Below the pieces are notes generated by a model. The model was not told the origin of the DNA. It saw only the letters and a program-made list of their open reading frames with translations, and ran no database searches. From the IMG/VR virus record IMGVR_UViG_3300031972_002304, positions 1 through 64,000 of that record: a stretch of DNA of 64,000 nucleotides. The stretch is one strand, 5' to 3'. This DNA is from a virus. This document shows, piece after piece, positions 1 through 64,000 of this stretch. The translations under genes and the position numbers were made by a program. The first letter of the stretch is position 1; every line of letters starts with the position of its first letter.

Positions 1-90
1 GAGAAGGCGGCGAACCCCGGCGGCACCACCGCGGTCAGCTGCTGCGGCGCCAACCCGGGCATGGTGAGCTGGTTCGTCAAGGAAGCGCTG
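1..90 (+). pseudogene. Homospermidine synthase, internal fragment broken at about base 90
   Basis: Frame 1 from the window edge reads GGTTAVSCCGANPGMVSWFV and then KEAL, the conserved core of alphaproteobacterial homospermidine synthase, an NAD-dependent polyamine enzyme of the saccharopine-dehydrogenase fold. After KEAL the reading turns into unrelated sequence (PHSRNFF and on) and stops at 220-222, so the gene is broken near base 90. The upstream part is outside the window. Base 90 is probably a junction between host DNA and phage DNA. Family identity rests on the recalled CGANPGMVSWFVK signature. Confidence 0.6.
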
Positions 91-268
91 CCTCATTCGC
101 GCAATTTTTTCCTGGGAGGTAAAATCCTGGCTGGTGCGCGTCGTGTTGGCCGAAAAAGGCAGCACCATCACGCATCGCGTAAAAACGACGGTCATGGCGA
201 AACCGGTTGCAATGTCGGATAAAAGCGATTACGCATTTGCCATCGAAAAGCGACATGGAGCAATGTCG

Positions 269-745
269 ATGCGTGGTTACGCTGCAATCGGGCTGGTTTC
301 GCCAAAGCATGCGGTGAACGTCGGTCAGGTGATCCGGGCGGCTGGGTGCTATGGCGCGGCGATGATCGCACTGGAGGGGCGCCGCGTCGATGTGCGGGCA
401 TGTACCGACACGATGAAGATGTACCGGCATATCCCGGTCATCCGCGGCGACGATCTGCACGAGATGATCCCGTTTGACTGCGTTCCGGTCGCCGTGGATC
501 TCGTTGATGGTGCGGAGAGCCTGACGAGCTTCCAGCATCCACGATCGGCATTCTACGTGTTCGGCCCCGAAGACAGCACGCTCGGCAAGCGGCATCTCGA
601 CTGGTGCGCCAAGCGCGTGATGATCCCGATGCGGGGCTGCTCCAACCTCGCCGCGACCGTCAACGTCGTCCTCTACGATCGGATGGCGAAGCACGATCGT
701 CAGACGCGCGGCATCTCGAATACCTCCCTGGTGGAGGCTGCGTGA
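269..745 (+). CDS. TrmH/SpoU-family (SPOUT) RNA 2'-O-methyltransferase
   Basis: This 158-residue protein starts MRGYAAIGLVSPKHAVNVG and carries the SPOUT methyltransferase motifs: a VNVGQVIRAAGCYGA block near the N-terminus, FGPEDSTLG in the middle, and IPMRGCSNLAATVNVVLYD near the end, which forms the knotted SAM-binding site. The family methylates ribose 2'-hydroxyls in tRNA or rRNA, and the length matches TrmL-type enzymes. ATG 269 was chosen because GGAG lies 8 bases upstream and recalled relatives begin MRGY. Longer in-frame starts exist at 134, 194 and 212. The stop overlaps the next ATG by one base. The substrate is unknown; a tRNA wobble base is plausible, since the phage also carries a tRNA. 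Confidence 0.75.
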   Translation: MRGYAAIGLVSPKHAVNVGQVIRAAGCYGAAMIALEGRRVDVRACTDTMKMYRHIPVIRGDDLHEMIPFDCVPVAVDLVDGAESLTSFQHPRSAFYVFGPEDSTLGKRHLDWCAKRVMIPMRGCSNLAATVNVVLYDRMAKHDRQTRGISNTSLVEAA

Positions 746-1026
746 TGGCTCGCATGTCTTTCACCGACGCGCTGGGCCTCGTCGACGATGACCTGCCCGA
801 CGGCGCCTACTTCGCTATGGCCTACGACATGGCCGGGCTCGAGTACGGCAACGGCTTCGGCGATCTCTCGGTCAACAATATGCCGCTCACCGGGCGAGGG
901 TCAGGGAAGAAGCATCGCCCCCACGTCTGCGAATATTGCCGCAAGCCGTTCCGGACCGACCGAGCACTCGGCGACCACCGGCGCGACGTGCATGCGAAGC
1001 GGATGGCGCGTGAGGGGCGGACGTGA
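745..1026 (+). CDS. Small protein with a classical C2H2 zinc finger
   Basis: A 93-residue protein with an acidic N-terminal half and a C-terminal finger beginning at HVCEYC. The spacing is C-x2-C-x12-H-x4-H, with a Phe and a Leu at the usual core positions, as in eukaryotic-type C2H2 fingers. The rhizobial Ros/MucR family has a shorter x9 spacing, so this is not simply a Ros homologue. It is flanked by basic residues (GRGSGKKHR before, KRMAREGR after), as expected for nucleic-acid binding. It overlaps the methyltransferase upstream and the gene downstream by one base each, so the three are probably translated together. Confidence 0.65.
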   Translation: MARMSFTDALGLVDDDLPDGAYFAMAYDMAGLEYGNGFGDLSVNNMPLTGRGSGKKHRPHVCEYCRKPFRTDRALGDHRRDVHAKRMAREGRT

Positions 1027-1250
1027 TGTCGCGGTCACCCTGGCGGGACTACCCGTCGAAGATGGCGGCGAAGGTCGCGCAGCAGAACGCGATCATCCTC
1101 GCAGCCTTCCGCCGCGGCTTCGACACGGCTGAGCTTAGCCGGATTCTGCGCCGGCCCGAGCCCGACATCGTGAAATCCATCGACCGCGCTCGCGAGGCTG
1201 AGCGGGCGCACAGTCAAGCGAAGGAGCCAGCATGCCGACCTTCCGCGTGA
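1026..1250 (+). CDS. Small helix-turn-helix-like protein
   Basis: A 74-residue basic protein with a segment DTAELSRILRRPEPDIVKSI that looks like a helix-turn-helix of the type found in small phage GcrA- or sigma-like DNA-binding proteins. The start ATG overlaps the preceding stop; a GTG three bases upstream is also possible. No specific family is recognised. The C-terminal tail overlaps the start of the next small gene. Confidence 0.5.
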   Translation: MSRSPWRDYPSKMAAKVAQQNAIILAAFRRGFDTAELSRILRRPEPDIVKSIDRAREAERAHSQAKEPACRPSA

Positions 1251-1405
1251 AGTTCGAATACGCCGACCGGCCGGGCGACCAGTCCGCCGACGTCGAGGCT
1301 GATACGCCCGATGAGGCGAAGGCCTTCGTCCAGAAGGTCCGCGGCGGCTGCCGGCTGATCTGGCACCGCGTGAAGGTGCTGCGCGGCGAGACCGCCAGCA
1401 ATTGA
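1232..1405 (+). CDS. Small phage protein, 57 residues, function unknown
   Basis: A 57-residue protein starting MPTFRVKFEYADRPGDQ with a strong AAGGAG ribosome-binding site 5 bases before the ATG. It has an alternating hydrophobic pattern (FRVKFEY, then an acidic ADVEADTPDEAKAFV stretch, then LIWHRVKVL), suggesting a small beta-alpha-beta fold. It overlaps the previous gene by 19 bases in another frame. Similar short proteins occur in rhizobial prophages, by memory only. Function is unknown. Confidence 0.6.
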   Translation: MPTFRVKFEYADRPGDQSADVEADTPDEAKAFVQKVRGGCRLIWHRVKVLRGETASN

Positions 1406-1427
1406 AAATCCAGCAACGGAGAGACCT

Positions 1428-1817
1428 ATGACCAACAGCTCGAAATCCGCCACCGACCTCGACCGCGCCATCGCCGCTCGGATCCGCGCCCGGCGCCAGG
1501 CGTCCGGCATCACCCAGGAAAAGCTGGCCGATGCGCTCGGCATCACCTTCCAGCAGGTGCAGAAATACGAGAAGGGCATGAACCGCGTCTCGGCCGGGCG
1601 TCTGATCGAGATCGCCGGGGCCCTCGGCTGCACACTGCACGATCTGACGGGCGAGGCCGACTTCGAGACGCCCTTCATGACCACTCCCGTCGCCCGGGTG
1701 GCCGGCGCCATCATGGCCTATCCGGAGCATCAGCGCGGCGCGGTCGTTGCTGCCGTGCGCGGGATGCTGGCGGCGATTTCCGCCGATGATCGCCCGCGCC
1801 TCGTTGCCGCCGAATAG
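1428..1817 (+). CDS. XRE-family helix-turn-helix transcriptional regulator
   Basis: 129 residues. Residues 11-68 form a Cro/CI-type domain, with RIRARRQASGITQEKLADAL giving the first helices and FQQVQKYEKGMNRVSAGRL the recognition helix and its partner. The C-terminal part is short and alanine-rich, with no protease domain, so this is not the main lysogeny repressor. That role fits the gene ending at 43669. It has a good Shine-Dalgarno (GGAGAG) before ATG 1428. It resembles the free-standing XRE regulators common in alphaproteobacterial genomes. Targets are unknown. Confidence 0.8.
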   Translation: MTNSSKSATDLDRAIAARIRARRQASGITQEKLADALGITFQQVQKYEKGMNRVSAGRLIEIAGALGCTLHDLTGEADFETPFMTTPVARVAGAIMAYPEHQRGAVVAAVRGMLAAISADDRPRLVAAE

Positions 1818-1859
1818 CAACATCCACAGCCGGCACGGGCCGGCGGAATGGAGAGAGCA

Positions 1860-2096
1860 ATGGCACACACAATGACCGCGAATGCATTCAACAGCACACC
1901 ATTCAGCAGCTGTTGCGGAGTCGCTTCGATGGACGATCGCGGGCGCCCGGCGTCGTCCTGTGCAAGGTGCGGCAAGGCCATGCTCTACCATCATGATGGC
2001 CTGTCTGCGCGCCGTCGTGAGGTTGGCCAAGGCAACTGCCTGATGTGCGGACAGCCAAGGGGGAACCCGGCGATTTCTGGAAACTGCAACTGCTGA
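1860..2096 (+). CDS. Small zinc-ribbon-like protein
   Basis: A 78-residue protein with two paired cysteine motifs, CARC followed by CLMC about 30 residues later, consistent with a single zinc ribbon. ATG 1860 is preferred over ATG 1848 because GGAGAG precedes it at a suitable distance. No enzymatic signature is visible. It lies in the run of small accessory genes between the left edge and the packaging genes. Confidence 0.45.
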   Translation: MAHTMTANAFNSTPFSSCCGVASMDDRGRPASSCARCGKAMLYHHDGLSARRREVGQGNCLMCGQPRGNPAISGNCNC

Positions 2097-2109
2097 CGCG
2101 CTCTTCCTT

Positions 2110-2135
2110 CTCCTGCCCTCACCCGGGGGCGGGAG
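2110..2135. repeat. GC-rich inverted repeat in a short intergenic gap
   Basis: CTCCTGCCC (2110-2118) pairs with GGGCGGGAG (2127-2135) around an 8-base loop. No T-run follows, so it is not an ordinary terminator. It lies just before the 401-residue gene and may be a small palindromic element or an RNA hairpin in the leader. Confidence 0.5.
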
Positions 2136-2159
2136 CGGCAAGATCGAGGCAACTGAGGA

Positions 2160-3365
2160 ATGGACATGACCACACGAATGGAAGCAATGGAAGCGGCGAT
2201 CAAGAAACTAGGCTTTGGCCGTGGCCTGGTCTCTGAGGACATCGGCTGGCGCGGCACCTACCCAAAGCCCAGCACAGACGATCACTACAGATGCGAGTTC
2301 TGTGCTGAAGAGCATCTGGACGCGACGCAGATCGCGCATAAGGATGGCTGTCCTGTTCTGCTGTGCCGCGCCGCCCTGTCCCTCCCCAGAGAAGGGGAAG
2401 CGGTGGCGGCAAGCGAGGACTGCGAAAGGTGCTGTGGCAACGGCGAGATCGTGACAGATTGGGAGAGGTATCTCCACGCTCACGATGGCGATGTCGGAGA
2501 CGAAGCAACGGAGGACTGCCCGGACTGTGGCGGAACCGGGAAAGTCGATCACCCCGCCCCCTCGGCAGAGGGAACGCTGAGAGAAGAGGCCGGGAGCGGG
2601 CGACCTATCGCGAAGCGATTGAGCGAGATTGAGCGGCAGGCTGCTATCTGGGGCGAGATCTCGGAAGGCGACGATCCGCTTCCCGCCGTGCTGAAAGTCG
2701 TTGCCGAACTCATCAGCATGGCTCGCGCGCTGAACGGCGGCGTCGAAAGTCTGAAGCGCGAGCGCGCTCTCGCCTCCCCGCTGCCGGCGGATGGGTGGGA
2801 GGTTGGGGATGCCCGCCTTCTTCAGTGGGACATCAACCGTGATCTGGCCTCCTACCCTTCAGGGCCGCTGGCAGTTGGGAAGGCGGAACACGCGTTCATT
2901 GGCTGGGAAGGCGGATTTCGCGGCAAGCTTCTTCTTAGCGAGGCTGAGGCTGACTTCTTCAAGTCTCGGCTCCGCAGCGCGATCGTCTCCTCTCCACGCC
3001 CCCAGAGCGGGGGAGCCGAGACGGTGACGTTCCGCTATCGTAACTGGCGCGGCGAGAGCGCCGACGCGCTTATGCAGTTCCTCGATCAGCCGGCCAACAG
3101 CGAGCGACAGTCATCTGACGAAGCTTTCAAGCTTGTCATGGTGCGCGCCGACAAGGCCGAGGCTGCCCGCGACGAAGCCCTCGCACGGCTGGAGAGGGCG
3201 GAGGCGGCGCTGGTGATCGAGCGCCGGAAGGTTCGCTTGTTGCGCGACGCGCTGCCATCATGCGGGTGTGATGGCGCCTATGACGACGGATGCTTCAAAT
3301 GCACCCCGGAACGGCTCGACGACGCCGCCATCGCCAGCAAGAAAGGCTCCGACCATGTCCGGTGA
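2160..3365 (+). CDS. Modular phage protein with DnaJ-like CxxCxGxG repeats and C-terminal coiled coil
   Basis: About 401 residues built of unlike blocks. An N-terminal piece has CEFC and a later CPVLLC. A middle piece has CERCCGNGE and CPDCGGTGK, the DnaJ-type zinc-binding repeat. The C-terminal third, with KAEAARDEALARLERAEAAL, is predicted coiled coil and ends in more cysteines (CGCDGAYDDGCFKC). The blocks are joined by Pro/Ser/Gly-rich linkers such as SPRPQSGGAE. This patchwork is typical of Ea22-like accessory proteins of phages. No enzyme motif is seen. The start could be ATG 2160 or 2166. Function is unknown. Confidence 0.55.
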   Translation: MDMTTRMEAMEAAIKKLGFGRGLVSEDIGWRGTYPKPSTDDHYRCEFCAEEHLDATQIAHKDGCPVLLCRAALSLPREGEAVAASEDCERCCGNGEIVTDWERYLHAHDGDVGDEATEDCPDCGGTGKVDHPAPSAEGTLREEAGSGRPIAKRLSEIERQAAIWGEISEGDDPLPAVLKVVAELISMARALNGGVESLKRERALASPLPADGWEVGDARLLQWDINRDLASYPSGPLAVGKAEHAFIGWEGGFRGKLLLSEAEADFFKSRLRSAIVSSPRPQSGGAETVTFRYRNWRGESADALMQFLDQPANSERQSSDEAFKLVMVRADKAEAARDEALARLERAEAALVIERRKVRLLRDALPSCGCDGAYDDGCFKCTPERLDDAAIASKKGSDHVR

Positions 3366-3684
3366 AATCCCCGAAGACGTCATGGCGCTGGCCGTGCGCA
3401 TCGTCTCGCATTGCCAGAACACGCCTCCAAGAGAAGCGATCGATATCGTTGGCCGCATCCTTCTCGCCGATCGCGCCTCAGACTCCCGCCTCCAGGCGGC
3501 ACGGGCTGAGGCGTACGAGGAGGCGGCGAAGATCGCTGAGGCTGAGGCGGCAAAATTCGATGACCTCGGGAGGAAACATCCAGAGGACAGCGGCTCTCGG
3601 GATCGTTGCTTCGCCAGGGCGCGGAGTGCGATCGCTATCGCAGCTGCAATCCGCAAGGCGAAGCAAAGGGGCGGGAATGTCTGA
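3355..3684 (+). CDS. Phage hypothetical protein, alpha-helical
   Basis: 109 residues starting MSGEIPEDVMALAVRIVSHC. An IPEDVM opening followed by an alanine- and glutamate-rich helix (EAYEEAAKIAEAEAAKF) is a pattern seen in many small phage early proteins. ATG 3355 has AAAGG upstream and overlaps the end of the previous gene by 11 bases. The frame stays open back to an ATG at 3268, which is less likely. No function can be assigned. Confidence 0.55.
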   Translation: MSGEIPEDVMALAVRIVSHCQNTPPREAIDIVGRILLADRASDSRLQAARAEAYEEAAKIAEAEAAKFDDLGRKHPEDSGSRDRCFARARSAIAIAAAIRKAKQRGGNV

Positions 3685-3922
3685 ACGCGAGCGATCCTCC
3701 CTCGCAGTTCAGGCAGCCGAGGTGAAGCTGATCCTGATCGAGCGGCGCGATCAGCTTGAAGGGTTGTCGGCCCGGAAGCGCGATCGGCCGCCGCAGGAGG
3801 TGCTGGACAACAAGGCGTATCGCCTGCTGATCCTCGAGGACATCTGCGAGACGGTGCAGCGTACCGCCGACGCCCGCGCCAAGCTGATGCAGAAAAAATC
3901 AACACCGGCTGTTGACCCGTAA
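3677..3922 (+). CDS. Phage hypothetical protein, 81 residues
   Basis: Starts MSERERSSLAVQAAEVKLI after a GGGGCGGG purine run and overlaps the previous gene by 8 bases. The composition is charged and helical, with no cysteines and no membrane segment. It is the last gene before the terminator at 3972-4000, so it closes the left-end operon. Confidence 0.5.
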   Translation: MSERERSSLAVQAAEVKLILIERRDQLEGLSARKRDRPPQEVLDNKAYRLLILEDICETVQRTADARAKLMQKKSTPAVDP

Positions 3923-3971
3923 GGAAAAGTGAGTCAAACAGCTGCCTATGTCGCGTAAATGCGTCACGAAG

Positions 3972-4000
3972 AACCCGCCACCGGCGGGTTTTGTCGTTTT
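3972..4000 (+). terminator. Intrinsic terminator before the packaging operon
   Basis: AACCCGCC (3972-3979) and GGCGGGTT (3983-3990) form an 8-base-pair stem with a 3-base loop, followed by TTGTCGTTTT. It separates the left-end accessory genes from the late structural operon. Confidence 0.85.
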
Positions 4001-4011
4001 GGAGCGATGCC

Positions 4012-4323
4012 GTGCCGAAGATCCCAATGATCAAGGCGCGCATCCCGACCCTCACCAGCCGGGTGCCGCGGCAGGAAAAGCAGGCCGACAGCTTCTACAC
4101 CTCGCCGGAGTGGCGCGCGCTGATCGCAGCGATCAAGGAGCAGCGCGGCAACCAGTGCGCCGATGTCGGGCCGCACTCGGGCCGCATCCTGGGCGACCAC
4201 ATCGTGGAAATCAAAGACGGCGGCGCGCTGCTCGACCCCGCGAATATCATGCTCCGGTGCGCGGGCTGTCACAACCGAAAGACCGGCCGCGAGCGTGCGA
4301 AGCGCGCCGCCGCCAAATGGTGA
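4012..4323 (+). CDS. HNH endonuclease next to the terminase genes
   Basis: 103 residues with the HNH signature: FYTSPEWRALIAAIKEQRGN at the front, then GDHIVEIKDGG (catalytic D-H), N in ANIMLRC, and the C-terminal CHNRKTGRERAK. HNH proteins beside the terminase genes of HK97-like phages cooperate with TerL in cutting cos ends during packaging, which suggests this phage is a cos packager. GTG 4012 is chosen because GGAG lies 7 bases upstream; ATG 4027 is the alternative. Four bases separate it from terS. Confidence 0.85.
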   Translation: MPKIPMIKARIPTLTSRVPRQEKQADSFYTSPEWRALIAAIKEQRGNQCADVGPHSGRILGDHIVEIKDGGALLDPANIMLRCAGCHNRKTGRERAKRAAAKW

Positions 4324-4326
4324 ACC

Positions 4327-4776
4327 ATGCCGACAAAGCCGAAGAGCAAGGCCACGCGGTCACGCGGCGGGCGCCCGCCGTATAGCCCGACCATCGAATC
4401 CCGCCAGATGGTGGAGGAGATGAAGTTCTGCGGTGAGAGCGAGAACACGATCGCCAGGGCCCTGCGGATCGACGTCGACACGATGCGCAAGCATTTCGCC
4501 GACGAACTCGCCTATGGCCACGCCAGCCGGCGCAGGGAGATCGTCAGTCTGCTCTTCAAGTCGGCGCGGGACGGCAATGTCTCGGCGCAGAAGAAGCTCG
4601 AGGAGATGGGGCGCGTCGCAGGCGCAGCGGCAGAGATTGACCGCCGAGGTCAGGCCCCGACTCCGCCGGCACCGCCGAAGCTTGGCAAGAAGGAGCAGCA
4701 GCTCGTCGACGCGAAGGAGGTGACGGGCAAGTTCGCACCGCCGGCGCCGCCGAAACTCATCGTGAACAACGGCTGA
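4327..4776 (+). CDS. Terminase small subunit
   Basis: 149 residues in the usual place between HNH and TerL. The N-terminus (GGRPPYSPTIESRQMVEEM, followed by an ENTIARALRIDVDTMRKHF helix-turn-helix) is the DNA-recognition domain of a small terminase. The middle is a charged helical oligomerisation region, and the tail carries Pro-rich APPKLGKKEQQ and APPAPPKL segments, often seen in rhizobial TerS proteins, probably contacting TerL. It ends one base before the TerL start. Confidence 0.75.
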   Translation: MPTKPKSKATRSRGGRPPYSPTIESRQMVEEMKFCGESENTIARALRIDVDTMRKHFADELAYGHASRRREIVSLLFKSARDGNVSAQKKLEEMGRVAGAAAEIDRRGQAPTPPAPPKLGKKEQQLVDAKEVTGKFAPPAPPKLIVNNG

Positions 4777-4777
4777 C

Positions 4778-6505
4778 ATGGAGTGGTCGACCGCCTGCGT
4801 TGACTGGCGTGAGAGGATCGTCGCCAAGCAGTCGCTGATCGCCTTCGACCCGCTGTTCCCGTCGGAATCTGAGGCTGCGCTCGCGGTCTTCAAGTCGCTC
4901 AATGTCGTGGACCTTCCACAGGTCTACGATCAAAAGACGGGCGAATACCGGTATCAGACCTTCGGCGACGTCGCGGAAGAGTTCGTCTTCGATTTCGTCC
5001 GAGCGGTGTTCGGCGCCTATGACGCGGAGAACGCCTCCAGGCTGATCGAAGAGTTCTTCCTGCTGGTGAGCAAGAAGAACGGCAAGTCGGTCGTCGTCGC
5101 CGGGATCATGCTGACGGCGCTCATCCGCAACTGGCGGCACTCGGCGGAACTGCTGATCCTGGCCCCGACGAAAGAGGTCGCGGACAACTCCTTCAAGCCT
5201 GCCTCCGACATGGTGCGGTCCGACCCAGAGTTGACGGACCTCCTCCATATTCAGGACAATCTGAAGCAGATCACGCACCGGCTGACGCGGGCCGTTCTCA
5301 AGGTCGTCTCGGCAGATTCTTCGACGTCGGCCGGCAAGAAAGCCGGGTTCGTCATGGTGGACGAGCTTTGGCTGTTCGGGAAGAAGGCCAACGCCGCGGC
5401 GATGCTGCAGGAGGCGACCGGCGGCCTAATCTCCAAGCCGGAGGGCTTCATCATCTACGTGTCGACGCAGAGCGACACGCCGCCGGCTGGAGTCTTCAAG
5501 GAGAAGCTCGACTACGCTCGCGATGTCCGCGACGGGAAGATCAAGGATCCACGGTTCCTGCCGGTGATCTACGAATTCCCGGAGGCGATGATCAAGTCGA
5601 AGGCCTATCTGAAGCCTGAGAACTTCTACATCACGAACCCCAACCTGGGCCGCTCGGTTCGGCAAAGCTGGCTAGAGCGTAAACTCGCAGCGGTCCTCCA
5701 AGGGACGGACGAAGAAAACGACACGATTCAGACCTTCCTCGCGAAGCATCTGAACATCGAGATCGGCATGAACCTGCGGGCCAATCGCTGGCCCGGGGCG
5801 GATTTCTGGGCGCGCCAGGCGAAGCCAGAGATCACGATCGAATGGCTCATGCGGAAGTGCGACGTGATCGTGCCGGGCCTCGACGGCGGCGGTCTCGACG
5901 ACCTCTTCGGGCTGTGCCTGCTCGGCCGCCACGCTGTCTCGAGGCACTGGTTCGCCTGGTGCCACGCATGGTGCCATCGCGGCGTTCTGGAAAGGCGCAA
6001 GCAGATCGCTCCGAAGCTGCTCGACTTCCGCACGGCCGGCGATCTGACGATCGTTGACGACGAGCTAGAGGACGTGTCGGCCATCGTCGAGATCATCGGC
6101 GCGGTGAAGGACGAAGGGCTGCTCGGGCCGGTCGCGGTCGACCCAGCCGGCATCGGCGAGCTGGTCGACGCCTTGGCCGAGATCGGCGTCACCGCCGAGG
6201 AGGGTCTGCTGATCGGCGCGCCGCAGGGCTACGCGCTGATGAACGCGATCAAGACGGCCGAGCGCAAGCTCGCGAACCGGACGCTCTGGCACAGCGGCGC
6301 CGGCATGATGTCCTGGTGCGTCAGCAACCTGAAGATCGAGCCGACAGCTACGGCGATTCGCGCGTCGAAGCAGACCGCCGGCGACGCGAAGATTGATCCC
6401 GTCATAGGGCTATTCAACGCGGTCACCGTGATGAGCAGAAACCCGGAAGCGAGTGGATCGATGAATCTGGACGAGTTCCTCTCGAACCCGATCATGGTGG
6501 TGTGA
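4778..6505 (+). CDS. Terminase large subunit (packaging ATPase/nuclease)
   Basis: 575 residues of the HK97-type large terminase family. The ATPase half has the Walker A motif SKKNGKS at residues 98-104 and Walker B VMVDE at 192-196, with LILAPTKEVADNSF before the switch region. The nuclease half (RNase H fold) shows the acidic run GLDGGGLDDLFGLCLLGR at about residue 368 and DPAGIGELVDAL further on. It powers DNA translocation into the procapsid and cuts the genome. The start follows terS by one base. The stop codon overlaps the portal ATG. Confidence 0.95.
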   Translation: MEWSTACVDWRERIVAKQSLIAFDPLFPSESEAALAVFKSLNVVDLPQVYDQKTGEYRYQTFGDVAEEFVFDFVRAVFGAYDAENASRLIEEFFLLVSKKNGKSVVVAGIMLTALIRNWRHSAELLILAPTKEVADNSFKPASDMVRSDPELTDLLHIQDNLKQITHRLTRAVLKVVSADSSTSAGKKAGFVMVDELWLFGKKANAAAMLQEATGGLISKPEGFIIYVSTQSDTPPAGVFKEKLDYARDVRDGKIKDPRFLPVIYEFPEAMIKSKAYLKPENFYITNPNLGRSVRQSWLERKLAAVLQGTDEENDTIQTFLAKHLNIEIGMNLRANRWPGADFWARQAKPEITIEWLMRKCDVIVPGLDGGGLDDLFGLCLLGRHAVSRHWFAWCHAWCHRGVLERRKQIAPKLLDFRTAGDLTIVDDELEDVSAIVEIIGAVKDEGLLGPVAVDPAGIGELVDALAEIGVTAEEGLLIGAPQGYALMNAIKTAERKLANRTLWHSGAGMMSWCVSNLKIEPTATAIRASKQTAGDAKIDPVIGLFNAVTVMSRNPEASGSMNLDEFLSNPIMVV

Positions 6506-7797
6506 TGGGCATCGCGAGCTGGCTCGGCAGGACTATCCGCCTGACCGACGGGGACTTCTGGAAGGGGTTCTTCGGCCTCGGCACCCATTCAGGGGAGACC
6601 GTGACGACGGAAAAGGCGCTGCAGCTCGACGCCGCCTGGGCCTGCATCAAGCTCAATTCGGAGACCGTCGGCACACTCCCTTGCGTGGTCTACGAGCAGG
6701 ACGGATCCACTGTCGCCGTCGACAATCCGCTCTACGAACTGCTGCATGACGCTCCGAACGCGGACGATACCGCGGTCGAGTTTTGGGAGGGTGTGGTGCT
6801 CTCCCTTATGCTCTGGGGCAACTATGTCGCGGAGATCGTCCGGAGCGGCGGGCGCATCGTTGCCATCATGCCGATCAAGGCAGAATGCGTCACCATCGAG
6901 CGAGCGGAAGACGGCTCCCGCCGATATGTCATCAACGAGGAAGGCAAAACTCGAAATCTTGCCGAGGAGAACGTGTTCCACGTCAGAGGCCTTCGGAAGC
7001 CTGGTCATGATCTCGGCATGTCTCCGATCGCCTACGCCCGCCAGACGCTCGGCAACGCGATGGCTGCCGAGAAGACCGCCGGGAAGATGTTCTCCAACGG
7101 GATGCAGACAGCCGGTGTCTTGACGTCCGGAACCGTTCTGAAGCCTGAGCAGCGGAAGCAGATCAGCTCGATGATGCTCGAGTACGCTGGTTCCGATAAG
7201 GCCGGCAAGATCATGATCCTGGAGGCGGGGTTCGACTACAAGCAACTCTCGCTTACACCCGAAGACGCGCAGATGCTGGCGACCCGGCAGTTCGGGATCG
7301 AGCAGATTTGCCGCTGGTTCGGCGTCCCACCCATCATGATCGGCCATGCATCTCAGGGGCAGACGATGTGGGGCAGCGGCGTCGAGCAGCTGATTCTGCA
7401 GTTTTCCAAGACGGGCCTGCGGCCGATCCTGAAACGGATCGAGGGCGCAATTCGTCGCGATCTTCTGACGATCGAACAGCGCAAGACGCTTAAGGTCGAA
7501 TTCAACATGGAAGGGCTCCTGCGCGGCGACAGTGCTGCGCGGGCCGCCTTCTACTCGACCATGGTGCAGAACGGCATCATGACCCGCAACGAGGCGCGCA
7601 AGCTCGAGAATCGCCCCCCCATGGACGGCGCCGACATGCTGACCGCGCAAACGAACCTCGCTCCCCTGGACAAACTCGGATCCACCATCGGCGGCGCCCA
7701 AGTCCAAGTGGGAGCGGCCATGGCTGCTTTGATCGAAGGTTCGGTCGAGCAAGCGGTCGCAAAGGCGCTGGCGAAGCAGCCTGCGGAGAAGAGGTGA
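6505..7797 (+). CDS. Portal protein, HK97 family
   Basis: 430 residues. Recognisable portal features include QLDAAWACIKLNSETVGTLP near the N-terminus, a LYELLHDAPNADDTA segment, ARQTLGNAMAAEKTAGKMF in the middle, and FGIEQICRWFGVPPIMIG with a following IEGAIRRDLLT stem helix. It forms the dodecameric vertex through which DNA enters and leaves. ATG 6505 overlaps the TerL stop; GTG 6502 is an alternative one codon upstream. The C-terminal 40 residues are alanine-rich and variable. Confidence 0.93.
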   Translation: MGIASWLGRTIRLTDGDFWKGFFGLGTHSGETVTTEKALQLDAAWACIKLNSETVGTLPCVVYEQDGSTVAVDNPLYELLHDAPNADDTAVEFWEGVVLSLMLWGNYVAEIVRSGGRIVAIMPIKAECVTIERAEDGSRRYVINEEGKTRNLAEENVFHVRGLRKPGHDLGMSPIAYARQTLGNAMAAEKTAGKMFSNGMQTAGVLTSGTVLKPEQRKQISSMMLEYAGSDKAGKIMILEAGFDYKQLSLTPEDAQMLATRQFGIEQICRWFGVPPIMIGHASQGQTMWGSGVEQLILQFSKTGLRPILKRIEGAIRRDLLTIEQRKTLKVEFNMEGLLRGDSAARAAFYSTMVQNGIMTRNEARKLENRPPMDGADMLTAQTNLAPLDKLGSTIGGAQVQVGAAMAALIEGSVEQAVAKALAKQPAEKR

Positions 7798-7801
7798 TCC
7801 G

Positions 7802-8923
7802 ATGAAATACCTGCACATCCTTTCCGCCTTCGCGGCCGAGCCGCTTGCGATGCAGCCGGAGAAGATCAGGGAGATCACCGCGTTTCTGATGCTGAAGGCG
7901 GAAGGCGGCGAGCTGAGCGCCGAAGAGCGCGCGGCGAAGATCACCAACAAGGCGTCGAATGACGTCGCGAAGCGGGAAGGCGCGATCGCCGTCGTACCGG
8001 TCTATGGCGTGCTCGCGCAGCGCATGAACATGATGGCCGAGTTCTCCGGCGGCACGTCCTACTCGCTTCTCAAGCAGCAGGTCATGGCGGCGCTCGCCAG
8101 CGACGAGGTGAAGGCGGTCGTGCTCGACATCGACAGCCCAGGCGGCGCGGTGCCGGGCACGGTCGAGCTTTCCGATTTCATCCGGTCGGTCCGCGGCGGC
8201 GCAAAGCCGATCATCGCTCAGGTCAACAGCCTCGCGGCGTCGGCCGCCTACTGGATCGCGACTTCCGCCGACGAGATCGTGGTGACGCCATCCGGTCGCG
8301 CCGGCTCGATCGGCGTCTACACCTCGCACGACGACATCTCCGCCTTCCTCGAGCAGAAGGGCGTGAAGCGGACCTATATCGCCGCCGGCAAATACAAGGT
8401 CGAGGGGAACGAGACATCTCCCCTCGACGAGGAGGCCCGCTCCTACGTGCAGAGCTTGATCGATCAGAGCTACGACGCCTTCGTCAGCTCGGTTGCCGAG
8501 GGGCGCGGCGTGACCCGGTCGAAGGTGCTGGACGGCTTCGGGCAGGGCCGCATCTTCGGCGCGCAGGATCTCGTCGATCGCGGCATGGCCGATCGGGTCG
8601 CCACGCTGGACGAGACGCTCCAGCGCTTTGGTGCGCAGACGGAGCCCGAGGCGATCCGCAAGATGCGAGCGGCGAGCGGCGCCCGCGCCGAGGCAGCGGA
8701 GACGCTGGTGAGCAAGATTCGGGCCGGGGCTCCGGTCACGAAGCGCGAGTTCGAGCACGGCCTCAAGGGGCTTGCAGGCCTCTCGAACTCGGAAGCAGAG
8801 CGGGCCGCCCGGCTCTACTTCAAGGACGATCAGGGGGATCCTGATGCTGCGGCGAGAAGCGCTTCGGTTCTGAAGGCGCTGCGCGATGCGCGGGCCAAGG
8901 CCGAGGCATTTTCCACCACGTAA
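7802..8923 (+). CDS. S49-family capsid maturation protease
   Basis: 373 residues similar to SppA/protease C. The nucleophile serine is in NSLAASAAYWIA at about residue 146, and the catalytic lysine is in AGKYKVEGNE at about residue 196. The DIDSPGGAV oxyanion segment is at about residue 110. After residue 300 comes a charged helical tail that may act as internal scaffold. The capsid gene downstream supplies its own coiled-coil N-terminal region. The protease would trim capsid subunits during head maturation. It sits between portal and capsid as in other HK97-like phages. Confidence 0.92.
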   Translation: MKYLHILSAFAAEPLAMQPEKIREITAFLMLKAEGGELSAEERAAKITNKASNDVAKREGAIAVVPVYGVLAQRMNMMAEFSGGTSYSLLKQQVMAALASDEVKAVVLDIDSPGGAVPGTVELSDFIRSVRGGAKPIIAQVNSLAASAAYWIATSADEIVVTPSGRAGSIGVYTSHDDISAFLEQKGVKRTYIAAGKYKVEGNETSPLDEEARSYVQSLIDQSYDAFVSSVAEGRGVTRSKVLDGFGQGRIFGAQDLVDRGMADRVATLDETLQRFGAQTEPEAIRKMRAASGARAEAAETLVSKIRAGAPVTKREFEHGLKGLAGLSNSEAERAARLYFKDDQGDPDAAARSASVLKALRDARAKAEAFSTT

Positions 8924-8937
8924 ATCAGGAGGGCATC

Positions 8938-10158
8938 ATGCCCGAGAACGACGAGATTGCCGGCGAGATCGGCAAGCTGGGCGAGTCCATCGCCAAGATC
9001 CGCGAGCAGGTCCAGAACATGGGCGCCGATCTGACCGCCAAGGTCAGCGCCGGCGGCGACGAGACCGCTGCGGTGAAGGAGAAGGTCGACAAGGCCCTTT
9101 CCGAGATGAACGAGATGTCGGGCCGCCTGTCCGATCTCGAGAAGAAGCGGGCCCGCGAGCGCGAGGGTGCCGATCGCCAGCAGAAGACCCTCGGCGAGCT
9201 CGTCATCGAGAGCGAGGCGTTCAAGAACTCCAACCTCGACGGTGCCTCGCGCGGCTCCTGCCGCATCAAGATCGATCGCGCCAACATCACCTCGGCGCCG
9301 TCGACCGTCGGCGACAATACCAGCGTCGGCACCAGCCTCGTCCCGGGCATGCGCGTTCCGGGCATCATCGCGCCCCCGAATCGGATGATGACCATCCGCG
9401 ACCTGCTGATGCCGGGGCAGACGAGTTCGAGCAACGTCGAATACGTCAAGGAAACCGGCTTCACCAACAACGCGCGGCCGGTGTCCGAAGGCACGACCAA
9501 GCCGAAGTCGGACCTGACCTTCGAGCTGGAGAGCGCGCCGGTCCGCACGATCGCGCACATCTTCAAGGCATCCCGCCAGATCCTGGACGATGCCGTCGGC
9601 CTGCGCTCCTACATCGACGGACGCGCCCGCTACGGCCTGATGTTCAAGGAAGAAGCGCAGTTGCTCAACGGCGACGGTAACGGCCAGAACATCAACGGCC
9701 TGATCCCTCAGGCGACCGACTACTCGGCCGAGTTCACCCCGTCGTCGGCGCAGCAGATCGACACGCTCCGCCTGGCGCTGCTGCAGGTCGTCCTCGCCGA
9801 GTATCCGTCGAACGGCTTCGTCCTCAACCCGATCGATTGGGCGCGGATCGAGCTGACGAAGGACGCCGAGGGCCGCTACATCATCGGCAACCCGGTCAAC
9901 GGCACCATGCCGATGCTGTGGAATCTGCCGGTCGTGTCGACCCAGGCCATGGGCGACGGCGAGTTCCTGACCGGCGCCTTCAACATGGCGGCTCAGATAT
10001 TCGACCGGATGGAGATCGAAGTCCTTCTGTCGTCCGAGAACGTCGACGACTTCGAGAAGAACATGTTCACGATCCGCGCCGAGGAGCGCCTCGCGCTCGC
10101 CGTCTACCGGCCCGAGGCCTTCGTCTACGGCGACTTCGGCCTGTCGTCCGGCGCCTGA
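8938..10158 (+). CDS. Major capsid protein, HK97 fold
   Basis: 406 residues. Residues 1-100 are a coiled coil (IGKLGESIAKIREQVQNMG, then KVDKALSEMNEMSGRLSDLE), which serves as the scaffolding delta domain removed by the protease. The rest matches HK97-type capsid: LVPGMRVPGIIAPPNRMMTI, YVKETGFTNNARPVSEG, FKASRQILDDAVGLRSYIDG, and the C-terminal EEQ-like EERLALAVYRPEAFVYGDF. It has a clear Shine-Dalgarno AGGAGG before ATG 8938. Confidence 0.95.
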   Translation: MPENDEIAGEIGKLGESIAKIREQVQNMGADLTAKVSAGGDETAAVKEKVDKALSEMNEMSGRLSDLEKKRAREREGADRQQKTLGELVIESEAFKNSNLDGASRGSCRIKIDRANITSAPSTVGDNTSVGTSLVPGMRVPGIIAPPNRMMTIRDLLMPGQTSSSNVEYVKETGFTNNARPVSEGTTKPKSDLTFELESAPVRTIAHIFKASRQILDDAVGLRSYIDGRARYGLMFKEEAQLLNGDGNGQNINGLIPQATDYSAEFTPSSAQQIDTLRLALLQVVLAEYPSNGFVLNPIDWARIELTKDAEGRYIIGNPVNGTMPMLWNLPVVSTQAMGDGEFLTGAFNMAAQIFDRMEIEVLLSSENVDDFEKNMFTIRAEERLALAVYRPEAFVYGDFGLSSGA

Positions 10159-10234
10159 TCGGCGGCCGTGACGATCTGACAAGGCGGGAGGCGGCGATGT
10201 CGCCTCCCGATCCCGGCAATCTGGAGTGATCCCG

Positions 10235-10573
10235 ATGAAGCTTCGGTCTCTGCGGCCGCTCGAGGGCAACTATGGCTCGGTCCGGCGCAATCAGGTTTTC
10301 GACGCCACCGACCACGTCGCGCGCCGTCTGATCAACAAGGGCCTCGCCGTTCCGACCGAGATGGATATCCCGGCTGACATCGGCACTCTTTCGGTGGAGG
10401 TGGCCGAAGAGGCGACCCGCCGCCCTCCGGAGCCGCCGCGCCCGCCTTCGCCGCCGGCGCCGCCCCAGCGTGGTGGCCAGACTGGCGAGGAGGAACGGCC
10501 ATCCTCGTCGGAGGAGGCCCCTCCGCGGCAGAAGCGCCGCTATCGGAGGTCAAAGGACGCAGCTTCGTCATGA
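10235..10573 (+). CDS. Small head-module protein with proline-rich tail
   Basis: 112 residues. The first 50 (MKLRSLRPLEGNYGSVRRNQ, then FDATDHVARRLINKGLAVP) form a compact domain that recurs downstream of capsid genes in alphaproteobacterial phages. The remainder is disordered Pro/Glu/Arg-rich sequence (PPEPPRPPSPPAPP). CTGGAG lies 8 bases before ATG 10235. The last 70 bases overlap, in another frame, what looks like the true N-terminus of the next gene, so the disordered tail may exist partly because this DNA codes twice. Confidence 0.6.
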   Translation: MKLRSLRPLEGNYGSVRRNQVFDATDHVARRLINKGLAVPTEMDIPADIGTLSVEVAEEATRRPPEPPRPPSPPAPPQRGGQTGEEERPSSSEEAPPRQKRRYRRSKDAASS

Positions 10574-11079
10574 CGATCAACAACGCGTGGAAGCTCGCGC
10601 CTTGGGCCGACGTCCTCTACGCCTGCGATTTCTCCTGGTGGAACCATCACCGCGGCGCGCCCGAGTTCGAAGGGCTGAAGATCAGCCAGGATTCCAAGGC
10701 CTCCGACACCTTCAAGGACGTCCGCGCCGTTCGAACGAAGCGCCGCGAAGACGGCCTGCTGCTTGGCCGGCCCGGTCATATCGGCTGGGGCGGCAACGGC
10801 GGCTTTCAGGCGCTGAACCTCGCCGTCCAGTTCGGCGCCAAGCGGATCATCCTCGTCGGCTACGACATGCATCTTGATCGCGGTCGCCACTGGCACGGCG
10901 ATCACCCGAAGGGGCTGCACAACCCGCTGCCTGGCAACGTCCGGCGCTGGCGGGCAGCGATCGACAAGAACGCGCCGCTGCTGAAGGCGTTCGGCGTGAC
11001 CGTGATCAACGCGTCGATGGAATCGGCGCTCACCGCATTCCCGAAAATGAGCCTGCTGGAGGCTTTCGATGTCGATTGA
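10570..11079 (+). CDS. DUF115-like (MptE-type fold) protein, probable glycan-linked accessory protein
   Basis: 169 residues from ATG 10570. NNAWKLAPWADVLYACDFSW and later KRIILVGYDMHLDRGRHWHG match phage proteins related to the DUF115/6-hydroxymethylpterin-pyrophosphokinase-like fold, often found in surface-glycan gene clusters. The frame continues open upstream of ATG 10570 and encodes ILVGGGPSAAEAPLSEVKG, the GxGPS motif expected at the true N-terminus of this family. No ATG, GTG or TTG opens that extension, but a GAGGAGG lies 7 bases before an ATC at 10501. It is the first gene of a three-gene cassette inserted in the head operon. Confidence 0.6.
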   Translation: MTINNAWKLAPWADVLYACDFSWWNHHRGAPEFEGLKISQDSKASDTFKDVRAVRTKRREDGLLLGRPGHIGWGGNGGFQALNLAVQFGAKRIILVGYDMHLDRGRHWHGDHPKGLHNPLPGNVRRWRAAIDKNAPLLKAFGVTVINASMESALTAFPKMSLLEAFDVD

Positions 11080-11596
11080 CCCTGCTGCGTTCGTTCATCC
11101 GAAGGCGCACGTCGAAGGCTCGACCGTCGGCGCGCGGACGAAGGTCTGGCAGTTCGCATCGATCGTCTGCGGCACCGTCATCGGCGCGGACTGCACGGTC
11201 GGCGCTGGCGTGGTGCTCTCTGGCCCGGTCTTCGGCGACCGGTGCAAGATCAGCTCGGGCGTGGTGATGGGGCCGGGCTTCAAGATCGGCGACGGCGTCT
11301 TCGTCGGGCCGAACGTCGTCTTCGCCAACGATGTGTGGCCGGAGTTCTCTGTCGAGGGCTACGACGACCGCCTTTTGCGCTCCGGCGACCGCTGGGCGGT
11401 GATCATCGGGAATGGGGCATCGATCGGCGCCAACGCCGTCGTGCTGCCGGGCGTGTGCATCGGCGCCGGCGCGGTAGTGGCGGCCGGGGCGGTCGTCGAC
11501 CGGGATCTGCCGGACGGAACGCTTTGGTCTCGCGATGGCGGGACGCGAGGCGTTCCGGTCAACCGGCGCTCGCGAAGGATGAGGTTCGCAGGATGA
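11069..11596 (+). CDS. Left-handed beta-helix (hexapeptide-repeat) acyltransferase
   Basis: 175 residues made of hexapeptide repeats of the [LIV]-G-x4 type: TVGARTKVWQFASIVCGTVI, then IGADCTVGAGVVLSG, KISSGVVMGPGFKIGDGVFV and, near the end, IGANAVVLPGVCIGAGAVVA. This is the fold of acetyl- and other acyltransferases acting on sugars or nucleotide sugars (WbpD/PglD type). It overlaps the preceding gene by 11 bases and belongs to the cassette 10570-12275. Such an enzyme is not needed for head assembly, so it probably modifies a glycan on the virion or on the host surface. Confidence 0.85.
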   Translation: MSIDPAAFVHPKAHVEGSTVGARTKVWQFASIVCGTVIGADCTVGAGVVLSGPVFGDRCKISSGVVMGPGFKIGDGVFVGPNVVFANDVWPEFSVEGYDDRLLRSGDRWAVIIGNGASIGANAVVLPGVCIGAGAVVAAGAVVDRDLPDGTLWSRDGGTRGVPVNRRSRRMRFAG

Positions 11597-11661
11597 GCGA
11601 GATGCAGTGGTATCAGAGACCGGTGCAGAGCGAGACGACGCCGGGCGGGGCAGGGCAGTGA
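11593..11661 (+). CDS. Possible 22-residue peptide between cassette genes
   Basis: ATG 11593 overlaps the acyltransferase stop in the ATGA style and encodes MSEMQWYQRPVQSETTPGGA plus two residues, ending at 11661 on top of the next gene's GTG. It could be a translated coupling peptide that carries ribosomes to the glycosyltransferase-like gene. Evidence is only the overlaps at both ends. Confidence 0.3.
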   Translation: MSEMQWYQRPVQSETTPGGAGQ

Positions 11662-12275
11662 TCACCGTCGCCACGCTACTCTGGCAGCCGAACGGCTCGT
11701 CGAAGCGCTTCTCGCGCATGTACGACGAGACTTGGGTCGAGAAGCTTTATTGCGGCTTCGCCCGCAACCTGACGCGGCCGTTCCGGTTCGTCTGCTTCGT
11801 CGACCGGCCCTACGACTTCGTGGAGCCCGCGATCGTCATGGAGCGGATCGCGGCGCGGCGCCCGACTTACGCCACATGCATCGAGCCATACCGGCTGAAT
11901 GAGCCGATGATCCTGGTTGGCCTCGACACGATCGTCACCGGCAACATCGACCACCTCGCCGACTACTGCCTGACGGCGGACCGGATGGCGCTGCCGCGCG
12001 ATCCGTATCACCCGGAGATCGCCTGCAACGGCGTGGCGCTGGTTCCCGCCGGCATGCGCGCGGTCGCGACGACGCACCGCGGCGAGAACGACATGGAGTG
12101 GGTGAGGGGATTCCAGCACCACTTCACCGACGACCTCTTCCCGGGCCAGATCGTGTCCTACAAGGGCGCGGTCGAGCGGCGCGGTCTTGGCGATGCCCGC
12201 ATCGTCTACTTCCACGGCGAGCGCAAGCCGCACCAACTGCCGAACGTCGGCTGGATCAAGGAGCACTGGCGATGA
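11658..12275 (+). CDS. Glycosyltransferase-like protein (GT-A, nucleotide-sugar transferase type)
   Basis: 205 residues. VITVATLLWQPNGSSKRFSR, then LTRPFRFVCFVDRPYDF and later MILVGLDTIVTGNIDHLADY, resemble the nucleotide-sugar binding half of GT-A glycosyltransferases such as GT8, with LDTIVTGNID in the place of the DxD metal site. A C-terminal ARIVYFHGERKPHQLP segment is also family-like. GTG 11658 with a GGGGCAGGGCA purine run upstream is the chosen start. It is the third gene of the cassette with the DUF115-like protein and the acyltransferase. It could glycosylate a virion protein or a host surface sugar. Confidence 0.65.
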   Translation: MITVATLLWQPNGSSKRFSRMYDETWVEKLYCGFARNLTRPFRFVCFVDRPYDFVEPAIVMERIAARRPTYATCIEPYRLNEPMILVGLDTIVTGNIDHLADYCLTADRMALPRDPYHPEIACNGVALVPAGMRAVATTHRGENDMEWVRGFQHHFTDDLFPGQIVSYKGAVERRGLGDARIVYFHGERKPHQLPNVGWIKEHWR

Positions 12276-12907
12276 TGCCTCCGGTTCTGGTCACGCCGGC
12301 GGAGGAGATGCCGGTCACGCTGGACGAGGTGCGCGCCGCGGTCCCTGGCAGCGCCGACACGGCCGACGCAGTTCTGAACGGGCTGGTCGCGACGGCTGTC
12401 CGCAGCATCGAGGAGAACCTGAACCGGGCGCTCGTGCCGCAGATCTGGCGGCAGGGATTCGATGCGTTCGACAAGATCATGCGGCTGCCGCTGCCGGCGG
12501 TGGAAGACGGGATCGGCTCGATCACCTATCGGAACGAGGCCGGTCAGATCGCCACGGTTTCGGACGACGACTACGCCCTCGACGCTGACGAGATCGGCTC
12601 TTTCGTGCGGTTCAAGGACGACTTCGAGACGCCTGGCGACCTCTATGAGAACGCGGCCGTGTCGATCACCTGGACTGCCGGCTATGCGGATGTCTCGAGT
12701 GGCGTCGACGGAGTCCCGCCTCCGATCAAGACGGCGATCCTGCTGGTGGTCGGCAACATCTTCCGGCTCACGAAGCCGAGCCTCGAAATCCGAATGGAGG
12801 AGTTCCCTGGCGCCGGCGAGACGCAATATTCGAGCCCGGAGATCGTGTCCCGCGCGACCGACAACGTGGTGAAGATGCTACTCGGGCCGTTCCGGAGGTA
12901 CGTGTGA
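12272..12907 (+). CDS. Head-tail connector, gp6-like
   Basis: 211 residues. VTPAEEMPVTLDEVRAAVPG, then NGLVATAVRSIEENLNRAL and the repeat-like DDYALDADEI plus VSITWTAGYAD segments, follow the pattern of the HK97 gp6 / PhiE125 gp8-like connector that attaches beneath the portal. The start overlaps the glycosyltransferase stop (ATG 12272 or 12275) with AAGGAG 8 bases upstream, so the cassette is translationally fused into the structural operon. Confidence 0.8.
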   Translation: MMPPVLVTPAEEMPVTLDEVRAAVPGSADTADAVLNGLVATAVRSIEENLNRALVPQIWRQGFDAFDKIMRLPLPAVEDGIGSITYRNEAGQIATVSDDDYALDADEIGSFVRFKDDFETPGDLYENAAVSITWTAGYADVSSGVDGVPPPIKTAILLVVGNIFRLTKPSLEIRMEEFPGAGETQYSSPEIVSRATDNVVKMLLGPFRRYV

Positions 12908-13263
12908 CCCCGGCGGAGGCGAAGGCAAAGCTGGCTCGCATGATGGAGCAGCGCGGCGAGACCGTCCGGATCGTCAACGTCGACTTCGGCACCGGCGCCG
13001 AGGACACATGCGATGCCCGCGCCGTGGTAACCGGCTTCGCCGCGCACGAGCTTGTTGCCGGCGTCGACCTCGGCGAGCGCGACGTGCTGGTCTATGCAGA
13101 CGACGTCACGCTGTCGACGCCGATCGTCGAAGGCACCATCATCATCCTGCGGAGGGCAACCGCCGAAGAGACGACGATGTCGGTATCGGAGCCGCCGGAC
13201 ACGTCGACGCATCGCATGGCGGGCGTGCTGATCGCCTATGCGATCAAGGCCAAGGGCGGGTAG
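12904..13263 (+). CDS. Head-closure or head-tail adaptor-like protein
   Basis: 119 residues, GTG start overlapping the connector stop. The position between connector and neck protein is that of a head-completion or stopper protein. A beta-rich middle (ETVRIVNVDFGTGAEDTCDA, then LGERDVLVYADDVTLSTPI) fits a small beta-barrel, but no family can be named with confidence. The C-terminus ends GVLIAYAIKAKGG. Confidence 0.55.
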   Translation: MTPAEAKAKLARMMEQRGETVRIVNVDFGTGAEDTCDARAVVTGFAAHELVAGVDLGERDVLVYADDVTLSTPIVEGTIIILRRATAEETTMSVSEPPDTSTHRMAGVLIAYAIKAKGG

Positions 13264-13266
13264 GCG

Positions 13267-13935
13267 ATGGCCATTTCTCGTCTTGACCCGTTCGCCCGCG
13301 AGTTCGAAGTGATGATCGACGAGATCGCCTCGCCGCCGGCCCGGGCGCAACGCCTGGCCGAGGCCGCGCAGGCCGAGATCGATCGCGCCAACGAGATCAA
13401 CAGGGCCGCGCTCGGCGGCGACCCGCGCTACGAGGTGACCGTCGACGGCCGCCGCGGAGCGCCGGTGACGACGGTGAAGGCCGGCGGCATGGTCTTCGCC
13501 GAGTGGTCGTTCATGCGAGAGGTGCTCGAATACATCGGCGCGCAACTCGTCCTCTCATCGCCGGTGCGCAGCGGTCGCTACTCGCAGTCGCACATCCTGC
13601 TCATTGACGGGAACGAGCACTCCGGAGGCGAGCCGCCCGAGACGTTCGATAACGCGATTTTCGCCAGCGTCGTGCCCTACGCCCGCAAGATCGAGCGCGG
13701 ACTGTCGCGGCAGGCGCCGGAGGGCGTCTACGAGGTCGTCGCCGCGATGGCGCGCCGGCGCTTCGGCAACGTCGCCAAGGTCCAGTTCAGCTACCGATCG
13801 CTGGTCGGCATGTCGATGCTCGAGGCGTGGGCGCAGCAGACCACGATGCTGAAGGTCGGCCGCCGGCGGATGAACGACAGCGAGCGCGAAAACTGGCTCC
13901 GGCGGCAGCCGGCGATCATCGTGGAGCCGTACTGA
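13267..13935 (+). CDS. Neck / tail-completion protein (HK97 gp10-like)
   Basis: 222 residues. The central part (LVLSSPVRSGRYSQSHILLI, followed by VVPYARKIERGLSRQAPEGV) has the arrangement of HK97 gp10-like neck proteins: 'SPVRSG-Y', then 'YA-KIE-G', then a closing hydrophobic helix. N-terminal helices are charged. It lies between the head-closure and tail-terminator genes, where the gp10-like protein is normally found. Confidence 0.65.
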   Translation: MAISRLDPFAREFEVMIDEIASPPARAQRLAEAAQAEIDRANEINRAALGGDPRYEVTVDGRRGAPVTTVKAGGMVFAEWSFMREVLEYIGAQLVLSSPVRSGRYSQSHILLIDGNEHSGGEPPETFDNAIFASVVPYARKIERGLSRQAPEGVYEVVAAMARRRFGNVAKVQFSYRSLVGMSMLEAWAQQTTMLKVGRRRMNDSERENWLRRQPAIIVEPY

Positions 13936-13936
13936 A

Positions 13937-14350
13937 ATGGCGCACCGCCTCGTTGAAGCCGCCTTCCGCGCCCGTCTCGCCGCCGGCTTCAGCGGCTGCC
14001 AGATCTATCCGAAGGGCAAGACCGCCGCGCCATCGAATGGCGCCGCCTTCTTGGTCCTTCAGTTTCCGCATTCGACCAGCATGCAAGCGAGCGTCGGCGA
14101 CCCGGGGAACAACCGATACCGGGAAGAGGGCGGGGCCCGGTTTGTCCTGAATGTGAAATCGAACTCGGCGCCGGCCATCGCGCAGGGCGACCAGTGGTGC
14201 GAGGAGATAGCCGAACTCTTCCGCGGCAAGCGGTTCGACGGCGTGCTGACTTTCGCGCCCGGCTCGCCGACCTTCGACGACGAGAGCGACAACGCAGGGT
14301 ATTTCACCATGTCGTTCGCCGTTCCGTACCTGTTCAATTTCATCGAATAG
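13937..14350 (+). CDS. Tail terminator protein (DUF4128 / lambda U-like)
   Basis: 137 residues. FRARLAAGFSGCQIYPKGKT near the start, then RFVLNVKSNSAPAIAQGDQW and a C-terminal strand YFTMSFAVPYLFNFIE, match the small alpha/beta tail-terminator family. These cap the tail tube and stop its growth. It starts one base after the neck gene stop. The two terminator-type hairpins after it separate it from the tail tube gene. Confidence 0.65.
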   Translation: MAHRLVEAAFRARLAAGFSGCQIYPKGKTAAPSNGAAFLVLQFPHSTSMQASVGDPGNNRYREEGGARFVLNVKSNSAPAIAQGDQWCEEIAELFRGKRFDGVLTFAPGSPTFDDESDNAGYFTMSFAVPYLFNFIE

Positions 14351-14390
14351 TCCGGCGCCGCCGGCCATAGCCCGCGAGGGCATCAACCAA

Positions 14391-14413
14391 GGGTCGCCTC
14401 GGCGGCCCTTTTT
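14391..14413 (+). terminator. Terminator between tail terminator and tail tube genes
   Basis: GGGTCGC (14391-14397) pairs with GCGGCCC (14402-14408) around the loop CTCG, followed by TTTTT. The same 7-base stem with a TTCG loop recurs at 22755-22777 inside the J-like gene. It may modulate rather than end late transcription, since tail genes continue downstream. Confidence 0.8.
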
Positions 14414-14436
14414 CTTTGCCCAGATGGAGAAGACCG

Positions 14437-15378
14437 ATGGACGGCATGATCGGGATCAACGACAGCCAGACTCGCATTGCCCGCGTCGCCGAAACGACCT
14501 GGGGCGTCACTCCGACGAGCCCGGCTTTCGAGAATATGCGGTCCACGCGCGACACGCTGCAGGCGAACAAGCGCACGGTCACCTCGGAAGAGCGGCGTCC
14601 GGATCGCAACGTGTCCGATGTCATCCAGGTGGCGAGGTCTGCTTCCGGCAACATCCCCACCGAGTTCGCCTATGGCGCATATGATGACGAGTTCGAGAGC
14701 GCTCTGTTCGGGACATGGTCGAGCGGTGACGTGCTGAAGAACGGCACGACCTATCACGCTCTGACCTACGAGAAGACCTTCGCCAAGCCCGGCGGGTCGA
14801 GCATCTTCCACCGGTTCGCCGGCTGCATCGTCGATACGATGGCGCTGAGCGTCACTGCCGAGCAGCTGATCGGCCTGGAATTCGGCGTGATGGGCAAGGG
14901 CGTCACGCAGGGCATCACCGCGCTGTCTGGCGCGACCTATGCCGCGGCGAACACCAATCCGGTCCTGTCCGCAGCGGCCGACTTCGCCTCCCTGTCCATC
15001 GTTGGCCTCTCCTCGACGCCGGCGATCCAGTCGCTGACGCTGAACACCTCCAACGGCCTGCGCCAGCGCATGGCCATCGGCGACCTGAATTCGAAGGGCA
15101 TCGGCACCGGCCGTTTCACTGCGACGGGCACGATCAACGCCTATTTCGAGGACGAAGAGCTCTACGCGCTCTTCCTCAGCCACGGCGAGATCGAGCTCGG
15201 CTTCACGCTCGGCACCGAAAGCGGCTCGACCTACGACGTTCTCCTTCCCCGCCTGAAGCTGACGGAAGGCACCGTCCAGTCCGGTGGCAACGACTCCGAC
15301 GTCATGGCGAACCTGAACTTCCAGGCGCTCTACGACACGGACATCGCCGCCACCATGCAGATCACCCGCGGAGCCTGA
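14437..15378 (+). CDS. Major tail tube protein
   Basis: 313 residues. An opening GINDSQTRIARVAETTWGVT and TLQANKRTVTSEERRPDRNV, a central GEFA-like EFAYGAYDDEFESALFGTW segment, and a C-terminal LPRLKLTEGTVQSGGNDSDV with LNFQALYD, are typical of phage tail tube proteins of the TTP family. GGAGA precedes ATG 14437 by 6 bases. It stacks as hexamer rings around the tape measure. Its place before the tail assembly chaperones agrees. Confidence 0.85.
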   Translation: MDGMIGINDSQTRIARVAETTWGVTPTSPAFENMRSTRDTLQANKRTVTSEERRPDRNVSDVIQVARSASGNIPTEFAYGAYDDEFESALFGTWSSGDVLKNGTTYHALTYEKTFAKPGGSSIFHRFAGCIVDTMALSVTAEQLIGLEFGVMGKGVTQGITALSGATYAAANTNPVLSAAADFASLSIVGLSSTPAIQSLTLNTSNGLRQRMAIGDLNSKGIGTGRFTATGTINAYFEDEELYALFLSHGEIELGFTLGTESGSTYDVLLPRLKLTEGTVQSGGNDSDVMANLNFQALYDTDIAATMQITRGA

Positions 15379-15596
15379 TGATGAGCGGCTCCGCTGAGAT
15401 GACCGTCCTCGAGCCGTTCTCGGACTATCCGGACGGCAAGAAGGAGGTCGCCTACGCCAAGGGCGACCACATCACCGTCACCGCCAGCCGGGCGACGGAA
15501 CTCCGCGACCGCGGGCTTGCCCGCTCGCTGCCGAAGCCCAAGGCCGAACCGAAGGCATCCGGCGCCAAGACCACCGAACCCGACGCGGCCGACTGA
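15378..15596 (+). CDS. Small tail-module protein, unknown
   Basis: 72 residues with the start overlapping the tail tube stop (ATG 15378, or 15381). It has a short folded front (VLEPFSDYPDGKKEVAYAKG, then ITVTASRATELRDRGLA), resembling the front of the gene at 10235, and a Lys/Pro/Glu-rich tail. A recurring phage fold of this kind sits beside capsid and tail genes. Function is unknown. Confidence 0.55.
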   Translation: MMSGSAEMTVLEPFSDYPDGKKEVAYAKGDHITVTASRATELRDRGLARSLPKPKAEPKASGAKTTEPDAAD

Positions 15597-15678
15597 GGCC
15601 AGGTATTCTGCGCAGAACGGCCGCGGGCGAAGTTCGGGCGCCCGCGGCCACCCTCCCGAACACCGAAGGAATTCCGAC

Positions 15679-16167
15679 ATGAGCCTGTATAAGAAATTCG
15701 CCACCGACGAGAACGCAGAGGCCGGCGAGGGCATCGTGCTCGACTATGGCGACGGCGTGAAGATCCGTATCCACCGCGCCGGCGGCGGCAACAAGGCGTT
15801 CGCGCGCATCCTCGAGGCGAAGACAAAACCCTACCGCCGTCAGATCGACAACGGCACGATCGACCAGGACGTGATGCGCCGGCTGATGGCCGAGATCTAC
15901 GCCAAGTCCGTCATCATCGGATGGGAAGGCGTGACCGACGAGGACGATCATCCGCTCGCCTTCACGGAGGAGAACGTTGTCAAGGTCCTGCTCGACCTGC
16001 CTGACCTCTTCCGCGACATCCAGGAAGCGGCCAGCAACGCGGCTCTCTTCCGCGCCGATGCGAATGCGGCCGTGGAGGGAAACTCGTCGACGCCCTCCGG
16101 TGGAGCCTCCGGTGGAGCGAGCAAGAAAGCTGGTTCCGAAGCCTCGCAGAGCGCGGAAAGCCGGTAA
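15679..16167 (+). CDS. Tail assembly chaperone, zero-frame product (gpG-like)
   Basis: 162 residues starting MSLYKKFATDENAEAGEGIV, with GAAGGA before the ATG. The DYGDGVKIRIHRAGGGNKAF block is the standard beginning of the gpG-like chaperone in alphaproteobacterial siphophages. It binds the tape-measure protein and helps build the tail. The zero-frame protein ends in a Ser/Gly/Ala-rich tail (SGGASGGASKKAGSEASQ) that is an artefact of reading past the slip site at 16077-16083; a share of ribosomes shift -1 there to make the longer fusion. Confidence 0.8.
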   Translation: MSLYKKFATDENAEAGEGIVLDYGDGVKIRIHRAGGGNKAFARILEAKTKPYRRQIDNGTIDQDVMRRLMAEIYAKSVIIGWEGVTDEDDHPLAFTEENVVKVLLDLPDLFRDIQEAASNAALFRADANAAVEGNSSTPSGGASGGASKKAGSEASQSAESR

Positions 16168-16442
16168 AAGCCTGGCTGAACCGCACCGAGTTCCTCCCGC
16201 ATCTCGCGTTCCTGCGGGACGCCTTCTACGATCTGGCCGCATCAAGGTCGGTCACCCAGGCCGGCCCGCAGCCGATCCCCATCTCCGAAATCGCCGCCTA
16301 CTGCTCGCTCTTTGGCGTCTCTGACGTCCAGGAGCGGGCCGAGTTCTTGAGCGCGATGCAGGCGATGGACGCCGCCTACCTCGACCACATCAACCAGCCG
16401 GACAAACCGGACCAGCCGAAGGAGGACGACAAGGGTGGTTGA
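15679..16442 (+). CDS. Tail assembly chaperone, -1 frameshift fusion (gpGT-like)
   Basis: After the slip heptamer GGGAAAC at 16077-16083 the -1 frame stays open to TGA 16440-16442. It encodes LVDALRWSLRWSEQESWFRS, then PVKAWLNRTEFLPHLAFLRD and EIAAYCSLFGVSDVQERAEF, a sensible helical T domain of about 120 residues without any start codon of its own. Lambda makes gpGT in the same way with GGGAAAG. The fusion would recruit the tape-measure protein to the tail tube. Its end overlaps the tape-measure GTG. Confidence 0.8.
16077..16083 (+). promoter_or_regulatory. -1 ribosomal frameshift heptamer GGGAAAC
   Basis: In the zero frame the codons read GAG GGA AAC, so the heptamer G-GGA-AAC fits the X-XXY-YYZ rule and differs from lambda's GGGAAAG only in the last base. 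It lies 84 bases before the zero-frame stop. The following sequence contains the direct repeat TCCGGTGGAGC that may form structure. Confidence 0.75.
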
Positions 16443-19400
16443 TCGCGTCGTCAAATCGGTCGAGATCCGTGAAGCCGGAACGCAGCGCGTCTACGATCGC
16501 TTCACCAAACTGACGACGGCGGCGCGTGGGGTCAGCGTCGCCGTCAACGAAGCCGGCACTGCGATCGAGACGAATGCGCGCAAGATCGATTCCGCGGCTC
16601 GTTCCTACGAGCGCCTGACGGAGCGCACCACTTCGAATTCTGGTGCTCTGCGGAATTATGCTAGCGACATCAACACTGTGGAGAAGGCGCACGCCGCCGG
16701 CATCACGTCGGCTAAGCAGTTCGCCACCGATCTTCAGCGCGTGCAGCAAGCGCTTCAGTCTGCCGGCGCGCCCCGCGGCCCGTCGACCGATCTCCAGCGG
16801 AACCTCGAATACATCAACGAGACGCGCTTGGCAGCGAAGTCGGCGCAGGAGTCGGCCGAGGCGATGTCCGCGGCCTTTCGCGCGATCGACACCGGCACGA
16901 CGCCGCTGCAGAATACCATCAACTCGCTGCACGGCATCGGCGAGGGGTTTCTCGATGCGCAGGCGTCGGCAAGCGCCTTCGGCGATTTCTTCAAGCGAGA
17001 GATGGAGGAGGCGAAGCGGCAGGCCGAGGTAGTCTCTGCTGCCATCTCCAAGGAATTCGGCGACGCTTTCAATCGCCGCATGAACATCGGCGGGCCGTCG
17101 GCCACGCAGATGGGTGCCAGCTATTCCGCACTGTCTGGCCTGAATTCGCAACTCGACCTGATCGAGCGGGCCCGCACTGAGCAGTTTGCCCCCGACCTCA
17201 ATCGCCGGCTCGGCGTCGGCGTCAATGCCAGAGACCAAGGCGCGACAGTCTCAGCGCTGATGGAGGCAGAGAAGGCGGCCGAAGCATATGAAAGGCGCCT
17301 CGCGCAGGTGAGGGCAGAGATCGATCCTGTCGCAGCCGCGCAGGATCGCCTTAATGCGGAGATCGCCGAATACACGGCCATGGCTGCTCGCGGCGATCTG
17401 ACGACGCAGCAACTGGCCCAAGGGATGGAGGTGGCGCAGGGCAGGTTCGCGCTGGCGGAGCGATCCCTTGGCCAGTTCAAGGATGCGAGCCGGCTCTCGT
17501 CTACCGAGTTGCAGAACCTGCAGTTCCAGTTGAACGACATTGGCGTCTCGCTGGCGTCCGGCCAGTCGCCGTTCGTGGTCCTCCTCCAGCAGGGCGCGCA
17601 GATCGGCCAGTTGTTCGGGCCAGGCGCCACGGTGCAGACGGCGCTTCGCTCTGTGGCGTCTGGCGTGATGCAGTTCCTGACGAGCCCGATCAACCTTGCG
17701 GTCCTCGGCTTTGCGGCACTGGCCGGCGGCGTCGCCTATTTTGTCTCCACCTTCAAGTCCAATATCCCGCCGCTGAAGGACCGGATTGAGGACCATCTGA
17801 AGCTGGTGCGCGATCTGGCCGATGCCTATGGCGACGCGAGCGCGAACGTCGACAAATACGGCAAGCTTGGCAAGTCTGCTCTCGAGGCGCTGAGCGCCAG
17901 GCAGCGCGAAATCACAGCGCTCCAGCTGCAGTCTGGCGCGAGCAGGATTCTCGACCGACTGGCCCCTGAGATCAGTCTGCCAGACATCACGACAGGCGAG
18001 GTCGTCCAGGCCCGGGACATGAACAAGTACCCCGAGCTTGAGGGTGCTCTGAAGCGACTTTCCGACAGCGCGAAGACCGGCGCACCGAACGTCCGTGAGT
18101 TCTTCGACGAGATCGGCAAGATCGGCGCCACGACGAGGGACGCCGGGCTCCGCAAGTTGATCGCCGACGTGATCGAGACGAACCGGAATCTCGTCACGGC
18201 GCAGGACATCATCGATGGCACAGTGGATCGCCTGGGCAAGCTCCGCGAGGCGGCGCGCAAGGCCGGCGATGCTGCTCGCGACGGCCTGAAGGAATTCGTC
18301 CCGGATCTGACGACTGATCGCCAGCGGATCGAGCAGCTTTACCGGCAGCGCCTGAACGCGGCCACGGTGCGCGTCCCGAACGACCCAGAGCGCAATCGGA
18401 ACGCCCTCGCGGGCATCCAGATCGAAGCCGACCGCGACCGCAAGGAGGCGCTAGACGAGATCGCCAGGGCGGAGGCCAACGTCCGCCGTGAGCGCGAGCT
18501 TGCCACGCAGGGCATATTTGCCCGCACGACGGCTGAGCGCTCTGCCATTGCCGAGCAGATGAAAGCCGTCGAACTGAACACCGTCCAAGGCGACAAGCTG
18601 GGTGAGGTCGAGCGGGAGGCTCGCATCGCGGCCGAAGGGCTTCTCGTCTTCGCCCAGGCTCAGCGAGAGGTGCAGGATGCAGCCCGATCTGCGGAGGACG
18701 CGCTTTCCACCGCAGGCATGCGTGGGTACGCCGCCGAGATCGCTGGCATCAACCGGCAGATCGAGCGCCAAATCGAATTGACGCCGGAACTCGCCGACGC
18801 ATGGAACCGGATCGGCGATGCCCAGCGCGCAGTTGCGACGATCAACATGCGCGAGCAGCTGTTCACACCGCAGAACGACAATGTCGCCTCGCTGAAGGCT
18901 GAAGCAGAGGCGCTCGACCTCACGGGCGAAGCGCGCCGCCGTGTCCTTGCGGACGCTCAGGCTGAGCAGACGCTGCGGCAGGCCGGCGTCGATCTGCTGA
19001 GCAAGGAGGCGGAGGCCTATCGCTCCAATGCGCGGGCGATCTCGGAATACGAGGCCGCGCTGTCGGCGGCGAAGGCCGAGCGCGATCTCCTGTTCGAACG
19101 CGACCAGATGCTTCGCACGCCGACCGAGCAGAAGGTCGCCGAGCAGCTTCGCAGCCTGAACCTCAGCGAGCGCGATCCCTACGGCAAGGTCATCGCCAAC
19201 CAGGTCCGCTACAATGAGCGCCTGAAGGAGGGGAAAGAGCTCATCGAGGGCATGACGTCAGGCCTGTCGGCGCAGATCCGTGAAGCCAAGAGCCTCGGCG
19301 ACGTGGGTAGCATCCTCCTCGATCGTGTTTCCGGCGCTCTGAACAGCTACATGGACAAGCAACTGGAGAAAGCGCTGCAGGAGGTTGGCAACTCGGTCCT

Positions 19401-20724
19401 CGGAAATCTATTCCCCGGCGCAGGGCCGGCTATCGGCTTGCCGGATGCGCCGGCCATGCAGACGATCGCGACGGCGAACATGACCGCTTCCGTGGTGAAT
19501 CTGACGTCAGCCAACGGCCTCCTGGGCGGTTTGGCGGCGAACCAGAATTCCCCGCTCGGCTCTATCGAGCGCGGCGGGCCGCTGGCGCCAGTTCTGGACC
19601 CTGCCAGCCAGCGAGTTTCGGACGCCTTCGCGGTCACTGCCCCGGTCGCAGGGATGAGCGGCGCGGCGCCATCTGTCTCCGAAATGACGGCCTATATTCG
19701 ACAGGCTGCGGCAGCTCGCGGCATTGATCAGGAGATCGCTCTTCGCGTCGCGCGATCCGAAGGCTTGGGCGAGGGAATCTGGCAGTCCAACTATCACCGC
19801 GGCAGCTTCCGCGAGCCGTCCTATGGACCGTTCCAGCTTCTGAAAGGCGGCCCAGGCACAGGCTTCGGTCCGGGCCTCGGCAACGCGTTCATGCAGGACA
19901 CGGGGCTGGATCCAGCCGACCGGCGCACATCTTACGCAGGCATCGACTATGCGCTGAACCATGCGGCCAAGAACGGTTGGGGGGCATGGTACGGCGCCGA
20001 CAAGGCCGGCGTCGGCGAGTGGGACGGCCTCCGCGGCGCACAGACGGTTCCGCTCGAGCAGGTGCAGGCGCAGATCCAGCAGTCGGCGACCGCTCTGCAG
20101 CAGTCAGCGCAGACGCTCGCGCCGGCTGCGTCGCAGTTCACATCGAGCCTCGGCCAGCAGCTGAACGGCACGATCGTCGGCGGCGCCAGCCAGATCGCCG
20201 ATCAGTTCGTGCCAGGCCTCGGCGGTGTCGTGCAGACGTTCCTGAAGGCCTTCCAATCGGCCGCGCCTGGCGGCGGAGGCGGCTTGGGCAGTCTGATCGC
20301 GAGCGCCTTCGGCGGTGGAGGAGGCGGAGCCGATCCTTGGGCTGGGCTACGCTTCGCCAAGGGCGGCGCCTTCACCAACTCGATCGTCGACACCCCGACG
20401 CAGTTCCGATTCGCGGATGGCATCGGCTTGATGGGCGAGGCCGGCCCCGAGGCGATCATGCCGCTCAGTCGCGGGCGCAATGGCAGGCTCGGCGTCACCA
20501 TGTCAATGCAGCGGGCTCCCCAGGCGGCTCAGCCCACGATCGTCGAGAACGTCTTCCACAACGCCCCGCCTGTGAAGGAGCAGCGCGAGGAGACGGATCA
20601 GTCGACCGGCAAGCGCCGCAACGTGATCGTCTTCGACGAGATGGTCTCGAAAAGCGTCAAGGGCGGCCCGAGGACAAAACGTGCGCTCGGCCAGCTTGGC
20701 GCCAAGATGCCACTGACGAGGTAG
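16435..20724 (+). CDS. Tape-measure protein with embedded lytic transglycosylase-like domain
   Basis: 1429 residues, the longest gene, with GTG start and GGAGG 9 bases upstream. Most of it is coiled-coil and helical (long runs of A, E, R, Q). A hydrophobic segment around residues 420-440 (NLAVLGFAALAGGVAYFV) can enter the host membrane. Around residues 1080-1190, RGIDQEIALRVARSEGLGEG (putative catalytic Glu), YGPFQLLKGG and GIDYALNHA resemble soluble-lytic-transglycosylase or lysozyme-like domains for crossing peptidoglycan. The C-terminal signature is MGEAGPEAIMPLSRG. Tail length should scale with the 1429 residues. Confidence 0.95.
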   Translation: MVDRVVKSVEIREAGTQRVYDRFTKLTTAARGVSVAVNEAGTAIETNARKIDSAARSYERLTERTTSNSGALRNYASDINTVEKAHAAGITSAKQFATDLQRVQQALQSAGAPRGPSTDLQRNLEYINETRLAAKSAQESAEAMSAAFRAIDTGTTPLQNTINSLHGIGEGFLDAQASASAFGDFFKREMEEAKRQAEVVSAAISKEFGDAFNRRMNIGGPSATQMGASYSALSGLNSQLDLIERARTEQFAPDLNRRLGVGVNARDQGATVSALMEAEKAAEAYERRLAQVRAEIDPVAAAQDRLNAEIAEYTAMAARGDLTTQQLAQGMEVAQGRFALAERSLGQFKDASRLSSTELQNLQFQLNDIGVSLASGQSPFVVLLQQGAQIGQLFGPGATVQTALRSVASGVMQFLTSPINLAVLGFAALAGGVAYFVSTFKSNIPPLKDRIEDHLKLVRDLADAYGDASANVDKYGKLGKSALEALSARQREITALQLQSGASRILDRLAPEISLPDITTGEVVQARDMNKYPELEGALKRLSDSAKTGAPNVREFFDEIGKIGATTRDAGLRKLIADVIETNRNLVTAQDIIDGTVDRLGKLREAARKAGDAARDGLKEFVPDLTTDRQRIEQLYRQRLNAATVRVPNDPERNRNALAGIQIEADRDRKEALDEIARAEANVRRERELATQGIFARTTAERSAIAEQMKAVELNTVQGDKLGEVEREARIAAEGLLVFAQAQREVQDAARSAEDALSTAGMRGYAAEIAGINRQIERQIELTPELADAWNRIGDAQRAVATINMREQLFTPQNDNVASLKAEAEALDLTGEARRRVLADAQAEQTLRQAGVDLLSKEAEAYRSNARAISEYEAALSAAKAERDLLFERDQMLRTPTEQKVAEQLRSLNLSERDPYGKVIANQVRYNERLKEGKELIEGMTSGLSAQIREAKSLGDVGSILLDRVSGALNSYMDKQLEKALQEVGNSVLGNLFPGAGPAIGLPDAPAMQTIATANMTASVVNLTSANGLLGGLAANQNSPLGSIERGGPLAPVLDPASQRVSDAFAVTAPVAGMSGAAPSVSEMTAYIRQAAAARGIDQEIALRVARSEGLGEGIWQSNYHRGSFREPSYGPFQLLKGGPGTGFGPGLGNAFMQDTGLDPADRRTSYAGIDYALNHAAKNGWGAWYGADKAGVGEWDGLRGAQTVPLEQVQAQIQQSATALQQSAQTLAPAASQFTSSLGQQLNGTIVGGASQIADQFVPGLGGVVQTFLKAFQSAAPGGGGGLGSLIASAFGGGGGGADPWAGLRFAKGGAFTNSIVDTPTQFRFADGIGLMGEAGPEAIMPLSRGRNGRLGVTMSMQRAPQAAQPTIVENVFHNAPPVKEQREETDQSTGKRRNVIVFDEMVSKSVKGGPRTKRALGQLGAKMPLTR

Positions 20725-20727
20725 GCC

Positions 20728-21153
20728 ATGCCGTATCCAGTTTGGCCGGCTGAGCTGCCGCAGTATCCGACGCCGGACGGATATCAGCGCGGCGCGCGAG
20801 ATGGCCGGTCCTTCGCAAGCATGCAGAACGGCCCGCCGAAGATCCGTCGCAAGACTTCCGCGGCCGTGAAGCCGGTGTCGCTGACCTACGAGATGACGAC
20901 GGACGAACTCGCCAGGTTCGAGCGCTTTTGGGAAGAGGACACCGATGGTGGGCTGCTCTTCGTGATGCCAGACGCGGTCAATCATGGGCAGCCGCTACTG
21001 ACCGAAGCCGGGGAGCCGATTTTGACCGAGGATGGCGATCCCATCCTGATTTCGGCATGGTGGCTGGTCGCGTTCGGCGAGGAGGCCTACCAGGTCTCGC
21101 CGATCGGGCCGCTCGACTACAACGTCTCGTTCTCGGTGCTCGTATGGCCGTGA
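20728..21153 (+). CDS. Tail protein downstream of tape measure
   Basis: 141 residues beginning MPYPVWPAELPQYPTPDGYQ. Proteins opening with WP-x-LPQ after the tape measure are a recurring class of small distal-tail proteins in rhizobial and caulobacterial phages, the equivalents of lambda M or a dit-like factor. The SLTYEMTTDELARFERFWEE segment and the closing LDYNVSFSVLVWP are beta-rich. No catalytic motif is present. It begins three bases after the tape-measure stop. Confidence 0.7.
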   Translation: MPYPVWPAELPQYPTPDGYQRGARDGRSFASMQNGPPKIRRKTSAAVKPVSLTYEMTTDELARFERFWEEDTDGGLLFVMPDAVNHGQPLLTEAGEPILTEDGDPILISAWWLVAFGEEAYQVSPIGPLDYNVSFSVLVWP

Positions 21154-21707
21154 AGACCGGAAGGCGCCTCGTCAGCTTCAACATGCGGACGGCGATCGAG
21201 CAGCCGATCACGCCAGAGACGGCCGTGACGCTGGTCACGATACGGCATCCCGAGCTTGAGGCCCCGCTGCGGCTGTCGACCGATCCGACGGTTCGGACTT
21301 CCTCTGACCCTTTGATGTACGGCACGCGGTCGAAGATGATCTCGCCGCAGATCACCTCTGATGTCTTCAACCTCACCACCGCAGCGCAATTCGATTTCGT
21401 GCTGATGTCGGCCATCCTGCCGGATGATCCGGAGGAGGGCACCACGCCGGTTGACATGACCATTGAGAACGTCGCCGCCGGGATGACGGCGATGGCTCAG
21501 AAGCTGAAGACGCCGGCCCAGGTGGATTTCGCCGTCGTGCTTGCGGCGACACCGGACTATGTGGAGTTCGCATGGACCGGCCTCTACACCGTCGGCGCCG
21601 ATTGGGACGAGCGGGCCATCACGATCCCGGTCTCGCGCGAGGTCATCCAGAGGCTGAGCTATCCGTTCGGCCGCATGACGCGGTCGTTCTTTCCGGGGCT
21701 GTTCTGA
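21144..21707 (+). CDS. DUF1833-like minor tail protein
   Basis: 187 residues. LVTIRHPELEAPLRLSTDPT, then MISPQITSDVFNLTTAAQFD and a C-terminal IQRLSYPFGRMTRSFFPGLF, follow the DUF1833 tail-tip protein pattern (the L-like place in the lambda order). ATG 21144 overlaps the preceding gene by 10 bases. A start at a later in-frame ATG (MRTAIEQPITPE) is possible. It probably helps build the tip ring. Confidence 0.65.
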   Translation: MAVKTGRRLVSFNMRTAIEQPITPETAVTLVTIRHPELEAPLRLSTDPTVRTSSDPLMYGTRSKMISPQITSDVFNLTTAAQFDFVLMSAILPDDPEEGTTPVDMTIENVAAGMTAMAQKLKTPAQVDFAVVLAATPDYVEFAWTGLYTVGADWDERAITIPVSREVIQRLSYPFGRMTRSFFPGLF

Positions 21708-21716
21708 GAGGAAGCC

Positions 21717-21980
21717 ATGAGCATCGTTGTCGAATACCGAGAAATCGGCACGGAGGCTTGGATCAGGCATCGCTGTGCTCCGCTTTCGCGCGCCCCATCG
21801 TTCACGGAAACGGCAGGCGGAGATGGGGCGATTATCGCCAGCGGCGACGTTGGCTTCTCAACCTGGTCGGATGATGAACTGCTGGAGGAATACATCAAGC
21901 ACGGGCAGTTTTCTGAAGAGTGTCGAACCACGGATGGCGCGGCCGTGAGAGACGAACTGCAGCGTCGCGGAGTTCTCTGA
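21717..21980 (+). CDS. Small tail-module hypothetical protein
   Basis: 87 residues, starting MSIVVEYREIGTEAWIRHRC with GAGAGGAAGCC upstream. Its last base is the first base of the next gene's ATG. It has a helical C-terminus (SDDELLEEYIKHGQFSEECR). No family is recognised. The place between tip genes suggests a tail-fibre or tip accessory. Confidence 0.5.
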   Translation: MSIVVEYREIGTEAWIRHRCAPLSRAPSFTETAGGDGAIIASGDVGFSTWSDDELLEEYIKHGQFSEECRTTDGAAVRDELQRRGVL

Positions 21981-22216
21981 TGCACATCGTTATCGAAAAC
22001 AAAGTCCCCGGCGTCGACGTGAAGGTGCGCGAGGTCGACGGACAGACCGTCGTGACCGTGCAGCGTGGCGACGGCCTCAACGAGATCGTCACGGATAGGC
22101 CTCCTCTCGACATCTGGCGCGACGCGCACCGCATTCACCGCGCGACCATTGGAGCCGCCGGCCCTGAGGCGATCATGCCGCTCCGCCGGGGGGCTAAGGC
22201 GCCATTGGTCCGCTGA
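21980..22216 (+). CDS. Small protein carrying the tape-measure C-terminal motif
   Basis: 78 residues, MHIVIENKVPGVDVKVREVD at the start and GAAGPEAIMPLRRGAKAPLV at the end. The last part repeats the AGPEAIMPL-x-RG signature that the tape-measure protein carries at residues 1340-1355. The DNA in both copies is alike (CCCGAGGCGATCATGCCGCT against CCTGAGGCGATCATGCCGCT). In tape measures this motif sits at the end that docks on the tip. The small protein may compete with or substitute for that docking. Confidence 0.55.
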   Translation: MHIVIENKVPGVDVKVREVDGQTVVTVQRGDGLNEIVTDRPPLDIWRDAHRIHRATIGAAGPEAIMPLRRGAKAPLVR

Positions 22217-22308
22217 AGCGCCAAGCCGTTCGCCTTGCGCTCCTGTGGATAGCCATCGGATGCGCGGTCAGCATAGTCTTCGAAATCGCGAGAGAATGCC
22301 TGCCGTGA
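22204..22308 (+). CDS. Possible 34-residue membrane peptide (non-ATG start)
   Basis: The gap before the NlpC/P60 gene stays open from ATT 22204 or CTG 22213 to TGA 22306-22308 and encodes a basic front and a hydrophobic stretch LALLWIAIGCAVSIVF. The stop overlaps the next gene's start. There is no normal start codon, so this is speculative. Confidence 0.2.
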   Translation: MGPLKRQAVRLALLWIAIGCAVSIVFEIARECLP

Positions 22309-22721
22309 CGCATTGGTCCTCCCCCTTCATCGGCATGCCCTTCGAAGAGCGCGGGCGCGAAGCCCGCGGCGTGGATTGCTATGGGCTCGTGCGCCTCGTC
22401 CTTATGGAGGTGCAGAGGATCGCTCTGCCGAGCTTCACCGAATCCTATGTCAGCTGCGCCGAGCGCGAGATGATCGCCGCCGCCCTCGATGCCGGCGAGC
22501 GAGACCTGCCGCTGCGCCCGATCCGCCGCGGCGACGAGGCGCCGTTCGACATCGTGGAGTTCGTCCGCGGCGGCATCTCCGATCACGTCGGCATCGTCGT
22601 GGAGCGCGGACGGATGCTGCACATCGAAAGCGGCGGAGAAAGCCGCATCGAGCGCTACGACGTCGGCAAGTGGCTGCCGCGCCTCAAGGGCTTCTACAGA
22701 CATCGGGATCTGATCCGGTGA
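22296..22721 (+). CDS. NlpC/P60-type tail peptidase
   Basis: 141 residues. GVDCYGLVRLVLMEV holds the catalytic cysteine of the NlpC/P60 family, and ISDHVGIVVERGRMLHIES supplies the histidine. This is the lambda K-like tail-tip peptidase that cuts cell-wall peptides at DNA entry. The start is ATG 22296 or GTG 22305 with AGAGA upstream. It lies immediately upstream of the J-like gene, as in lambda. Confidence 0.8.
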   Translation: MPAVTHWSSPFIGMPFEERGREARGVDCYGLVRLVLMEVQRIALPSFTESYVSCAEREMIAAALDAGERDLPLRPIRRGDEAPFDIVEFVRGGISDHVGIVVERGRMLHIESGGESRIERYDVGKWLPRLKGFYRHRDLIR

Positions 22722-25700
22722 ACCAACTCGTCCCGATCCAGCCTGCTCCTGACGGGGTCGCTTCGGCGGCCCTTTTTCATGAGCAGAAGAGCCTGTCCGT
22801 CCTCGCGCTGCCGACGCTGGATCTCGGCAATCGCAGGGAGGTAACGCACCGCTACGGCATGACGGTTGCTGAGCTGGTGGCTGCAGAATTCCCTGGCCTC
22901 CCTCCTGAGCGCATGGCGATGGTGCGCGTCACCATCGGCAATTGGGAGATATCAGCGGCGGTCTGGCACCGCGTCCGGCCTCAGCCTGGCTGGACCGTCG
23001 TCGTCCGGATCGTCCCACATGGCGGCAATCTGCGGAGCATCCTATCGGTCGTGATTTCGGTTGCGGCCATCGCCATCGGTCAGTTCTATGTCGGGCCGTT
23101 GTTGGGGGCTGCAGCAGGCGCATTCGCGACCGCGGCCATCGGCTTCGCAGGCAACTTGCTTCTGAACGCCCTGATCCCGGTCAAGGCACCGGGCGGAGAC
23201 GAACGATCCCAGACATATGATGTCCAGGGTTGGGAGAATGTCGTCAACCGAAACGGGCCGGTCGTCGACCTCATGGGCAGGCATCGTTGGGCGCCGCCGT
23301 CGCTGGCATCATCTTTCACCGAAACTATCGGCGACGAACGCTGGGTCACTGGCCTATTCGGCGGGTACGGGCCGCTTGAGATCGACGTCGACTCCATCAA
23401 GATCGGCGACACGCCGATCACCGACCTCGAGGATGACGAATACGAGATCGAGATCCGCGAAGGCTATCCTGACGACGAGCCTTTGTCGCTCTATCCGGCA
23501 CAGATTAGCGAGGTGCAGGTCGGCATCTCACTGCAGGAAACCGATGACGATGGAAAGCTATATCCAGTCACAAGGTCAAGCCCCCCTGACGCGGAAGAAC
23601 TCTCCGTCGACATCGCATTTCCTGGCGGTCTAATTGACGTAAACGATAAGGGTGAAGAATATCAGCAGAATGTTCGTATAACTATTGAATACAGACTCGC
23701 TGGAACTGATACGTGGATATTTCTACCGGGTAATGAAGGCGATACGATAAGGATAACTGCAGAGACAAGAAAGCCTATATACAGAAGTTTCAGGTGGACG
23801 CCCGCAGTCAGAGGTCAATATGAGCTTCGACTGACGCGCACCAGCGGTGAAGACAGTACGGCATCACAAGAAACGGTGTGGGCTTGCGTCCGCGCGCATC
23901 GGCCGGAGTATCCTCTGAATTTCCCGAAGCCGTTGGCGATGGTCTGCGCCAAGGTGAAGGGCACGCGCCTCACGAACGGCCAGCTGAAGGAACTGAACTT
24001 CGTCGCCCAGCGGGTTTGCAAGGATTGGGACGCGGAGACAGAGACGTGGATAGAGAGGCCTACCAGCAGCCCGGCCTCGCTGCGGCGCTGGAGCCTGCAG
24101 GGGCCGGCGAACGCCAAGCCGCTAGCCGATGCCGACATCGACCTCGCCTACTTCGCTGACTGGCACGAATGGTGCGATGGGCTTGGCCTCGAGTATAACA
24201 GGGTCCACGACTACGACGCGTCGATCGAGGAGGTGGCACAGGACATCTGCCGGGTCGGCCGGGCGACGCCGCAGAACTATGGCACGCAGGAAACCGTCTG
24301 CATCGACCGTCAGCAGACGGAGATCGTCTCGCACATCGGCCCGCGCAACGCCTGGGACATCAAAGGCTCGGTCCAGTCCATTGATCCGCCGGACGCCTGG
24401 CGGATCCCGTTTCGCGACGCTTCCAATCTTTGGGAGCAGCATGAGCGGATTGTCCCACGCCCCGGGTTGGTCGGCGCGCCGCAGCGCATCGAGGAGCTGA
24501 ACGCCGACGGCATCACCGACCCGGCTCAGATCTGGTACTACGGCCGTCGCCGGTTCCTCGAGCTCGAATACCGCGCCGAGACTTGGACGGCATCCATGGA
24601 CATCGAGAACCTCGTCTTGGTGCGGGGAAACCTCGTGCGGCTGTCGATGTTCGATGGGCAGACGAGCGCGAGGGTGAAGAGGGCCAGCGGCAGGTTCGTG
24701 GAGCTCGACGAACTTGTGGAGATGGAGGAGGGCACCGACTACGGCGTTCGCTTTCGGCTGCGCGATGGCTCCTCCGTGCTCTGGATCGTTGCGGCCACCC
24801 CCGGCGAGACCAAAGGGCTGCGTCTAGTCTCGATCTCCTCCCGCTATGCGGCCGATAACGACGAAGATTACCGCCCGACGGACAACGACTGGCTCCCGCA
24901 GGGCCGCGAGATGATCGACGGCGAGCGCTATGACGGCGACCTCGCCTTCTTCGGCCCGCTGAACGGCGAGACCGTCGCGGCGATCGTGAAAGACATCGAG
25001 GGGGGCGAGGACTTCAGCGCCGTGATCACGCTCATGCCCGCCGCGCCAGAAATCGACGCCTTCCTCGAGACCGACACGCCGCCTGCCTGGGATGGCCGCG
25101 TCGGCGCCGAGGTGGAGATCGACGTCGTTGCGCCGCGGACGCCGTTGATCACCAGCGTCAGGACTGGCGAGCAGGCCCGCCGCGATACCGACGATCCGGA
25201 CGAATATCCGCCGATCAGGGTCATCGTCTCGGCGGCCGGCGCGACCCGCGTCACGGTCTACCAGATTCAACACCGCTTGCAAGGATATGGGACGTGGAGC
25301 GACCCACCGGCGACAGGATATGCCTATAGCGGGGTCGTCGAGATCCCTGGTTACGATAAGGGCGACATCGTCGAGATGCAGCCGCGCGCAGTCGGGCAGA
25401 CGGGGCTGACCAGCGCATGGGGGCCGACCGTGACGCGAACCGTCGGCGCCGAGGATCCGGAGGCAATGGCTGCGGTTTCAGGTGTATCGGTCACCGCCGA
25501 TGACGATGCTGCGCTGATCACCTGGACGACACCGAACGACAGCCGGCTCGAAGGAGTGCAGATCTTCCGCGTGCCGTCGGGGACGGCGTTCGCCGATGCA
25601 GAGCCGAGCGATATCATCGCGACGGTTTACTCCGCTCCCAGCGCTTCCCCGCCAGCGGTTGTCGACGAAGCCGGCTACGGCGACTGGACGTGGTTCATCG

Positions 25701-26122
25701 TAGCGTTCGGCGATGGTGTCTTCTCCGATCCATCATCAGCTTCGGCCCCGCTCATGGGCCCGACGCTGATGACCAATGGCGGATTCGACACCGACACCGA
25801 CTACGTGAAGGGCGCCGGCTACTCGATCGGCTCCGGCGTCGCTACGAAGGCTGCTGGCAGTGTCTCTGTGATGTCGCAGAACATCGGTTCGCTCACCGCA
25901 GGGACGGAATACCGGCTGCAGGTCGAGGTGAAGACCTTCACCGCTGGGCAGATCCGCATGCGTCTGAGTGGCGGTTCGGTAGTGAACGGCCCGCTCCTTA
26001 CCGGCGTTGGCCTGTTCTATTTGGACGTTACTGCGGTTTCCGGAAACAACACCGTCGAGTTCCTTTCCACATCGACCGCGGCGATGACGTTCGACGATGC
26101 GAGCGTCAGAAGGATTTCCTGA
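22718..26122 (+). CDS. J-like central tail-tip / host-specificity protein
   Basis: 1134 residues, GTG start overlapping the peptidase stop. Order of parts: an N-terminal lead (residues 1-100), a hydrophobic segment LLGAAAGAFATAAIGFAGNL at about 128-147, tip-type repeats (KPLADADIDLAYFADWHEWC at about 465), a fibronectin-III-like block at about 910-1010 (ITWTTPNDSRLEGVQIFRVP), and a C-terminal beta-jelly-roll-like stretch. Residues 302-389 are coded by an AT-rich patch (23625-23885) unlike the rest. An intrinsic-terminator sequence lies inside the first codons at 22755-22777. It is expected to recognise the receptor. Confidence 0.85.
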   Translation: MNQLVPIQPAPDGVASAALFHEQKSLSVLALPTLDLGNRREVTHRYGMTVAELVAAEFPGLPPERMAMVRVTIGNWEISAAVWHRVRPQPGWTVVVRIVPHGGNLRSILSVVISVAAIAIGQFYVGPLLGAAAGAFATAAIGFAGNLLLNALIPVKAPGGDERSQTYDVQGWENVVNRNGPVVDLMGRHRWAPPSLASSFTETIGDERWVTGLFGGYGPLEIDVDSIKIGDTPITDLEDDEYEIEIREGYPDDEPLSLYPAQISEVQVGISLQETDDDGKLYPVTRSSPPDAEELSVDIAFPGGLIDVNDKGEEYQQNVRITIEYRLAGTDTWIFLPGNEGDTIRITAETRKPIYRSFRWTPAVRGQYELRLTRTSGEDSTASQETVWACVRAHRPEYPLNFPKPLAMVCAKVKGTRLTNGQLKELNFVAQRVCKDWDAETETWIERPTSSPASLRRWSLQGPANAKPLADADIDLAYFADWHEWCDGLGLEYNRVHDYDASIEEVAQDICRVGRATPQNYGTQETVCIDRQQTEIVSHIGPRNAWDIKGSVQSIDPPDAWRIPFRDASNLWEQHERIVPRPGLVGAPQRIEELNADGITDPAQIWYYGRRRFLELEYRAETWTASMDIENLVLVRGNLVRLSMFDGQTSARVKRASGRFVELDELVEMEEGTDYGVRFRLRDGSSVLWIVAATPGETKGLRLVSISSRYAADNDEDYRPTDNDWLPQGREMIDGERYDGDLAFFGPLNGETVAAIVKDIEGGEDFSAVITLMPAAPEIDAFLETDTPPAWDGRVGAEVEIDVVAPRTPLITSVRTGEQARRDTDDPDEYPPIRVIVSAAGATRVTVYQIQHRLQGYGTWSDPPATGYAYSGVVEIPGYDKGDIVEMQPRAVGQTGLTSAWGPTVTRTVGAEDPEAMAAVSGVSVTADDDAALITWTTPNDSRLEGVQIFRVPSGTAFADAEPSDIIATVYSAPSASPPAVVDEAGYGDWTWFIVAFGDGVFSDPSSASAPLMGPTLMTNGGFDTDTDYVKGAGYSIGSGVATKAAGSVSVMSQNIGSLTAGTEYRLQVEVKTFTAGQIRMRLSGGSVVNGPLLTGVGLFYLDVTAVSGNNTVEFLSTSTAAMTFDDASVRRIS
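22755..22777 (+). terminator. Intrinsic terminator inside the start of the J-like gene
   Basis: GGGTCGC (22755-22761), TTCG tetraloop, GCGGCCC (22766-22772) and TTTTT (22773-22777). The stem is identical to the terminator at 14391-14413; only the loop differs by one base. It lies within the translated region if GTG 22718 is the true start, so translating ribosomes would mask it. Confidence 0.75.
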
Positions 26123-26253
26123 CGGCGAGCGGCAGGGAGTCTCGTCGACGTTCCAGGAAATCAAAATGCAGTCCGCAGCCTGCGTCTTCGGCACAATCTG
26201 ATCCGGCGCTCGCCGAGATCTTCATCTCAAATCGTTCAGATCAGGATTCCATC

Positions 26254-28311
26254 ATGGCGCTTGCAAGCGACCTCCCGTTGCTGTCGTCCGTCAGCCACCT
26301 CGTCGGGCTGGAGGATGTCTCTGGGCAATTCAGCGTTGGGCGTCTCTCGTTCTCGCTCCTCGTCGCCCAGCTTCTTTCCGAGGGTGGGATCGCGGACGAG
26401 ATCAACGATCTCCGCGATTTGATCGAGGCGTTGGATAGCGGCGCCTACAAGGGAACGTGGAATGCAGCTACTAACACCCCAGAGCTGGCATCCGGCGTAG
26501 GAACCGACAAAGATCGCTATCTGGTTTCGACCCCAGGCTCGACGGAGCTCGACGGCATCTCGTCGTGGTTTGCCGGCGATCAGCTGGTGTTCTCCGATGC
26601 AGCCGGCGGCGTGTGGCAGCGGATCGCTGGCACGACGGATTCCGCAACCTTGGCGGCGCTGGCGGCGAAGATCGCGAACGTCTTCCCTACGGAGGCTATC
26701 TGTGCCCCGAGCGGCACTCAGGCCCGCGTCGAATTTCGGCTCTCAGCTGGCGCGTTGGCGTCGGCCATGGCCATCCTGCTGGGCACTGGTGCGCTGTCTC
26801 TGCGAAACGGCACACGCGACTCCCTTCTCATCGACACAGCCGGCAACGTCATTATGCCGTTCACGCCGGACGCTCCGAAGCCAATCGGCACCACTCCGAC
26901 GAAAGACATGGTGCGCAAGGGCTTCACGCCGTGGGGGGAGAAAACGGAGGAGCGCGAAGACCTCGTCGTTCCCCAGCTGTATCACGTCAGCGCGGGCGAC
27001 GCGTATCACCAGCTTGTGGTGCAGACATCAGACCGCACCCTTCAGTGCGAGCACCTGGCGGCAGGCTTCGCCGTCGAGATCCATACGGACGGAGTGGGCG
27101 TCCGGCTGGACGCCGGCATTGACCGGGAATGGTTCGGCGTCTCGGGATCGCCGCGCTTCATCGACGTCAGCGCCGACGCCATCGTGCAGATCAGGGCGCT
27201 GCGGACGGGATCCAACAAACTGCGGATCACGGTCCTGGCCGGCTCGCCGACCATCGCTGCGTCGGCGTCGCAGCTGGAAGCTATCGCCGACAAGACCGTC
27301 GCGATGATGTTCCAGTCGCTCGGCTACCGGCTGTTCAATGGCTTTGGCCTGGAGGGCATCCAGCGTGCGCTTCGGGATGCCGGGTACACGGCGACGATCC
27401 GCTTCATCAACCTGGCGACGCCGAACACCTCGCTTCTGGAGGGCAACGATACCGGGACCGGCCATTGGGTGAAGGACGACCATACGGCTGGCTCGTTGCT
27501 CCTCCCAGCTCTGGTCGCTCTGGCTTCGCTGACCGCCGCGCAGCCGGGCGGGGCAGGCCAGCCGGCGCCGTCGGCCGTCGTTGCCAACGGTGGACAGAAC
27601 GAAGTCACCAAGATCAACGACAATGCCGCCTACACGACAATGGCCGCCGTCTCGACGGGCTATCAGGACTTCGGCGACCTGATTGACGCGGCCTATCCTG
27701 GATGCAAGTTGATCGTCACACCACTGCCATCTCGCGACGGGCAACTTTCCGGGGTGACATGGCAGCAGCTCGTGCGCCGGGCGCAACTGGATGCCATCGC
27801 GACGTCGAGCAAGCTCGCCCTCGGCGAGGAGACCTACGACCTCATCCGACGGCCCGAAGACGTCCACATGCCCTGCGAGAGCCAGCGCATTCAGGGCTAT
27901 CGCCTCGGTAAGATCCTGCACAACATCATCGGTGGCGGCAGCAATTACCTTGGGCCGGTGATCACCAAGATCACCCGCGTCTCCGACACGACGCTTGATT
28001 TCACGGTGGACTGGAGCGGCGGGGCTGCCATCGAAGCGCAGTATTTCAATGAAGGCTGGCCTGACTGGTGGGTTACCGCGGTCGGCGCGGCGACCAAGAA
28101 TCAGACGTACCAGACGCCGATCAAATGCGACTTGCAGGCCACGGTCGGCTCGACGCGCCGCTATCGCCTGACCTTCGCCACCACTCTCCCTGCAGATCTC
28201 ATCGCCTCCTACCCAGGCGGATACTGCGACAACAGCGAGACCGGGCGAGGCATGAACGACAACACCAACGTTCTTCCGCTGCGCAGCGTCGCGATGGAAG
28301 ACACCCCGTAA
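26254..28311 (+). CDS. Tail fibre / tip protein with probable SGNH-hydrolase C-terminal domain
   Basis: 685 residues. The N-terminus (LPLLSSVSHLVGLEDVSGQF) is an attachment segment and YKGTWNAATNTPELASGVGT is a collar-type repeat. Residues 340-550 show features of an SGNH/GDSL esterase: INLATPNTSLLEG, VVANGGQNE as the GxN block, and EDVHMPCESQRIQGYRLGKI with Asp and His in the DxxH place. Such domains remove acetyl groups from surface polysaccharide. The C-terminal 130 residues (LGPVITKITRVSDTTLDFTV and on) form a beta-sheet tail. ATG 26254 has AGGATT upstream. Confidence 0.65.
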   Translation: MALASDLPLLSSVSHLVGLEDVSGQFSVGRLSFSLLVAQLLSEGGIADEINDLRDLIEALDSGAYKGTWNAATNTPELASGVGTDKDRYLVSTPGSTELDGISSWFAGDQLVFSDAAGGVWQRIAGTTDSATLAALAAKIANVFPTEAICAPSGTQARVEFRLSAGALASAMAILLGTGALSLRNGTRDSLLIDTAGNVIMPFTPDAPKPIGTTPTKDMVRKGFTPWGEKTEEREDLVVPQLYHVSAGDAYHQLVVQTSDRTLQCEHLAAGFAVEIHTDGVGVRLDAGIDREWFGVSGSPRFIDVSADAIVQIRALRTGSNKLRITVLAGSPTIAASASQLEAIADKTVAMMFQSLGYRLFNGFGLEGIQRALRDAGYTATIRFINLATPNTSLLEGNDTGTGHWVKDDHTAGSLLLPALVALASLTAAQPGGAGQPAPSAVVANGGQNEVTKINDNAAYTTMAAVSTGYQDFGDLIDAAYPGCKLIVTPLPSRDGQLSGVTWQQLVRRAQLDAIATSSKLALGEETYDLIRRPEDVHMPCESQRIQGYRLGKILHNIIGGGSNYLGPVITKITRVSDTTLDFTVDWSGGAAIEAQYFNEGWPDWWVTAVGAATKNQTYQTPIKCDLQATVGSTRRYRLTFATTLPADLIASYPGGYCDNSETGRGMNDNTNVLPLRSVAMEDTP

Positions 28312-28320
28312 GGAGCAACC

Positions 28321-28590
28321 ATGCCCACTGTGAAAATGAGCCACGATGGAACCGGCTTCGTGCTTGAAGGCGCCCCCGGCTACAACGAGAGCACAGCAGT
28401 CGAATACGACCTGCCGACCGGGTCACGGGTGCAGCCCTTCATCGTTTACGGATACCGCGGCGGAGGCGTCGATATCGTCCAGATCGGCGAATATCGCGAC
28501 ACGACGAAGGTCAATGGCAAGGTCGTTGAGCGCATCCGCCCGCAGCTGGAGTTGCCGCCTGAGATGCCGATTCTCGACCCGGTCGGCTGA
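28321..28590 (+). CDS. Small protein following the tail fibre
   Basis: 89 residues starting MPTVKMSHDGTGFVLEGAPG with AAGGAG upstream. Beta-rich and acidic, with no membrane segment. The place after the fibre gene is that of a fibre chaperone or tip accessory, but no family is recognised. Confidence 0.5.
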   Translation: MPTVKMSHDGTGFVLEGAPGYNESTAVEYDLPTGSRVQPFIVYGYRGGGVDIVQIGEYRDTTKVNGKVVERIRPQLELPPEMPILDPVG

Positions 28591-28623
28591 TCTCGCCCAT
28601 CCACCCGTAGCAAAACAACATCG

Positions 28624-28652
28624 CCCGGCCGCATCTCGCGAGCCGGGTTTTT
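28624..28652 (+). terminator. Intrinsic terminator between tail and lysis modules
   Basis: CCCGGC (28624-28629) and GCCGGG (28642-28647) form the outer stem, with an inner CGC/GCG pair in the loop, followed by TTTTT (28648-28652). It lies before the endolysin gene. Confidence 0.8.
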
Positions 28653-28666
28653 CGTGCGAGGACATC

Positions 28667-29398
28667 ATGAGCAACGCAATGGCCGAGGCCATCGTGAAGT
28701 CGGTGCAGACCCGTCTGCAGGAGCTTCGCTACTATGACGGCGGCATCGACGGCGACGCCGGCCCGAAGACCGAAGGCGCGATTACCGAGTTCAAGCGGGC
28801 GCACGGGCTGACACCTCGCCCGTATCCGGTCATCTCGACACTGCATCTCCTCTTTGACGAGAATGCCAAGCCAGCCGCCGCGAAGGCGCCGATCGCGACG
28901 CAGGACGGGTCGAAGGAGCCGGCATGGATGATCGACGTGCGCTCCAGGCTGGGGCTGCACGAGGTCAACAACTATACGGAGCTGTCGAAGTATCTTCGAT
29001 CGGATGGCGCGACGCTCGGCGACCCGCGCAAGCTGCCCTGGTGCGGCGATCTGGTCGCCACCGCGATCAAGCTGGCGCTGCCGGACGAGCCGCTGCCGGC
29101 CAATCCCTATCTCGCCCGCAACTGGCTGAAGTTCGGCGTCGAGACGAAGCCCCGGGTCGGCGCCGTCATGGTGTTCTGGCGCGGCTCGCGGAACGGCATC
29201 TCCGGTCACGTCGCCTTCTATGTCGGCGAGGACGCGACGACCTATCACATCCTCGGCGGAAACCAGTCGAACAAGATCTCGATCACCCGCATCGCCAAGG
29301 ATCGCTTCCTCGGCGCGCGCTGGCCCAAAGGCGACGCCAGCCAGACCGGCACCGTCACCACGAGCGCCGCCGGCGCCGTTTCCACCAACGAGGCCTGA
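28667..29398 (+). CDS. Endolysin: peptidoglycan-binding domain plus TIGR02594-type hydrolase
   Basis: 243 residues. Residues 8-55 (QTRLQELRYYDGGIDGDAGP, then TEGAITEFKRAHGL) are a PG_binding_1 domain. Residues 85-225 match the TIGR02594 CHAP-like family, with catalytic cysteine in KLPWCGDLV at about 124 and histidine in GISGHVAFYVGE at about 180. There is no signal peptide, so it needs the holin. ATG 28667 follows the GCGAGGACATC leader. It is the cell-wall hydrolase of the lysis cassette. Confidence 0.85.
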   Translation: MSNAMAEAIVKSVQTRLQELRYYDGGIDGDAGPKTEGAITEFKRAHGLTPRPYPVISTLHLLFDENAKPAAAKAPIATQDGSKEPAWMIDVRSRLGLHEVNNYTELSKYLRSDGATLGDPRKLPWCGDLVATAIKLALPDEPLPANPYLARNWLKFGVETKPRVGAVMVFWRGSRNGISGHVAFYVGEDATTYHILGGNQSNKISITRIAKDRFLGARWPKGDASQTGTVTTSAAGAVSTNEA

Positions 29399-29402
29399 CA
29401 CC

Positions 29403-29729
29403 ATGCTCGACCATCTAACGCCAATCCAGTCGACGAACAAGGCCAACATGGGGGCGGGCGGCGCTGCCGGCGGAATGACCGTCGGCAGCGCCGTGGCTCT
29501 GCTCTGGTCGATGACCTCGTGGTTTCCCGCGGAGTGGGCTGGCAGCCCCGCCGCGATCGTCGCGGTGGTCTTTCTGCTCAATCTGCTCTTCGGCAGCGTC
29601 GGGTCGTGGATTGCGACATATCGAGCGCGTGAGCTTCGCCTTGATAGCTCGCGTTACGACGCGGCGGCCAAGGCCGGCGAGGCGCCGGCGGTTCCCTCGC
29701 GGGTGCTGGCGACGCGGAGGGAAGGCTGA
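29403..29729 (+). CDS. Holin, two membrane segments
   Basis: 108 residues with two hydrophobic helices, GSAVALLWSMTSWF and AAIVAVVFLLNLLFGSVGSW, joined by a short polar loop, followed by a charged C-terminal tail. This is the class II holin outline. It lies four bases after the endolysin stop and its stop overlaps the next ATG. Holins form lesions in the inner membrane to release the endolysin. Confidence 0.7.
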   Translation: MLDHLTPIQSTNKANMGAGGAAGGMTVGSAVALLWSMTSWFPAEWAGSPAAIVAVVFLLNLLFGSVGSWIATYRARELRLDSSRYDAAAKAGEAPAVPSRVLATRREG

Positions 29730-29821
29730 TGCGCTGGATAGCGGCATTCTTCCTTCTCGCCGTCGCCGGCACGGCGATCGTCCTCATCGCCTTGGAACAA
29801 GGTCTTCAGGCGGTGCCGTGA
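29729..29821 (+). CDS. Tiny single-pass membrane peptide of the lysis cassette
   Basis: 30 residues: one membrane segment, FFLLAVAGTAIVLIALEQ, after a short basic MRWIAA start. The ATG overlaps the holin stop in the TGATG style. It may be an antiholin, a second holin subunit or a small spanin partner. Its location and overlap are good evidence that it is translated; the role is inferred. Confidence 0.55.
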   Translation: MRWIAAFFLLAVAGTAIVLIALEQGLQAVP

Positions 29822-29846
29822 GCATGCCGCAGCATAGGATACCATC

Positions 29847-30266
29847 ATGGCGAACACTGCCGACATCGCCGGTTTGACCGTCTCTCTGCCGCTGCTCTTC
29901 GGATTCGGAGGGACGTTGGCCGCGGTCCTGGGGGCCTGGTACGATCTGAGGGCGCGATCGCTTTCCAATAGTCGCCAGATCACGGAACTTGAGATCGACC
30001 TCGAAAAGCAGCGCACCGCCCTGCAGACCGAGCTCGACAAGGAAATGGCGGCGATGGGCCGGCGGGTCGAGACTGCCGACCTCAAGGCCGGCGCCGTCGC
30101 GGCGCGGCTGGAAATCCACGAGGAGCGGTTCCACAATTACCGGGTCGAGGCGGCGGAGAAGTTCGTCACCTCAGAGCAACTGGAGCGCATGCGGGTGGAG
30201 ATGACCGCCGGATTCCAGCGGATCGAGGAGAAGCTCGACCGGAGGCCGGCGCCGCGTCAGGGCTGA
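29847..30266 (+). CDS. Membrane-anchored coiled-coil protein, possible spanin
   Basis: 139 residues: an N-terminal hydrophobic segment (LTVSLPLLFGFGGTLAAVLG) followed by about 90 residues of coiled coil (ITELEIDLEKQRTALQTELD and onward). This is the outline of an inner-membrane spanin that links inner and outer membranes at lysis. There is no lipobox, so an outer-membrane partner would have to be separate. It is the last gene before the bidirectional terminator at 30285. Confidence 0.55.
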   Translation: MANTADIAGLTVSLPLLFGFGGTLAAVLGAWYDLRARSLSNSRQITELEIDLEKQRTALQTELDKEMAAMGRRVETADLKAGAVAARLEIHEERFHNYRVEAAEKFVTSEQLERMRVEMTAGFQRIEEKLDRRPAPRQG

Positions 30267-30284
30267 ACTATCGTCCTTGAAGCC

Positions 30285-30324
30285 AAAGCCCGCCGCTCCT
30301 GACAGGGGGCGGCGGGCTTTCTGC
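30285..30324. terminator. Strong terminator after lysis module (first of a pair)
   Basis: AAAGCCCGCCGC (30285-30296) and GCGGCGGGCTTT (30309-30320) form a 12-base-pair stem. It can act in either direction. The second, very similar hairpin lies at 31359-31394, so the GSCFA gene sits between two copies. Confidence 0.85.
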
Positions 30325-30396
30325 GTCTGAGATACTGTCTTTTCGCTCTCGTCGCCGTATGCTGCTGCGCAGTAAGATCACGAGCGAGGCAGAACG

Positions 30397-31359
30397 ATGA
30401 ACTCCACCGACATATTGAAGGCGACGTTTCGCAACAAAAACAGACACTACCCAGGGCATGAGGACAAGCGGCAAGTCTCGTTCCCTGATCGGGTTGAAAT
30501 CGGCCGCCAGCAAAACATGATCCGCCCCGCGCTGCGGCCGAGTTTTCAAATCAAGCGCTCTTCCTCGGTTTTCACCATCGGATCGTGCTTCGCGCGCAAC
30601 GTCGAGAGGTTCCTTTTGGCCGAAGGTGTTGACGTGCCGGCGGCAAGCTTTCGCGTTCCTGAAGGCGAAGTCCCAGGGGGCGAGAACCGGGTCTTGAACC
30701 AGTACAACCCCGGATCGATGGCGCAGGCCATCCAATTCGCGAGCGAGCCAGTCCATTACGATGGCATTGTCGAGACCGCCTCCGGAGCGGTCGACCTGCT
30801 TCTCGCGACTGGCACGAGACCGGTAAGCATAGACCGCGCTCGCGAGAGGCGCGAGCAGGTTCACGACCTATACCGTCGGAGCATTGATCAAGCCGATGTT
30901 GTTCTCATCACACTCGGGTTGGTGGAGGCATGGCGCGACAAGCAGACCGGCCTATGGCTCAATGATGTTCTTGTCGGGCATGTCCGATCCGAACCAGACA
31001 GGTATGAATTCCATCAAATGAACGTCGCGCAGTGCGAGGAAATGATTACGCAGATGATCGCCTCGCTCGGCGAGAAGAATGTCGTCGTGACCGTTTCGCC
31101 TGTGCCGCTTCAGATGACATTTACAGACGATGATTGTGTCGTGGCGAACACGACATCAAAGGCCACTTTGCGAGTTGCGGCGGATCTGGTCTGCAAGAAA
31201 TTCCCGAATGTTGACTATTACCCGTCGTTTGAAATGGTTACGCTACTTGGTGCGACGGCGTATGGATATGACAACGTCCATGTGAGGGACTACATCGTCC
31301 ATCATGTTGTGAACTACATGCTCACATCGTACCTTGAGAAACTTAGCGGCAGACATTAG
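30397..31359 (+). CDS. GSCFA-family protein, accessory (moron) gene
   Basis: 320 residues. VFTIGSCFARNVERFLLAEG contains the GSCFA motif that names the family. Later it has DVVLITLGLVEAWRDKQTGL and VVTVSPVPLQMTF, and a C-terminal NVHVRDYIVHHVVNYMLTSY. Family members are thought to be SGNH-like esterases or transferases acting on surface glycans. The gene has its own leader, uses more AT-ending codons than its neighbours, and lies between near-identical terminators at 30285 and 31359. This is what an acquired cassette looks like, possibly expressed from the prophage to change the host surface. Confidence 0.7.
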   Translation: MNSTDILKATFRNKNRHYPGHEDKRQVSFPDRVEIGRQQNMIRPALRPSFQIKRSSSVFTIGSCFARNVERFLLAEGVDVPAASFRVPEGEVPGGENRVLNQYNPGSMAQAIQFASEPVHYDGIVETASGAVDLLLATGTRPVSIDRARERREQVHDLYRRSIDQADVVLITLGLVEAWRDKQTGLWLNDVLVGHVRSEPDRYEFHQMNVAQCEEMITQMIASLGEKNVVVTVSPVPLQMTFTDDDCVVANTTSKATLRVAADLVCKKFPNVDYYPSFEMVTLLGATAYGYDNVHVRDYIVHHVVNYMLTSYLEKLSGRH

Positions 31360-31394
31360 CCCGCCGCTCCCGGTGAGGAGCGGCGGGCCTTCTG
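31359..31394. terminator. Second copy of the cassette terminator
   Basis: GCCCGCCGCTCC (31359-31370) pairs with GGAGCGGCGGGC (31377-31388) around CGGTGA, followed by CTTCTGC. The flanking sequence GCCCGCCGCTCC and CGGCGGGC..TTCTGC is shared with the hairpin at 30285-30324. Confidence 0.8.
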
Positions 31395-31397
31395 CAT

Positions 31398-31670
31398 TCA
31401 GAACCGCAGATGACGGCTCATGTCCATCTTGGCCGGGGCGGGCGAGCGCGAGCCGTTCCAGTCATCAGCTGCAAGGTCGGACGCCAGCGCTTCCCACTCT
31501 TCCGGCGAACCGAATACGGCGCCCATCTGGCCATCTTCGGGGGTGAAGTAGATCCCGGTCTTCTCGCCGCAGGACGTGCAGGCCGCATAGACCTCGCCGC
31601 CGACGCTCTTCATCTCGGCCTTGCCGCCGCATGCGCAAGGCGCAAGGCGGCCGTTTTCGATATTCGTCAT
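31398..31670 (-). CDS. Lar-like restriction-alleviation / zinc-ribbon protein
   Basis: 90 residues on the minus strand. APCACGGKAEMKSVGGEVYA then ACTSCGEKTG supplies two C-x2-C-type knuckles, followed by helix EEWEALASDLAADDWN. This arrangement is that of Lar (restriction-alleviation) family proteins of phages, which modulate type I restriction. Only the pattern is seen; activity is inferred. Confidence 0.55.
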   Translation of the reverse strand: MTNIENGRLAPCACGGKAEMKSVGGEVYAACTSCGEKTGIYFTPEDGQMGAVFGSPEEWEALASDLAADDWNGSRSPAPAKMDMSRHLRF

Positions 31671-31703
31671 TTCATGGGCTCCCGTGAGGTTGGGCGGACC
31701 ATA

Positions 31704-32765
31704 TCAAAGTTCCGCGGTTGCTGGCAAACTATGGCTGGCGGAGGTGCGCGCCAGCCGTATCGTCTCAATCCTGATCTCGCCCTCGATTGCGCCTTCCAGC
31801 GATTTGACGATAACGCTGACAGGTTGATTTGGTCGCTCGACTTCGAACGCCATTGTGGCCGAAAACTGCCCGTCCCTGACAATCCCGGTCCTGACCTCCT
31901 CGCCGTGACGGCGCCCGACGAGCGTTTTAACGCCGATCTCGTTTCCGGAGAGGTTCGCCGTCAGGCGGAACACCACCTCCATAAGCCATCGGCCGGGCGG
32001 AAGAGAATAGGCTGGACCACCCGCTAGGCGCTTAGCCCGCCCAAGCATCTGCACATTTCCGTCATCAGCGGAAGCGGACCGGTCGATCGTGGCCTCCGCA
32101 GGCCAGCGCATCGCCTTTGGCATCTTGCCTCCGGCCATCGGCTCATAAGCTTCCGCCGCCGTGACCAGGATGCGCAAATCACGATCTGATATCTCCTCCA
32201 AGGTGCGAGCCATCTGGCCATAGCCGGGGAAACGGCTGCGCATCGTTGCCGCCACCGGCGTGTGCTGCGTGATGCGGTCAAGGCCCAATCCTGCCGCCAC
32301 GGCTTCGACAAGCCCGCCATCCGGCTCGATGCCGTAGAACAGAGCAACCGACTGGATTAGCGGCAGTAACAGGGCATCGTCGTCGGGCCACGCGTAGACC
32401 ACCACGCTCGCGGCATCGCAAAGCCCGGCCATCTCCGCGAACGTGCCTGTTGCGGCTCTGACCGCAGCCTCTGCATCGACTTTGCGACGGAGGATCGACA
32501 GGGCGACCGTTTCCGCGAAGCCACCGCCAAACATCAGGATCTTGGACTGCGTGCGCCGGAACAACTCGATCATACGCGGATCGCTGCCGGACAGCGAAAC
32601 GACCGCCGGCGCACCGCCGAGCAGTTTGTAGGCCTGATAGAAAGCGTCCAGGCTGCCTGCCTGCACCGTTTCGACGCGCCCGAAATGGTGCCGGGCAATT
32701 GCGTGGATGATGTCGAGCCCCAGCCGGCTGTATGACGACGGAGCGGAGGAGACTACGAATAGCAT
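31704..32765 (-). CDS. Unrecognised 353-residue accessory protein
   Basis: Starts MLFVVSSAPSSYSRLGLDII with a beta-strand and loop that could be a nucleotide- or sulfonucleotide-binding start, but no Walker motif follows. The N-terminal 150 residues are alpha/beta (VVSLSGSDPRMIELFRRTQS, GGGFAETVALSIL), the middle is helical, and the last 110 residues are beta-rich (PGRWLMEVVFRLTANLSGNE, SVIVKSLEGAIEGEIRIETI), like a carbohydrate-binding jelly-roll. It sits leftward between Lar and attP in the accessory block. Function is unknown. Confidence 0.5.
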   Translation of the reverse strand: MLFVVSSAPSSYSRLGLDIIHAIARHHFGRVETVQAGSLDAFYQAYKLLGGAPAVVSLSGSDPRMIELFRRTQSKILMFGGGFAETVALSILRRKVDAEAAVRAATGTFAEMAGLCDAASVVVYAWPDDDALLLPLIQSVALFYGIEPDGGLVEAVAAGLGLDRITQHTPVAATMRSRFPGYGQMARTLEEISDRDLRILVTAAEAYEPMAGGKMPKAMRWPAEATIDRSASADDGNVQMLGRAKRLAGGPAYSLPPGRWLMEVVFRLTANLSGNEIGVKTLVGRRHGEEVRTGIVRDGQFSATMAFEVERPNQPVSVIVKSLEGAIEGEIRIETIRLARTSASHSLPATAEL

Positions 32766-32790
32766 GCGATGGTTTTAATGCGGGTGCCTG

Positions 32791-32946
32791 TCATGGCTTT
32801 GCCTTCATGAGCGCGTTGCGGCTGGTCACCATCCTATAGTCGTCGGCGAAGCGGACAAGGCAACTGTTCATCGTGCCGCGGGCCTCAACGGTGCAGCGCT
32901 GGCCCTTCCGGCCCTGGCGGTTCCAGCGGTAGATGTAGACCTGCAT
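32791..32946 (-). CDS. Small basic phage protein next to attP
   Basis: 51 residues on the minus strand, MQVYIYRWNRQGRKGQRCTV and then RMVTSRNALMKAKP, with AAGGA 8 bases before the ATG at 32946. The short pattern YIYRWNR..GRKG..C is a familiar one for small phage proteins. The gene lies between the 353-residue gene and the attP core. Confidence 0.6.
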   Translation of the reverse strand: MQVYIYRWNRQGRKGQRCTVEARGTMNSCLVRFADDYRMVTSRNALMKAKP

Positions 32947-32948
32947 CC

Positions 32949-33121
32949 GTTGCGATCCTTCATGGTCTGTCGCAACGCCGTGCCAGACTCATCAGCATCT
33001 TGGCAGAAATTCCTAATCTGAGGGTCACTGGTTCGAATCCAGTCGGGATCACCAATCAAATCAGGAACTTGATGCTGCATCTGTCCTTGGCGTTGCGACC
33101 ATGTTGCGACGCCGTTGCGAC
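32949..33121. other. attP region with phased integrase arm-type repeats
   Basis: The core at 33011-33054 is the 3' half of a tRNA: anticodon loop CCTAA, stem, T-arm ACTGG-TTCGAAT-CCAGT, acceptor CGGGATC and ACCA. The 5' half of a tRNA is absent, so this is a phage attP and not an intact gene. Right of the core, GTTGCGAC occurs at 33092, 33103 and 33114, exactly 11 bases apart; left of it are GTTGCGAT at 32949 and the inverted GTCGCAAC at 32969. These look like integrase arm-type sites. The loop would give anticodon CCU, so the bacterial target is perhaps tRNA-Arg(CCU). Confidence 0.75.
33011..33054 (+). repeat. tRNA-derived attP core (3' half of a tRNA, probably Arg-CCU)
   Basis: TCCTAATCTGAGGGTCACTG starts the core and GTTCGAATCC, AGTCGGGATC and ACCA finish it. 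It provides the end of the anticodon loop, the T-arm, the acceptor strand and CCA, so integration would rebuild the host tRNA. Confidence 0.75.
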
Positions 33122-33123
33122 GC

Positions 33124-34311
33124 CTACGTTTTCGGCTTGTTCCTGGCGGCGACTCGCGCGGCCGCCGCGGCTCTGGTTTTGTCGAGCGTCCCGCGGCTGT
33201 AGATCGCCGTTGTCGCGATCTGCGAATGGTTCGCGTGGTGTCGCATCGTCTCGAGGTCGACGCCAGCCGTTGTGCCCTCGGTGACGCCTCCGGCGCGGCT
33301 GTCGCGGTTCCACACGCCATCGGGCACACCAGCCTTGCGCGCGATCGCCCGCCACATCTGGAAGAAGTTTCGATAGCGATAGGGCAGGCCGGTCGTCTCG
33401 TTCTTGACGATGGGCCCCAAGCGGTTCTCCGCAGGGATCAACGCCAGGCACTCGGCGACGAGCGGATAGGCCGCCGTGTCATGCACGGCCTGCTGACCGG
33501 TCTTCGTGGTCTTCTTCCGCAGCACGCCGTCGCGATCGATGTCAGACCACTGCACGCCGCCGCTCCACCGCTGGCCGCGATCGACGATTCCGCTGGCGCT
33601 CTCGCGGTTCGGCGTCCATTCCCCGATGACGTCGATCTGGCGCAGGGTGAGTTCGAACTGAAGGGCCTGGGCGATGGCGATGGAAGGCCGGCCCATCTCG
33701 ATCGCCTTCAGGATTATCGCGCTGCTCTGTTCGAAGGTGACGAATTCTGACCGGGCAGCCGGACTGGCGAAGCGCATGGCCGCCAAGATCGCCGCAAGCC
33801 TGGCGCACTCGGGGATGTCCATCGTGACGCCGAACTTCACGACGATGCGCAGGATCTGCATGGCCTTGAAAGCCCGGCGGACGCGCTCGGGGCCACCTTC
33901 GTCCCGAGGCTCGCGCAGCTTCGTGTACCAGCGCCGGAAGTCGGCGCCGTTCAGCCGGGCGAGGATGCGGTCGCCGACGGCTGTCTCCAGAAGGTCGAGG
34001 GATTCGCCGTACATGCGCCGGCTGTTGTCCTTCAGCGCGTGGAACGGGCTTTCCGGGGTCTTGCGGTAGAGCGTGATCAGGCCGCGCAGGGTGCCGTCGA
34101 AGCGCGCGCCGGCATCACCGTTGCCGGACAGCCATTCGAGCAGCTCGGCCGTGTAGCGCTGGCAGAGGTGGGCGATCGCCGCCTCGTCGGTTTCGTGGAT
34201 GCGGATCGTGGGCGTCGGGTAGCCGTCGGCTTTCTTGGAGATGGCCTTCGCCACCCAATAGAGCGCGGCGCCGCCGGCGCGCTTTCGCCGCTGGAGGCCG
34301 GGTGTTCTCAC
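33124..34311 (-). CDS. int: Tyrosine recombinase, phage integrase
   Basis: 395 residues on the minus strand. The N-terminus holds the arm-binding and core-binding domains (AIAHLCQRYTAELLEWLSGN, then RFDGTLRGLITLYRKTPES). The catalytic domain shows R224 in FELTLRQIDVIG, K270 in KKTTKTGQQAV, R339 in NRDSRAGGVTE, H362 in HHANHSQIATT and nucleophile Y371 in AIYSRGTLDK. The usual H-x-x-R box has Arg or Asp in place of the first His, a known variant. The gene ends 3 bases from the last GTTGCGAC repeat and is transcribed toward attP. Confidence 0.95.
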   Translation of the reverse strand: MRTPGLQRRKRAGGAALYWVAKAISKKADGYPTPTIRIHETDEAAIAHLCQRYTAELLEWLSGNGDAGARFDGTLRGLITLYRKTPESPFHALKDNSRRMYGESLDLLETAVGDRILARLNGADFRRWYTKLREPRDEGGPERVRRAFKAMQILRIVVKFGVTMDIPECARLAAILAAMRFASPAARSEFVTFEQSSAIILKAIEMGRPSIAIAQALQFELTLRQIDVIGEWTPNRESASGIVDRGQRWSGGVQWSDIDRDGVLRKKTTKTGQQAVHDTAAYPLVAECLALIPAENRLGPIVKNETTGLPYRYRNFFQMWRAIARKAGVPDGVWNRDSRAGGVTEGTTAGVDLETMRHHANHSQIATTAIYSRGTLDKTRAAAAARVAARNKPKT

Positions 34312-34556
34312 CAGTTTTCCTTTCCGTCGGGTTGCAGCGGCAGAGCGCCGCCGCCAGCATCGGGCCTCAAGCCCGCCCGCCGGTCAAGGAATTCGCGCAC
34401 AGCCGGCCAATATCGCCGATCGTGGAACATCGGATCGCGGCGTGGGAAGCCTTGCCGCTCGAGCACGGTCAGGCGCTCGGCGACCTCCTCCTTCTTCAAG
34501 CCAAGCCGGGTCGCAATCTCGGCGTCGGACAGGAAAAGACGCTCGGCCGTGCTCAT
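34308..34556 (-). CDS. Excisionase-like winged-helix protein
   Basis: 82 residues starting MSTAERLFLSDAEIATRLGL, then KKEEVAERLTVLERQGFPRR and a C-terminal PMFHDRRYWPAVREFLD. It has the layout of AlpA/MerR-type excisionases: helix, turn, short wing with basic residues. It overlaps the integrase start by 4 bases, the usual xis-int coupling, so it probably steers excision. The frame is open to 34640, but ATG 34556 fits relatives. Confidence 0.7.
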   Translation of the reverse strand: MSTAERLFLSDAEIATRLGLKKEEVAERLTVLERQGFPRRDPMFHDRRYWPAVREFLDRRAGLRPDAGGGALPLQPDGKENW

Positions 34557-34945
34557 CCCCGCGCTCCAGCATGCATGATCACCTTCAGCGCCTCGGCTTC
34601 GTTGCCGGTGACGGCGTAGAGGAGGAGGGCGATTCCGCACGGGTCGGCGATGCCGTGCATCTGCCAGAAGGCGAGCTCGTTCATGGAATGCTGCTCGCGG
34701 TGCTCGGCCGGGGTGAGCGGCAGAACGAACTCGTCCGAAGGCTTCCGGCCCTTGCCCGTGCTTGGCTTGCCGTGCTGGGGCGCGGCCATGCGCAGATGGC
34801 AGGCTTCGACGCCGAACTCGCCGGAGACGATCGAGGGCAAGGTCCGGATGAAGGCGAGGTGGCGCGGGTTCTCGCGCCGGCGTGTCTCGCGGCCGGACGG
34901 GTCGAGCGAGAAGGCGGTCGAGGGGCGGGGGATGATGCCGGCCAT
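34553..34945 (-). CDS. DUF968-type HNH-like nuclease
   Basis: 130 residues. HLAFIRTLPSIVSGEFGVEA, CHLRM, then PSDEFVLPLTPAEHREQHSM and NELAFWQMHGI match the DUF968 family, which has an HNH-like fold with Cys/His ligands and is found in lambdoid phage early regions. It overlaps the excisionase start by 4 bases. The longer frame from 35011 is not needed. Confidence 0.65.
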   Translation of the reverse strand: MAGIIPRPSTAFSLDPSGRETRRRENPRHLAFIRTLPSIVSGEFGVEACHLRMAAPQHGKPSTGKGRKPSDEFVLPLTPAEHREQHSMNELAFWQMHGIADPCGIALLLYAVTGNEAEALKVIMHAGARG

Positions 34946-34946
34946 G

Positions 34947-35642
34947 TCAGAGTACGCTCGCCGGCATGGCGTGGATGTTGCGGCGGTCGACCGTGAACGT
35001 GTAGGCGGCAATCCAAGGGTTCATCGCCGAGCCGAAGCCGCGCTTGGCGTTGAGGCTGTCCCAAAGGGTGCGGTAGCTTTCGCGAGGATCTGCGAAGTGC
35101 CGCTTGGCCATGTCGTCACCGCGCAGGTAGTCGTGCCAGCCCCACACGCCTGGCATCCCCGCCGCGTGATCCTTCTCGATCCCCTCGGCTTCCGCATCCT
35201 CATCGCTGATATCCTGCAGCCGCTGCACCCGGACATCTGTGACGGTGAGCGTCAGGCGTGAGGCCCACCGGGGCATGTGCATGGCCGCGCGAAGGCGGAC
35301 GAGGCCGACTGTCCGAAACGTCCAGCGCTCTCGTGATCCGTCGGCTTCGAAATGCACAGGCTCCTCACCTCCCATGTCGGACGGGCGAAGGTCATCATAG
35401 GCGATACTCGATCGCCACGCCTCGCGCACCCAGAGGCGGTCGCCTCGGGTATACCTAGGGCGGAAGGTGGCGCCATGGCGGATCAGCTGGTCGGCGGGCC
35501 ACGAGATGAGAATGTCGCCTGGGAGAAGCTTCTTGGCCTGCTCGCCGGAGAGGGGCAATGTCACCCGCCGCGTCTGCGTCTTTCGCCCGTCGAGAATGGC
35601 GCGCAACATCGGGGCACTGAAGTGGATAGGTTTGTCGCTCAC
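34947..35642 (-). CDS. ASCH/PUA-like domain protein (phage early protein)
   Basis: 231 residues, GTG start. KPIHFSAPMLRAILDGRKTQ then TRRVTLPLSGEQ is the front of a widespread phage protein with an ASCH/PUA-like RNA-binding domain. GDRLWVREAWRSS and MPRWASRLTLTVTDVRVQRL, then QDISDEDAEAEGI, are its other conserved blocks, ending in a FGSAMNPWIAAYTFTV strand. It is expected to bind RNA or nucleic acid. Its start overlaps the end of the DnaQ-like gene by 4 bases. Confidence 0.75.
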   Translation of the reverse strand: MSDKPIHFSAPMLRAILDGRKTQTRRVTLPLSGEQAKKLLPGDILISWPADQLIRHGATFRPRYTRGDRLWVREAWRSSIAYDDLRPSDMGGEEPVHFEADGSRERWTFRTVGLVRLRAAMHMPRWASRLTLTVTDVRVQRLQDISDEDAEAEGIEKDHAAGMPGVWGWHDYLRGDDMAKRHFADPRESYRTLWDSLNAKRGFGSAMNPWIAAYTFTVDRRNIHAMPASVL

Positions 35643-36187
35643 GCCGCCCTCCTGTCGCAGATGCCCCACCACAGCGCGGCGACGGCGCGGACGCCGACGG
35701 TTTCCTTGAACTCGATCGCGGCCAGCTTCTCGACGGCCGCCTCGAACTTCATCGCCTTGCCGCCGTTTGCGACCTGGGCGGCCTCGACCAGCGCGCAGCG
35801 GCGCGTCAGGCCGGGCCGGCGCCACTCGGGCGGCGCGGCCTTGATCCGGTCGAGCTCGATGTCGATGACGCGGGAGGCGAACTCCTCGCTGTAGGCGACG
35901 ATCTCGCCGGCGGACCGGACGAGATCCATGAAGACGCCGAGCGCGGCCCGTGCACGGACGCCGTAGAGTTCGGCGCGGCGCGGCGACACGTCGTGCTTGG
36001 CGCGGGCCCCGTCGCTGCTCGTCCAGCCTTCGGGCCGGATGAGCGCGCACATTGTGGCGGCCTCCTCGCGCTTGGCGTCGAAGAGGATGGCGCCGAGCTT
36101 GACCATGCGAGGCTGCGACGGATCGCCGAGCGGCCGGTCGAACTTCACCAGCCCGGTCGTGTCGGTCTTGAAGACGAGGATCGACAT
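35639..36187 (-). CDS. DnaQ-like (DEDD) exonuclease fold with lost catalytic residues
   Basis: 182 residues. The layout is that of phage 3'-5' exonucleases: ILVFKTDTTGLVKFDRPLGD followed by PSQPRMVKLGAILFD and KHDVSPRRAELYGV. Every catalytic box is changed: the DxE motif FDTETTG reads FKTDTTG, the second box AHNxxFD reads AYSEEFASRV, and the C-terminal HxAxxD box is replaced by VGVRAVAALWW. The fold appears kept while catalysis should be lost, unless the residues moved. It lies in the leftward early operon. Confidence 0.65.
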   Translation of the reverse strand: MSILVFKTDTTGLVKFDRPLGDPSQPRMVKLGAILFDAKREEAATMCALIRPEGWTSSDGARAKHDVSPRRAELYGVRARAALGVFMDLVRSAGEIVAYSEEFASRVIDIELDRIKAAPPEWRRPGLTRRCALVEAAQVANGGKAMKFEAAVEKLAAIEFKETVGVRAVAALWWGICDRRAA

Positions 36188-36190
36188 CGC

Positions 36191-36598
36191 TCAGCCCTCC
36201 GCGTCGATGCGATAGGCATGCCCGCACCGCCCGCAGGTGTAGACGGACATCATCGCGTCGTGCCGGGGCGTCCACTCGTGGGCGCACTCCGACCAGGTGA
36301 AGAACCGCGGCTCGAGCGTTCCGACGTGGATGGCGACGGCGACGCCGCCGCGCTGCGCCGGATCGAAGGTCGCGAAGACCCGGCATGCTTTACCGTCGAC
36401 GCGGCGGATACCGAGTTCGGCCAGAACCTTCGGCGCACCGGCGGCGAACAGGTTCCAGTAGGCGGGCGGGCTGATCTCCACCGCGTTCGGGAGCGGCCAG
36501 ACGATCGCGTCAGCGTCGAGCACGCCGAGGGCGGAAAGGACGTCGACGGTGGTCTCGTCACGGGCGAGGGTGGTCTCGTGGATCATGGCTGTGCTCAC
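36191..36598 (-). CDS. Hypothetical protein with C-terminal zinc knuckle
   Basis: 135 residues. GTG 36598 overlaps the helicase stop in the GTGA style; ATG 36586 is an alternative. PPAYWNLFAAGAPKVLAELG and a C-terminal CAHEW...VYTCGRCGHAYRI with CGRC supply a single zinc-binding knuckle. No family is recognised. Confidence 0.5.
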   Translation of the reverse strand: MSTAMIHETTLARDETTVDVLSALGVLDADAIVWPLPNAVEISPPAYWNLFAAGAPKVLAELGIRRVDGKACRVFATFDPAQRGGVAVAIHVGTLEPRFFTWSECAHEWTPRHDAMMSVYTCGRCGHAYRIDAEG

Positions 36599-37731
36599 AT
36601 TACGAGGGTCAGGTTCTCGGCCGCACGGGTGATGCCCGTGTAGAGCCAGCGGAATCGATCGGCGCGGAAGGCGGAGCTTTCGTCGAACAGGACGACGTTG
36701 CGCCACTGCGAGCCCTGGCTCTTGTGGACGGTGATCGCGTAGCCGTAGTCGAACTCCTGCGTGCCCATCTTCGAGCGCCAGTCGAGTTGCTTCAGCCGAT
36801 CGTCGCCCTGAAAGAAGTGCTCCCAGACATCGACCGGCACGAAGTGGCCGGGATTGTCGGCGTCCTGCACGACCATGCGGTAGATCTTGCCTTCGGGCGT
36901 CTTCTTCGCCCGGTTGTGCTTCTCAAGCTGCCAGAGGCCGCCGTTTAGGAGCCCGGCCGAGCTATCGTTGCGAAGGCAGATCAACGTTTCGCCCGGCATT
37001 GGGTCGGTGGCGTCGAAGCCCTTGAGGCTGCGGATGCGCGCGTTGTAGCGATGCCTCGTCATGTTCCGCCCGACGAGGATCGCATCCGACGCGAGCACCA
37101 TCTCGCTGTTGATCTCGCTGCTGGACAGGATCTTCAGACCGTCGGCATCAGCCCAGCCGAAGTCCTTCGCGTGACGCGCATCCGGCATCGTCCCTTGCCG
37201 GACGAGCGTCGCGAGTTGCAGGATCGGACTTTCGGCTGCCTGGCGGTGAACCTCGTCGAGCATGAAGTCGGGCCGATCGACTTCGGTGAACACGCCGACA
37301 TCCTTCCCGACAGGCGGAAGCTGCGCAGGATCACCGAGGACTAGGACCGGCTTTCGGAACGACAGGAGATCGTTCGCCAGCTTCTCGCCCACCATCGAGC
37401 ACTCATCGATGATGACGAGATCGACGTTGCGCATGTTGCGGTCGGTCTTCTTGTATTTGAACAGGCCGGTTTCCTCGTCCTGCTCACTGGCGTAGATCAG
37501 CGAATGGATGGTGGATGCGTCGCTGCAGCCTTTCTCGCGGAGCACCTTGGCGGCCTTGCCGGTGAACGCCGCGAAGGCGACCTTGCCGTTGTGCTGAGAG
37601 GCAAGATGCTTGGCGAGCGTCGTCTTGCCGGTGCCTGCGTAGCCAAAGAGGCGGAAGACCTGCTGGTCACGCTGCTTCAGCCATGCGCCGACGGCGTCGA
37701 TCGCCTTCGTCTGCTGAGGCGAAAAGTCCAT
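36595..37731 (-). CDS. RecD/Dda-like SF1 DNA helicase
   Basis: 378 residues. Walker A is GYAGTGKTTLAKHL at about residue 30, followed by AFAAFTGKAAKVLREKG (motif Ia), Walker B LVIIDECSMVG, motif III VLVLGDPAQLPPVG, and the C-terminal TVHKSQGSQWRNVVLF with YTGITRA. This is the RecD/TraA/Dda branch of SF1B helicases. Phage Dda-type helicases help start replication or remodel recombination forks. It belongs to the leftward operon with RecT. Confidence 0.9.
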   Translation of the reverse strand: MDFSPQQTKAIDAVGAWLKQRDQQVFRLFGYAGTGKTTLAKHLASQHNGKVAFAAFTGKAAKVLREKGCSDASTIHSLIYASEQDEETGLFKYKKTDRNMRNVDLVIIDECSMVGEKLANDLLSFRKPVLVLGDPAQLPPVGKDVGVFTEVDRPDFMLDEVHRQAAESPILQLATLVRQGTMPDARHAKDFGWADADGLKILSSSEINSEMVLASDAILVGRNMTRHRYNARIRSLKGFDATDPMPGETLICLRNDSSAGLLNGGLWQLEKHNRAKKTPEGKIYRMVVQDADNPGHFVPVDVWEHFFQGDDRLKQLDWRSKMGTQEFDYGYAITVHKSQGSQWRNVVLFDESSAFRADRFRWLYTGITRAAENLTLVM

Positions 37732-38192
37732 TATGCCACCTCACTCCTCGCCTGTTCGAATGACATCCCGGCCATGGCTTCGACGCTCTCGCGCAGCTGC
37801 TGGTCAGGGATTCCTGGGATGATGTCCGTGTGGATCTTCGCCATCAGGACATCGATGTATCGGGTCCAATCCTCGGCGCCCCATTCGGCGGTCGAGACTG
37901 GCGTGGCGCGGACGTCGCCGCGCCCGGTGATGATGACGGCATCGCAGTAGCCGCAGGAGATCAGCAGCTGCCGGTGCGCCTGATCGGCCGTCGGCCACAT
38001 CTCGGTCATCTCGACGAGCCGGTGGAGGAGCGCGCGATACCAAGCGACGAGGCGCTGGTTCGGCTTCTGCGTCGCGACGACGGTGACGAAGCCCCGGACG
38101 GCCAGCCGCTCGATCTCGTCCTTGTCCCGGGGGGCCGCGGCGATAAGAGCCTCGCCGCGGCGGTACATGAGGAGTTCGATCGGCATCACCAA
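37731..38192 (-). CDS. DUF1367-like recombination accessory protein
   Basis: 153 residues. MYRRGEALIAAAPRDKDEIE, then NQRLVAWYRALLHRLVEMTE and QLLISCGYCDAVIITGRGDV. This pattern of a KPK-like/NQR segment and a helical middle is similar to DUF1367 phage proteins that accompany recombination genes. The stop overlaps the helicase ATG by one base. The exact role is unknown. Confidence 0.5.
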   Translation of the reverse strand: MVMPIELLMYRRGEALIAAAPRDKDEIERLAVRGFVTVVATQKPNQRLVAWYRALLHRLVEMTEMWPTADQAHRQLLISCGYCDAVIITGRGDVRATPVSTAEWGAEDWTRYIDVLMAKIHTDIIPGIPDQQLRESVEAMAGMSFEQARSEVA

Positions 38193-38383
38193 CTCGCCAA
38201 GCTTGCGAGGATTGCGATCGAAAGGCCGAAGCCTGCCATGAGCATCGCGATGCGATCCCCCGTGCTGGTCTCAATCACCCAGCCGAAATCAAGGGTAACG
38301 AAGGCGATCAAGAGGTAGACGAAGATCGAGGGGCCGAAGACGATCAATGCGATGACGCCTATCGCCAAGAGGGTATCCTTCAT
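38186..38383 (-). CDS. Small two-helix membrane protein
   Basis: 65 residues, nearly all hydrophobic: LLAIGVIALIVFGPSIFVYL then LIAFVTLDFG, and LMAGFGLSIAILASLASW. It overlaps its neighbours by 7 bases and 1 base. Two or three membrane segments in an early operon suggest a superinfection-exclusion or membrane-associated regulator, but this is only inferred. Confidence 0.55.
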   Translation of the reverse strand: MKDTLLAIGVIALIVFGPSIFVYLLIAFVTLDFGWVIETSTGDRIAMLMAGFGLSIAILASLASW

Positions 38384-39657
38384 CAGCCCAGCCTTTCGAA
38401 CGCGTCGGCGAAGGCGCTGTCGAAATGCTCCTCCTTGTCGGCGGTGCTGAGCAGGCCCTCCTCCACGGCGGCCTCGACGTCGGCGAGGGCGATCTCGACG
38501 GCCTCCTTATCGCCTTCCTTGATGCGTTCGATGATGTCGTCGCGAAAAGCCACCGGGTCGAACTCCACTGCTTCGCCAGCGCCACCTCCGTCTGGAGCGC
38601 CGCCGTCGCCGTCGCCCTGGTCGGCAGCCGGCGGCGCCAAGCGGACGCGGTACTTTTCCTTGATCGCGACGATGCGATCGTACTGCTCCTGGTTTCGATG
38701 CCTCGGGCGCTGGTCGAAAACCACCCTCAGCTCGTCCAGATTGCCGGCCTTCGCCATCGCCGATTCCCACTTGCGCAGATCGGCGTCGAACGGATCTTCG
38801 TCGATCGTCTGCTCGCGCTTCGGCGGCGCGGGCGGCGTGGTCTGCTTCGGCGGGGCCGGCGGCGTCTTCTTCGCCTCGCTGGAATATTCCTTACGAAGTC
38901 GGTGGAAGGTCGCCTCGTCGATCTCCTCGGTCATACCATCGCCTTTTCCTGCGATGTTGGCCCCGTCGTCGGTCGACCAGACGCTGCTGCTTTCGCCATG
39001 GTGCCAGTAGCGCAGCACGGCCCCGACGCTCTGGTCGCTCTTGCTGCTATCGCCCTGCTTGGCCGGGGTCGGGGGAGACGGAGGAGTAACCGCCGGCGTG
39101 ACGTCGCGCATGTCGGCGATCTTCGCCGCCTCGTCCTCGTCGTAGACGCCGGCGAAGCCGAACGCATATCGTGCCGCCTGGATGAGCGTCTTGTGGCGCA
39201 GCATCCGGTGCTTCATCTTCCACGGGTCGGTCGCCCTGATGCACTCGATCAAGTATTCCGTGATGCGCACCGGCCGACTGCGGTCCTTCCGGTACATGAT
39301 GCAGGTGCAGGAGATCAGGTTGCCCTTGTCGTCGTGCTCGTCCTCGAATTCGAACCCGTCGCAGGCGGGGTGCGAATTGATCAGATGTACCCAGCCGTCG
39401 ATTGATACGACGGGCACGATGCCGCCGCCCTTCGCGGGGAACGCGTAAATCTCCTTCGTGAGCGGGTTCAGCCCGTATTCCTTGGCGACGAGGAGGAAAG
39501 CGGCGAACTCCTCGCGGGTGGCCGGCGCCTCGTTTCTGCTGGGCCTCATGCAGGTGGCGCGCACCGTGGCCTCGAACGCGTCGGGCTCCATGCCGAAACG
39601 CTCGGACATGGTTTTCAGGACCGAGCGCGGCTCGGCGGCGACGAGGGCGTTGCTCAT
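38383..39657 (-). CDS. RecT/Bet-family single-strand annealing protein
   Basis: 424 residues. EFAAFLLVAKEYGLNPLTKE then IYAFPAKGGGIVPVVSIDGW is the classic RecT/Bet core, with DDKGNLISCTCIMYRKDRSR and LRHKTLIQAARYAFGFAGVY. It forms rings on single-stranded DNA and promotes annealing. The last 200 residues are linker-like with Pro-Lys repeats (PPAPPKQTTPPAPPK) and an acidic tail, so it is much longer than lambda Bet (261). It overlaps its downstream gene by a base. The neighbour at 40625-41788 may be an exonuclease partner or adaptor. Confidence 0.9.
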   Translation of the reverse strand: MSNALVAAEPRSVLKTMSERFGMEPDAFEATVRATCMRPSRNEAPATREEFAAFLLVAKEYGLNPLTKEIYAFPAKGGGIVPVVSIDGWVHLINSHPACDGFEFEDEHDDKGNLISCTCIMYRKDRSRPVRITEYLIECIRATDPWKMKHRMLRHKTLIQAARYAFGFAGVYDEDEAAKIADMRDVTPAVTPPSPPTPAKQGDSSKSDQSVGAVLRYWHHGESSSVWSTDDGANIAGKGDGMTEEIDEATFHRLRKEYSSEAKKTPPAPPKQTTPPAPPKREQTIDEDPFDADLRKWESAMAKAGNLDELRVVFDQRPRHRNQEQYDRIVAIKEKYRVRLAPPAADQGDGDGGAPDGGGAGEAVEFDPVAFRDDIIERIKEGDKEAVEIALADVEAAVEEGLLSTADKEEHFDSAFADAFERLG

Positions 39658-40622
39658 GACATTTTCTCCGCCGCTTCGACACGGTCTATCGCGGCCTTCA
39701 GCAGGATGTTCAGCTCGGTGATGACGTACTGGCCGAGCGGCATGAAGATCAGCCGATCATCTGGCGGCAGTGCCGTGGTGAAGCCCTGCATCCAGCAGGC
39801 GAGGTCGGAGCAGGACGCGCTGAATTCCTCCAGCTTTTCCTTCGGCACGAAGACGGCGGTCACGCTGCCGTCGAAGTATGAGTCGTGCGGTACGCAGAGG
39901 GCATCCAGCCGGCTCTCGGCCCGCTGCATGTCGGCGAGAATGTCGTTCGCCCGGTCGCGCCACATCTCGACGTCGTGCTTCAGCCTGGAAGCTGTCGAGA
40001 CAAGCCGATTGACGACATCCTCGATGCTCTCGTGCGGTAGCGGTCGAATAATGCTGAGAGCGTCGCACAACGGTGCGAAATCGCTTCGGCAGGCTGAGCC
40101 ATGCTTCAGCCGGTCGATCTGCGAATGCAGCTTGCCGATTTCCTGCCGCTGATGTTCGGCAACCTGCCGCAGCCGATCGACAGACTGCAGGCACTCGTGG
40201 AAGACGGTCGAGCGGTGCCGGTTCGGACCGACCTTCTCGACGCCCAGCCGCTTGGCGAGGTGGTTTGCATCGGAGCGCGACAGACCATCGAAGACGTCGA
40301 TGCGCGTCTGCAGTTGCTCAACCTCCTGCCGCAGCCGCTCGTTCTCCTCGGCGGCGTGATGCGGGACGGGCGGGATCCACTCGGCGACGAGCCTAATCGA
40401 ATTGCCAAGAGGGCAACTTCCATCGGATCGGAAGGTCAGAAATCCATCGTGGAAATCGAACGCCTCGTCCAGATTGCGCTTCTTCATCGGCCCATGCAGG
40501 AAGCCGTCAGCGTCGACGTAGATCTTGCCGGCCTCGATCTTCAGCGGCGTGGCCGGCGCGCCTTCGACCTCGGCGAAGTCGGGATCGTCCAGGTGTCGTT
40601 TTCCGTCATCGATCGCGACCAT
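39654..40622 (-). CDS. Coiled-coil phage protein of unknown role
   Basis: 322 residues. The first 90 (MVAIDDGKRHLDDPDFAEVE) form a small folded domain, followed by a long coiled coil (HHAAEENERLRQEVEQLQTR, ESRLDALCV). AAGGAGG lies 10 bases before ATG 40622; GTG 40628 is possible. It sits between RecT and the 387-residue gene. The organisation resembles Ea22-like accessory proteins. Function is unknown. Confidence 0.55.
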   Translation of the reverse strand: MVAIDDGKRHLDDPDFAEVEGAPATPLKIEAGKIYVDADGFLHGPMKKRNLDEAFDFHDGFLTFRSDGSCPLGNSIRLVAEWIPPVPHHAAEENERLRQEVEQLQTRIDVFDGLSRSDANHLAKRLGVEKVGPNRHRSTVFHECLQSVDRLRQVAEHQRQEIGKLHSQIDRLKHGSACRSDFAPLCDALSIIRPLPHESIEDVVNRLVSTASRLKHDVEMWRDRANDILADMQRAESRLDALCVPHDSYFDGSVTAVFVPKEKLEEFSASCSDLACWMQGFTTALPPDDRLIFMPLGQYVITELNILLKAAIDRVEAAEKMS

Positions 40623-40624
40623 GA

Positions 40625-41788
40625 TCACCGCGCCTCCTTCCGCTCTTCGAGGCGAGCGCCCGGCACCGGGGCGCCGGCCATCAGCATCTTGCCCGCCTTC
40701 TTGGTCAGGAGATCCATCAGGTCGGCATCCGGCTTCTGCCTGCCGCCCTCCGAGCATTCGAGAAGGAACCTCGCCACTGCGATGGGGTCGTCGAGGACGG
40801 CATAGCTGCGCGTGACGAGTCCGGTGGCCTGCTGGCGGCCGCGCGATGCCGGGCGAGCCGGTTCTGCCGCGGCGCCGGCGAGATCGCCGTTCTGCTCGGC
40901 TTCCTTCTGCCGTCGCTCGGCCTCCGCCTGCTCCTTCTCCCTGCGCTCCCTGTCGAGCTTCAGCCGATATGGCTCGCACGCCTTCTTGGCGCGGCGCTTC
41001 TGGTCTTCGGCCTCGCCGATCGGCGGCTTCCAGACCTTGTTGATCTCCTTCACCTGCTCGTTCAGCGGGCGAACGCGGGCGTCACGGGCATTGTCCATGC
41101 GCTTGGCGATGTCGGCCATCTTGTCGCCGATGTCCGCCACGCGCTTCTCGTGGTCGGCGGTCATCGGGTCGCCGTCCTTCAGCTCGGCGTCGAGCTTGCG
41201 CTGCCATGTGGCGAGTTCCTCGCGGAAGTTCTCGATCTCGGTGTCGATGCCATCGGCGCCGGCAGAGTTGTCGCCGATCGTGGCGCGCGGGTTCGGCTCG
41301 TCATCGGACGATTTACCGGCCGCCTCAGACGCCTGGGTTTTCTCGGCTTTTTGCCCCTTCGCCTTCGATCCACGGCCGGGCAGACCGACGCCAGCCGGCG
41401 CCTTCTCCTCGGCCTTCTTCGGCTTCTCGGCTGTGGACTGCTTCTCGCCGTTGATCTCGACGATGACCTCGTCCGGCCACTCGCCATGTTCGGTCTTCGC
41501 GACATAGGCCTCGTGGGAGACAGGCTGGCGGCAGAACCACGTCCACTGCGCGCGGGCCCGGTCCTCGCTGACGACCTCGTCGCCGATCTTGCAGAGGAGG
41601 TCGCCGCTATCCTGGTCATACCAGATAGCCACCGGCTTGGAGCCGTCCTTCGGCTTCGTCCGGTAGAAGCCGGTCATCACGTCGACCTCGTGGATCGGAA
41701 GCTCCGGAGTGCCGATCTTCGAAGGATCGGCGATGGCGGCCATCCACCAGTCCCAGCCGGCGGGTTCAAACGTCTGCGCAGCGCTCAT
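40625..41788 (-). CDS. Charged coiled-coil early protein, unknown
   Basis: 387 residues. An N-terminal tryptophan-rich domain (FEPAGWDWWMAAIADPSKIG, WTWFCRQPVSHEAYV), a highly charged linker (KPKKAEEKAPAG), a long coiled coil (NFREELATWQRKLDAELKDG and KRRAKKACEPYRLKLDRERR), and a C-terminal globular piece (VLDDPIAVARFLLE). It precedes the 322-residue gene and RecT in the leftward operon, so a role in recombination or DNA handling is likely, but no family is recognised. Confidence 0.5.
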   Translation of the reverse strand: MSAAQTFEPAGWDWWMAAIADPSKIGTPELPIHEVDVMTGFYRTKPKDGSKPVAIWYDQDSGDLLCKIGDEVVSEDRARAQWTWFCRQPVSHEAYVAKTEHGEWPDEVIVEINGEKQSTAEKPKKAEEKAPAGVGLPGRGSKAKGQKAEKTQASEAAGKSSDDEPNPRATIGDNSAGADGIDTEIENFREELATWQRKLDAELKDGDPMTADHEKRVADIGDKMADIAKRMDNARDARVRPLNEQVKEINKVWKPPIGEAEDQKRRAKKACEPYRLKLDRERREKEQAEAERRQKEAEQNGDLAGAAAEPARPASRGRQQATGLVTRSYAVLDDPIAVARFLLECSEGGRQKPDADLMDLLTKKAGKMLMAGAPVPGARLEERKEAR

Positions 41789-41832
41789 GGCGATGCTCCT
41801 GTGCTTTGGGAGGTGCGGCCGCAGCCGCGGGA

Positions 41833-42129
41833 TCAGTTCGCGGCCAGGCGGTTCAGAGCGCTGACGATCAGATCGGCGCCATCTTGGTCCGTCGCCGCGG
41901 CAAGAGGTTCAGCGAGGCCGGTAATGATCTCGAAAGTCGTCACGGCCTCGGAGACGATGAGGAAATCGGTTTCGTCCTCATGAGGCTCACCGCAGCCCGG
42001 GCACGGCTCGCCGTCGGTCCCAGCATGAAGGGTCTCCAAAACGCGATAGCGATTGGCCGGCCCGCGCTCGGCGGCCTGACGCTCCGCCTCTTCCATCGTC
42101 ATGACCTGGATTTCGGGTCCGTCGCTCAT
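41833..42129 (-). CDS. Small protein, first gene of the leftward early operon
   Basis: 98 residues starting MSDGPEIQVMTMEEAERQAA, with a CPGCGEPHED zinc knuckle in the middle and a helical C-terminus. It is the first gene downstream of the leftward promoter at 42163-42191, so it should be expressed first. The frame runs upstream to 42243 through the operator DNA; that part is not coding. Confidence 0.5.
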   Translation of the reverse strand: MSDGPEIQVMTMEEAERQAAERGPANRYRVLETLHAGTDGEPCPGCGEPHEDETDFLIVSEAVTTFEIITGLAEPLAAATDQDGADLIVSALNRLAAN

Positions 42130-42162
42130 TGGCGCTCGTCCTGTCTGCTGGAAACGAGACGG

Positions 42163-42191
42163 ACGGTAATCGGATAAAAGCGACACGTCAA
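42163..42191 (-). promoter_or_regulatory. Leftward early promoter (PL) with operator inside
   Basis: On the minus strand TTGACG is the -35 box (plus-strand 42186-42191), followed after 17 bases by TACCGT (plus-strand 42163-42168). The spacer contains the operator half-site TGTCGCTTTT. Repressor bound there would block the promoter. Confidence 0.7.
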
Positions 42192-42208
42192 CATCTTGTG
42201 TCGTTTTT
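42176..42208. promoter_or_regulatory. Operator pair OL (AAAAGCGACAC and GTGTCGTTTTT)
   Basis: AAAAGCGACAC at 42176-42186 and its inverted counterpart GTGTCGTTTTT at 42198-42208, with 11 bases between. The sequence ATCGGATAAAAGCGACA is shared with the site at 44534-44550. It is the same motif as at 44428-44550 and 53748-53808. Confidence 0.7.
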
Positions 42209-42332
42209 TTACGATTTGAATTATTGGAAGCGTCGCTTACCAATGCTTTTCAGATTGACCGACGGCGCATGTGGGCCGATAACATCCGGCGCCACGCAAT
42301 CCCGCGTGCCGTATCAACTATCGGACATCGTT

Positions 42333-43298
42333 ATGAAAACCGTTGCAAAAGAAAACCCTGGCGCCGCTTGCGACGGCAACCAGGGTCAAGGGATAGGCCA
42401 GGAAACAGTCAATCAGTACCCGAAAGGGCAGCGCAAAAGCAAGACGCTTTCGAGCGTCGAAAGCGATATTCTCGCCTGGCCGTGTGGCGACGTCGAGCGG
42501 CGCAAGATGCGCGAGGCGTGGAGCCTGCTCGCTTTCGGCCTTTGCACCAGCGACATTCAGGCGCTGCGGCTGATCCGGGCGATCGAGGCGAATGTGCATC
42601 TCGGGAGCCTTCAGTGCTGGCTTACGAACGAGAGGCTCGCGTCCCTCGCCAACTGCAGCCTCTCCGCGGTGAAGGACGGTCTTTCGGTTCTCGCCCGCCG
42701 CGGGGTGATCCGCTGGACGACGGCCCTGAAGCGGGAGCACGGCATCATCACCGGGCGGAAGCGGGTGATCGAGTTGACGTTGCCTGTCGGGATGCCGGCC
42801 ACGCTCGAGGCGATGCAGGCGGCTCTTGATAGCGATTCCACCGAAGGGTGCTCTGAGCAACCGTCGGAAGGGGCACCGAAGGGTGCTCAGCGTGTCTCAC
42901 CGAAGGGTGCTCAGCGTAGCCGCACCGAAGGGTGCTCTGAGCAACCTACTCCCTTGATAAGAAAATACCCTGATAAAAATACCCTGAAACGCGCTGACGC
43001 GCGCGACGAAGATTCGATCTTCGAAGAGCATGTCTTCAACGGTTGCGGATCCCTGGAGTCGTACCGGCGGGATCTGACGAAGGAAGGCGTCTTCTTCGAG
43101 GGTGTCGCCTTTGCCGAGAACCTTCGACGCGGTGCCATGAGCAACGCGAAGCCATGTTTCGACGACATCCATGGCTGCGGCAGCTTCGTTCGTCTTCCAG
43201 AGCCTGAGAAGCAGCGATTGAGGGAACGCGCGCTGGATGTCGCGCTGGCAAAGTTCGGGATGACCCGGGCGGATCTTTCGGAAGGAGCCCTGGCATGA
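42333..43298 (+). CDS. Replication initiator with internal iteron origin
   Basis: 321 residues from ATG 42333. The middle (LQCWLTNERLASLANCSLSA then VKDGLSVLARRGVIRW) is a winged helix-turn-helix such as lambda O and RepA-like initiators use to bind iterons. Inside the gene, four repeats CACCGAAGGGTGCTC at 42839-42937 are followed by AT-rich repeats, exactly the lambda-O-type arrangement. The repeats encode the odd segment STEGCSEQPSEGAPKGAQRV. The C-terminal part (FEEHVFNGCGSLESYRRDLT) would contact the helicase loader or DnaB. Confidence 0.75.
   Translation: MKTVAKENPGAACDGNQGQGIGQETVNQYPKGQRKSKTLSSVESDILAWPCGDVERRKMREAWSLLAFGLCTSDIQALRLIRAIEANVHLGSLQCWLTNERLASLANCSLSAVKDGLSVLARRGVIRWTTALKREHGIITGRKRVIELTLPVGMPATLEAMQAALDSDSTEGCSEQPSEGAPKGAQRVSPKGAQRSRTEGCSEQPTPLIRKYPDKNTLKRADARDEDSIFEEHVFNGCGSLESYRRDLTKEGVFFEGVAFAENLRRGAMSNAKPCFDDIHGCGSFVRLPEPEKQRLRERALDVALAKFGMTRADLSEGALA
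42839..42989. other. Replication origin: four iterons and AT-rich unwinding segment
   Basis: CACCGAAGGGTGCTC occurs at 42839, 42874, 42898 and 42923. Each unit is an inverted repeat (CACC-GAAG-GGTG), with TGAGCAAC or AGCGT following. Then comes an AT-rich stretch with two tandem copies of AAAATACCCTGA-(T/A)A at 42962-42975 and 42976-42989. Lambda's ori lies inside gene O in the same manner. Confidence 0.75.
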
Positions 43299-43612
43299 TC
43301 CACGACAACAACCCTCGGCCGTTCGAGAAGCCTTCCGAGCGGCTCTGCACCGTCATTCCGTTCCCGTCAGTGAAGCGGGTCCACAAGCTCGCCTATACGG
43401 CGCAGCGGCTGGCGGGCCCGGGCACCGAGAAGCAGAAGGCGCGGTGGCGCGATCAGATCTTCAACGGGATCGAGAACCAGTTCCTGGCCGTCGGCGTATC
43501 GCCGGAGCGGGCCGAGGAGGAGCGTCTTGCATTTGAGGCAGCGGTGGCGCGTCAGATCGAGCGGTGGCGAGATGCTGGCGTCTTCCCGGCAGAGGACGAC
43601 GGGGCGGCGTGA
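43295..43612 (+). CDS. DUF6074-type small phage protein
   Basis: 105 residues, with the start overlapping the initiator stop by four bases. ERLCTVIPFPSVKRVHKLAY then TAQRLAGPGTEKQKARWRDQ and a C-terminal ERLAFEAAVARQIERW match the small DUF6074 family beside alphaproteobacterial phage replication genes. No catalytic residues. It may take the place of the lambda P helicase loader, but this is not shown. Confidence 0.6.
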   Translation: MIHDNNPRPFEKPSERLCTVIPFPSVKRVHKLAYTAQRLAGPGTEKQKARWRDQIFNGIENQFLAVGVSPERAEEERLAFEAAVARQIERWRDAGVFPAEDDGAA

Positions 43613-43668
43613 GCGGCCATGTTAATTTTCTCGACCACAAATGAGGCTGCAGAAATTATCGTGCCGCC

Positions 43669-44415
43669 TCAGCCGTCGATCCGCCGGCGGTGCTTCCGGA
43701 TGATGTCGTCGACGATCGCGATGATGGCGATCTCCTCGCCGTTGTCCGGTTCGTGGTCGGGGATGATCCGCAGGCTCTTGTGCGTGCCATTGCTCGAGAT
43801 CGGCCGCAGCTCCTGCATTCCGTCCGGATGGCGGAAGAGCCGCTTCACGGTGAGCTCGCGCAGGTGGCCGCCGTTCCTGGTGCGCTGGACAACCACGTCG
43901 TCGCCGTCTCGCAGTTCGAACGGGTAATCCCAGATTTCCCAGCAGACGATCCTGTCGCCCTCCTGGATGCCGCCGCGATCCATCGAGTCACCAGCTACTT
44001 CGTAAATGACCTTTTTTGCAGATGGGAAAGAAGGGTCCATGGGGATAACGACGCTTTCTCTTGGCTCGAAATATTCGTCAATTTCCAGCCACATTCCGGC
44101 CTGCACAACCCCGGCAACTGCGACAATTTGCCCCGCAACTGAGGCGACGGCCGACTTCGGCACGTCAATTGGCCTGGGGTTGGCTGCCCGTATCTCGTCC
44201 TGCTCGCCGTAGAGGTATTCGACGTCGCACTGCAGCACGTCGGCGAGGCGCCGGATCGAATCCCGGCGAGGGTCTTCTGTGCGTCCGGTCTTCACGGTCG
44301 AGAGCCAGGTCGGCCCCATGCCGGCGTCCATTGACGCCTTTCGCATGGACATGCGGACGCCTTGGCTGCGCAGGTCATCGATACGTTTTTCGATGCGGGA
44401 AAAATCAATCGGCAT
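43669..44415 (-). CDS. cI: CI-like repressor with S24 (LexA-type) self-cleaving domain
   Basis: 248 residues. The N-terminal 75 (FSRIEKRIDDLRSQGVRMSM, then ASMDAGMGPTWLSTVKTGRT and SIRRLADVLQCDVEYLYGEQ) form an HTH domain. The C-terminal domain has a putative cleavage site Ala106-Gly107 in VVQAGMW, catalytic Ser144 in EVAGDSMDRGG and Lys191 in ELTVKRLF. It should self-cleave with RecA to start induction. AAGGAGG precedes ATG 44415. The gene faces the Cro-like gene at 44560 across the operator region. Confidence 0.92.
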   Translation of the reverse strand: MPIDFSRIEKRIDDLRSQGVRMSMRKASMDAGMGPTWLSTVKTGRTEDPRRDSIRRLADVLQCDVEYLYGEQDEIRAANPRPIDVPKSAVASVAGQIVAVAGVVQAGMWLEIDEYFEPRESVVIPMDPSFPSAKKVIYEVAGDSMDRGGIQEGDRIVCWEIWDYPFELRDGDDVVVQRTRNGGHLRELTVKRLFRHPDGMQELRPISSNGTHKSLRIIPDHEPDNGEEIAIIAIVDDIIRKHRRRIDG

Positions 44416-44427
44416 GGCACCTCCTTA

Positions 44428-44550
44428 AATGTCGTTTCTGGGACGGCTCTCCTTTTCAGAGTGCGCGGTGCTTTCCAACGCACACGGCCCGAACTTTTTT
44501 GCAGCACAAAAGCGACATTTAGACTTGCGCGCATCGGATAAAAGCGACAT
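44428..44550. promoter_or_regulatory. Operator region OR with three copies of the repressor motif
   Basis: AAATGTCGTTTCT (44428-44440, reverse copy near the repressor start), AAAAGCGACATTT (44508-44520) and ATAAAAGCGACAT (44538-44550). The outer two resemble each other with an AAA...TTT dyad end. They lie between the divergent repressor and Cro-like genes and are the best candidates for CI and Cro binding. Confidence 0.7.
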
Positions 44551-44553
44551 AAC
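44525..44553 (+). promoter_or_regulatory. Rightward promoter (PR) with leaderless start
   Basis: TTGCGC (44525-44530) and CATAAC (44548-44553) are 17 bases apart, and the operator ATAAAAGCGACAT lies in the spacer and the -10 box. The start point would be near 44560, which is the A of the next ATG. Confidence 0.6.
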
Positions 44554-44559
44554 GAAATC

Positions 44560-44958
44560 ATGAGCAAGGCACCCACTCTCTCGTTGCGGTTCTGCAACAC
44601 CATCATGACCGGACTGATCGACGCCCTCCAGGCGAAGATCGGCGGCGCGGACACGACCGTCTCGCGCGACGCGTGCGGAAACAATCCGGATGCGGTGAAG
44701 ACTTTCCGTCAGTGGGATGGGGCGAACCGATCGCCGCGCATGCTGACCGCACTGACGCTCGAGCACCACATCCGGACGAACCTGGGCGAGGCGGACTATC
44801 AGCGGGCATCGATCCGGCTGATCGGCGAGATGCTGGCGTCGTCGATTGGCGCGCTCGCAGAAGAGACCGGCGAAAGCGCCGAGGAAATCCTGGCCGGCTT
44901 CTGCCGCGACGTCGCCGGAAAGCTTATCGAACCGAGCGGCTCCAACCTCCTCCCATAA
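44560..44958 (+). CDS. Cro-like regulator or early protein opposite CI
   Basis: 132 residues starting MSKAPTLSLRFCNTIMTGLI. No Shine-Dalgarno precedes the ATG, and PR would start transcription at or near it, so the message may be leaderless. SRDACGNNPDAVKTFRQWDG could be the DNA-binding helix; the rest is helical with a C-terminal hydrophobic part. Cro identity is by place only. Confidence 0.55.
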   Translation: MSKAPTLSLRFCNTIMTGLIDALQAKIGGADTTVSRDACGNNPDAVKTFRQWDGANRSPRMLTALTLEHHIRTNLGEADYQRASIRLIGEMLASSIGALAEETGESAEEILAGFCRDVAGKLIEPSGSNLLP

Positions 44959-44968
44959 GCCGCTCGCA

Positions 44969-44999
44969 GGAGGCGGCGCTTCCCCCGGGCGCCGCCTCC
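44969..44999. repeat. Strong hairpin between Cro-like and GapR-like genes
   Basis: GGAGGCGGCGC (44969-44979) and GCGCCGCCTCC (44989-44999) form an 11-base-pair stem. There is no T-run. It is the first of several such structures in this operon. Confidence 0.8.
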
Positions 45000-45031
45000 G
45001 ACCATCAACCCCGAACAAAGGACCGATCCCG

Positions 45032-45856
45032 ATGGCCGGACGAGTTCTCGAAAGCAACGACAACGGCGACGGGCCGACCGAGGAGGTCTTCACCCGGATC
45101 CTGAACGAGCACATCCGCCTCGAAAAGGAGGCGAGCAGCGTCCGTTCGAAACAGAAGGCGCTGAAGAAGAAGGCCGAGGACGACGGCATCGACATGACCG
45201 ATCTCAAGGCGGCCTTGAAGCTCGTCAGCGCCGATCCGCGCGAGGTCATCGCCCAGCGGAATCGAGAGCTGCAGTATGCGCGGTGGCTGAAGGCGCCGGT
45301 CGGCGAGCAACTCCACATGCTCGAAATGCCGCCGGACCAGTCGAAGATGTCCGACGAGCAGCGCGAGCAGAAGTGGGAAGACGAAGGCTGGCAGGCCGGA
45401 CTGATGGGCCGCGATCGCGACACCTGTCCGCATGCGCCGGAGAGCCTCGGCTTCCAGGCGTGGATGCGAGGATATGATGCCGGTCAGCGGAAGAACCTGT
45501 CCGGCATCAAGGGGCCGAACAACAAGCCGGTGACCGACCCTTCCAACGCGCCGAAGCTGGACGGCACCGGCACCGATGCCGCCCCGAAGCGCCGCGGCCG
45601 CCCGCCGAAGAACCAGACCGCCGCATCGTCGTCCGAGGGTGAGAAGGGGGCGGCACCTCCCGCGCCCCCGTCCTCGGGCGACGGCGGCAAGAAGCAGCCG
45701 CCCGCTCCGCCGGCGCCGCCGAAGGCCGCGAAGCCGGACGAGCCCAAGTCGGAGCCCATGCCGGAGCCCATGCCGGACGCCGATCTGTCCGAGGAGGAGC
45801 GCAAACGCATCCAGGATGATCTGGACTGGCAGAGTTCCGGCCCCGGCGTCTCCTGA
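45032..45856 (+). CDS. Multidomain DNA-associated protein: GapR-like coil, Rmf/CrpP-like module, AT-hook
   Basis: 274 residues, three parts. Residues 20-75 (FTRILNEHIRLEKEASSVRS then KKKAEDDGIDMTDLKAALKL) resemble GapR, the overtwisted-DNA binding protein of alphaproteobacteria. Residues 115-155 (WEDEGWQAGLMGRDRDTCPH and LGFQAWMRGYDAGQ) resemble the Rmf/CrpP fold. Residue 185 onward has an AT-hook, PKRRGRPPKNQ, then a long Pro/Glu/Lys tail (PPAPPKAAKPDEP). It could bind phage or host DNA at overtwisted sites. AAAGGA precedes ATG 45032. Confidence 0.55.
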   Translation: MAGRVLESNDNGDGPTEEVFTRILNEHIRLEKEASSVRSKQKALKKKAEDDGIDMTDLKAALKLVSADPREVIAQRNRELQYARWLKAPVGEQLHMLEMPPDQSKMSDEQREQKWEDEGWQAGLMGRDRDTCPHAPESLGFQAWMRGYDAGQRKNLSGIKGPNNKPVTDPSNAPKLDGTGTDAAPKRRGRPPKNQTAASSSEGEKGAAPPAPPSSGDGGKKQPPAPPAPPKAAKPDEPKSEPMPEPMPDADLSEEERKRIQDDLDWQSSGPGVS

Positions 45857-45998
45857 AATCCCAGAGCGAAAGCATCCGAGGACAACGGCGTCACAGGGAG
45901 ACCGGAGAGTGCCGGCCCCGCCGACGTGACGGGAGATGCGAGTAGGCCGAGCCGGGGCGGCGGTTCCCCGGCAGCAATCCGCAATCAGGAGAGCGGCC

Positions 45999-46451
45999 AT
46001 GGATACCATCGACCTGACCGAAAAGACGTTGAGAGCCATCGGCGGTGACCCATTCGACTGGCGAAATCACCGGATCAGCTATGAAGAACTTCAGCGTGCA
46101 TCTGTCGTTCGGATCACGATCCACGGCGAGCAGCGGGTCGTCAAGAACCGCAACGGGCCGGTCACAAGTGCGGTCGACAGCGCGTCGGACGATCGCACCG
46201 CGAACAATGCCGTCCGCCACAAGTACCGCGTCCTCTCGGATGCCGAGAAGGCTCAGGTGGTCGCCATCAAGGACAAGGGCGCCGAGTTCCTCAGCCTGAT
46301 CGACAGCCTGCGCACACCGCTGCAGCCGGCGCTCGACGCCGATGGCAATGACACCGGCATGGCCTACGGCACGATAGACCGCGATCTGAACATCGCCGCC
46401 GAGCGTGCCGAGGAAGCCGTCATGTGGGCGGTGAAGCACATCACCGCCTGA
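45999..46451 (+). CDS. Acb2/Tad1-like anti-defence protein (cyclic nucleotide sponge fold)
   Basis: 150 residues. The last 80 (HKYRVLSDAEKAQVVAIKDK, then GAEFLSLIDSLRTPLQP and AERAEEAVMWAVKHITA) match the helical Acb2 fold that binds the cyclic signalling nucleotides of CBASS or Thoeris systems. The preceding 70 residues are an extra N-terminal region (DTIDLTEKTLRAIGGDPFDW) absent from short Acb2 proteins. It has CAGGAGA upstream. A sponge would protect the phage from abortive infection by host CBASS. Function is inferred. Confidence 0.65.
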   Translation: MDTIDLTEKTLRAIGGDPFDWRNHRISYEELQRASVVRITIHGEQRVVKNRNGPVTSAVDSASDDRTANNAVRHKYRVLSDAEKAQVVAIKDKGAEFLSLIDSLRTPLQPALDADGNDTGMAYGTIDRDLNIAAERAEEAVMWAVKHITA

Positions 46452-46461
46452 CGAGCAATCT

Positions 46462-46524
46462 CGGGCGGCACCTCCTCCAGCCGCCCGCGGAGGGGCTCTG
46501 GTCCCGGTCACCCTTCCGACCGGG
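46462..46524. repeat. Two tandem hairpins after the Acb2-like gene
   Basis: CGGGCGGC (46462-46469) with GCCGCCCG (46480-46487), then CCCGGTC (46503-46509) with GACCGGG (46518-46524). No T-run. The flanking TGACGAG and GGTCCCG are shared with the pair at 46733-46794. Confidence 0.7.
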
Positions 46525-46547
46525 CATCCTCAAACCGGAGAAAGTCG

Positions 46548-46724
46548 ATGTTCAAGTTCGAGATGAAGCAGGTGGTCAAGATGGTGGAGAGCGAGGAGAC
46601 CGGAACCGTGATCGCCCGCGCCGAGTATGCCGCCTGCGAGAACCAGTACCGGGTTCGCTACAAGGCAGCCGATGGCCGCCAGGTCGAAAACTGGTGGGAC
46701 GAGTCGGCTATCGCGGCGGCCTGA
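46548..46724 (+). CDS. Small beta-rich phage protein
   Basis: 58 residues, MFKFEMKQVVKMVESEETGT then VIARAEYAACENQYRVRYKA and QVENWWDESAI. GGAG precedes the ATG by 7 bases. This short SH3-like arrangement is common to phage proteins of unknown role that bind small ligands or nucleic acid. It lies just before the tRNA gene. Confidence 0.6.
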   Translation: MFKFEMKQVVKMVESEETGTVIARAEYAACENQYRVRYKAADGRQVENWWDESAIAAA

Positions 46725-46732
46725 CGAGTAGT

Positions 46733-46794
46733 CCCGCGCCGGCTTGGGGCGACAGGCGCGGGTGACTTTCGGTCCCGTTTCAACAGGAAACGGG
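46733..46794. repeat. Two tandem hairpins before the tRNA gene
   Basis: CCCGCGCC (46733-46740) with GGCGCGGG (46755-46762), then CCCGTTTC (46774-46781) with GAAACGGG (46787-46794). The arrangement copies the pair at 46462-46524 and could also guide tRNA processing. Confidence 0.75.
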
Positions 46795-46798
46795 CGCA

Positions 46799-46874
46799 GG
46801 GCGCTTAGCTCAGCGGATAGAGCACGGAGCTTCTATCTCCGGTGTCGCAGGTTCGAGTCCTGCAGCGCTCGCCA
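46799..46874 (+). tRNA. tRNA-Arg (anticodon UCU)
   Basis: 76 bases with CCA encoded. Acceptor GGGCGCT pairs with AGCGCTC (one G-U). D-stem GCTC/GAGC, anticodon stem CGGAG/CTCCG with loop CTTCTAT, variable loop GTGTC, T-arm GCAGG-TTCGAGT-CCTGC, discriminator G and CCA. Anticodon TCT reads AGA (and AGG by wobble). This is a phage gene inside the early operon. It could serve the AGA codons that are rare in the GC-rich host. Confidence 0.95.
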
Positions 46875-46898
46875 GTTTCACCAAACGGGGCTCGGATT

Positions 46899-47165
46899 AT
46901 GCGCAGCATCATGAGCAGGGACGCGTGGCGCCGGTCGCGCGCAAAGCTGAGGCAGCAGGACGCCAAGCGCGCTCTCGCACCGATCCCGCCGTCCGCCGAT
47001 CCCGACGAGATCCACTTCGCCACCGACATCGACTTCCCCGGCATCTGGTTCGCATCGATGCCGTCGTGCCCCGGCGTGACGGTGCCCATCCACAGCAAGC
47101 ACGAGCCGCAGGAGCCGATCCGCCAGGCTATCCGGGCCGAATACGAGAAGGACCGCAAGCGATGA
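46899..47165 (+). CDS. Small protein of unknown function
   Basis: 88 residues. MRSIMSRDAWRRSRAKLRQQ is basic and helical, followed by DEIHFATDIDFPGIWFASMP with an acidic-aromatic stretch and a basic C-terminus. GGGGCTCGG lies before ATG 46899. The stop overlaps the next gene by 4 bases. Confidence 0.5.
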   Translation: MRSIMSRDAWRRSRAKLRQQDAKRALAPIPPSADPDEIHFATDIDFPGIWFASMPSCPGVTVPIHSKHEPQEPIRQAIRAEYEKDRKR

Positions 47166-47680
47166 AAGCCGAATGCCCATGCTGCGGCGGGAAGGTCAGT
47201 CCGCACGACATCCTGATCGATGAAGCCGTCGGCGGCGTCGCCCATAAGGGCAGGATCGCGCATTTCGCCCCCAGGCGGCTCGCGGTCTTCAAGCTCCTGC
47301 TCGACGGATACCCGGAGATGCTCACGAAGGACGACATTCTGGACAAAGTCTTTGGCGAGCGCGGGCGGGACAAGGAGCGGCTCCTCTCCACGATGCTGGC
47401 GCAGATGAGGCCAGACCTCGAGCGCCTCGGCCTGCAGACCGTCACCAGCTACGGCGTGGGTTATCGCCTCGCCTTCGTGGAGGAGAACCTCCGCCCATTC
47501 GTGCGGAGCAAGAACCGCCGGAGGAAGCTCGACACAGGCGATATCGCCGCGATCCGCATGCTGCGCGAGCGTGACAATCTGCGTGCGATCGACATCGCGA
47601 AGCGCCTGAACATCACCAGCCGCGCCGCCATGCTCGCCGTGTGCGAGATCGAGCGCGAAAAGGCGAGGGTCGTCGCATGA
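47162..47680 (+). CDS. Zinc-ribbon plus PhoB/OmpR-type winged-helix regulator
   Basis: 172 residues. An N-terminal CPCCGGKVS ribbon-type knuckle is followed by residues 38-105 (LAVFKLLLDGYPEMLTKDDI, then LSTMLAQMRPDLERLGLQTV and TSYGVGYRLAFVEE) in the OmpR/PhoB wing pattern. GVGYRL is the hallmark end of the wing strand. A C-terminal helix-turn-helix (TGDIAAIRMLRERDNLRAID, IAKRLNITSRAAML) follows. There is no receiver domain. It may control phage late genes or a host promoter. Confidence 0.7.
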   Translation: MKAECPCCGGKVSPHDILIDEAVGGVAHKGRIAHFAPRRLAVFKLLLDGYPEMLTKDDILDKVFGERGRDKERLLSTMLAQMRPDLERLGLQTVTSYGVGYRLAFVEENLRPFVRSKNRRRKLDTGDIAAIRMLRERDNLRAIDIAKRLNITSRAAMLAVCEIEREKARVVA

Positions 47681-47901
47681 GCCAGGTTGGCCACGAAATG
47701 AAGCAAGCCATGGCGATGAAGGTGATGATGGAGGCCAAGCTCCAGGAGGTCAGCGCCTACACGATGATCGGCAACAGCCCGATGGTCGCCGTTCGGCGCG
47801 ACGAGGCGCACGCGCTTCTCGACGCGCACATGGATGCGCTCGAGCGGCAAATGAAGGCCGCCGTCGCCGAGGCCGATCGCAAGTCGGGGGAAGGGGCATG
47901 A
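47677..47901 (+). CDS. Small helical protein
   Basis: 74 residues starting MSQVGHEMKQAMAMKVMMEA, with the start overlapping the preceding stop. Methionine-rich helix followed by MDALERQMKAAVAEADRKSG. Function is unknown. Confidence 0.5.
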   Translation: MSQVGHEMKQAMAMKVMMEAKLQEVSAYTMIGNSPMVAVRRDEAHALLDAHMDALERQMKAAVAEADRKSGEGA

Positions 47902-48245
47902 ACATGAAACCATTCGCCTCCGTGGCCGTAGCGACCATCTTCCTGACGGCGGCTCCCGCTTTCGCGCACGACGCGCCCATGGGCTGGCAGTACGATCGCT
48001 CGTGCTGCAACGGCACGGCCCATAACGGCGATTGCCAGCGCATCCCGCATTCCGCCGTGAAGGCAGAGCAGGGCGGCTGGCGGATCACGCTGAAGCCGGG
48101 CGAGCACCGCCTTGTGACGAGGCCGCACACCTGGACCAAGGGCTACGACCAGACGCGCCAGTCTCAGGACGGCGACTTCCACGCATGCCTCTGGCCTGAC
48201 GAAGACACGCTCCGATGCCTCTACGTCCCGCCGATGGGGTTCTGA
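47898..48245 (+). CDS. Secreted (periplasmic) small cysteine-rich protein
   Basis: 115 residues with a signal peptide: FASVAVATIFLTAAPAFAHD ends with AFA-HD, a signal peptidase I site. The mature part has CCNGTAHNGDCQRIP, KPGEHRLVTR and FHACLWPDEDTLRCLYVPP, four to six cysteines probably in disulfide bonds. Similar proteins are widespread in Rhizobiales chromosomes. As an exported phage accessory it may alter the envelope during lysogeny or infection. Confidence 0.65.
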   Translation: MNMKPFASVAVATIFLTAAPAFAHDAPMGWQYDRSCCNGTAHNGDCQRIPHSAVKAEQGGWRITLKPGEHRLVTRPHTWTKGYDQTRQSQDGDFHACLWPDEDTLRCLYVPPMGF

Positions 48246-48247
48246 CG

Positions 48248-48859
48248 ATGAGCGACGTCGTCGAGAAGCGCGAGAAGAAGGCGCACCTCTGGGATCGAGA
48301 CCCGGACGGCTGGTACAGCGAGCCGGAATGGGTCTGGCGCCGGTTCTTCGAGGAGGAGCCGTTTGTCGGCAAAATCCACGATCCCTGCTGCGGTCGTGGC
48401 AATGTCATCCAGGCGGCTCGCGCCGCTGGCCATGCCGCCATGGGGTCAGACATCGCACCGGCCGAGGAAAGGGGCGGTGACGAGCCGCACCTCATCCGCG
48501 ACTTCATGACCGCAGACGTCGGCCGCATTCCGAACATCGCGAGCAACCCGGCCTTTCACCTCTGCGATCCGCGCGACGGACCGTGCCTTGTCCGGCGCGC
48601 CATCGATGTGACCGATGGCAAGGTCGCCCTCCTGCTGCCGACGCCGTGGGTCAACGCCCGCTCCTGGCTCCGCACCACGCCGCTCTATCGCGTCTGGTGG
48701 CTGACGCCGCGGCCGTCGATGCCGCCCGGCCGGGTGATCATGGCCGGCGAGAAGCCCGGCGGCGGCACGAAGGACTTCGCGATCTTCGTCTGGTGGATCG
48801 GTTTCGACGGTGCGCCGACGATGAAATGGCTGCATCGCGACGAGGGGCGCGCATCGTGA
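48248..48859 (+). CDS. SAM-dependent (probable DNA) methyltransferase
   Basis: 203 residues. IHDPCCGRGNVIQAARAAGH is motif I (SAM binding, DPCCGRG), and RIPNIASNPAFHL is the motif IV place (NPAF where NPPF/DPPY is usual). It continues LLLPTPWVNARSWLRTTPLY and GTKDFAIFVWWIGF. The layout is that of phage adenine-type or restriction-associated DNA methyltransferases. The single Pro in NPAF is unusual. It is one of three methyltransferase-like genes in this phage, with those at 54549 and 57888. Confidence 0.65.
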   Translation: MSDVVEKREKKAHLWDRDPDGWYSEPEWVWRRFFEEEPFVGKIHDPCCGRGNVIQAARAAGHAAMGSDIAPAEERGGDEPHLIRDFMTADVGRIPNIASNPAFHLCDPRDGPCLVRRAIDVTDGKVALLLPTPWVNARSWLRTTPLYRVWWLTPRPSMPPGRVIMAGEKPGGGTKDFAIFVWWIGFDGAPTMKWLHRDEGRAS

Positions 48860-49209
48860 TCATCCGCCCCTACGACTACGTCCGAGCTATCGAAGCCGCG
48901 CAGATCGACCTTTCGACGGAGAAGGCTGCGCAGGCATCGATCGCATCGGCCATCGCCGGCGTCTCGCCATCGCTCGAGCGCGAGGTGCGCCTGTCGGCCG
49001 AAAGCATCATCGACTTTTTCGGCGAAGGCCTCGGGATCGAAGTGAAGATCTCAGGCTCACCCATGGCGATCTTCGCGCAGATCGAGCGCTACGCCGCTTT
49101 CGACGAGGTGCAGTGGATCATCCTCGCGACCAGCCGCGCCATGCGCCTGCCCCCGCTCGTCAAAGCCAAGCCGGCCTTTGTCGCGTCGCTCGGTCGGGGG
49201 TGGCTGTGA
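48856..49209 (+). CDS. Small protein preceding the helicase
   Basis: 117 residues, GTG start overlapping the methyltransferase stop. IRPYDYVRAIEAAQIDLSTE, then SLEREVRLSAESIIDFFGEG and a C-terminal VQWIILATSRAMRLP match a small phage protein that commonly precedes the SNF2-like helicase. Its stop and the helicase GTG overlap. Role unknown. Confidence 0.55.
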   Translation: MIIRPYDYVRAIEAAQIDLSTEKAAQASIASAIAGVSPSLEREVRLSAESIIDFFGEGLGIEVKISGSPMAIFAQIERYAAFDEVQWIILATSRAMRLPPLVKAKPAFVASLGRGWL

Positions 49210-50873
49210 ACTTCGGCGCCGCCTATTACCGGCCCGGCATGTGGCGCATCCGCCTGAAGCCGCACGTCTCGCTGCGCTTCAAGCAGATGTTCCCCAGCAT
49301 CAAGAAGGGCGACGTCTCGCCGTTCCACCTCGTCGATCGGCCGGACACGGCGGTTGATCTCGAATGGTTCTTCTCCCGCTATCCCGTCACCCTCTCGGAT
49401 GCTGCGGCTGATCGGCTGCGCACCGGCGTCGCCGAGAGCCGCCGCCGCGAAGAGGCGCGAGATGCGATCCTCGCCGGCGACTGGCGGCCGGGCGCCGCGG
49501 TCGGCTTCAAGGAAGGCCGGGCGCCATTCCCCTATCAGGCCCGCGCCGCCGCGCTCGCGAGGGAAACCGGGCGGCTCCTGCTGCTTGACGACGTCGGCCT
49601 CGGCAAGACGATCTCGTCGCTCGCCGTCATTGCGGACGGTGAGCACCTGCCGGCGGCGATCGTGGTGCAGCCGCACCTCTCCAGCCAGTGGATCGCCAAC
49701 TACATCAACGATTTCACGCATCTGCGCGCGCACGAGATCAAGACGACGAAGCCCTACCGGCTGCCGCACGCCGACGTCTACGTCTTCCGCTACTCCAACA
49801 TCGCTGGCTGGGCCGACTATGCTGCGGACGCCGATTTCAAGGCGGTCATCTTCGACGAGATCCAGGAGCTTCGCCACGGCGACAAGACGTCGAAGGGCAG
49901 GGCGGCGCAGGCTTTCGTCGCGTCGCGCCCGCTCGTCATGGGGCTCACGGCGACGCCGATCTACAATTACGGCAGCGAGATCTTCAACGTCGTCGAGCTG
50001 ATCGCACCCGGCGCGTTCGGCAGTTGGGACGAGTTCCTCACGGAGTGGTGCCGCCCGCACGGCAATCATTGGGTGGTGAAGGATCCGGGCGCGCTCGGCA
50101 GCTACCTCCAGGAGTCCGCGATCGCGCTGCGGCGGACCGAGGACAGCGAGGAGGTGAAGAGCCAGCTCCCACCGCTGAATCGCGTCATCTTCGAGGTCGA
50201 CTGGAACACCGACGACGCGCAGGACGACCAGGCGCTTCGGAGGGCGCTGGCGCAGCGGGTGCTGCATGGATCGTTCACCGACCGCGGCCAGGCGGCACGC
50301 GAGCTCGACCTGATGATGCGACAGATGACCGGTGTCGCGAAGGCGAGGTCGGTCGCCGCCTACGTCCGGATGCTGGTCGAGGCCGGCGAGCCCGTGCTCC
50401 TCGCCGGCTGGCACCGCGAGGTCTACTCGATCTGGCTCAAGGCGCTCGCCGACCTCAACCCGGTGATGTTCACTGGCACGGAATCGCAGAACAAGAAGCG
50501 CGAGGCGAAGGCCGCCTTCATGGACGGACGGTCAAAGGTCATGATCATGTCGCTCCGGTCCGGCGCCGGCCTCGACGGGCTCCAGCACCGCGCCGCGCAT
50601 GTGGTCTATGGCGAACTCGACTGGTCGCCGCAGGTGCATGTGCAGGTGACCGGCCGTCTCCGGCGTCGCGGGCAGAAGCGTCAGGTCACCGCCCACTTCC
50701 TGCACGTCGACAACGGATCCGACCCGGTCCTGATGGAGACGCTTGGCCTGAAGGCCTCGCAGTCGCACGGGATCCTCAACCCCTACAGCAGCGGCCCGAC
50801 CGAGCAGCAGCAGGACCAGACCCGCATGCAGCGGCTGGCGCGGCAGGTGCTCGGCTTGGGCGAGGAGGAATGA
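49206..50873 (+). CDS. SNF2/DEAD-like helicase
   Basis: 555 residues, GTG start. Walker A LLLDDVGLGKTISSLAVI at about residue 126, DEIQEL as the Walker B box at about residue 217, SRPLVMGLTATPIYNYGS as motif III, and a C-terminal helicase half with GWHREVYSIWLKALADL and VTGRLRRRGQKR (motif VI, arginine finger). This is the Superfamily 2 SNF2-like branch, which translocates on double-stranded DNA. It is followed closely by RuvC-like, radical SAM and primase genes. Confidence 0.88.
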   Translation: MNFGAAYYRPGMWRIRLKPHVSLRFKQMFPSIKKGDVSPFHLVDRPDTAVDLEWFFSRYPVTLSDAAADRLRTGVAESRRREEARDAILAGDWRPGAAVGFKEGRAPFPYQARAAALARETGRLLLLDDVGLGKTISSLAVIADGEHLPAAIVVQPHLSSQWIANYINDFTHLRAHEIKTTKPYRLPHADVYVFRYSNIAGWADYAADADFKAVIFDEIQELRHGDKTSKGRAAQAFVASRPLVMGLTATPIYNYGSEIFNVVELIAPGAFGSWDEFLTEWCRPHGNHWVVKDPGALGSYLQESAIALRRTEDSEEVKSQLPPLNRVIFEVDWNTDDAQDDQALRRALAQRVLHGSFTDRGQAARELDLMMRQMTGVAKARSVAAYVRMLVEAGEPVLLAGWHREVYSIWLKALADLNPVMFTGTESQNKKREAKAAFMDGRSKVMIMSLRSGAGLDGLQHRAAHVVYGELDWSPQVHVQVTGRLRRRGQKRQVTAHFLHVDNGSDPVLMETLGLKASQSHGILNPYSSGPTEQQQDQTRMQRLARQVLGLGEEE

Positions 50874-50875
50874 CG

Positions 50876-51052
50876 ATGAGAGTGGTGGTCTATGACGATG
50901 AAGGTTTCATCGCGCTCGACTACGACGAGACGTCCGAAAACGTCCTGGCGCCAAGCAACGATGAGAAGGCGGATGTCTTCCGCGTTCTGACTGTCGCTCG
51001 AAATACCGTCGCGGCGGCAAGCGAAGTAGCGGCGAGGGGTACGAAACGATGA
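50876..51052 (+). CDS. Small acidic protein
   Basis: 58 residues, MRVVVYDDEGFIALDYDETS then NVLAPSNDEKADVFRVLTVA. GAGGAGG precedes ATG 50876; ATG 50870 overlaps the helicase stop. No family. Translation overlaps the RuvC-like gene. Confidence 0.5.
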   Translation: MRVVVYDDEGFIALDYDETSENVLAPSNDEKADVFRVLTVARNTVAAASEVAARGTKR

Positions 51053-51591
51053 TGCTCCTCGCCCTCGACCCATCGAACCAGATGGGCTTCTGCTTTGGCC
51101 AGCACGACGGCACGCCAATTTACGGCACCCACCGGCTGCCCAAGGCGCGCTTCTCTCGCCAGGCGCTCGCGCTCGAGGAGATGCTCCTCGACATGATCAA
51201 GGCCAATGGGATCGAGCGCGTCTACGCGGAGAAGCCGATCATGCCCCGCGTCACCTCGTTCGACGCGATGATCGCCATGGCCGGCAAGGCGGCCGTCATC
51301 GGCATGACGTGCGCCCGCATCGGGATCGATCTCGTCTACGTCGACATGGCGTCGTGGCGCAGCGAGTTCGGCGTCCCGACGCAGGCGCCCAAGCGGGTCG
51401 AGAAGAAGGACCGGCGGAAGTGGGTGAAGGCCGCGACGATCGCGCGGTGCGAGGCGCTTGGTTACGCGCCGCAGGACGACAATTCAGCGGACGCGATCGG
51501 CATCTGGTGGAGCCGGGCGGAGGCCATCCGCGCGCGCGAGGCCGCGCCGACGCTGTTCGAGACGGACATCACTGAAGGCATGGAGGTCTGA
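51049..51591 (+). CDS. RuvC-like Holliday junction resolvase (RNase H fold)
   Basis: 180 residues. LLALDPSNQMGFCF gives Asp7 in the first strand, ERVYAEKP the second acidic residue near 61, and APQDDNSADAIGIW the D-D pair near 143. This is the RuvC catalytic layout of an RNase H-like fold. It probably resolves branched replication or recombination intermediates before packaging. The ATG overlaps the preceding stop (ATG 51049 or 51052). Confidence 0.8.
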   Translation: MMLLALDPSNQMGFCFGQHDGTPIYGTHRLPKARFSRQALALEEMLLDMIKANGIERVYAEKPIMPRVTSFDAMIAMAGKAAVIGMTCARIGIDLVYVDMASWRSEFGVPTQAPKRVEKKDRRKWVKAATIARCEALGYAPQDDNSADAIGIWWSRAEAIRAREAAPTLFETDITEGMEV

Positions 51592-52524
51592 ATGCCCTCC
51601 TGGAATGGGCCCGAAAGTCGATGGGTTGGCGGATTGGCGCACTGGACGTCGGGCGACCGCGCCTACCTTTCGGTTGCCTTCACGTTCCGACTGCCAGAGG
51701 CGCGCAAACTCGCTGTCTACTACTCGACCCTTGGGCTCAAGGTTTTCGCCGGCGGTCCGGCCTTGGCTCACGTGAAGACGCAGAAATTCATGGAAGATGT
51801 CGCATGGGTTCCGCGCGGTGCAGGCAATCCCGGTCGGTTGGACGGCGCCCTTCAGCGCCACAACCCGGCGGCTACGATCGCGAGCAGGGGGTGCTCCGAA
51901 AAATGCAGCTTCTGCATTGTGCCGTTCATGGAGGGCGATTTCACCGAGTTGCCGGATTTCCCGGTCCTGCCGGTGCTCTGCGACAACAATCTGTCCGGCC
52001 TGCCGGCGGAATACCAGGATCACATCGTTCGGCGCTATCAGGAGGAGGACATTCCGCTCCTAGACGCAAACAGTGGGTTCGAGCCACGATCGTTCTCGGC
52101 GGTGGTCTTCGATCGGTGGCGCACCATCAATCGCGGCGTCTGGCGGCTCGCCTATGACGATATGGCGGAACGGGAGTTCATCCGCGAGGCTATGGCGGTT
52201 CTTCGCACGGCAGGTGTCGGGCCTCGAAAAATTCAGATCTACACGCTCCTCGGCAACGAGCCGTATGACGCCTGCATGCAGCGGATACGGGAGGTCATCG
52301 AGTGGGGCGGTGAGCCATTCTGCCAGCCGCTGATGAAGCTCAATTCGCTAACCCGCGATCCTCACGTCAAACACGATTGGACCGCGCAGAAGCTCCGGGC
52401 CGTCGCGCGTTGGGCGAACAACCATATGTGGCGATCGGATGCCCCGCGCTTTGAAGACTACGACCCGAAGGTCAGGCGAGCCACGCGCGCCAAATATGAT
52501 CCGAGGCAGGGCCTTATGATCTGA
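51592..52524 (+). CDS. Radical SAM enzyme of unknown substrate
   Basis: 310 residues. ATIASRGCSEKCSFCIVPFM contains the C-x3-C-x2-C cluster-binding motif (C101, C105, C108) preceded by RG. The N-terminal 95 residues are an alpha/beta lead; the C-terminal half (RKIQIYTLLGNEPYDACMQR and GEPFCQPLMKLNSLTRDPHV) completes a TIM-barrel. No twitch or SPASM cysteine box is seen at the end. It is the gene between RuvC and primase, with stops and starts overlapping. The substrate is unknown: a nucleotide or DNA base is likely from the context. Confidence 0.75.
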   Translation: MPSWNGPESRWVGGLAHWTSGDRAYLSVAFTFRLPEARKLAVYYSTLGLKVFAGGPALAHVKTQKFMEDVAWVPRGAGNPGRLDGALQRHNPAATIASRGCSEKCSFCIVPFMEGDFTELPDFPVLPVLCDNNLSGLPAEYQDHIVRRYQEEDIPLLDANSGFEPRSFSAVVFDRWRTINRGVWRLAYDDMAEREFIREAMAVLRTAGVGPRKIQIYTLLGNEPYDACMQRIREVIEWGGEPFCQPLMKLNSLTRDPHVKHDWTAQKLRAVARWANNHMWRSDAPRFEDYDPKVRRATRAKYDPRQGLMI

Positions 52525-53582
52525 TGGCTCGCTTCGATCCGCGCCTTCTCGACGACATCCGCGACCGGCTGCCGATCTCATCGGTGGTCGGTTCTCGCGT
52601 GACGTGGGATCGGAGGAAGACGAACCCGGGCCGCGGCGACTTCTGGGCCTGCTGCCCTATCCACGGGGAGAGGAGCCCGTCCTTCCATTGCGAGGACCAG
52701 AAGGGGCGCTACCACTGCTTCGGCTGCGGGATCTCGGGCGACGTGTTCCGATTCCTCCAGGAGGTGGACGGGGTCTCCTTCCCGCGGGCGGTTGAGATGG
52801 CGGCGCAGCTCGCCGGCGTGCCCATGCCCGGCGCACGCGAGGAGACCGCCGCCGAGAAGGCTGAGCGCGACCGCCGAGCGGCGGAGCTGGAGCGGAAGAA
52901 GCAGCGCGACGCCGATCGCGCGGCGCGGGAGGACGAGCGCAAGCTCGCCACTGCCGCCGGCATCTGGCGATCGACGCAGCCGCTCGCCGGGACGCTCGCT
53001 GAGATCTATCTCCGCTCGCGCGGGATCGCGGCGGCCATGTTCGTCGACGAGCCGAACCTGCGGTTTCACCCTGCGCTTCCATATCCCGGCGACGGCAAGC
53101 ACCCGGCGCTCGTCGCCCGCGTCCAGCGCGCCGACGGCACCGGCTGCGGCGTCTGGCGGATCTACCTGGCGCCGGACGGCCGAGGCAAGGCCGACGTCGA
53201 GAACGCCAAGCTCGGCCTCGGCAATGTCCGCGGCGGCGCCGTGCGGCTCGGCGGCGAGGGAACGACTATCGGCATCGCCGAGGGCGTCGAGACCGCGCTT
53301 GCCGCCAGGGAGATGGACAGACGGCATCCGATCTGGGCCGGCCTGTCGACTTCCGGCATGCAGACATTCGAGCCGCCGGAGTTCGTGAAGCGCGTCCTGA
53401 TCTATCCCGACGGCGACTCGCCGCGGTGGAGGGACGGTGAGGTGAAGGGCCCTCCTGGAATTCGTGCCGCCATCCTGCTGCGCGATCGGCTTTCCGGCGC
53501 GGGGATGCCGGTGTCGATCGTTGAGCCTCCGGTCGGCGGCGACTACCTCGACATCCTCAAGGCGATGAAGGCGCTCGCCTGA
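52524..53582 (+). CDS. DnaG-type primase with CHC2 zinc finger and Toprim
   Basis: 352 residues. The CHC2 finger is FWACCPIHGERSPSFHCED followed by YHCFGCGISGDVFRFLQ. The Toprim part lies after residue 240: TTIGIAEGVETALAAREMDR with the Glu, and FVKRVLIYPDGDSPRW with the DGD acidic pair. A charged linker (AEKAERDRRAAELERKKQRD) joins them. Its ATG overlaps the radical SAM stop. It should supply primers for phage replication with the DnaB-like helicase at 55490. Confidence 0.9.
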   Translation: MARFDPRLLDDIRDRLPISSVVGSRVTWDRRKTNPGRGDFWACCPIHGERSPSFHCEDQKGRYHCFGCGISGDVFRFLQEVDGVSFPRAVEMAAQLAGVPMPGAREETAAEKAERDRRAAELERKKQRDADRAAREDERKLATAAGIWRSTQPLAGTLAEIYLRSRGIAAAMFVDEPNLRFHPALPYPGDGKHPALVARVQRADGTGCGVWRIYLAPDGRGKADVENAKLGLGNVRGGAVRLGGEGTTIGIAEGVETALAAREMDRRHPIWAGLSTSGMQTFEPPEFVKRVLIYPDGDSPRWRDGEVKGPPGIRAAILLRDRLSGAGMPVSIVEPPVGGDYLDILKAMKALA

Positions 53583-53724
53583 GCAAATCCTGTGCGAGTC
53601 TACGATCAGACCACGCTAACCGCGCCGCCAGCCCGCAGCACGCCGCCCCGGCCGCGATCATTACCGTCGCCATGACGGCCTGCGCCATCCCGCTCGTCAC
53701 CGTTTCCACCACCGCCTGCGTCAT
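53557..53724 (-). CDS. Small membrane protein on the minus strand, operator-controlled
   Basis: 55 residues: MTQAVVETVTSGMAQAVMAT then VMIAAGAACCGLAARLAW, one hydrophobic segment, and a basic C-terminus. GGAGG lies 6 bases before its ATG at 53724. It reads leftward from the divergent region at 53725-53878, whose operator-type motif GTGTCGCTTAT (53748-53758) is close behind its start. It overlaps the primase end by 26 bases. Function is unknown. Confidence 0.55.
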   Translation of the reverse strand: MTQAVVETVTSGMAQAVMATVMIAAGAACCGLAARLAWSDRRLAQDLLRRAPSSP

Positions 53725-53747
53725 CTTGCGCCTCCATCCGTTGCGAT

Positions 53748-53808
53748 GTGTCGCTTATAGGCGCCGAGCGGTTAACGGCTGGTAAATTTCGTCGGAAATA
53801 AGCGACAT
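53748..53808. promoter_or_regulatory. Second pair of repressor-type operators between divergent genes
   Basis: GTGTCGCTTAT (53748-53758) and AATAAGCGACAT (53797-53808) match the motif at 42176-42208 and 44428-44550 in its AAGCGACA core. They sit between the leftward membrane-protein gene and the rightward operon start, so the same repressor would control both. Confidence 0.6.
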
Positions 53809-53878
53809 CACGTGTTGCTTTTGGCGCTTTCGCGGGGCATGGTTTGTCCATCGAAACGCACCGTCGATGGAGCATCCA

Positions 53879-54022
53879 GTGCGCGCACCCGATTCCTCAC
53901 GCATTCTTGACATCAAGCCTTTCGTGCCGGTCGGCGGCGCGGCTGCGGCGGTCGTCGCCCAGGCCGCCGCGCTCAAGGCCGCGCGCGGCAACGTCGCCAA
54001 TCGCCCGACGGACGAACGCTGA
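53879..54022 (+). CDS. Small protein at the start of the second rightward operon
   Basis: 47 residues from GTG 53879, preceded by GGAG 6 bases upstream; ATG 53867 is an alternative. ILDIKPFVPVGGAAAAVVAQ then AAALKAARGNVANRPTDER. Its stop overlaps the next ATG. Function is unknown. Confidence 0.45.
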   Translation: MRAPDSSRILDIKPFVPVGGAAAAVVAQAAALKAARGNVANRPTDER

Positions 54023-54552
54023 TGCCGCGGGCGTGGACAACCGAGGACGACCGGCGGCTCCTCGAGCTCAAAGCCGCCGACACTCCCCTTCGTCAGATCG
54101 CCGCAGAGCTTCATCGCAACCGGACCGGCGTCGAGACGCGCTTGCAGCAGCTCGGCCATGCCGTGCAGGTTCGCCAGCCGCTCGCAGACGAGACGATCTG
54201 CGCGGCGTGCGACGAGATGATCCTCGCCGGGAAGACGGCGGTGGCGATCTCGGCCGCGTTGACCGAACGCTTCGGCGTCATCGTGAAGGCGTGGCAGGTG
54301 CGCGGCCGCAGCTTGCGCATCCAGGATCAGGTGCGCCGGAAGCGGGCGGAAGACCTCGCCGCAGCCGAAGCCGCCGCTCACGCCGCTGCGGAGCGAGCGG
54401 CAAAGGAGCCCCGAGAAGTCCGCTGCGGCGATCTCGTCATTTCAGTCGCGCGCCGAGAGGTTCCCGATACCAGCGTGATGAAGGACGGCCGCTTTCCGCG
54501 CGTGCATGTCTCGCTGCCGCGCATCTCGATGGGCGAGGCCGCCGCGTCGTGA
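54022..54552 (+). CDS. Helix-turn-helix / GcrA-like DNA-binding protein
   Basis: 176 residues. RAWTTEDDRRLLELKAADTP then LRQIAAELHRNRTGVETRLQ is a Myb/SANT- or GcrA-type domain. Then CAACDEMILAGKTAVAISAA and an alanine-rich coiled coil (AEAAAHAAAERAAKEPRE). It is directly upstream of the C5 methyltransferase, its stop overlapping that GTG. In alphaproteobacteria GcrA senses methylated DNA, which makes the pairing interesting. Confidence 0.6.
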   Translation: MPRAWTTEDDRRLLELKAADTPLRQIAAELHRNRTGVETRLQQLGHAVQVRQPLADETICAACDEMILAGKTAVAISAALTERFGVIVKAWQVRGRSLRIQDQVRRKRAEDLAAAEAAAHAAAERAAKEPREVRCGDLVISVARREVPDTSVMKDGRFPRVHVSLPRISMGEAAAS

Positions 54553-55493
54553 CTGCGTACTACAACGAAATCGATCAGGACGCAGCTGGGATCCTTCGGC
54601 GGCTCATAGCCGATGACGTGATTGCCCCCGGCGAAGTCGACACTCGCTCAATTCAGGAAGTCTCGGCCGATGACCTTCGAGGGTTCACGCAATGCCACTT
54701 CTTTGCCGGCGGGGGCCTTTGGTCAGTCGCAGCTCGACTTGCTGGATGGCCTGACGATCGCGAGCTCTGGACCGGGTCGTGCCCTTGCCAGCCCTTCAGC
54801 ACTGCCGGCAACGGGCTCGGGTTCGATGATCCAAGGCATCTGTGGCCCGACTTTCATCGCCTCATCCGTGCCAGACGGCCCGCTGTCGTCATGGGAGAGC
54901 AAGTTGCGCGAAAGGCTGGGCTCGATTGGTTCGACCGAGTCCGCTCTGATCTGGCGTCGGACGGTTTCGCCAGCCGGCCTGTCGTTATCCCGGCTTGCGC
55001 CGTTGACGCGCCGCAGATCAGAGAGCGCATCTATTGGGCCGCGATCGACATGGCCTGCGCCGCAGGTGGCGTTGTCGCATGCGGAAGATCCGGAGAAGCA
55101 CGCGGCGCGGCAAAAGCGCATGACGGCGAAGGGTTCGAGATTCCCTGGGCAGAACCTGCCGACGTTGATGACTGCGGCCTGGGCCGCAGTCACGGCGAGG
55201 GACGGCAAGAACGCCAACGCGAAGCCGTTCAAGGAACGCGGAGGCGGGAAGAAGGGCGAGCAACTGGTGAACCAGATCGCTCACTTCGCTCCAGGAACTG
55301 CTCTTGGTGGACTGACGCCGAGTGGCTTGCCTGTCACGACGGGAAAGCGCGGCGTGCCAAACCCGGTCTTTGCCTTCTGGTTGATGGGCTTCCCGGACGA
55401 GTGGGTCTCTGGCGCGTTGGCGGCAATGCGATCTCGCCAATCCTCGCGGCGGAAGTGATCGCGGCTTTCCTGGATTCCGAGGCAGCCGCATGA
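54549..55493 (+). CDS. dcm: DNA cytosine-C5 methyltransferase
   Basis: 314 residues, GTG start. Motif I is FFAGGGLWSVAARLAG, motif IV TGSCPCQPFSTAGNG with catalytic Cys80, ENV-type motif VI VVMGEQVARKAGLDW, motif VIII VDAPQIRERIYW and motif X GGNAISPILAAEVIAAF. The stretch between motif VIII and X (AAKAHDGEGFEIPW and on, with HGEGRQERQREAVQGTRRRE) is unusually Arg/Gly-rich in this frame, while another frame in the same DNA reads like a real protein. The target recognition part is therefore uncertain. Confidence 0.8.
   Translation: MTAYYNEIDQDAAGILRRLIADDVIAPGEVDTRSIQEVSADDLRGFTQCHFFAGGGLWSVAARLAGWPDDRELWTGSCPCQPFSTAGNGLGFDDPRHLWPDFHRLIRARRPAVVMGEQVARKAGLDWFDRVRSDLASDGFASRPVVIPACAVDAPQIRERIYWAAIDMACAAGGVVACGRSGEARGAAKAHDGEGFEIPWAEPADVDDCGLGRSHGEGRQERQREAVQGTRRREEGRATGEPDRSLRSRNCSWWTDAEWLACHDGKARRAKPGLCLLVDGLPGRVGLWRVGGNAISPILAAEVIAAFLDSEAAA
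54622..55458 (+). CDS. Overprinted alternative frame inside the C5 methyltransferase
   Basis: 279 codons open in another frame. MTFEGSRNATSLPAGAFGQS, SSWESKLRERLGSIGSTESA, then TPSGLPVTTGKRGVPNPVFA and FWLMGFPDEWVSGALAAM. These are familiar protein-like blocks: the WLMGFP..W ending and the WPTP-type repeats recur in phage proteins found beside or inside Dcm genes. ATG 54622 or 54670 may start it. Two products from one DNA stretch are likely, but which is functional in the middle is not shown. Confidence 0.4.
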   Translation: MPPAKSTLAQFRKSRPMTFEGSRNATSLPAGAFGQSQLDLLDGLTIASSGPGRALASPSALPATGSGSMIQGICGPTFIASSVPDGPLSSWESKLRERLGSIGSTESALIWRRTVSPAGLSLSRLAPLTRRRSESASIGPRSTWPAPQVALSHAEDPEKHAARQKRMTAKGSRFPGQNLPTLMTAAWAAVTARDGKNANAKPFKERGGGKKGEQLVNQIAHFAPGTALGGLTPSGLPVTTGKRGVPNPVFAFWLMGFPDEWVSGALAAMRSRQSSRRK

Positions 55494-56914
55494 GCAACCG
55501 CCGCCGAGAGCAATTGCTGCCGGCCACCGACTCGGCACCGGGGCACGAGCGGGCGATCATCGCCTACTGCCTGACGAACCCGGCCGAGTTCTTCGACGTC
55601 AGCGATCGGCTCCAGCCGGCGCACTTTTCCGTCACCAGGCATGCCCGCATATGGGAGGCGATGCAGAAGGTCGCCGCCGGCGGCCACACGCCCAACCGGC
55701 TGCAGGTCCGCCTGCGCATCGCCCCAGAGGATCTTAAGGAAGACACCACCCTCGAGATGTTCCTCGGTGCCCTGATCCACGAGCTTCAGGGCAACATGGA
55801 GGGCTTCGACTTCCTCGCCTATGTCGACACGGTCGCCTCGCTCGGCCAGCGCCGGCAAATGCTCGATGCGATGCAGGACGCCATGGTGCGGATCCGCGCC
55901 ATGGACTCGTCCGTGCCGAACGAGGATCTCGTCGATGAGGCGGTGCGGGCGATCACCGCGTCCACCGGCCGGTCCTTCGACCGCGACATGCGGACCTATG
56001 GCGAATTCGCTGACGAGGTGGCGCAGCGCGTCACGGCATCGCTGGACGCGGGCGAGGGCGGCGGCATCGGCCTGTCGCCCGGCCTGAAGGCGGTCGAGGA
56101 GGTCATGGGCCCGCTGATCGGCGGCAAGGTCTATGTCCTCGCCGGCATGTCGTCGGGCGGCAAGTCCGCGCTGGCGAAGACGATCGTCGAGGCGGCCTCG
56201 CTTGACGCCAAGCGCAAGGGGCTCGGTTGGGCCTATGTGGCCAGCCTGGAAATGAACGGGCAAGAGCACGCTGCCCGCGCCTTGGCCGATTTCCTCCGCA
56301 TCCCGTCCTACAAGATCGAGCGGGCGGCTCTGAACCGCGCCGAGGTCGACATGATCGCCACGCGCGGCCGGGAAAAGCTTCACCAATACCCGATCCTGAT
56401 CGACCAGCGCCGGCGGATGAACATGGAGATGATCCGGGCCCGTATGGCTCAGGTCCGAATCCAGCGCGGCCTGTCGCTCGCCGTGATCGACCACCTCCTC
56501 CTCATCCGCGGCGGCAAGAAGGACTCCCTCATGGACCGGGTCATGGAGGCGGTGATCGAGGCGAAGATCATGGCCGGCGAATTCAACATCCCGATCATCC
56601 TCCTCGCCCAGATCAACGAAAAGAACCTCCTGGACAGGCCGAGCGGCTGGCCGATCGCTTCGGACCTCTTCGGCGGGGCGTCGATCACGCAGAACGCCGA
56701 CATCGTCGCCTTCATCCACCGCCCTGAACTCGTCACTCGCAAGAAGGAGCCGAAGAAGGAGGCGACCGAGCAGCACGACAAGTGGACCCAGCAGCTGGAG
56801 CGTGAGCGCGGCAAGGCCTGGTTCTTCTCGGACAAATCGCGCGGCATGGAAGGCGGCGTCAAGCGCGAGCTCACCTTCGACGGTGCCACGACCAGCTTCA
56901 AGGACGTGTCATGA
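55490..56914 (+). CDS. DnaB-type replicative DNA helicase
   Basis: 474 residues. N-terminal domain (GHERAIIAYCLTNPAEFFDV, then HFSVTRHARIWEAMQKVAAG), RecA-like domain with Walker A GMSSGGKSALAKTI at about residue 218, motif H2 VIDHLLLI, ILLAQINEKNL, and a C-terminal GASITQNADIVAFIHRPE. It is the ring helicase that unwinds DNA at the fork, loaded at the origin in the 42333 gene with the primase. The overlap with the methyltransferase gene end is four bases. Confidence 0.93.
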   Translation: MSNRRREQLLPATDSAPGHERAIIAYCLTNPAEFFDVSDRLQPAHFSVTRHARIWEAMQKVAAGGHTPNRLQVRLRIAPEDLKEDTTLEMFLGALIHELQGNMEGFDFLAYVDTVASLGQRRQMLDAMQDAMVRIRAMDSSVPNEDLVDEAVRAITASTGRSFDRDMRTYGEFADEVAQRVTASLDAGEGGGIGLSPGLKAVEEVMGPLIGGKVYVLAGMSSGGKSALAKTIVEAASLDAKRKGLGWAYVASLEMNGQEHAARALADFLRIPSYKIERAALNRAEVDMIATRGREKLHQYPILIDQRRRMNMEMIRARMAQVRIQRGLSLAVIDHLLLIRGGKKDSLMDRVMEAVIEAKIMAGEFNIPIILLAQINEKNLLDRPSGWPIASDLFGGASITQNADIVAFIHRPELVTRKKEPKKEATEQHDKWTQQLERERGKAWFFSDKSRGMEGGVKRELTFDGATTSFKDVS

Positions 56915-57213
56915 GCGACGCCCCGCACTTGCACGTCAGTCACCACGCGATCAACCGCTACTCCGAGCGCATCCTCATGGGGCCGGCTTCGATCAACGAT
57001 CGCGCCACGCTCTTCGCGCTCGAGGCCGAGATCTTCTGCCTCCTCGCCCGGTGCAATCTTCCGCAGTTCCCTCGCTACGTCGCCACGGTCGGCCGGGCGA
57101 GGTTCGTCATCATCGGCGGTGTCGTCGTCACGACGCTGGCGCCCGGCGGCGTCGCGTGGGTCGGCCGCCACGCTCCCAACCATCAGACAGAGGTCGAGAT
57201 CCATGACCGCTAA
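56911..57213 (+). CDS. Small protein following DnaB
   Basis: 100 residues starting MSDAPHLHVSHHAINRYSER. A His/Arg-rich start and a VATVGRARFVIIGGVVVTTL core resemble a short beta-sheet toxin-like or nuclease-like fold. The HHAINRYSERI pattern recurs in small phage proteins. It overlaps the helicase stop by four bases. Function is unknown. Confidence 0.5.
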   Translation: MSDAPHLHVSHHAINRYSERILMGPASINDRATLFALEAEIFCLLARCNLPQFPRYVATVGRARFVIIGGVVVTTLAPGGVAWVGRHAPNHQTEVEIHDR

Positions 57214-57601
57214 AGCCGGCAACAGCTGGCGCGCCTTTGCCCTTCCGTTCGGCACGAGCTTCCAAGCGATGGTTTGCGTCCCGCACAAGGCCGAGCCCTA
57301 CTCGCTGAAGCGGGATGGCAAGCCGATCCTTTTCCCACGGGAGGGGGCGGCCCGGCGCGCGGCCTATGAGCACATCGTCGACGACATCCTGCAGCGGCCG
57401 ATCTACGCCGAGAACCTCGCGCCTCGGCTGACCGAGCACGAGAAGCTTCAGCATCAGGTCTTCGGCGCCGCCGGCGTGCAGCCGGACCATACGGCCGAGC
57501 AGACGTTCGGCGTCGTCTTCCAGAAGGGCCGCAATGGCAGCAGCCACGAGGTCAAGGTCGAGAGGATAGGCCGGCGGCGCCGGCGGAGGGAAAGCAAATG
57601 A
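57203..57601 (+). CDS. Unknown protein, 132 residues
   Basis: MTAKAGNSWRAFALPFGTSF then VPHKAEPYSLKRDGKPILFP and a C-terminal basic tail IGRRRRRRESK. Overlaps its neighbours. AGGTCGAG precedes the ATG. A nucleic-acid contact is possible from the basic tail. Confidence 0.45.
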   Translation: MTAKAGNSWRAFALPFGTSFQAMVCVPHKAEPYSLKRDGKPILFPREGAARRAAYEHIVDDILQRPIYAENLAPRLTEHEKLQHQVFGAAGVQPDHTAEQTFGVVFQKGRNGSSHEVKVERIGRRRRRRESK

Positions 57602-57891
57602 TTATCGGTCGCCGATCGAAGCACACGGACAAGAACCTCTACATCGCCTCGGTGCTGTTCCTGTACGGCCTGAGCGAGAGCCAGATCGCTCGCAAGATGA
57701 CAGCCCATGGCCTGGGCGAGTTCACGAAGGGGCGCGTGTCGGGGATCCTCAACCGGACGCCGTTCCGCGGGCTCGACCATGCGAAGCGGCAGGAGAACCT
57801 CGACCATCTGAAGCAGCATCGGCTCGACGGCGGGATACTCGGCGAGTTCGTGTTCACGGCGAGCAGCAAGGACGGGAGGGGAGGGCGATGA
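57598..57891 (+). CDS. Small helix-turn-helix protein before the adenine methyltransferase
   Basis: 97 residues. NLYIASVLFLYGLSESQIAR then KMTAHGLGEFTKGRVSGILN gives a helix-turn-helix-like stretch. Its start overlaps the previous stop and its end overlaps the methyltransferase start. A regulator or DNA-binding accessory is inferred. Confidence 0.5.
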   Translation: MIIGRRSKHTDKNLYIASVLFLYGLSESQIARKMTAHGLGEFTKGRVSGILNRTPFRGLDHAKRQENLDHLKQHRLDGGILGEFVFTASSKDGRGGR

Positions 57892-58985
57892 GCGAGACCT
57901 TCCTCGACGGTCGCGTGACACTGCACGTCGGCGACGTGCGTCAGGTGCTCAGCAAGATGCCGGACACATCGGTCAACTGCGTCGTGACGAGCCCGCCTTA
58001 CTTCGGACTGCGGGATTATGGCGTCGCTGGGCAGATCGGTCTGGAGGCGACGCCGTCAGAGTTCGTCGCGGCCATGGTCGACGTGTTCCGCGAGATACGG
58101 CGTGTCCTGCGTGATGATGGGACGCTCTGGCTGAACCTCGGGGATAGCTACAACAATTCCGATAAGTGGGGCGGTGGCGGCGCCAACACCGGCAAGCATC
58201 GGCGCACACCGGATGGAGACGTAGCATCATGGAAAGCCGTGCGGCGCAAGTGGGGCGGCATGGAGGGGCTCAAGCCGAAAGACCTGATCGGAATCCCGTG
58301 GCGCGTCGCCTTCGCGCTTCAGGAAGACGGCTGGTATCTCCGCAAGGACATCATTTGGCACAAGCCAAATCCGATGCCGGAGAGCGTCACGGATCGCCCG
58401 ACGAGCGCCCATGAGCATCTGTTCTTCCTGACGAAGTCGCAGCGGTACTGGTACGATGCGGATGCGATCCGCGAAGGAATGGCTCCTTCCAGCATAGCGC
58501 GCCTCTCTCAATCCAACCTGCAAAACCAGATCGGTTCAACGAGAGCCCACGCCGGAGGAAAGACCAACGGCAACATGAAGGCAGTCGGCCGCGTTCGCGG
58601 TGTTCCTCCTCGCCATGCTCAATATGAAAGCAGCGATCAATCCGGCCTCGATGAGGTGACGCGCGGCGGCGGTCGGAATGCCCGCGACGTGTGGACGATC
58701 GCGACGCAGCCTTTCAGCGAGGCGCACTTCGCCACCTTCCCGCCAGAGCTTCCGCGTCGCTGCATCCTGGCGGGATGTCCGAAAGGCGGCGTCGTCCTCG
58801 ACCCGTTCGGCGGCGCAGGTACGACGGCGTTGGTCGCGCTGCGGCATGGGCGCAGGGCGGAACTGATCGAACTGAACCCCGAATATGCCGCGATGGCTCG
58901 GCGCCGCATCGAGACGGAGTGGCGGGTTCCGCAAGAACATGTCGCTGACGATTTCGGCCCGCTTTTCGCAGGAGATTTAGCATGA
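57888..58985 (+). CDS. DNA N6-adenine or N4-cytosine methyltransferase
   Basis: 365 residues. Motif IV is TSPPYFG at residues 34-40, early in the chain as in the beta class. The SAM-binding motif I is VVLDPFGGAGTTALVA at about residue 304, followed by LIELNPEYAAMA. The middle (WHKPNPMPESVTDRPTSAHE and HLFFLTKSQRYWYDADAIRE) is the usual target-binding region. It probably modifies phage DNA against restriction. It is in an overlapping run with its neighbours. Confidence 0.88.
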   Translation: MSETFLDGRVTLHVGDVRQVLSKMPDTSVNCVVTSPPYFGLRDYGVAGQIGLEATPSEFVAAMVDVFREIRRVLRDDGTLWLNLGDSYNNSDKWGGGGANTGKHRRTPDGDVASWKAVRRKWGGMEGLKPKDLIGIPWRVAFALQEDGWYLRKDIIWHKPNPMPESVTDRPTSAHEHLFFLTKSQRYWYDADAIREGMAPSSIARLSQSNLQNQIGSTRAHAGGKTNGNMKAVGRVRGVPPRHAQYESSDQSGLDEVTRGGGRNARDVWTIATQPFSEAHFATFPPELPRRCILAGCPKGGVVLDPFGGAGTTALVALRHGRRAELIELNPEYAAMARRRIETEWRVPQEHVADDFGPLFAGDLA

Positions 58986-59254
58986 ATTGGCCGGTTGATC
59001 GGCGCGGCCGCCTGGCACCGCCGCCACAATACGACGCAACTGCCGAGAAGGCGAAAAGCGCCGAGCGGGCAGCGGCCGGCAAGGTTCGGTCGGCCATGAC
59101 GCGCTTCGCCAAAGCGCACGGCGAGGACGCTCTGATCAGTCTGCTGAAACACGAACTCCAGAGCCGTGGCGAAGAGCGCTGGCGGCTCGACCAGTTGGCT
59201 CCGCCGCGCGCCGGCGCCGATGGGCAAACATCTCTACTGGACAGTGGCACATGA
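58982..59254 (+). CDS. Small protein following the methyltransferase
   Basis: 90 residues, MNWPVDRRGRLAPPPQYDAT then SAMTRFAKAHGEDALISLLK. It overlaps the methyltransferase stop. Charged and helical. Function is unknown. Confidence 0.45.
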   Translation: MNWPVDRRGRLAPPPQYDATAEKAKSAERAAAGKVRSAMTRFAKAHGEDALISLLKHELQSRGEERWRLDQLAPPRAGADGQTSLLDSGT

Positions 59255-59478
59255 GCGACGGACCGATGGACCTATCCGGCGAGGTTGAAGACCTCTTCAA
59301 GAAGAAGATGCTCGAGTTCCTCAAGTGGTGTGAGGCCAATTGGCAGATTTCGGAGAAGGACCGACAAAGCGACGATTGGGTTGCAGAGAAAAGTGCCGAA
59401 TACGTCGAGGGCTACAATGCCGCCATCGAGGGTCTCGGCGGGGCGTATGAGTGTTGGGCAGAGGAGTTTCTCCGGTGA
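59251..59478 (+). CDS. Small acidic protein
   Basis: 75 residues, MSDGPMDLSGEVEDLFKKKM then LEFLKWCEANWQISEKDRQS. Helical, acidic. Overlaps neighbours on both sides. Unknown. Confidence 0.45.
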   Translation: MSDGPMDLSGEVEDLFKKKMLEFLKWCEANWQISEKDRQSDDWVAEKSAEYVEGYNAAIEGLGGAYECWAEEFLR

Positions 59479-60320
59479 GCGCCTTCTTCAACCTGATCGC
59501 CCATTCCCCCGGTAGGGGTGCGGTGTCCGCTACCAGGGGGGCGCCAATCGTTCTGCCGCTAAAGGCGTTCTATCGGCGGGAGCCGCGTTTCGAGCGCCGA
59601 CGGGCGGCCTTCTATGCCGACCTCGCCCGGGCCTTCGGCTCGCAAGGCTGGTCATTCCCGCGCCCGGCCATCTCCGCTACAGGTAGGCCCGGCCGGGAGG
59701 GGCGCCCGAAAGAGGTCGAGGTCAAATCCATGAAGGGGCCCGGCGGCAGGCAGCTTGGCATCGACCGCGACCTCTACGGCGGCGTCGTCGAATACCTCGA
59801 GCTGACGAACGTCATCGACGAGCCGGTCAGCCTTTCCGCCAGCGATCGCGAGAAGGACGAGGCGCGCCGCTGGGGCGACATCCGCCGGCGGGTGGCCCGC
59901 AACATCCGTGAAACGGACGAAGGCGCCCAAGGCTCGCCCCTGTCATCGCCCGACTGGATGGCCACGCCGACCGGCAACGCGCCGGGCCCGACGACTGTCT
60001 CAGATGTCCGGCTCTGGTGCATGGAAGCCATGGGCGAGCTGCACAAGCGGATGCCGGCGGACTCCATGGCCGTGATCAACTCCGAGATCCTCGGCGACGC
60101 CTTCAGTTTCATGGCGATCGAGAGCCGGGAGGCAAAGGCCATCGCGATAGAGGATCTTCGCCGGGCCCTTGACCTCGCCGCCTACATCTTCAAGCCTGGC
60201 GACGAGGTGACATGGGACCGGCTGATGAAACGCTGGCCGGAGGTTCGCTACGGCGAGTTGCGCAAGGCGATCCGCGCCGGGCGCTATGGCCGGGTGGCGC
60301 CGGCGGATCTGAGCAAGTAG
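59475..60320 (+). CDS. Unknown early protein, GTG start, with inserted repeat-like segments
   Basis: 281 residues. The GTG overlaps the preceding stop. AFFNLIAHSPGRGAVSATRG, then PLKAFYRREPRFERRRAAFY. Two segments of the gene (59526-59546 and 59668-59705) repeat the same bases found in the intergenic leaders of the leftward genes (CCGCTAC, then GGCGCC). The C-terminal half (LWCMEAMGELHKRMPADSMA, WDRLMKRWPEVRYGELRKAI) is helical. No family. Confidence 0.45.
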   Translation: MSAFFNLIAHSPGRGAVSATRGAPIVLPLKAFYRREPRFERRRAAFYADLARAFGSQGWSFPRPAISATGRPGREGRPKEVEVKSMKGPGGRQLGIDRDLYGGVVEYLELTNVIDEPVSLSASDREKDEARRWGDIRRRVARNIRETDEGAQGSPLSSPDWMATPTGNAPGPTTVSDVRLWCMEAMGELHKRMPADSMAVINSEILGDAFSFMAIESREAKAIAIEDLRRALDLAAYIFKPGDEVTWDRLMKRWPEVRYGELRKAIRAGRYGRVAPADLSK

Positions 60321-60328
60321 GAGACACC

Positions 60329-60553
60329 ATGGCGATAGATCACACGGCCGAAGACGGCTTCCGCTTAGCGGTAATGAAGAGCGCCGAAGTGGCCGGCGCC
60401 GAGCCTGGCGGCGTAGCCGTCACGGTGACGGATGATCTGGCCGGCGGCTACGGCTATTTCGGCTTCATCTACCTCAAGTCGGAGCAGGAATTCCGAGCTT
60501 TCGTCGAGCACGTCAAGAGCGTCGGTCGGTCTGTCGGATGGGAAGCGGATTGA
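60329..60553 (+). CDS. Small last protein of the rightward operon
   Basis: 74 residues, MAIDHTAEDGFRLAVMKSAE then LAGGYGYFGFIYLKSEQEFR and AFVEHVKSVGRSVGWEAD. TAGGAG precedes the ATG. It ends at the convergent hairpin 60569-60596. Unknown. Confidence 0.5.
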   Translation: MAIDHTAEDGFRLAVMKSAEVAGAEPGGVAVTVTDDLAGGYGYFGFIYLKSEQEFRAFVEHVKSVGRSVGWEAD

Positions 60554-60568
60554 CATCTTCGCCACAAG

Positions 60569-60596
60569 GGGCCCGCAGCATTTGCGCTACGGGCCC
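60569..60596. terminator. Convergent hairpin, possible bidirectional terminator
   Basis: GGGCCCG (60569-60575) and CGGGCCC (60590-60596) make a 7-base-pair stem between the ends of two convergent genes. There is no clear T-run on either side, so efficiency is uncertain. Confidence 0.45.
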
Positions 60597-60850
60597 TGTT
60601 CGTCGATGAGTTCCTCCTCCGTCACCCTCAGCGCCCGGCGCATGTTCTGCGGATTGGCGAGCAGGACGAGCAGCACCCTGAGCCAGTGAGGTGCCGCGTC
60701 CTGCTCGGCCTGGGCTTCCAGATAGCGCTGCAGGCTGCGCGGCTGGGCGCCGGTGAGGCGAGACAACTGGCGAAGCGTCAGGCCGGCGTCGGTCATGGCG
60801 CGGGACATCTCCGCGCCCGTCATGCGTCTGTGCCTGTATCGTTGGCTCAC
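60587..60850 (-). CDS. XRE-like helix-turn-helix protein
   Basis: 87 residues from GTG 60850 with AAGGA 7 bases upstream. SRAMTDAGLTLRQLSRLTGA then QPRSLQRYLEAQAEQDAAPH is a helix-turn-helix. The frame extends upstream to 61090, but the leader repeat described in the findings lies there. Probable regulator. Confidence 0.6.
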   Translation of the reverse strand: MSQRYRHRRMTGAEMSRAMTDAGLTLRQLSRLTGAQPRSLQRYLEAQAEQDAAPHWLRVLLVLLANPQNMRRALRVTEEELIDEQGP

Positions 60851-60975
60851 GGCCGTTTCCTTTCGCTGGTGCGCCATGCTCGGCGTCTGGTGGGTCCGCC
60901 TCGGAATATGCGAGGCGCGCCGCCTGGCCGCAACTGCGGCGCGCCAATTGCCTCGGTGGAGGGTGGGGATCTCCG

Positions 60976-61875
60976 CTACAGGTCGTTCCTGATGCCGACG
61001 AAGACCGGAAAGCGCGGCGCGCCCTTTGATCCCAGCCCCTGAAACTTGAACGTGACGAGCTGGCCGGGCAAGGCGTCGCGCCGCGCCCAAAGGTCGGCCC
61101 GGGTCGCATCGTCCATGCCGGTGCCGATCTCGAAGGCGACGCCGCTATAGGTGGCCTGCAGCGCGCCCAACGTGCCGCAAGGGACCAGGCCGGCCTTTGC
61201 GCTTGATCGCTTGGAGCGGCCGAGCGCGTCCCGCTCCGCCTCGTTGCCGTTGTGCATGCGCTCCACGGTCCCGGTAATGACCGCCTCGGCATCCTCGAAG
61301 CGCTTCACCTTCAGCAAGATTCCCTCACGCGCCGTCGATCGGCCGAACTTGTAGCGCCCGGCCGGGTCGCGGAGCATGACGCCTTCCCAGCCTTCGACGT
61401 CGACGCATTGACGCTCGAAGGCGACGAGCTCGGCCGCATCAGAAATCAGCCGGTGCGTGACGAATGCAACCGGGTGGCCGGCTGCCTCGGCCGATATGGC
61501 GAAGATGGCTGCGGCGTCCAGGCGCTTCGAAAAATGCGCGTCCCATGCCTTGAAGCAGTCGAAGACGTGAAACCGCGCGTCCGGCGCGCCGTCGGCGCTC
61601 ATGACCTTCGATTGCACCGTGTTGAAATCGTCCCGAACACCGTTGGTATAGGTCAGCAGCTCGCCGTCCAGGTGCGGCTGCAGGCCGGCCATGATGCTCT
61701 GAATGTGCCGGTTCGGGATCGGCTTCAGGTTCCTCGAGCAGATGACAGGCAGGATGCCGGTAAGCGCCCGGATCCCATCGATCTTGGGCGAGGCGAGGAC
61801 CGGGAAGCGCGCCGCCTCCAGGTCGGCCTTTTCCGCCAGTAGGGGCTTGAAGCCGGCGGGGTGAATCGTGGTCAT
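60976..61875 (-). CDS. ATP-dependent DNA ligase
   Basis: 299 residues. FPVLASPKIDGIRALTGILP holds the KxDG adenylation motif with Lys31. Other motifs are LDGELLTYT, VEGWEGVMLRDPAGRYKF, REGILLKVKRF and ATYSGVAFEIG. This is the small phage ATP-ligase family with no extra domains. It seals nicks at the phage fork or in recombination. AAAGGAA lies 6 bases before ATG 61875. Its stop is in the gap before the XRE gene. Confidence 0.9.
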   Translation of the reverse strand: MTTIHPAGFKPLLAEKADLEAARFPVLASPKIDGIRALTGILPVICSRNLKPIPNRHIQSIMAGLQPHLDGELLTYTNGVRDDFNTVQSKVMSADGAPDARFHVFDCFKAWDAHFSKRLDAAAIFAISAEAAGHPVAFVTHRLISDAAELVAFERQCVDVEGWEGVMLRDPAGRYKFGRSTAREGILLKVKRFEDAEAVITGTVERMHNGNEAERDALGRSKRSSAKAGLVPCGTLGALQATYSGVAFEIGTGMDDATRADLWARRDALPGQLVTFKFQGLGSKGAPRFPVFVGIRNDL

Positions 61876-61880
61876 GTCGG

Positions 61881-61955
61881 TTCCTTTCTGGTCTGCCATG
61901 ATCGGCAAGGCGCCATTGTGCGCCGGTAGTGGGTGGATATGCGCCGGTAGCGGGT
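61881..61955. repeat. Leader repeat and tandem GCGCCGGTAG elements
   Basis: Contains a copy of the leader motif (TGCCATGATCGGC at 61894-61906) and two direct copies of TGCGCCGGTAG (around 61919 and 61941). They lie in the gap before the ligase and the next leftward gene. Confidence 0.55.
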
Positions 61956-62176
61956 CAGCGCTTGCGCCTGGCGGCGGCGTTCCGCTCCATCTCGCGTCGG
62001 AAGTAGTCGGCTTGCGGCGGTAGATCGTTGCGCCGCCGCTTGATGCCTTCGCGGATCGAATGAGCGCACCAATAGCCGGCGCATCCGTCGTCGCCTTCGA
62101 TGTCGCGGCTGATCGAATGCGTTCGATTGCAGCCGGCGCAAAACCATGTCTTCGGGGTCGCGAATGGTCCGGGCAT
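61955..62176 (-). CDS. Small zinc-binding protein
   Basis: 73 residues. ATPKTWFCAGCNRTHSISRD then CAGYWCAHSIREGIKRRRND shows two C/H-rich pairs fitting one zinc site. AAAGG precedes the ATG. It sits between the ligase and the 101-residue gene. Unknown. Confidence 0.5.
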   Translation of the reverse strand: MPGPFATPKTWFCAGCNRTHSISRDIEGDDGCAGYWCAHSIREGIKRRRNDLPPQADYFRREMERNAAARRKR

Positions 62177-62269
62177 GGCACGAGCCTTTCCTGTTGCACC
62201 GCTCGGGCACCTAGATTGTTCGTCGGTGGAGGAGTGCGGCGCCGGATCGCCCGACGCCGCTACAAGGGG

Positions 62270-62575
62270 CTAGATGCGCGGCGCCTGAAGCTCGCCGGAG
62301 AATGACGAAGCGTCCCAGCCCTCGGCATAGAGCGTAAGGAACTTGCGCACCTTCGACGGGCTGGCGACATAGGCGCGCCCGCGCCCCGTCCAGCGGCAGT
62401 TCAGACCGTCGCCGATTAGCCGAGCCGCCCGCGTCTTGTAGCCGTCGCAGGACGGCGCCCGGACCTGCAGCATTCCCTTGGCATAGGGCGCCACGGAAAC
62501 GCTGTAGTCCTCGGTCTGGAGGATCGCGCCCGCTTCCTTGAGAGCATCGAATGCGGCTTTGCCTGTGGTGTTCAT
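62270..62575 (-). CDS. Small leftward protein
   Basis: 101 residues from ATG 62575, with AAGGAA 6 bases upstream. MNTTGKAAFDALKEAGAILQ then APSCDGYKTRAARLIGDGLN and WTGRGRAYVASPSKVRKFLT. Alpha/beta and basic; it may bind DNA. Unknown. Confidence 0.5.
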   Translation of the reverse strand: MNTTGKAAFDALKEAGAILQTEDYSVSVAPYAKGMLQVRAPSCDGYKTRAARLIGDGLNCRWTGRGRAYVASPSKVRKFLTLYAEGWDASSFSGELQAPRI

Positions 62576-62580
62576 CGTCG

Positions 62581-62612
62581 TTTCCTTCAAAGGGCGCGCC
62601 ATGATCGGCGCT
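62581..62612. repeat. Leader repeat copy upstream of the 62270 gene
   Basis: TTTCCTTCAAAGGGCGCGCC then ATGATCGGCGC. On the minus strand it reads GCGCCGATCATGGCGCGCC before AAGGAA, the best copy of the shared leader. Confidence 0.6.
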
Positions 62613-62668
62613 TGTTCGGCTCTAGCGGCCGGAAGACGGGCGCAACGCGGCGCCCGTCACACAAGGCG

Positions 62669-62800
62669 CTAGTAGGGCAGGGACTGGCGAGCGGCCGCGA
62701 TGGCGCGCCACGCCGGCAACGTCGCCCTGAAATGGCGGTAGGCTTCAATCAGCAGGATTGCTTCATCGAATGTGCGAGATGGCAGGATTCGTTTGCGCAA
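62669..62800 (-). CDS. Small 43-residue protein with TTG start
   Basis: TTG 62800 preceded by GAAAGG at 6 bases. RKRILPSRTFDEAILLIEAY then RHFRATLPAWRAIAAARQSL. Basic, two short helices. Coding potential is judged from the Shine-Dalgarno and composition only. Confidence 0.45.
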   Translation of the reverse strand: MRKRILPSRTFDEAILLIEAYRHFRATLPAWRAIAAARQSLPY

Positions 62801-62811
62801 GGTCGTGCCTT

Positions 62812-63081
62812 TCACGGAATCAGGATCATGCAGCCGAACCCGAAGAGAAAAGCCGACAGCGCGGCAAGCGCGGCCAGATCCTTCAGGAATGCCCGGACCG
62901 GCTGCGGCTCGAGCCCGACGCTGCGCAAGTCGGAGTGCCGCTGCAGCCGATCGGCCTTCATCATCAGCCGCTCATGGCGCCGATAGTCGCGGCGCTTCAT
63001 CACGCCGAAACAGGCCTTGCGCTCCAGGTGGTGAAGCTCGCGGCGCATGGCCGGCGGGACGGGATCGAAAGCGTTCGCCAT
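62812..63081 (-). CDS. Small protein with C-terminal membrane segment
   Basis: 89 residues, MANAFDPVPPAMRRELHHLE, then charged helix, and ALAALSAFLFGFGCMILIP at the end as a membrane anchor. GGAGG precedes ATG 63081 by 7 bases. Tail-anchored proteins of this type are common in phage early operons. Unknown. Confidence 0.5.
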   Translation of the reverse strand: MANAFDPVPPAMRRELHHLERKACFGVMKRRDYRRHERLMMKADRLQRHSDLRSVGLEPQPVRAFLKDLAALAALSAFLFGFGCMILIP

Positions 63082-63083
63082 GG

Positions 63084-63749
63084 TCACGCCTCCGGCTTGA
63101 TGGAAGCGATAGCAGCTTCACGCGTGGCAAAGTGAGCGCGGCCGTCAAAGCCGACAGACGGGCCTTCGTCATCGACTTCGGCTTCGTCGTCTGTCGCGAC
63201 GTACCATCCGCCGATGTCGTGGCCGATATAGAATCCCTCCGGCGCAAGCGGTTCGGCGTCCGAATGCATCTCGTCATAGATCCGCTCAATCACGGCGTCC
63301 GACGCGATGCCTTGCCCGGTCGTGGTACGCGCCCAGACCGTCAGCCCGGCGAAATCCTTGTCGACCTTCTCGCCCTTCTCGGCGAGCTTGTCAGCGAGCC
63401 AGTCGGAAACGATCCAGTGCTCGAAAACCTCGCTGTCGATCGGCTCAAGGTCCCAATCCTCGCAAGCATCCTCGGCACTGCTGTAAGTCGCGTCCTTCGA
63501 GGCGCTATGCCACTCGCCGGACGCGGTGCGAGAGAAGCCGGCTTGAATGGCCGCCTCTTCAAAATCGGCGATCGGAAAGGCGAGTTCCTGCGCCTGATCC
63601 ATCAGCGTGCCGAGGTCGTCGGCGCCGTGGCTGTAGTCGCTGCCGGCAAGCGTCGAGACGAGCGCCGAAACGCAATAGTGCACCTCGCGATTGACGAAGG
63701 CCTGAACGGCCGATTGATCGTCTGAGGGGCGGATTTTGGACGGGTTCAT
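63084..63749 (-). CDS. Acidic phage protein of unknown function
   Basis: 221 residues, very acidic (EDACEDWDLEPIDSEVFEHW, then TDDEAEVDDEGPSVG). The C-terminus ends in AHFATREAAIASIKPEA, and FYIGHDIGGWYV is a beta strand pair. Acidic early phage proteins sometimes mimic DNA to block host nucleases, but no anti-restriction signature is present. The gene has the leader repeat upstream. Confidence 0.45.
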   Translation of the reverse strand: MNPSKIRPSDDQSAVQAFVNREVHYCVSALVSTLAGSDYSHGADDLGTLMDQAQELAFPIADFEEAAIQAGFSRTASGEWHSASKDATYSSAEDACEDWDLEPIDSEVFEHWIVSDWLADKLAEKGEKVDKDFAGLTVWARTTTGQGIASDAVIERIYDEMHSDAEPLAPEGFYIGHDIGGWYVATDDEAEVDDEGPSVGFDGRAHFATREAAIASIKPEA

Positions 63750-63758
63750 AGTGGTGGT

Positions 63759-63786
63759 TCCTCAAAGGCGCGCCACAATTGGCGCT
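63759..63786. repeat. Leader repeat copy upstream of the 63084 gene
   Basis: TTCCTCAAAGGCGCGCCACA then ATTGGCGC. On the minus strand: GCGCCAATTGTGGCGCGCC before GAGGAA. Confidence 0.55.
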
Positions 63787-63787
63787 G

Positions 63788-63991
63788 TTAGTGAACGGAG
63801 GTGAGCGAGCGAGCGGCTTGCTTGCCGGCCACGTAGCGGCGAGCGGCGCCCACCATGTCGATACCAGGGATCGTCGGCAGGTCGCCGCCCAGCGCTTCCT
63901 GTACGGCTGCCAGCTTCGCCAGCAGCTCGAAACACAGATCCCGGTATTGATTGCGCGTCAGGAACGACGCATCGAGGTCGCGAGCGTCCAT
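63788..63991 (-). CDS. Small leftward protein at the right edge, possibly 5'-truncated
   Basis: 67 residues visible. MDARDLDASFLTRNQYRDLC then ELLAKLAAVQEALGGDLPTI. Only 9 bases precede ATG 63991 in the window and no Shine-Dalgarno is visible, so the true start may lie outside. Function is unknown. Confidence 0.4.
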   Translation of the reverse strand: MDARDLDASFLTRNQYRDLCFELLAKLAAVQEALGGDLPTIPGIDMVGAARRYVAGKQAARSLTSVH

Positions 63992-64000
63992 GCCGCGCGG

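Follow-up and report, generated by a model that had tools for sequence, protein, structure and literature searches.

The protein encoded at 45999-46451 is predicted, with a probability of about 0.8, to be an Acb2-type sponge for cyclic nucleotides, encoded by a phage. The window, i.e. the whole stretch of 64,000 nucleotides that was analyzed, comes from a temperate phage of an alphaproteobacterium, and the protein belongs to the Acb2/Tad1 hairpin family and carries an orphan extension specific to its lineage. In the mechanism proposed, several chains (six, as in Acb2) would form a compact oligomer with pockets able to take up cyclic di- or trinucleotides from CBASS-type cyclases, and suicide effectors would thereby not be switched on while the phage infects or a prophage is induced. 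The extension would be a recent gain of this lineage: some 165 bp that brought along a ribosome-binding site and a start codon were placed in frame 5′ of the core, and the old start was lost. It is probably a small separate appendage that would leave the sponge core working.

The gene and its hairpin core

The open reading frame begins with an ATG at 45999 on the plus strand, its stop codon ends at 46451, and it is a real gene with a product of 150 amino acids. The three peptides on which the original prediction relied, EEAVMWAVKHI among them, are all present in this product. The features considered are the following:

43669..44415, minus strand: S24-type (CI-like) repressor
45032..45856, plus strand: next gene upstream, with an Rmf-like domain and a syntenic counterpart in an Aurantimonas prophage
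45987..45991, plus strand: Shine-Dalgarno sequence AGGAG, 7 nt 5′ of the ATG, read directly
45999..46451, plus strand: acb2-like gene, 150 aa, with PF24729 at residues 75-149
45999..46163, plus strand: lineage-specific N-terminal extension, residues 1-55, coding-like, with no relative found
46164..46451, plus strand: core with the Acb2/Tad1 hairpin, residues 56-150, of which the conserved RTANNAVRH arm is a part
46548..46724, plus strand: downstream gene of 58 aa, phrog_8618 (unknown function)
46799-46874, plus strand: tRNA-Arg(tct), shortly downstream of acb2
47162-47680, plus strand: small protein whose sole family match is an OmpR-type winged-helix DNA-binding domain (Trans_reg_C)

The naming of the protein as an Acb2/Tad1 family member was borne out by profile comparisons. 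Pfam model PF24729 (Acb2_Tad1_hairpin) matched residues 75-149 with an E-value of 2.2e-14 and 53.8 bits, about twice the curated cut-off of 27 bits. When a profile of 21 subfamily sequences was run against all PDB sequences, p26/Acb2 (8h2j, 8ixz) and Vs.4 (7uq2) ranked first, with E around 1e-3, and hhalign of the subfamily profile gave E-values of 1.5e-6 with PaMx33 Acb2 and 6e-7 with T4 Vs.4. The matches of the hairpin profile to KCTD5 in the PDB were put down to chance. The PHROG match of the 150-aa protein was phrog_717, which is annotated as of unknown function.

Sequence identity to the experimentally studied Acb2 proteins is only 22-23%, and the likeness lies in the hairpin and in particular residues. 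The Acb2 of Pseudomonas phage PaMx33/PaP2 (p26; 8H2J, 8IXZ) is likewise a PF24729-type hairpin encoded by a small gene of a tailed phage; its K26 and R67, which are presumably ligand-binding residues, aligned with K91 and R128 of the window protein. Tyr76 aligned with Y11 of PaMx33 and with Y8 of T4 Acb2, the Y8A mutant of which has been reported not to bind cyclic dinucleotides (PMC12657218). Among 110 distinct relatives, Y76 was kept in 108, K91 in all 110 and R128 in 109. On the other hand, the identity to the PaMx33 protein is 22%, the C-terminal tail of the latter is absent, and the window protein has a conserved N-terminal arm of its own, the orphan front of 55 residues and a beta-hairpin tip between the long helices. 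T4 Acb2 (Vs.4; 7UQ2) shares the hairpin and also the motif IAKTKxxEAxMWA of the last helix of the subfamily, but at 23% identity it differs in having a tail with the ligand-stacking F82, both absent from the window protein, and in lacking an equivalent of R128.

The core was modelled by AF2 as one short and two long antiparallel helices (core positions 10-15, 26-48 and 73-94), with the beta-hairpin tip between the long ones; pLDDT was about 90 or more in the two long helices and lower in the short one. One short plus two long antiparallel helices is the layout described for Acb2 (PMC12043709). In Foldseek comparisons of the core with solved Acb2 structures, TM scores of 0.49-0.58 and probabilities up to 0.47 were obtained with E-values of 1.6-3, which are not significant, something to be expected of a helical hairpin of this size; among the PDB matches of the core, the Acb2 and Vs.4 chains were top in probability. 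A BFVD fold search returned many phage proteins labelled Acb2/Tad1 hairpin with high probability and E above 0.1.

Extent, origin and role of the N-terminal extension

An extra front of 70 residues had been claimed originally. The front is real, and it occurs in 1 of 124 relatives, but the part special to the window protein amounts to some 55 residues (1-55/58), while about 15 of the 70 belong to a conserved subfamily arm. This arm, roughly residues 59-74 (VDSASDDRTANNAVRH), precedes the ligand tyrosine. Only the window locus, among the 124, has a start 57 codons 5′ of the core model that reads into the core. Nearly all the other loci with a recognised ATG start within 8 codons of the core model. 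Longer fronts are few (13-31 aa, plus a spurious one in L123), and their sequences are unrelated to the extension.

The extension may instead be no functional part at all but an artefact or a chance event without lasting effect, i.e. an assembly or sequencing fault such as a chimera, or an unselected neutral insertion; this reading has some weight but is less likely than not. It is in line with a single occurrence on a single contig and with a third-position GC of 0.71 in the extension vs 0.88 in the core, as well as with the failure to find relatives in the databases searched. Residues 1-58 had no relatives in phage records, viral contigs (IMG/VR), GTDB contigs or plasmids (the best plasmid match of the N-terminal front had a non-convincing E of 0.8), the viral-contig and GTDB scans relying on 8-residue seeds that can miss distant relatives. 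They had no match among Pfam, NCBIfam and PHROG models either, and only marginal, unconvincing ones (E 0.006-0.1) in 385 alphaproteobacterial genomes, while a scan of viral contigs with the pattern DPxDWRxHR gave nothing convincing. Against an error or accident, the 55 codons are open and their codon score lies at the 35th percentile of the real genes of the window phage, a score reached by only 3% of stop-free wrong-frame stretches of equal length; the front has a Shine-Dalgarno sequence and an ATG of its own; and no leftover start for a short form exists, as codon 11 (TTG) is the last in-frame ATG, GTG or TTG ahead of the conserved core. Taken together, the coding-like codon usage, the own initiation signals and the lack of a start nearer to the core make it most likely that the front is translated, rather than being an over-long open reading frame call.

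Concerning the origin of the extension, the closest comparison is with the acb2 gene of a sister prophage (L087) in Aurantimonas sp. CSK15Z-1, which has a 72% identical core and the same gene order, but an ATG directly before the core and no extension. The sister start, ATGAACACGGTCGAC, aligns with ACAAGTGCGGTCGAC at 46164 in the window, where codon 46164-46166 is ACA instead of the ATG of the sister, and the intergenic DNA after rmf can be aligned between both up to the leader. The simplest history is therefore an in-frame gain of about 165 bp that provided a new start, together with loss of the old start. Other sources were considered and rejected. Similarity of the extension to the core was not beyond that of shuffles (p about 0.3-0.6), contrary to a duplicated core piece; no separate upstream gene corresponding to it was found in the 124 loci; an apparent match of L069 to residues 12-150 runs through a stop codon and takes in upstream DNA that is not homologous; and PDB matches of residues 29-59 to Pizza propellers are meaningless sums of repeated pieces of 3-5 bits.

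It had also been suggested that the extension may alter ligand choice or localisation. This did not find support, since the extension has no transmembrane segment (maximum KD19 -0.06) and no family match, and its model, a strand-helix-helix-beta hairpin, reaches a pLDDT of only 50-75. A neutral or mildly useful appendage is more likely than a new ligand site. It is improbable, although conceivable, that this phage lineage captured the extension as a second, functional domain giving the sponge a new activity, in a subfamily where the pocket would already have been rebuilt with the RTANNAVRH arm replacing the C-terminal tail; such a domain might add another pocket for ligands, tether the sponge to an immune protein of the host, or protect it from guard systems of the Panoptes type. 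Less probable still is that the window protein is a Tad1, the anti-Thoeris sponge, with the extension as the antiparallel beta-sheet that comes before the hairpin. By Pfam definition, the PF24729 hairpin is common to Tad1 and Acb2, and in Tad1 a four-stranded N-terminal sheet is followed by two long helices (PMC12043709), so that in both proteins something precedes the hairpin, and a beta hairpin was modelled at residues 36-49 of the extension. However, that modelled sheet is short, of low confidence and found in 0 of 123 relatives, and the extension is not conserved; no confidently modelled sheet of the Tad1 type was seen, and no Tad1 chain appeared among the best 50 fold matches or in the PDB profile searches. 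As the only member of its subfamily with such an extension, the window protein offers a natural way to see if added domains are tolerated, or put to use, by the compact Acb2 oligomer.

The alphaproteobacterial subfamily and its ligands

Searches turned up 208 relatives in viral contigs, four in phage records and 40 in genomes of bacteria, most of which are Alphaproteobacteria. Most of them have 75-100 aa and start just 5′ of V-D-S-x-S-D-x-R-T, and nearly all end right after the last helix, without the C-terminal tail of the PaMx33 and T4 proteins. They represent an added alphaproteobacterial group of sponges with a putative anti-CBASS role, and the group is common among the phages of this class; no subfamily member was found among the Acb2 proteins studied in the literature. 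In L058 (approximately 4546-4980), the frame of the acb2 relative stays open beyond the usual stop and goes on into a hydrophobic stretch that may span the membrane; this is another possible fusion, in this case C-terminal, and its added part has no Pfam match.

The missing tail, including the position of the ligand-stacking F82 of T4, means that the ligand range of the tested Acb2 proteins is not transferable to the subfamily. It is somewhat doubtful, but worth weighing, that these hairpin proteins are sponges mainly for another signal (gcADPR, as Tad1, or trinucleotides only), with the RTANNAVRH arm in place of the tail. Arm residues R73 and H74 were kept in 107-108 of 110 distinct relatives and R66, N69 and N70 similarly, the conservation of the last three being partly selected by the search patterns, outside which R73, H74, Y76 and R128 lie; in the alignment, the arm is absent from PaMx33 and T4 Acb2. 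Nevertheless, dinucleotides as well as trinucleotides are already ligands of Acb2 (PMC12043709), which makes a change of signal unnecessary, and the gene neighbourhood of the relatives points to CBASS-type cyclic oligonucleotides.

In this neighbourhood, a portal-Acb1 fusion gene (PF06381 + PF23474) lies directly upstream of the acb2 relative, often overlapping it, in 25 of the 122 related loci with enough upstream DNA. The fusion was checked by Pfam in four genes and by a profile of the C-terminal domain in the rest, and the 25 loci include a few near-duplicates, for example L002/L085 and L012/L014. Loci with this arrangement include L007, L012, L023, L089 and about 20 others. Acb1 is an anti-CBASS nuclease that acts on the CBASS signal. 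Its adjacency pairs a degrader with a sponge and thus supports an anti-CBASS role for the subfamily, portal-Acb1 followed by acb2 being a putative degrader-plus-sponge pair that phages of Alphaproteobacteria carry within their structural module. In the window there is neither an acb1 gene nor an Acb1 domain, and the portal of the window phage is of another type (PF04860).

Genomic context and host

The S24-type repressor gene at 43669..44415 places the acb2 gene in the early or lysogeny region of a temperate phage. The order rep-DUF6074-cI-cro-rmf-acb2-...-primase is common to the window and the sister prophage. IMG/VR searches for the same phage type based on the neighbours gave no match, and the window phage is known from a virus contig of 66.5 kb; as to its host, the sister prophage points to Hyphomicrobiales. 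It had originally been suggested that the host has CBASS or Thoeris. In the one genome of the host of the sister prophage, three CBASS/Thoeris markers were looked for (SMODS, AGS_C and ThsB_TIR) without any match, a sample too small to be decisive. A sponge gene mirrors the hosts encountered earlier, which need not include the current one.

The product of the upstream neighbour at 45032-45856 (plus strand) has 274 aa, with an Rmf/CrpP-like domain (ribosome modulation factor) in the middle and a proline-rich C-terminal half. Just 5′ of the acb2 Shine-Dalgarno sequence, a GC-rich candidate hairpin, GCCGGGCGGTTTCCCGGC, was seen in the leaders of L009, L036, L047 and L060, and a hairpin of similar form stands 5′ of that of the window gene, at 45930-45980.
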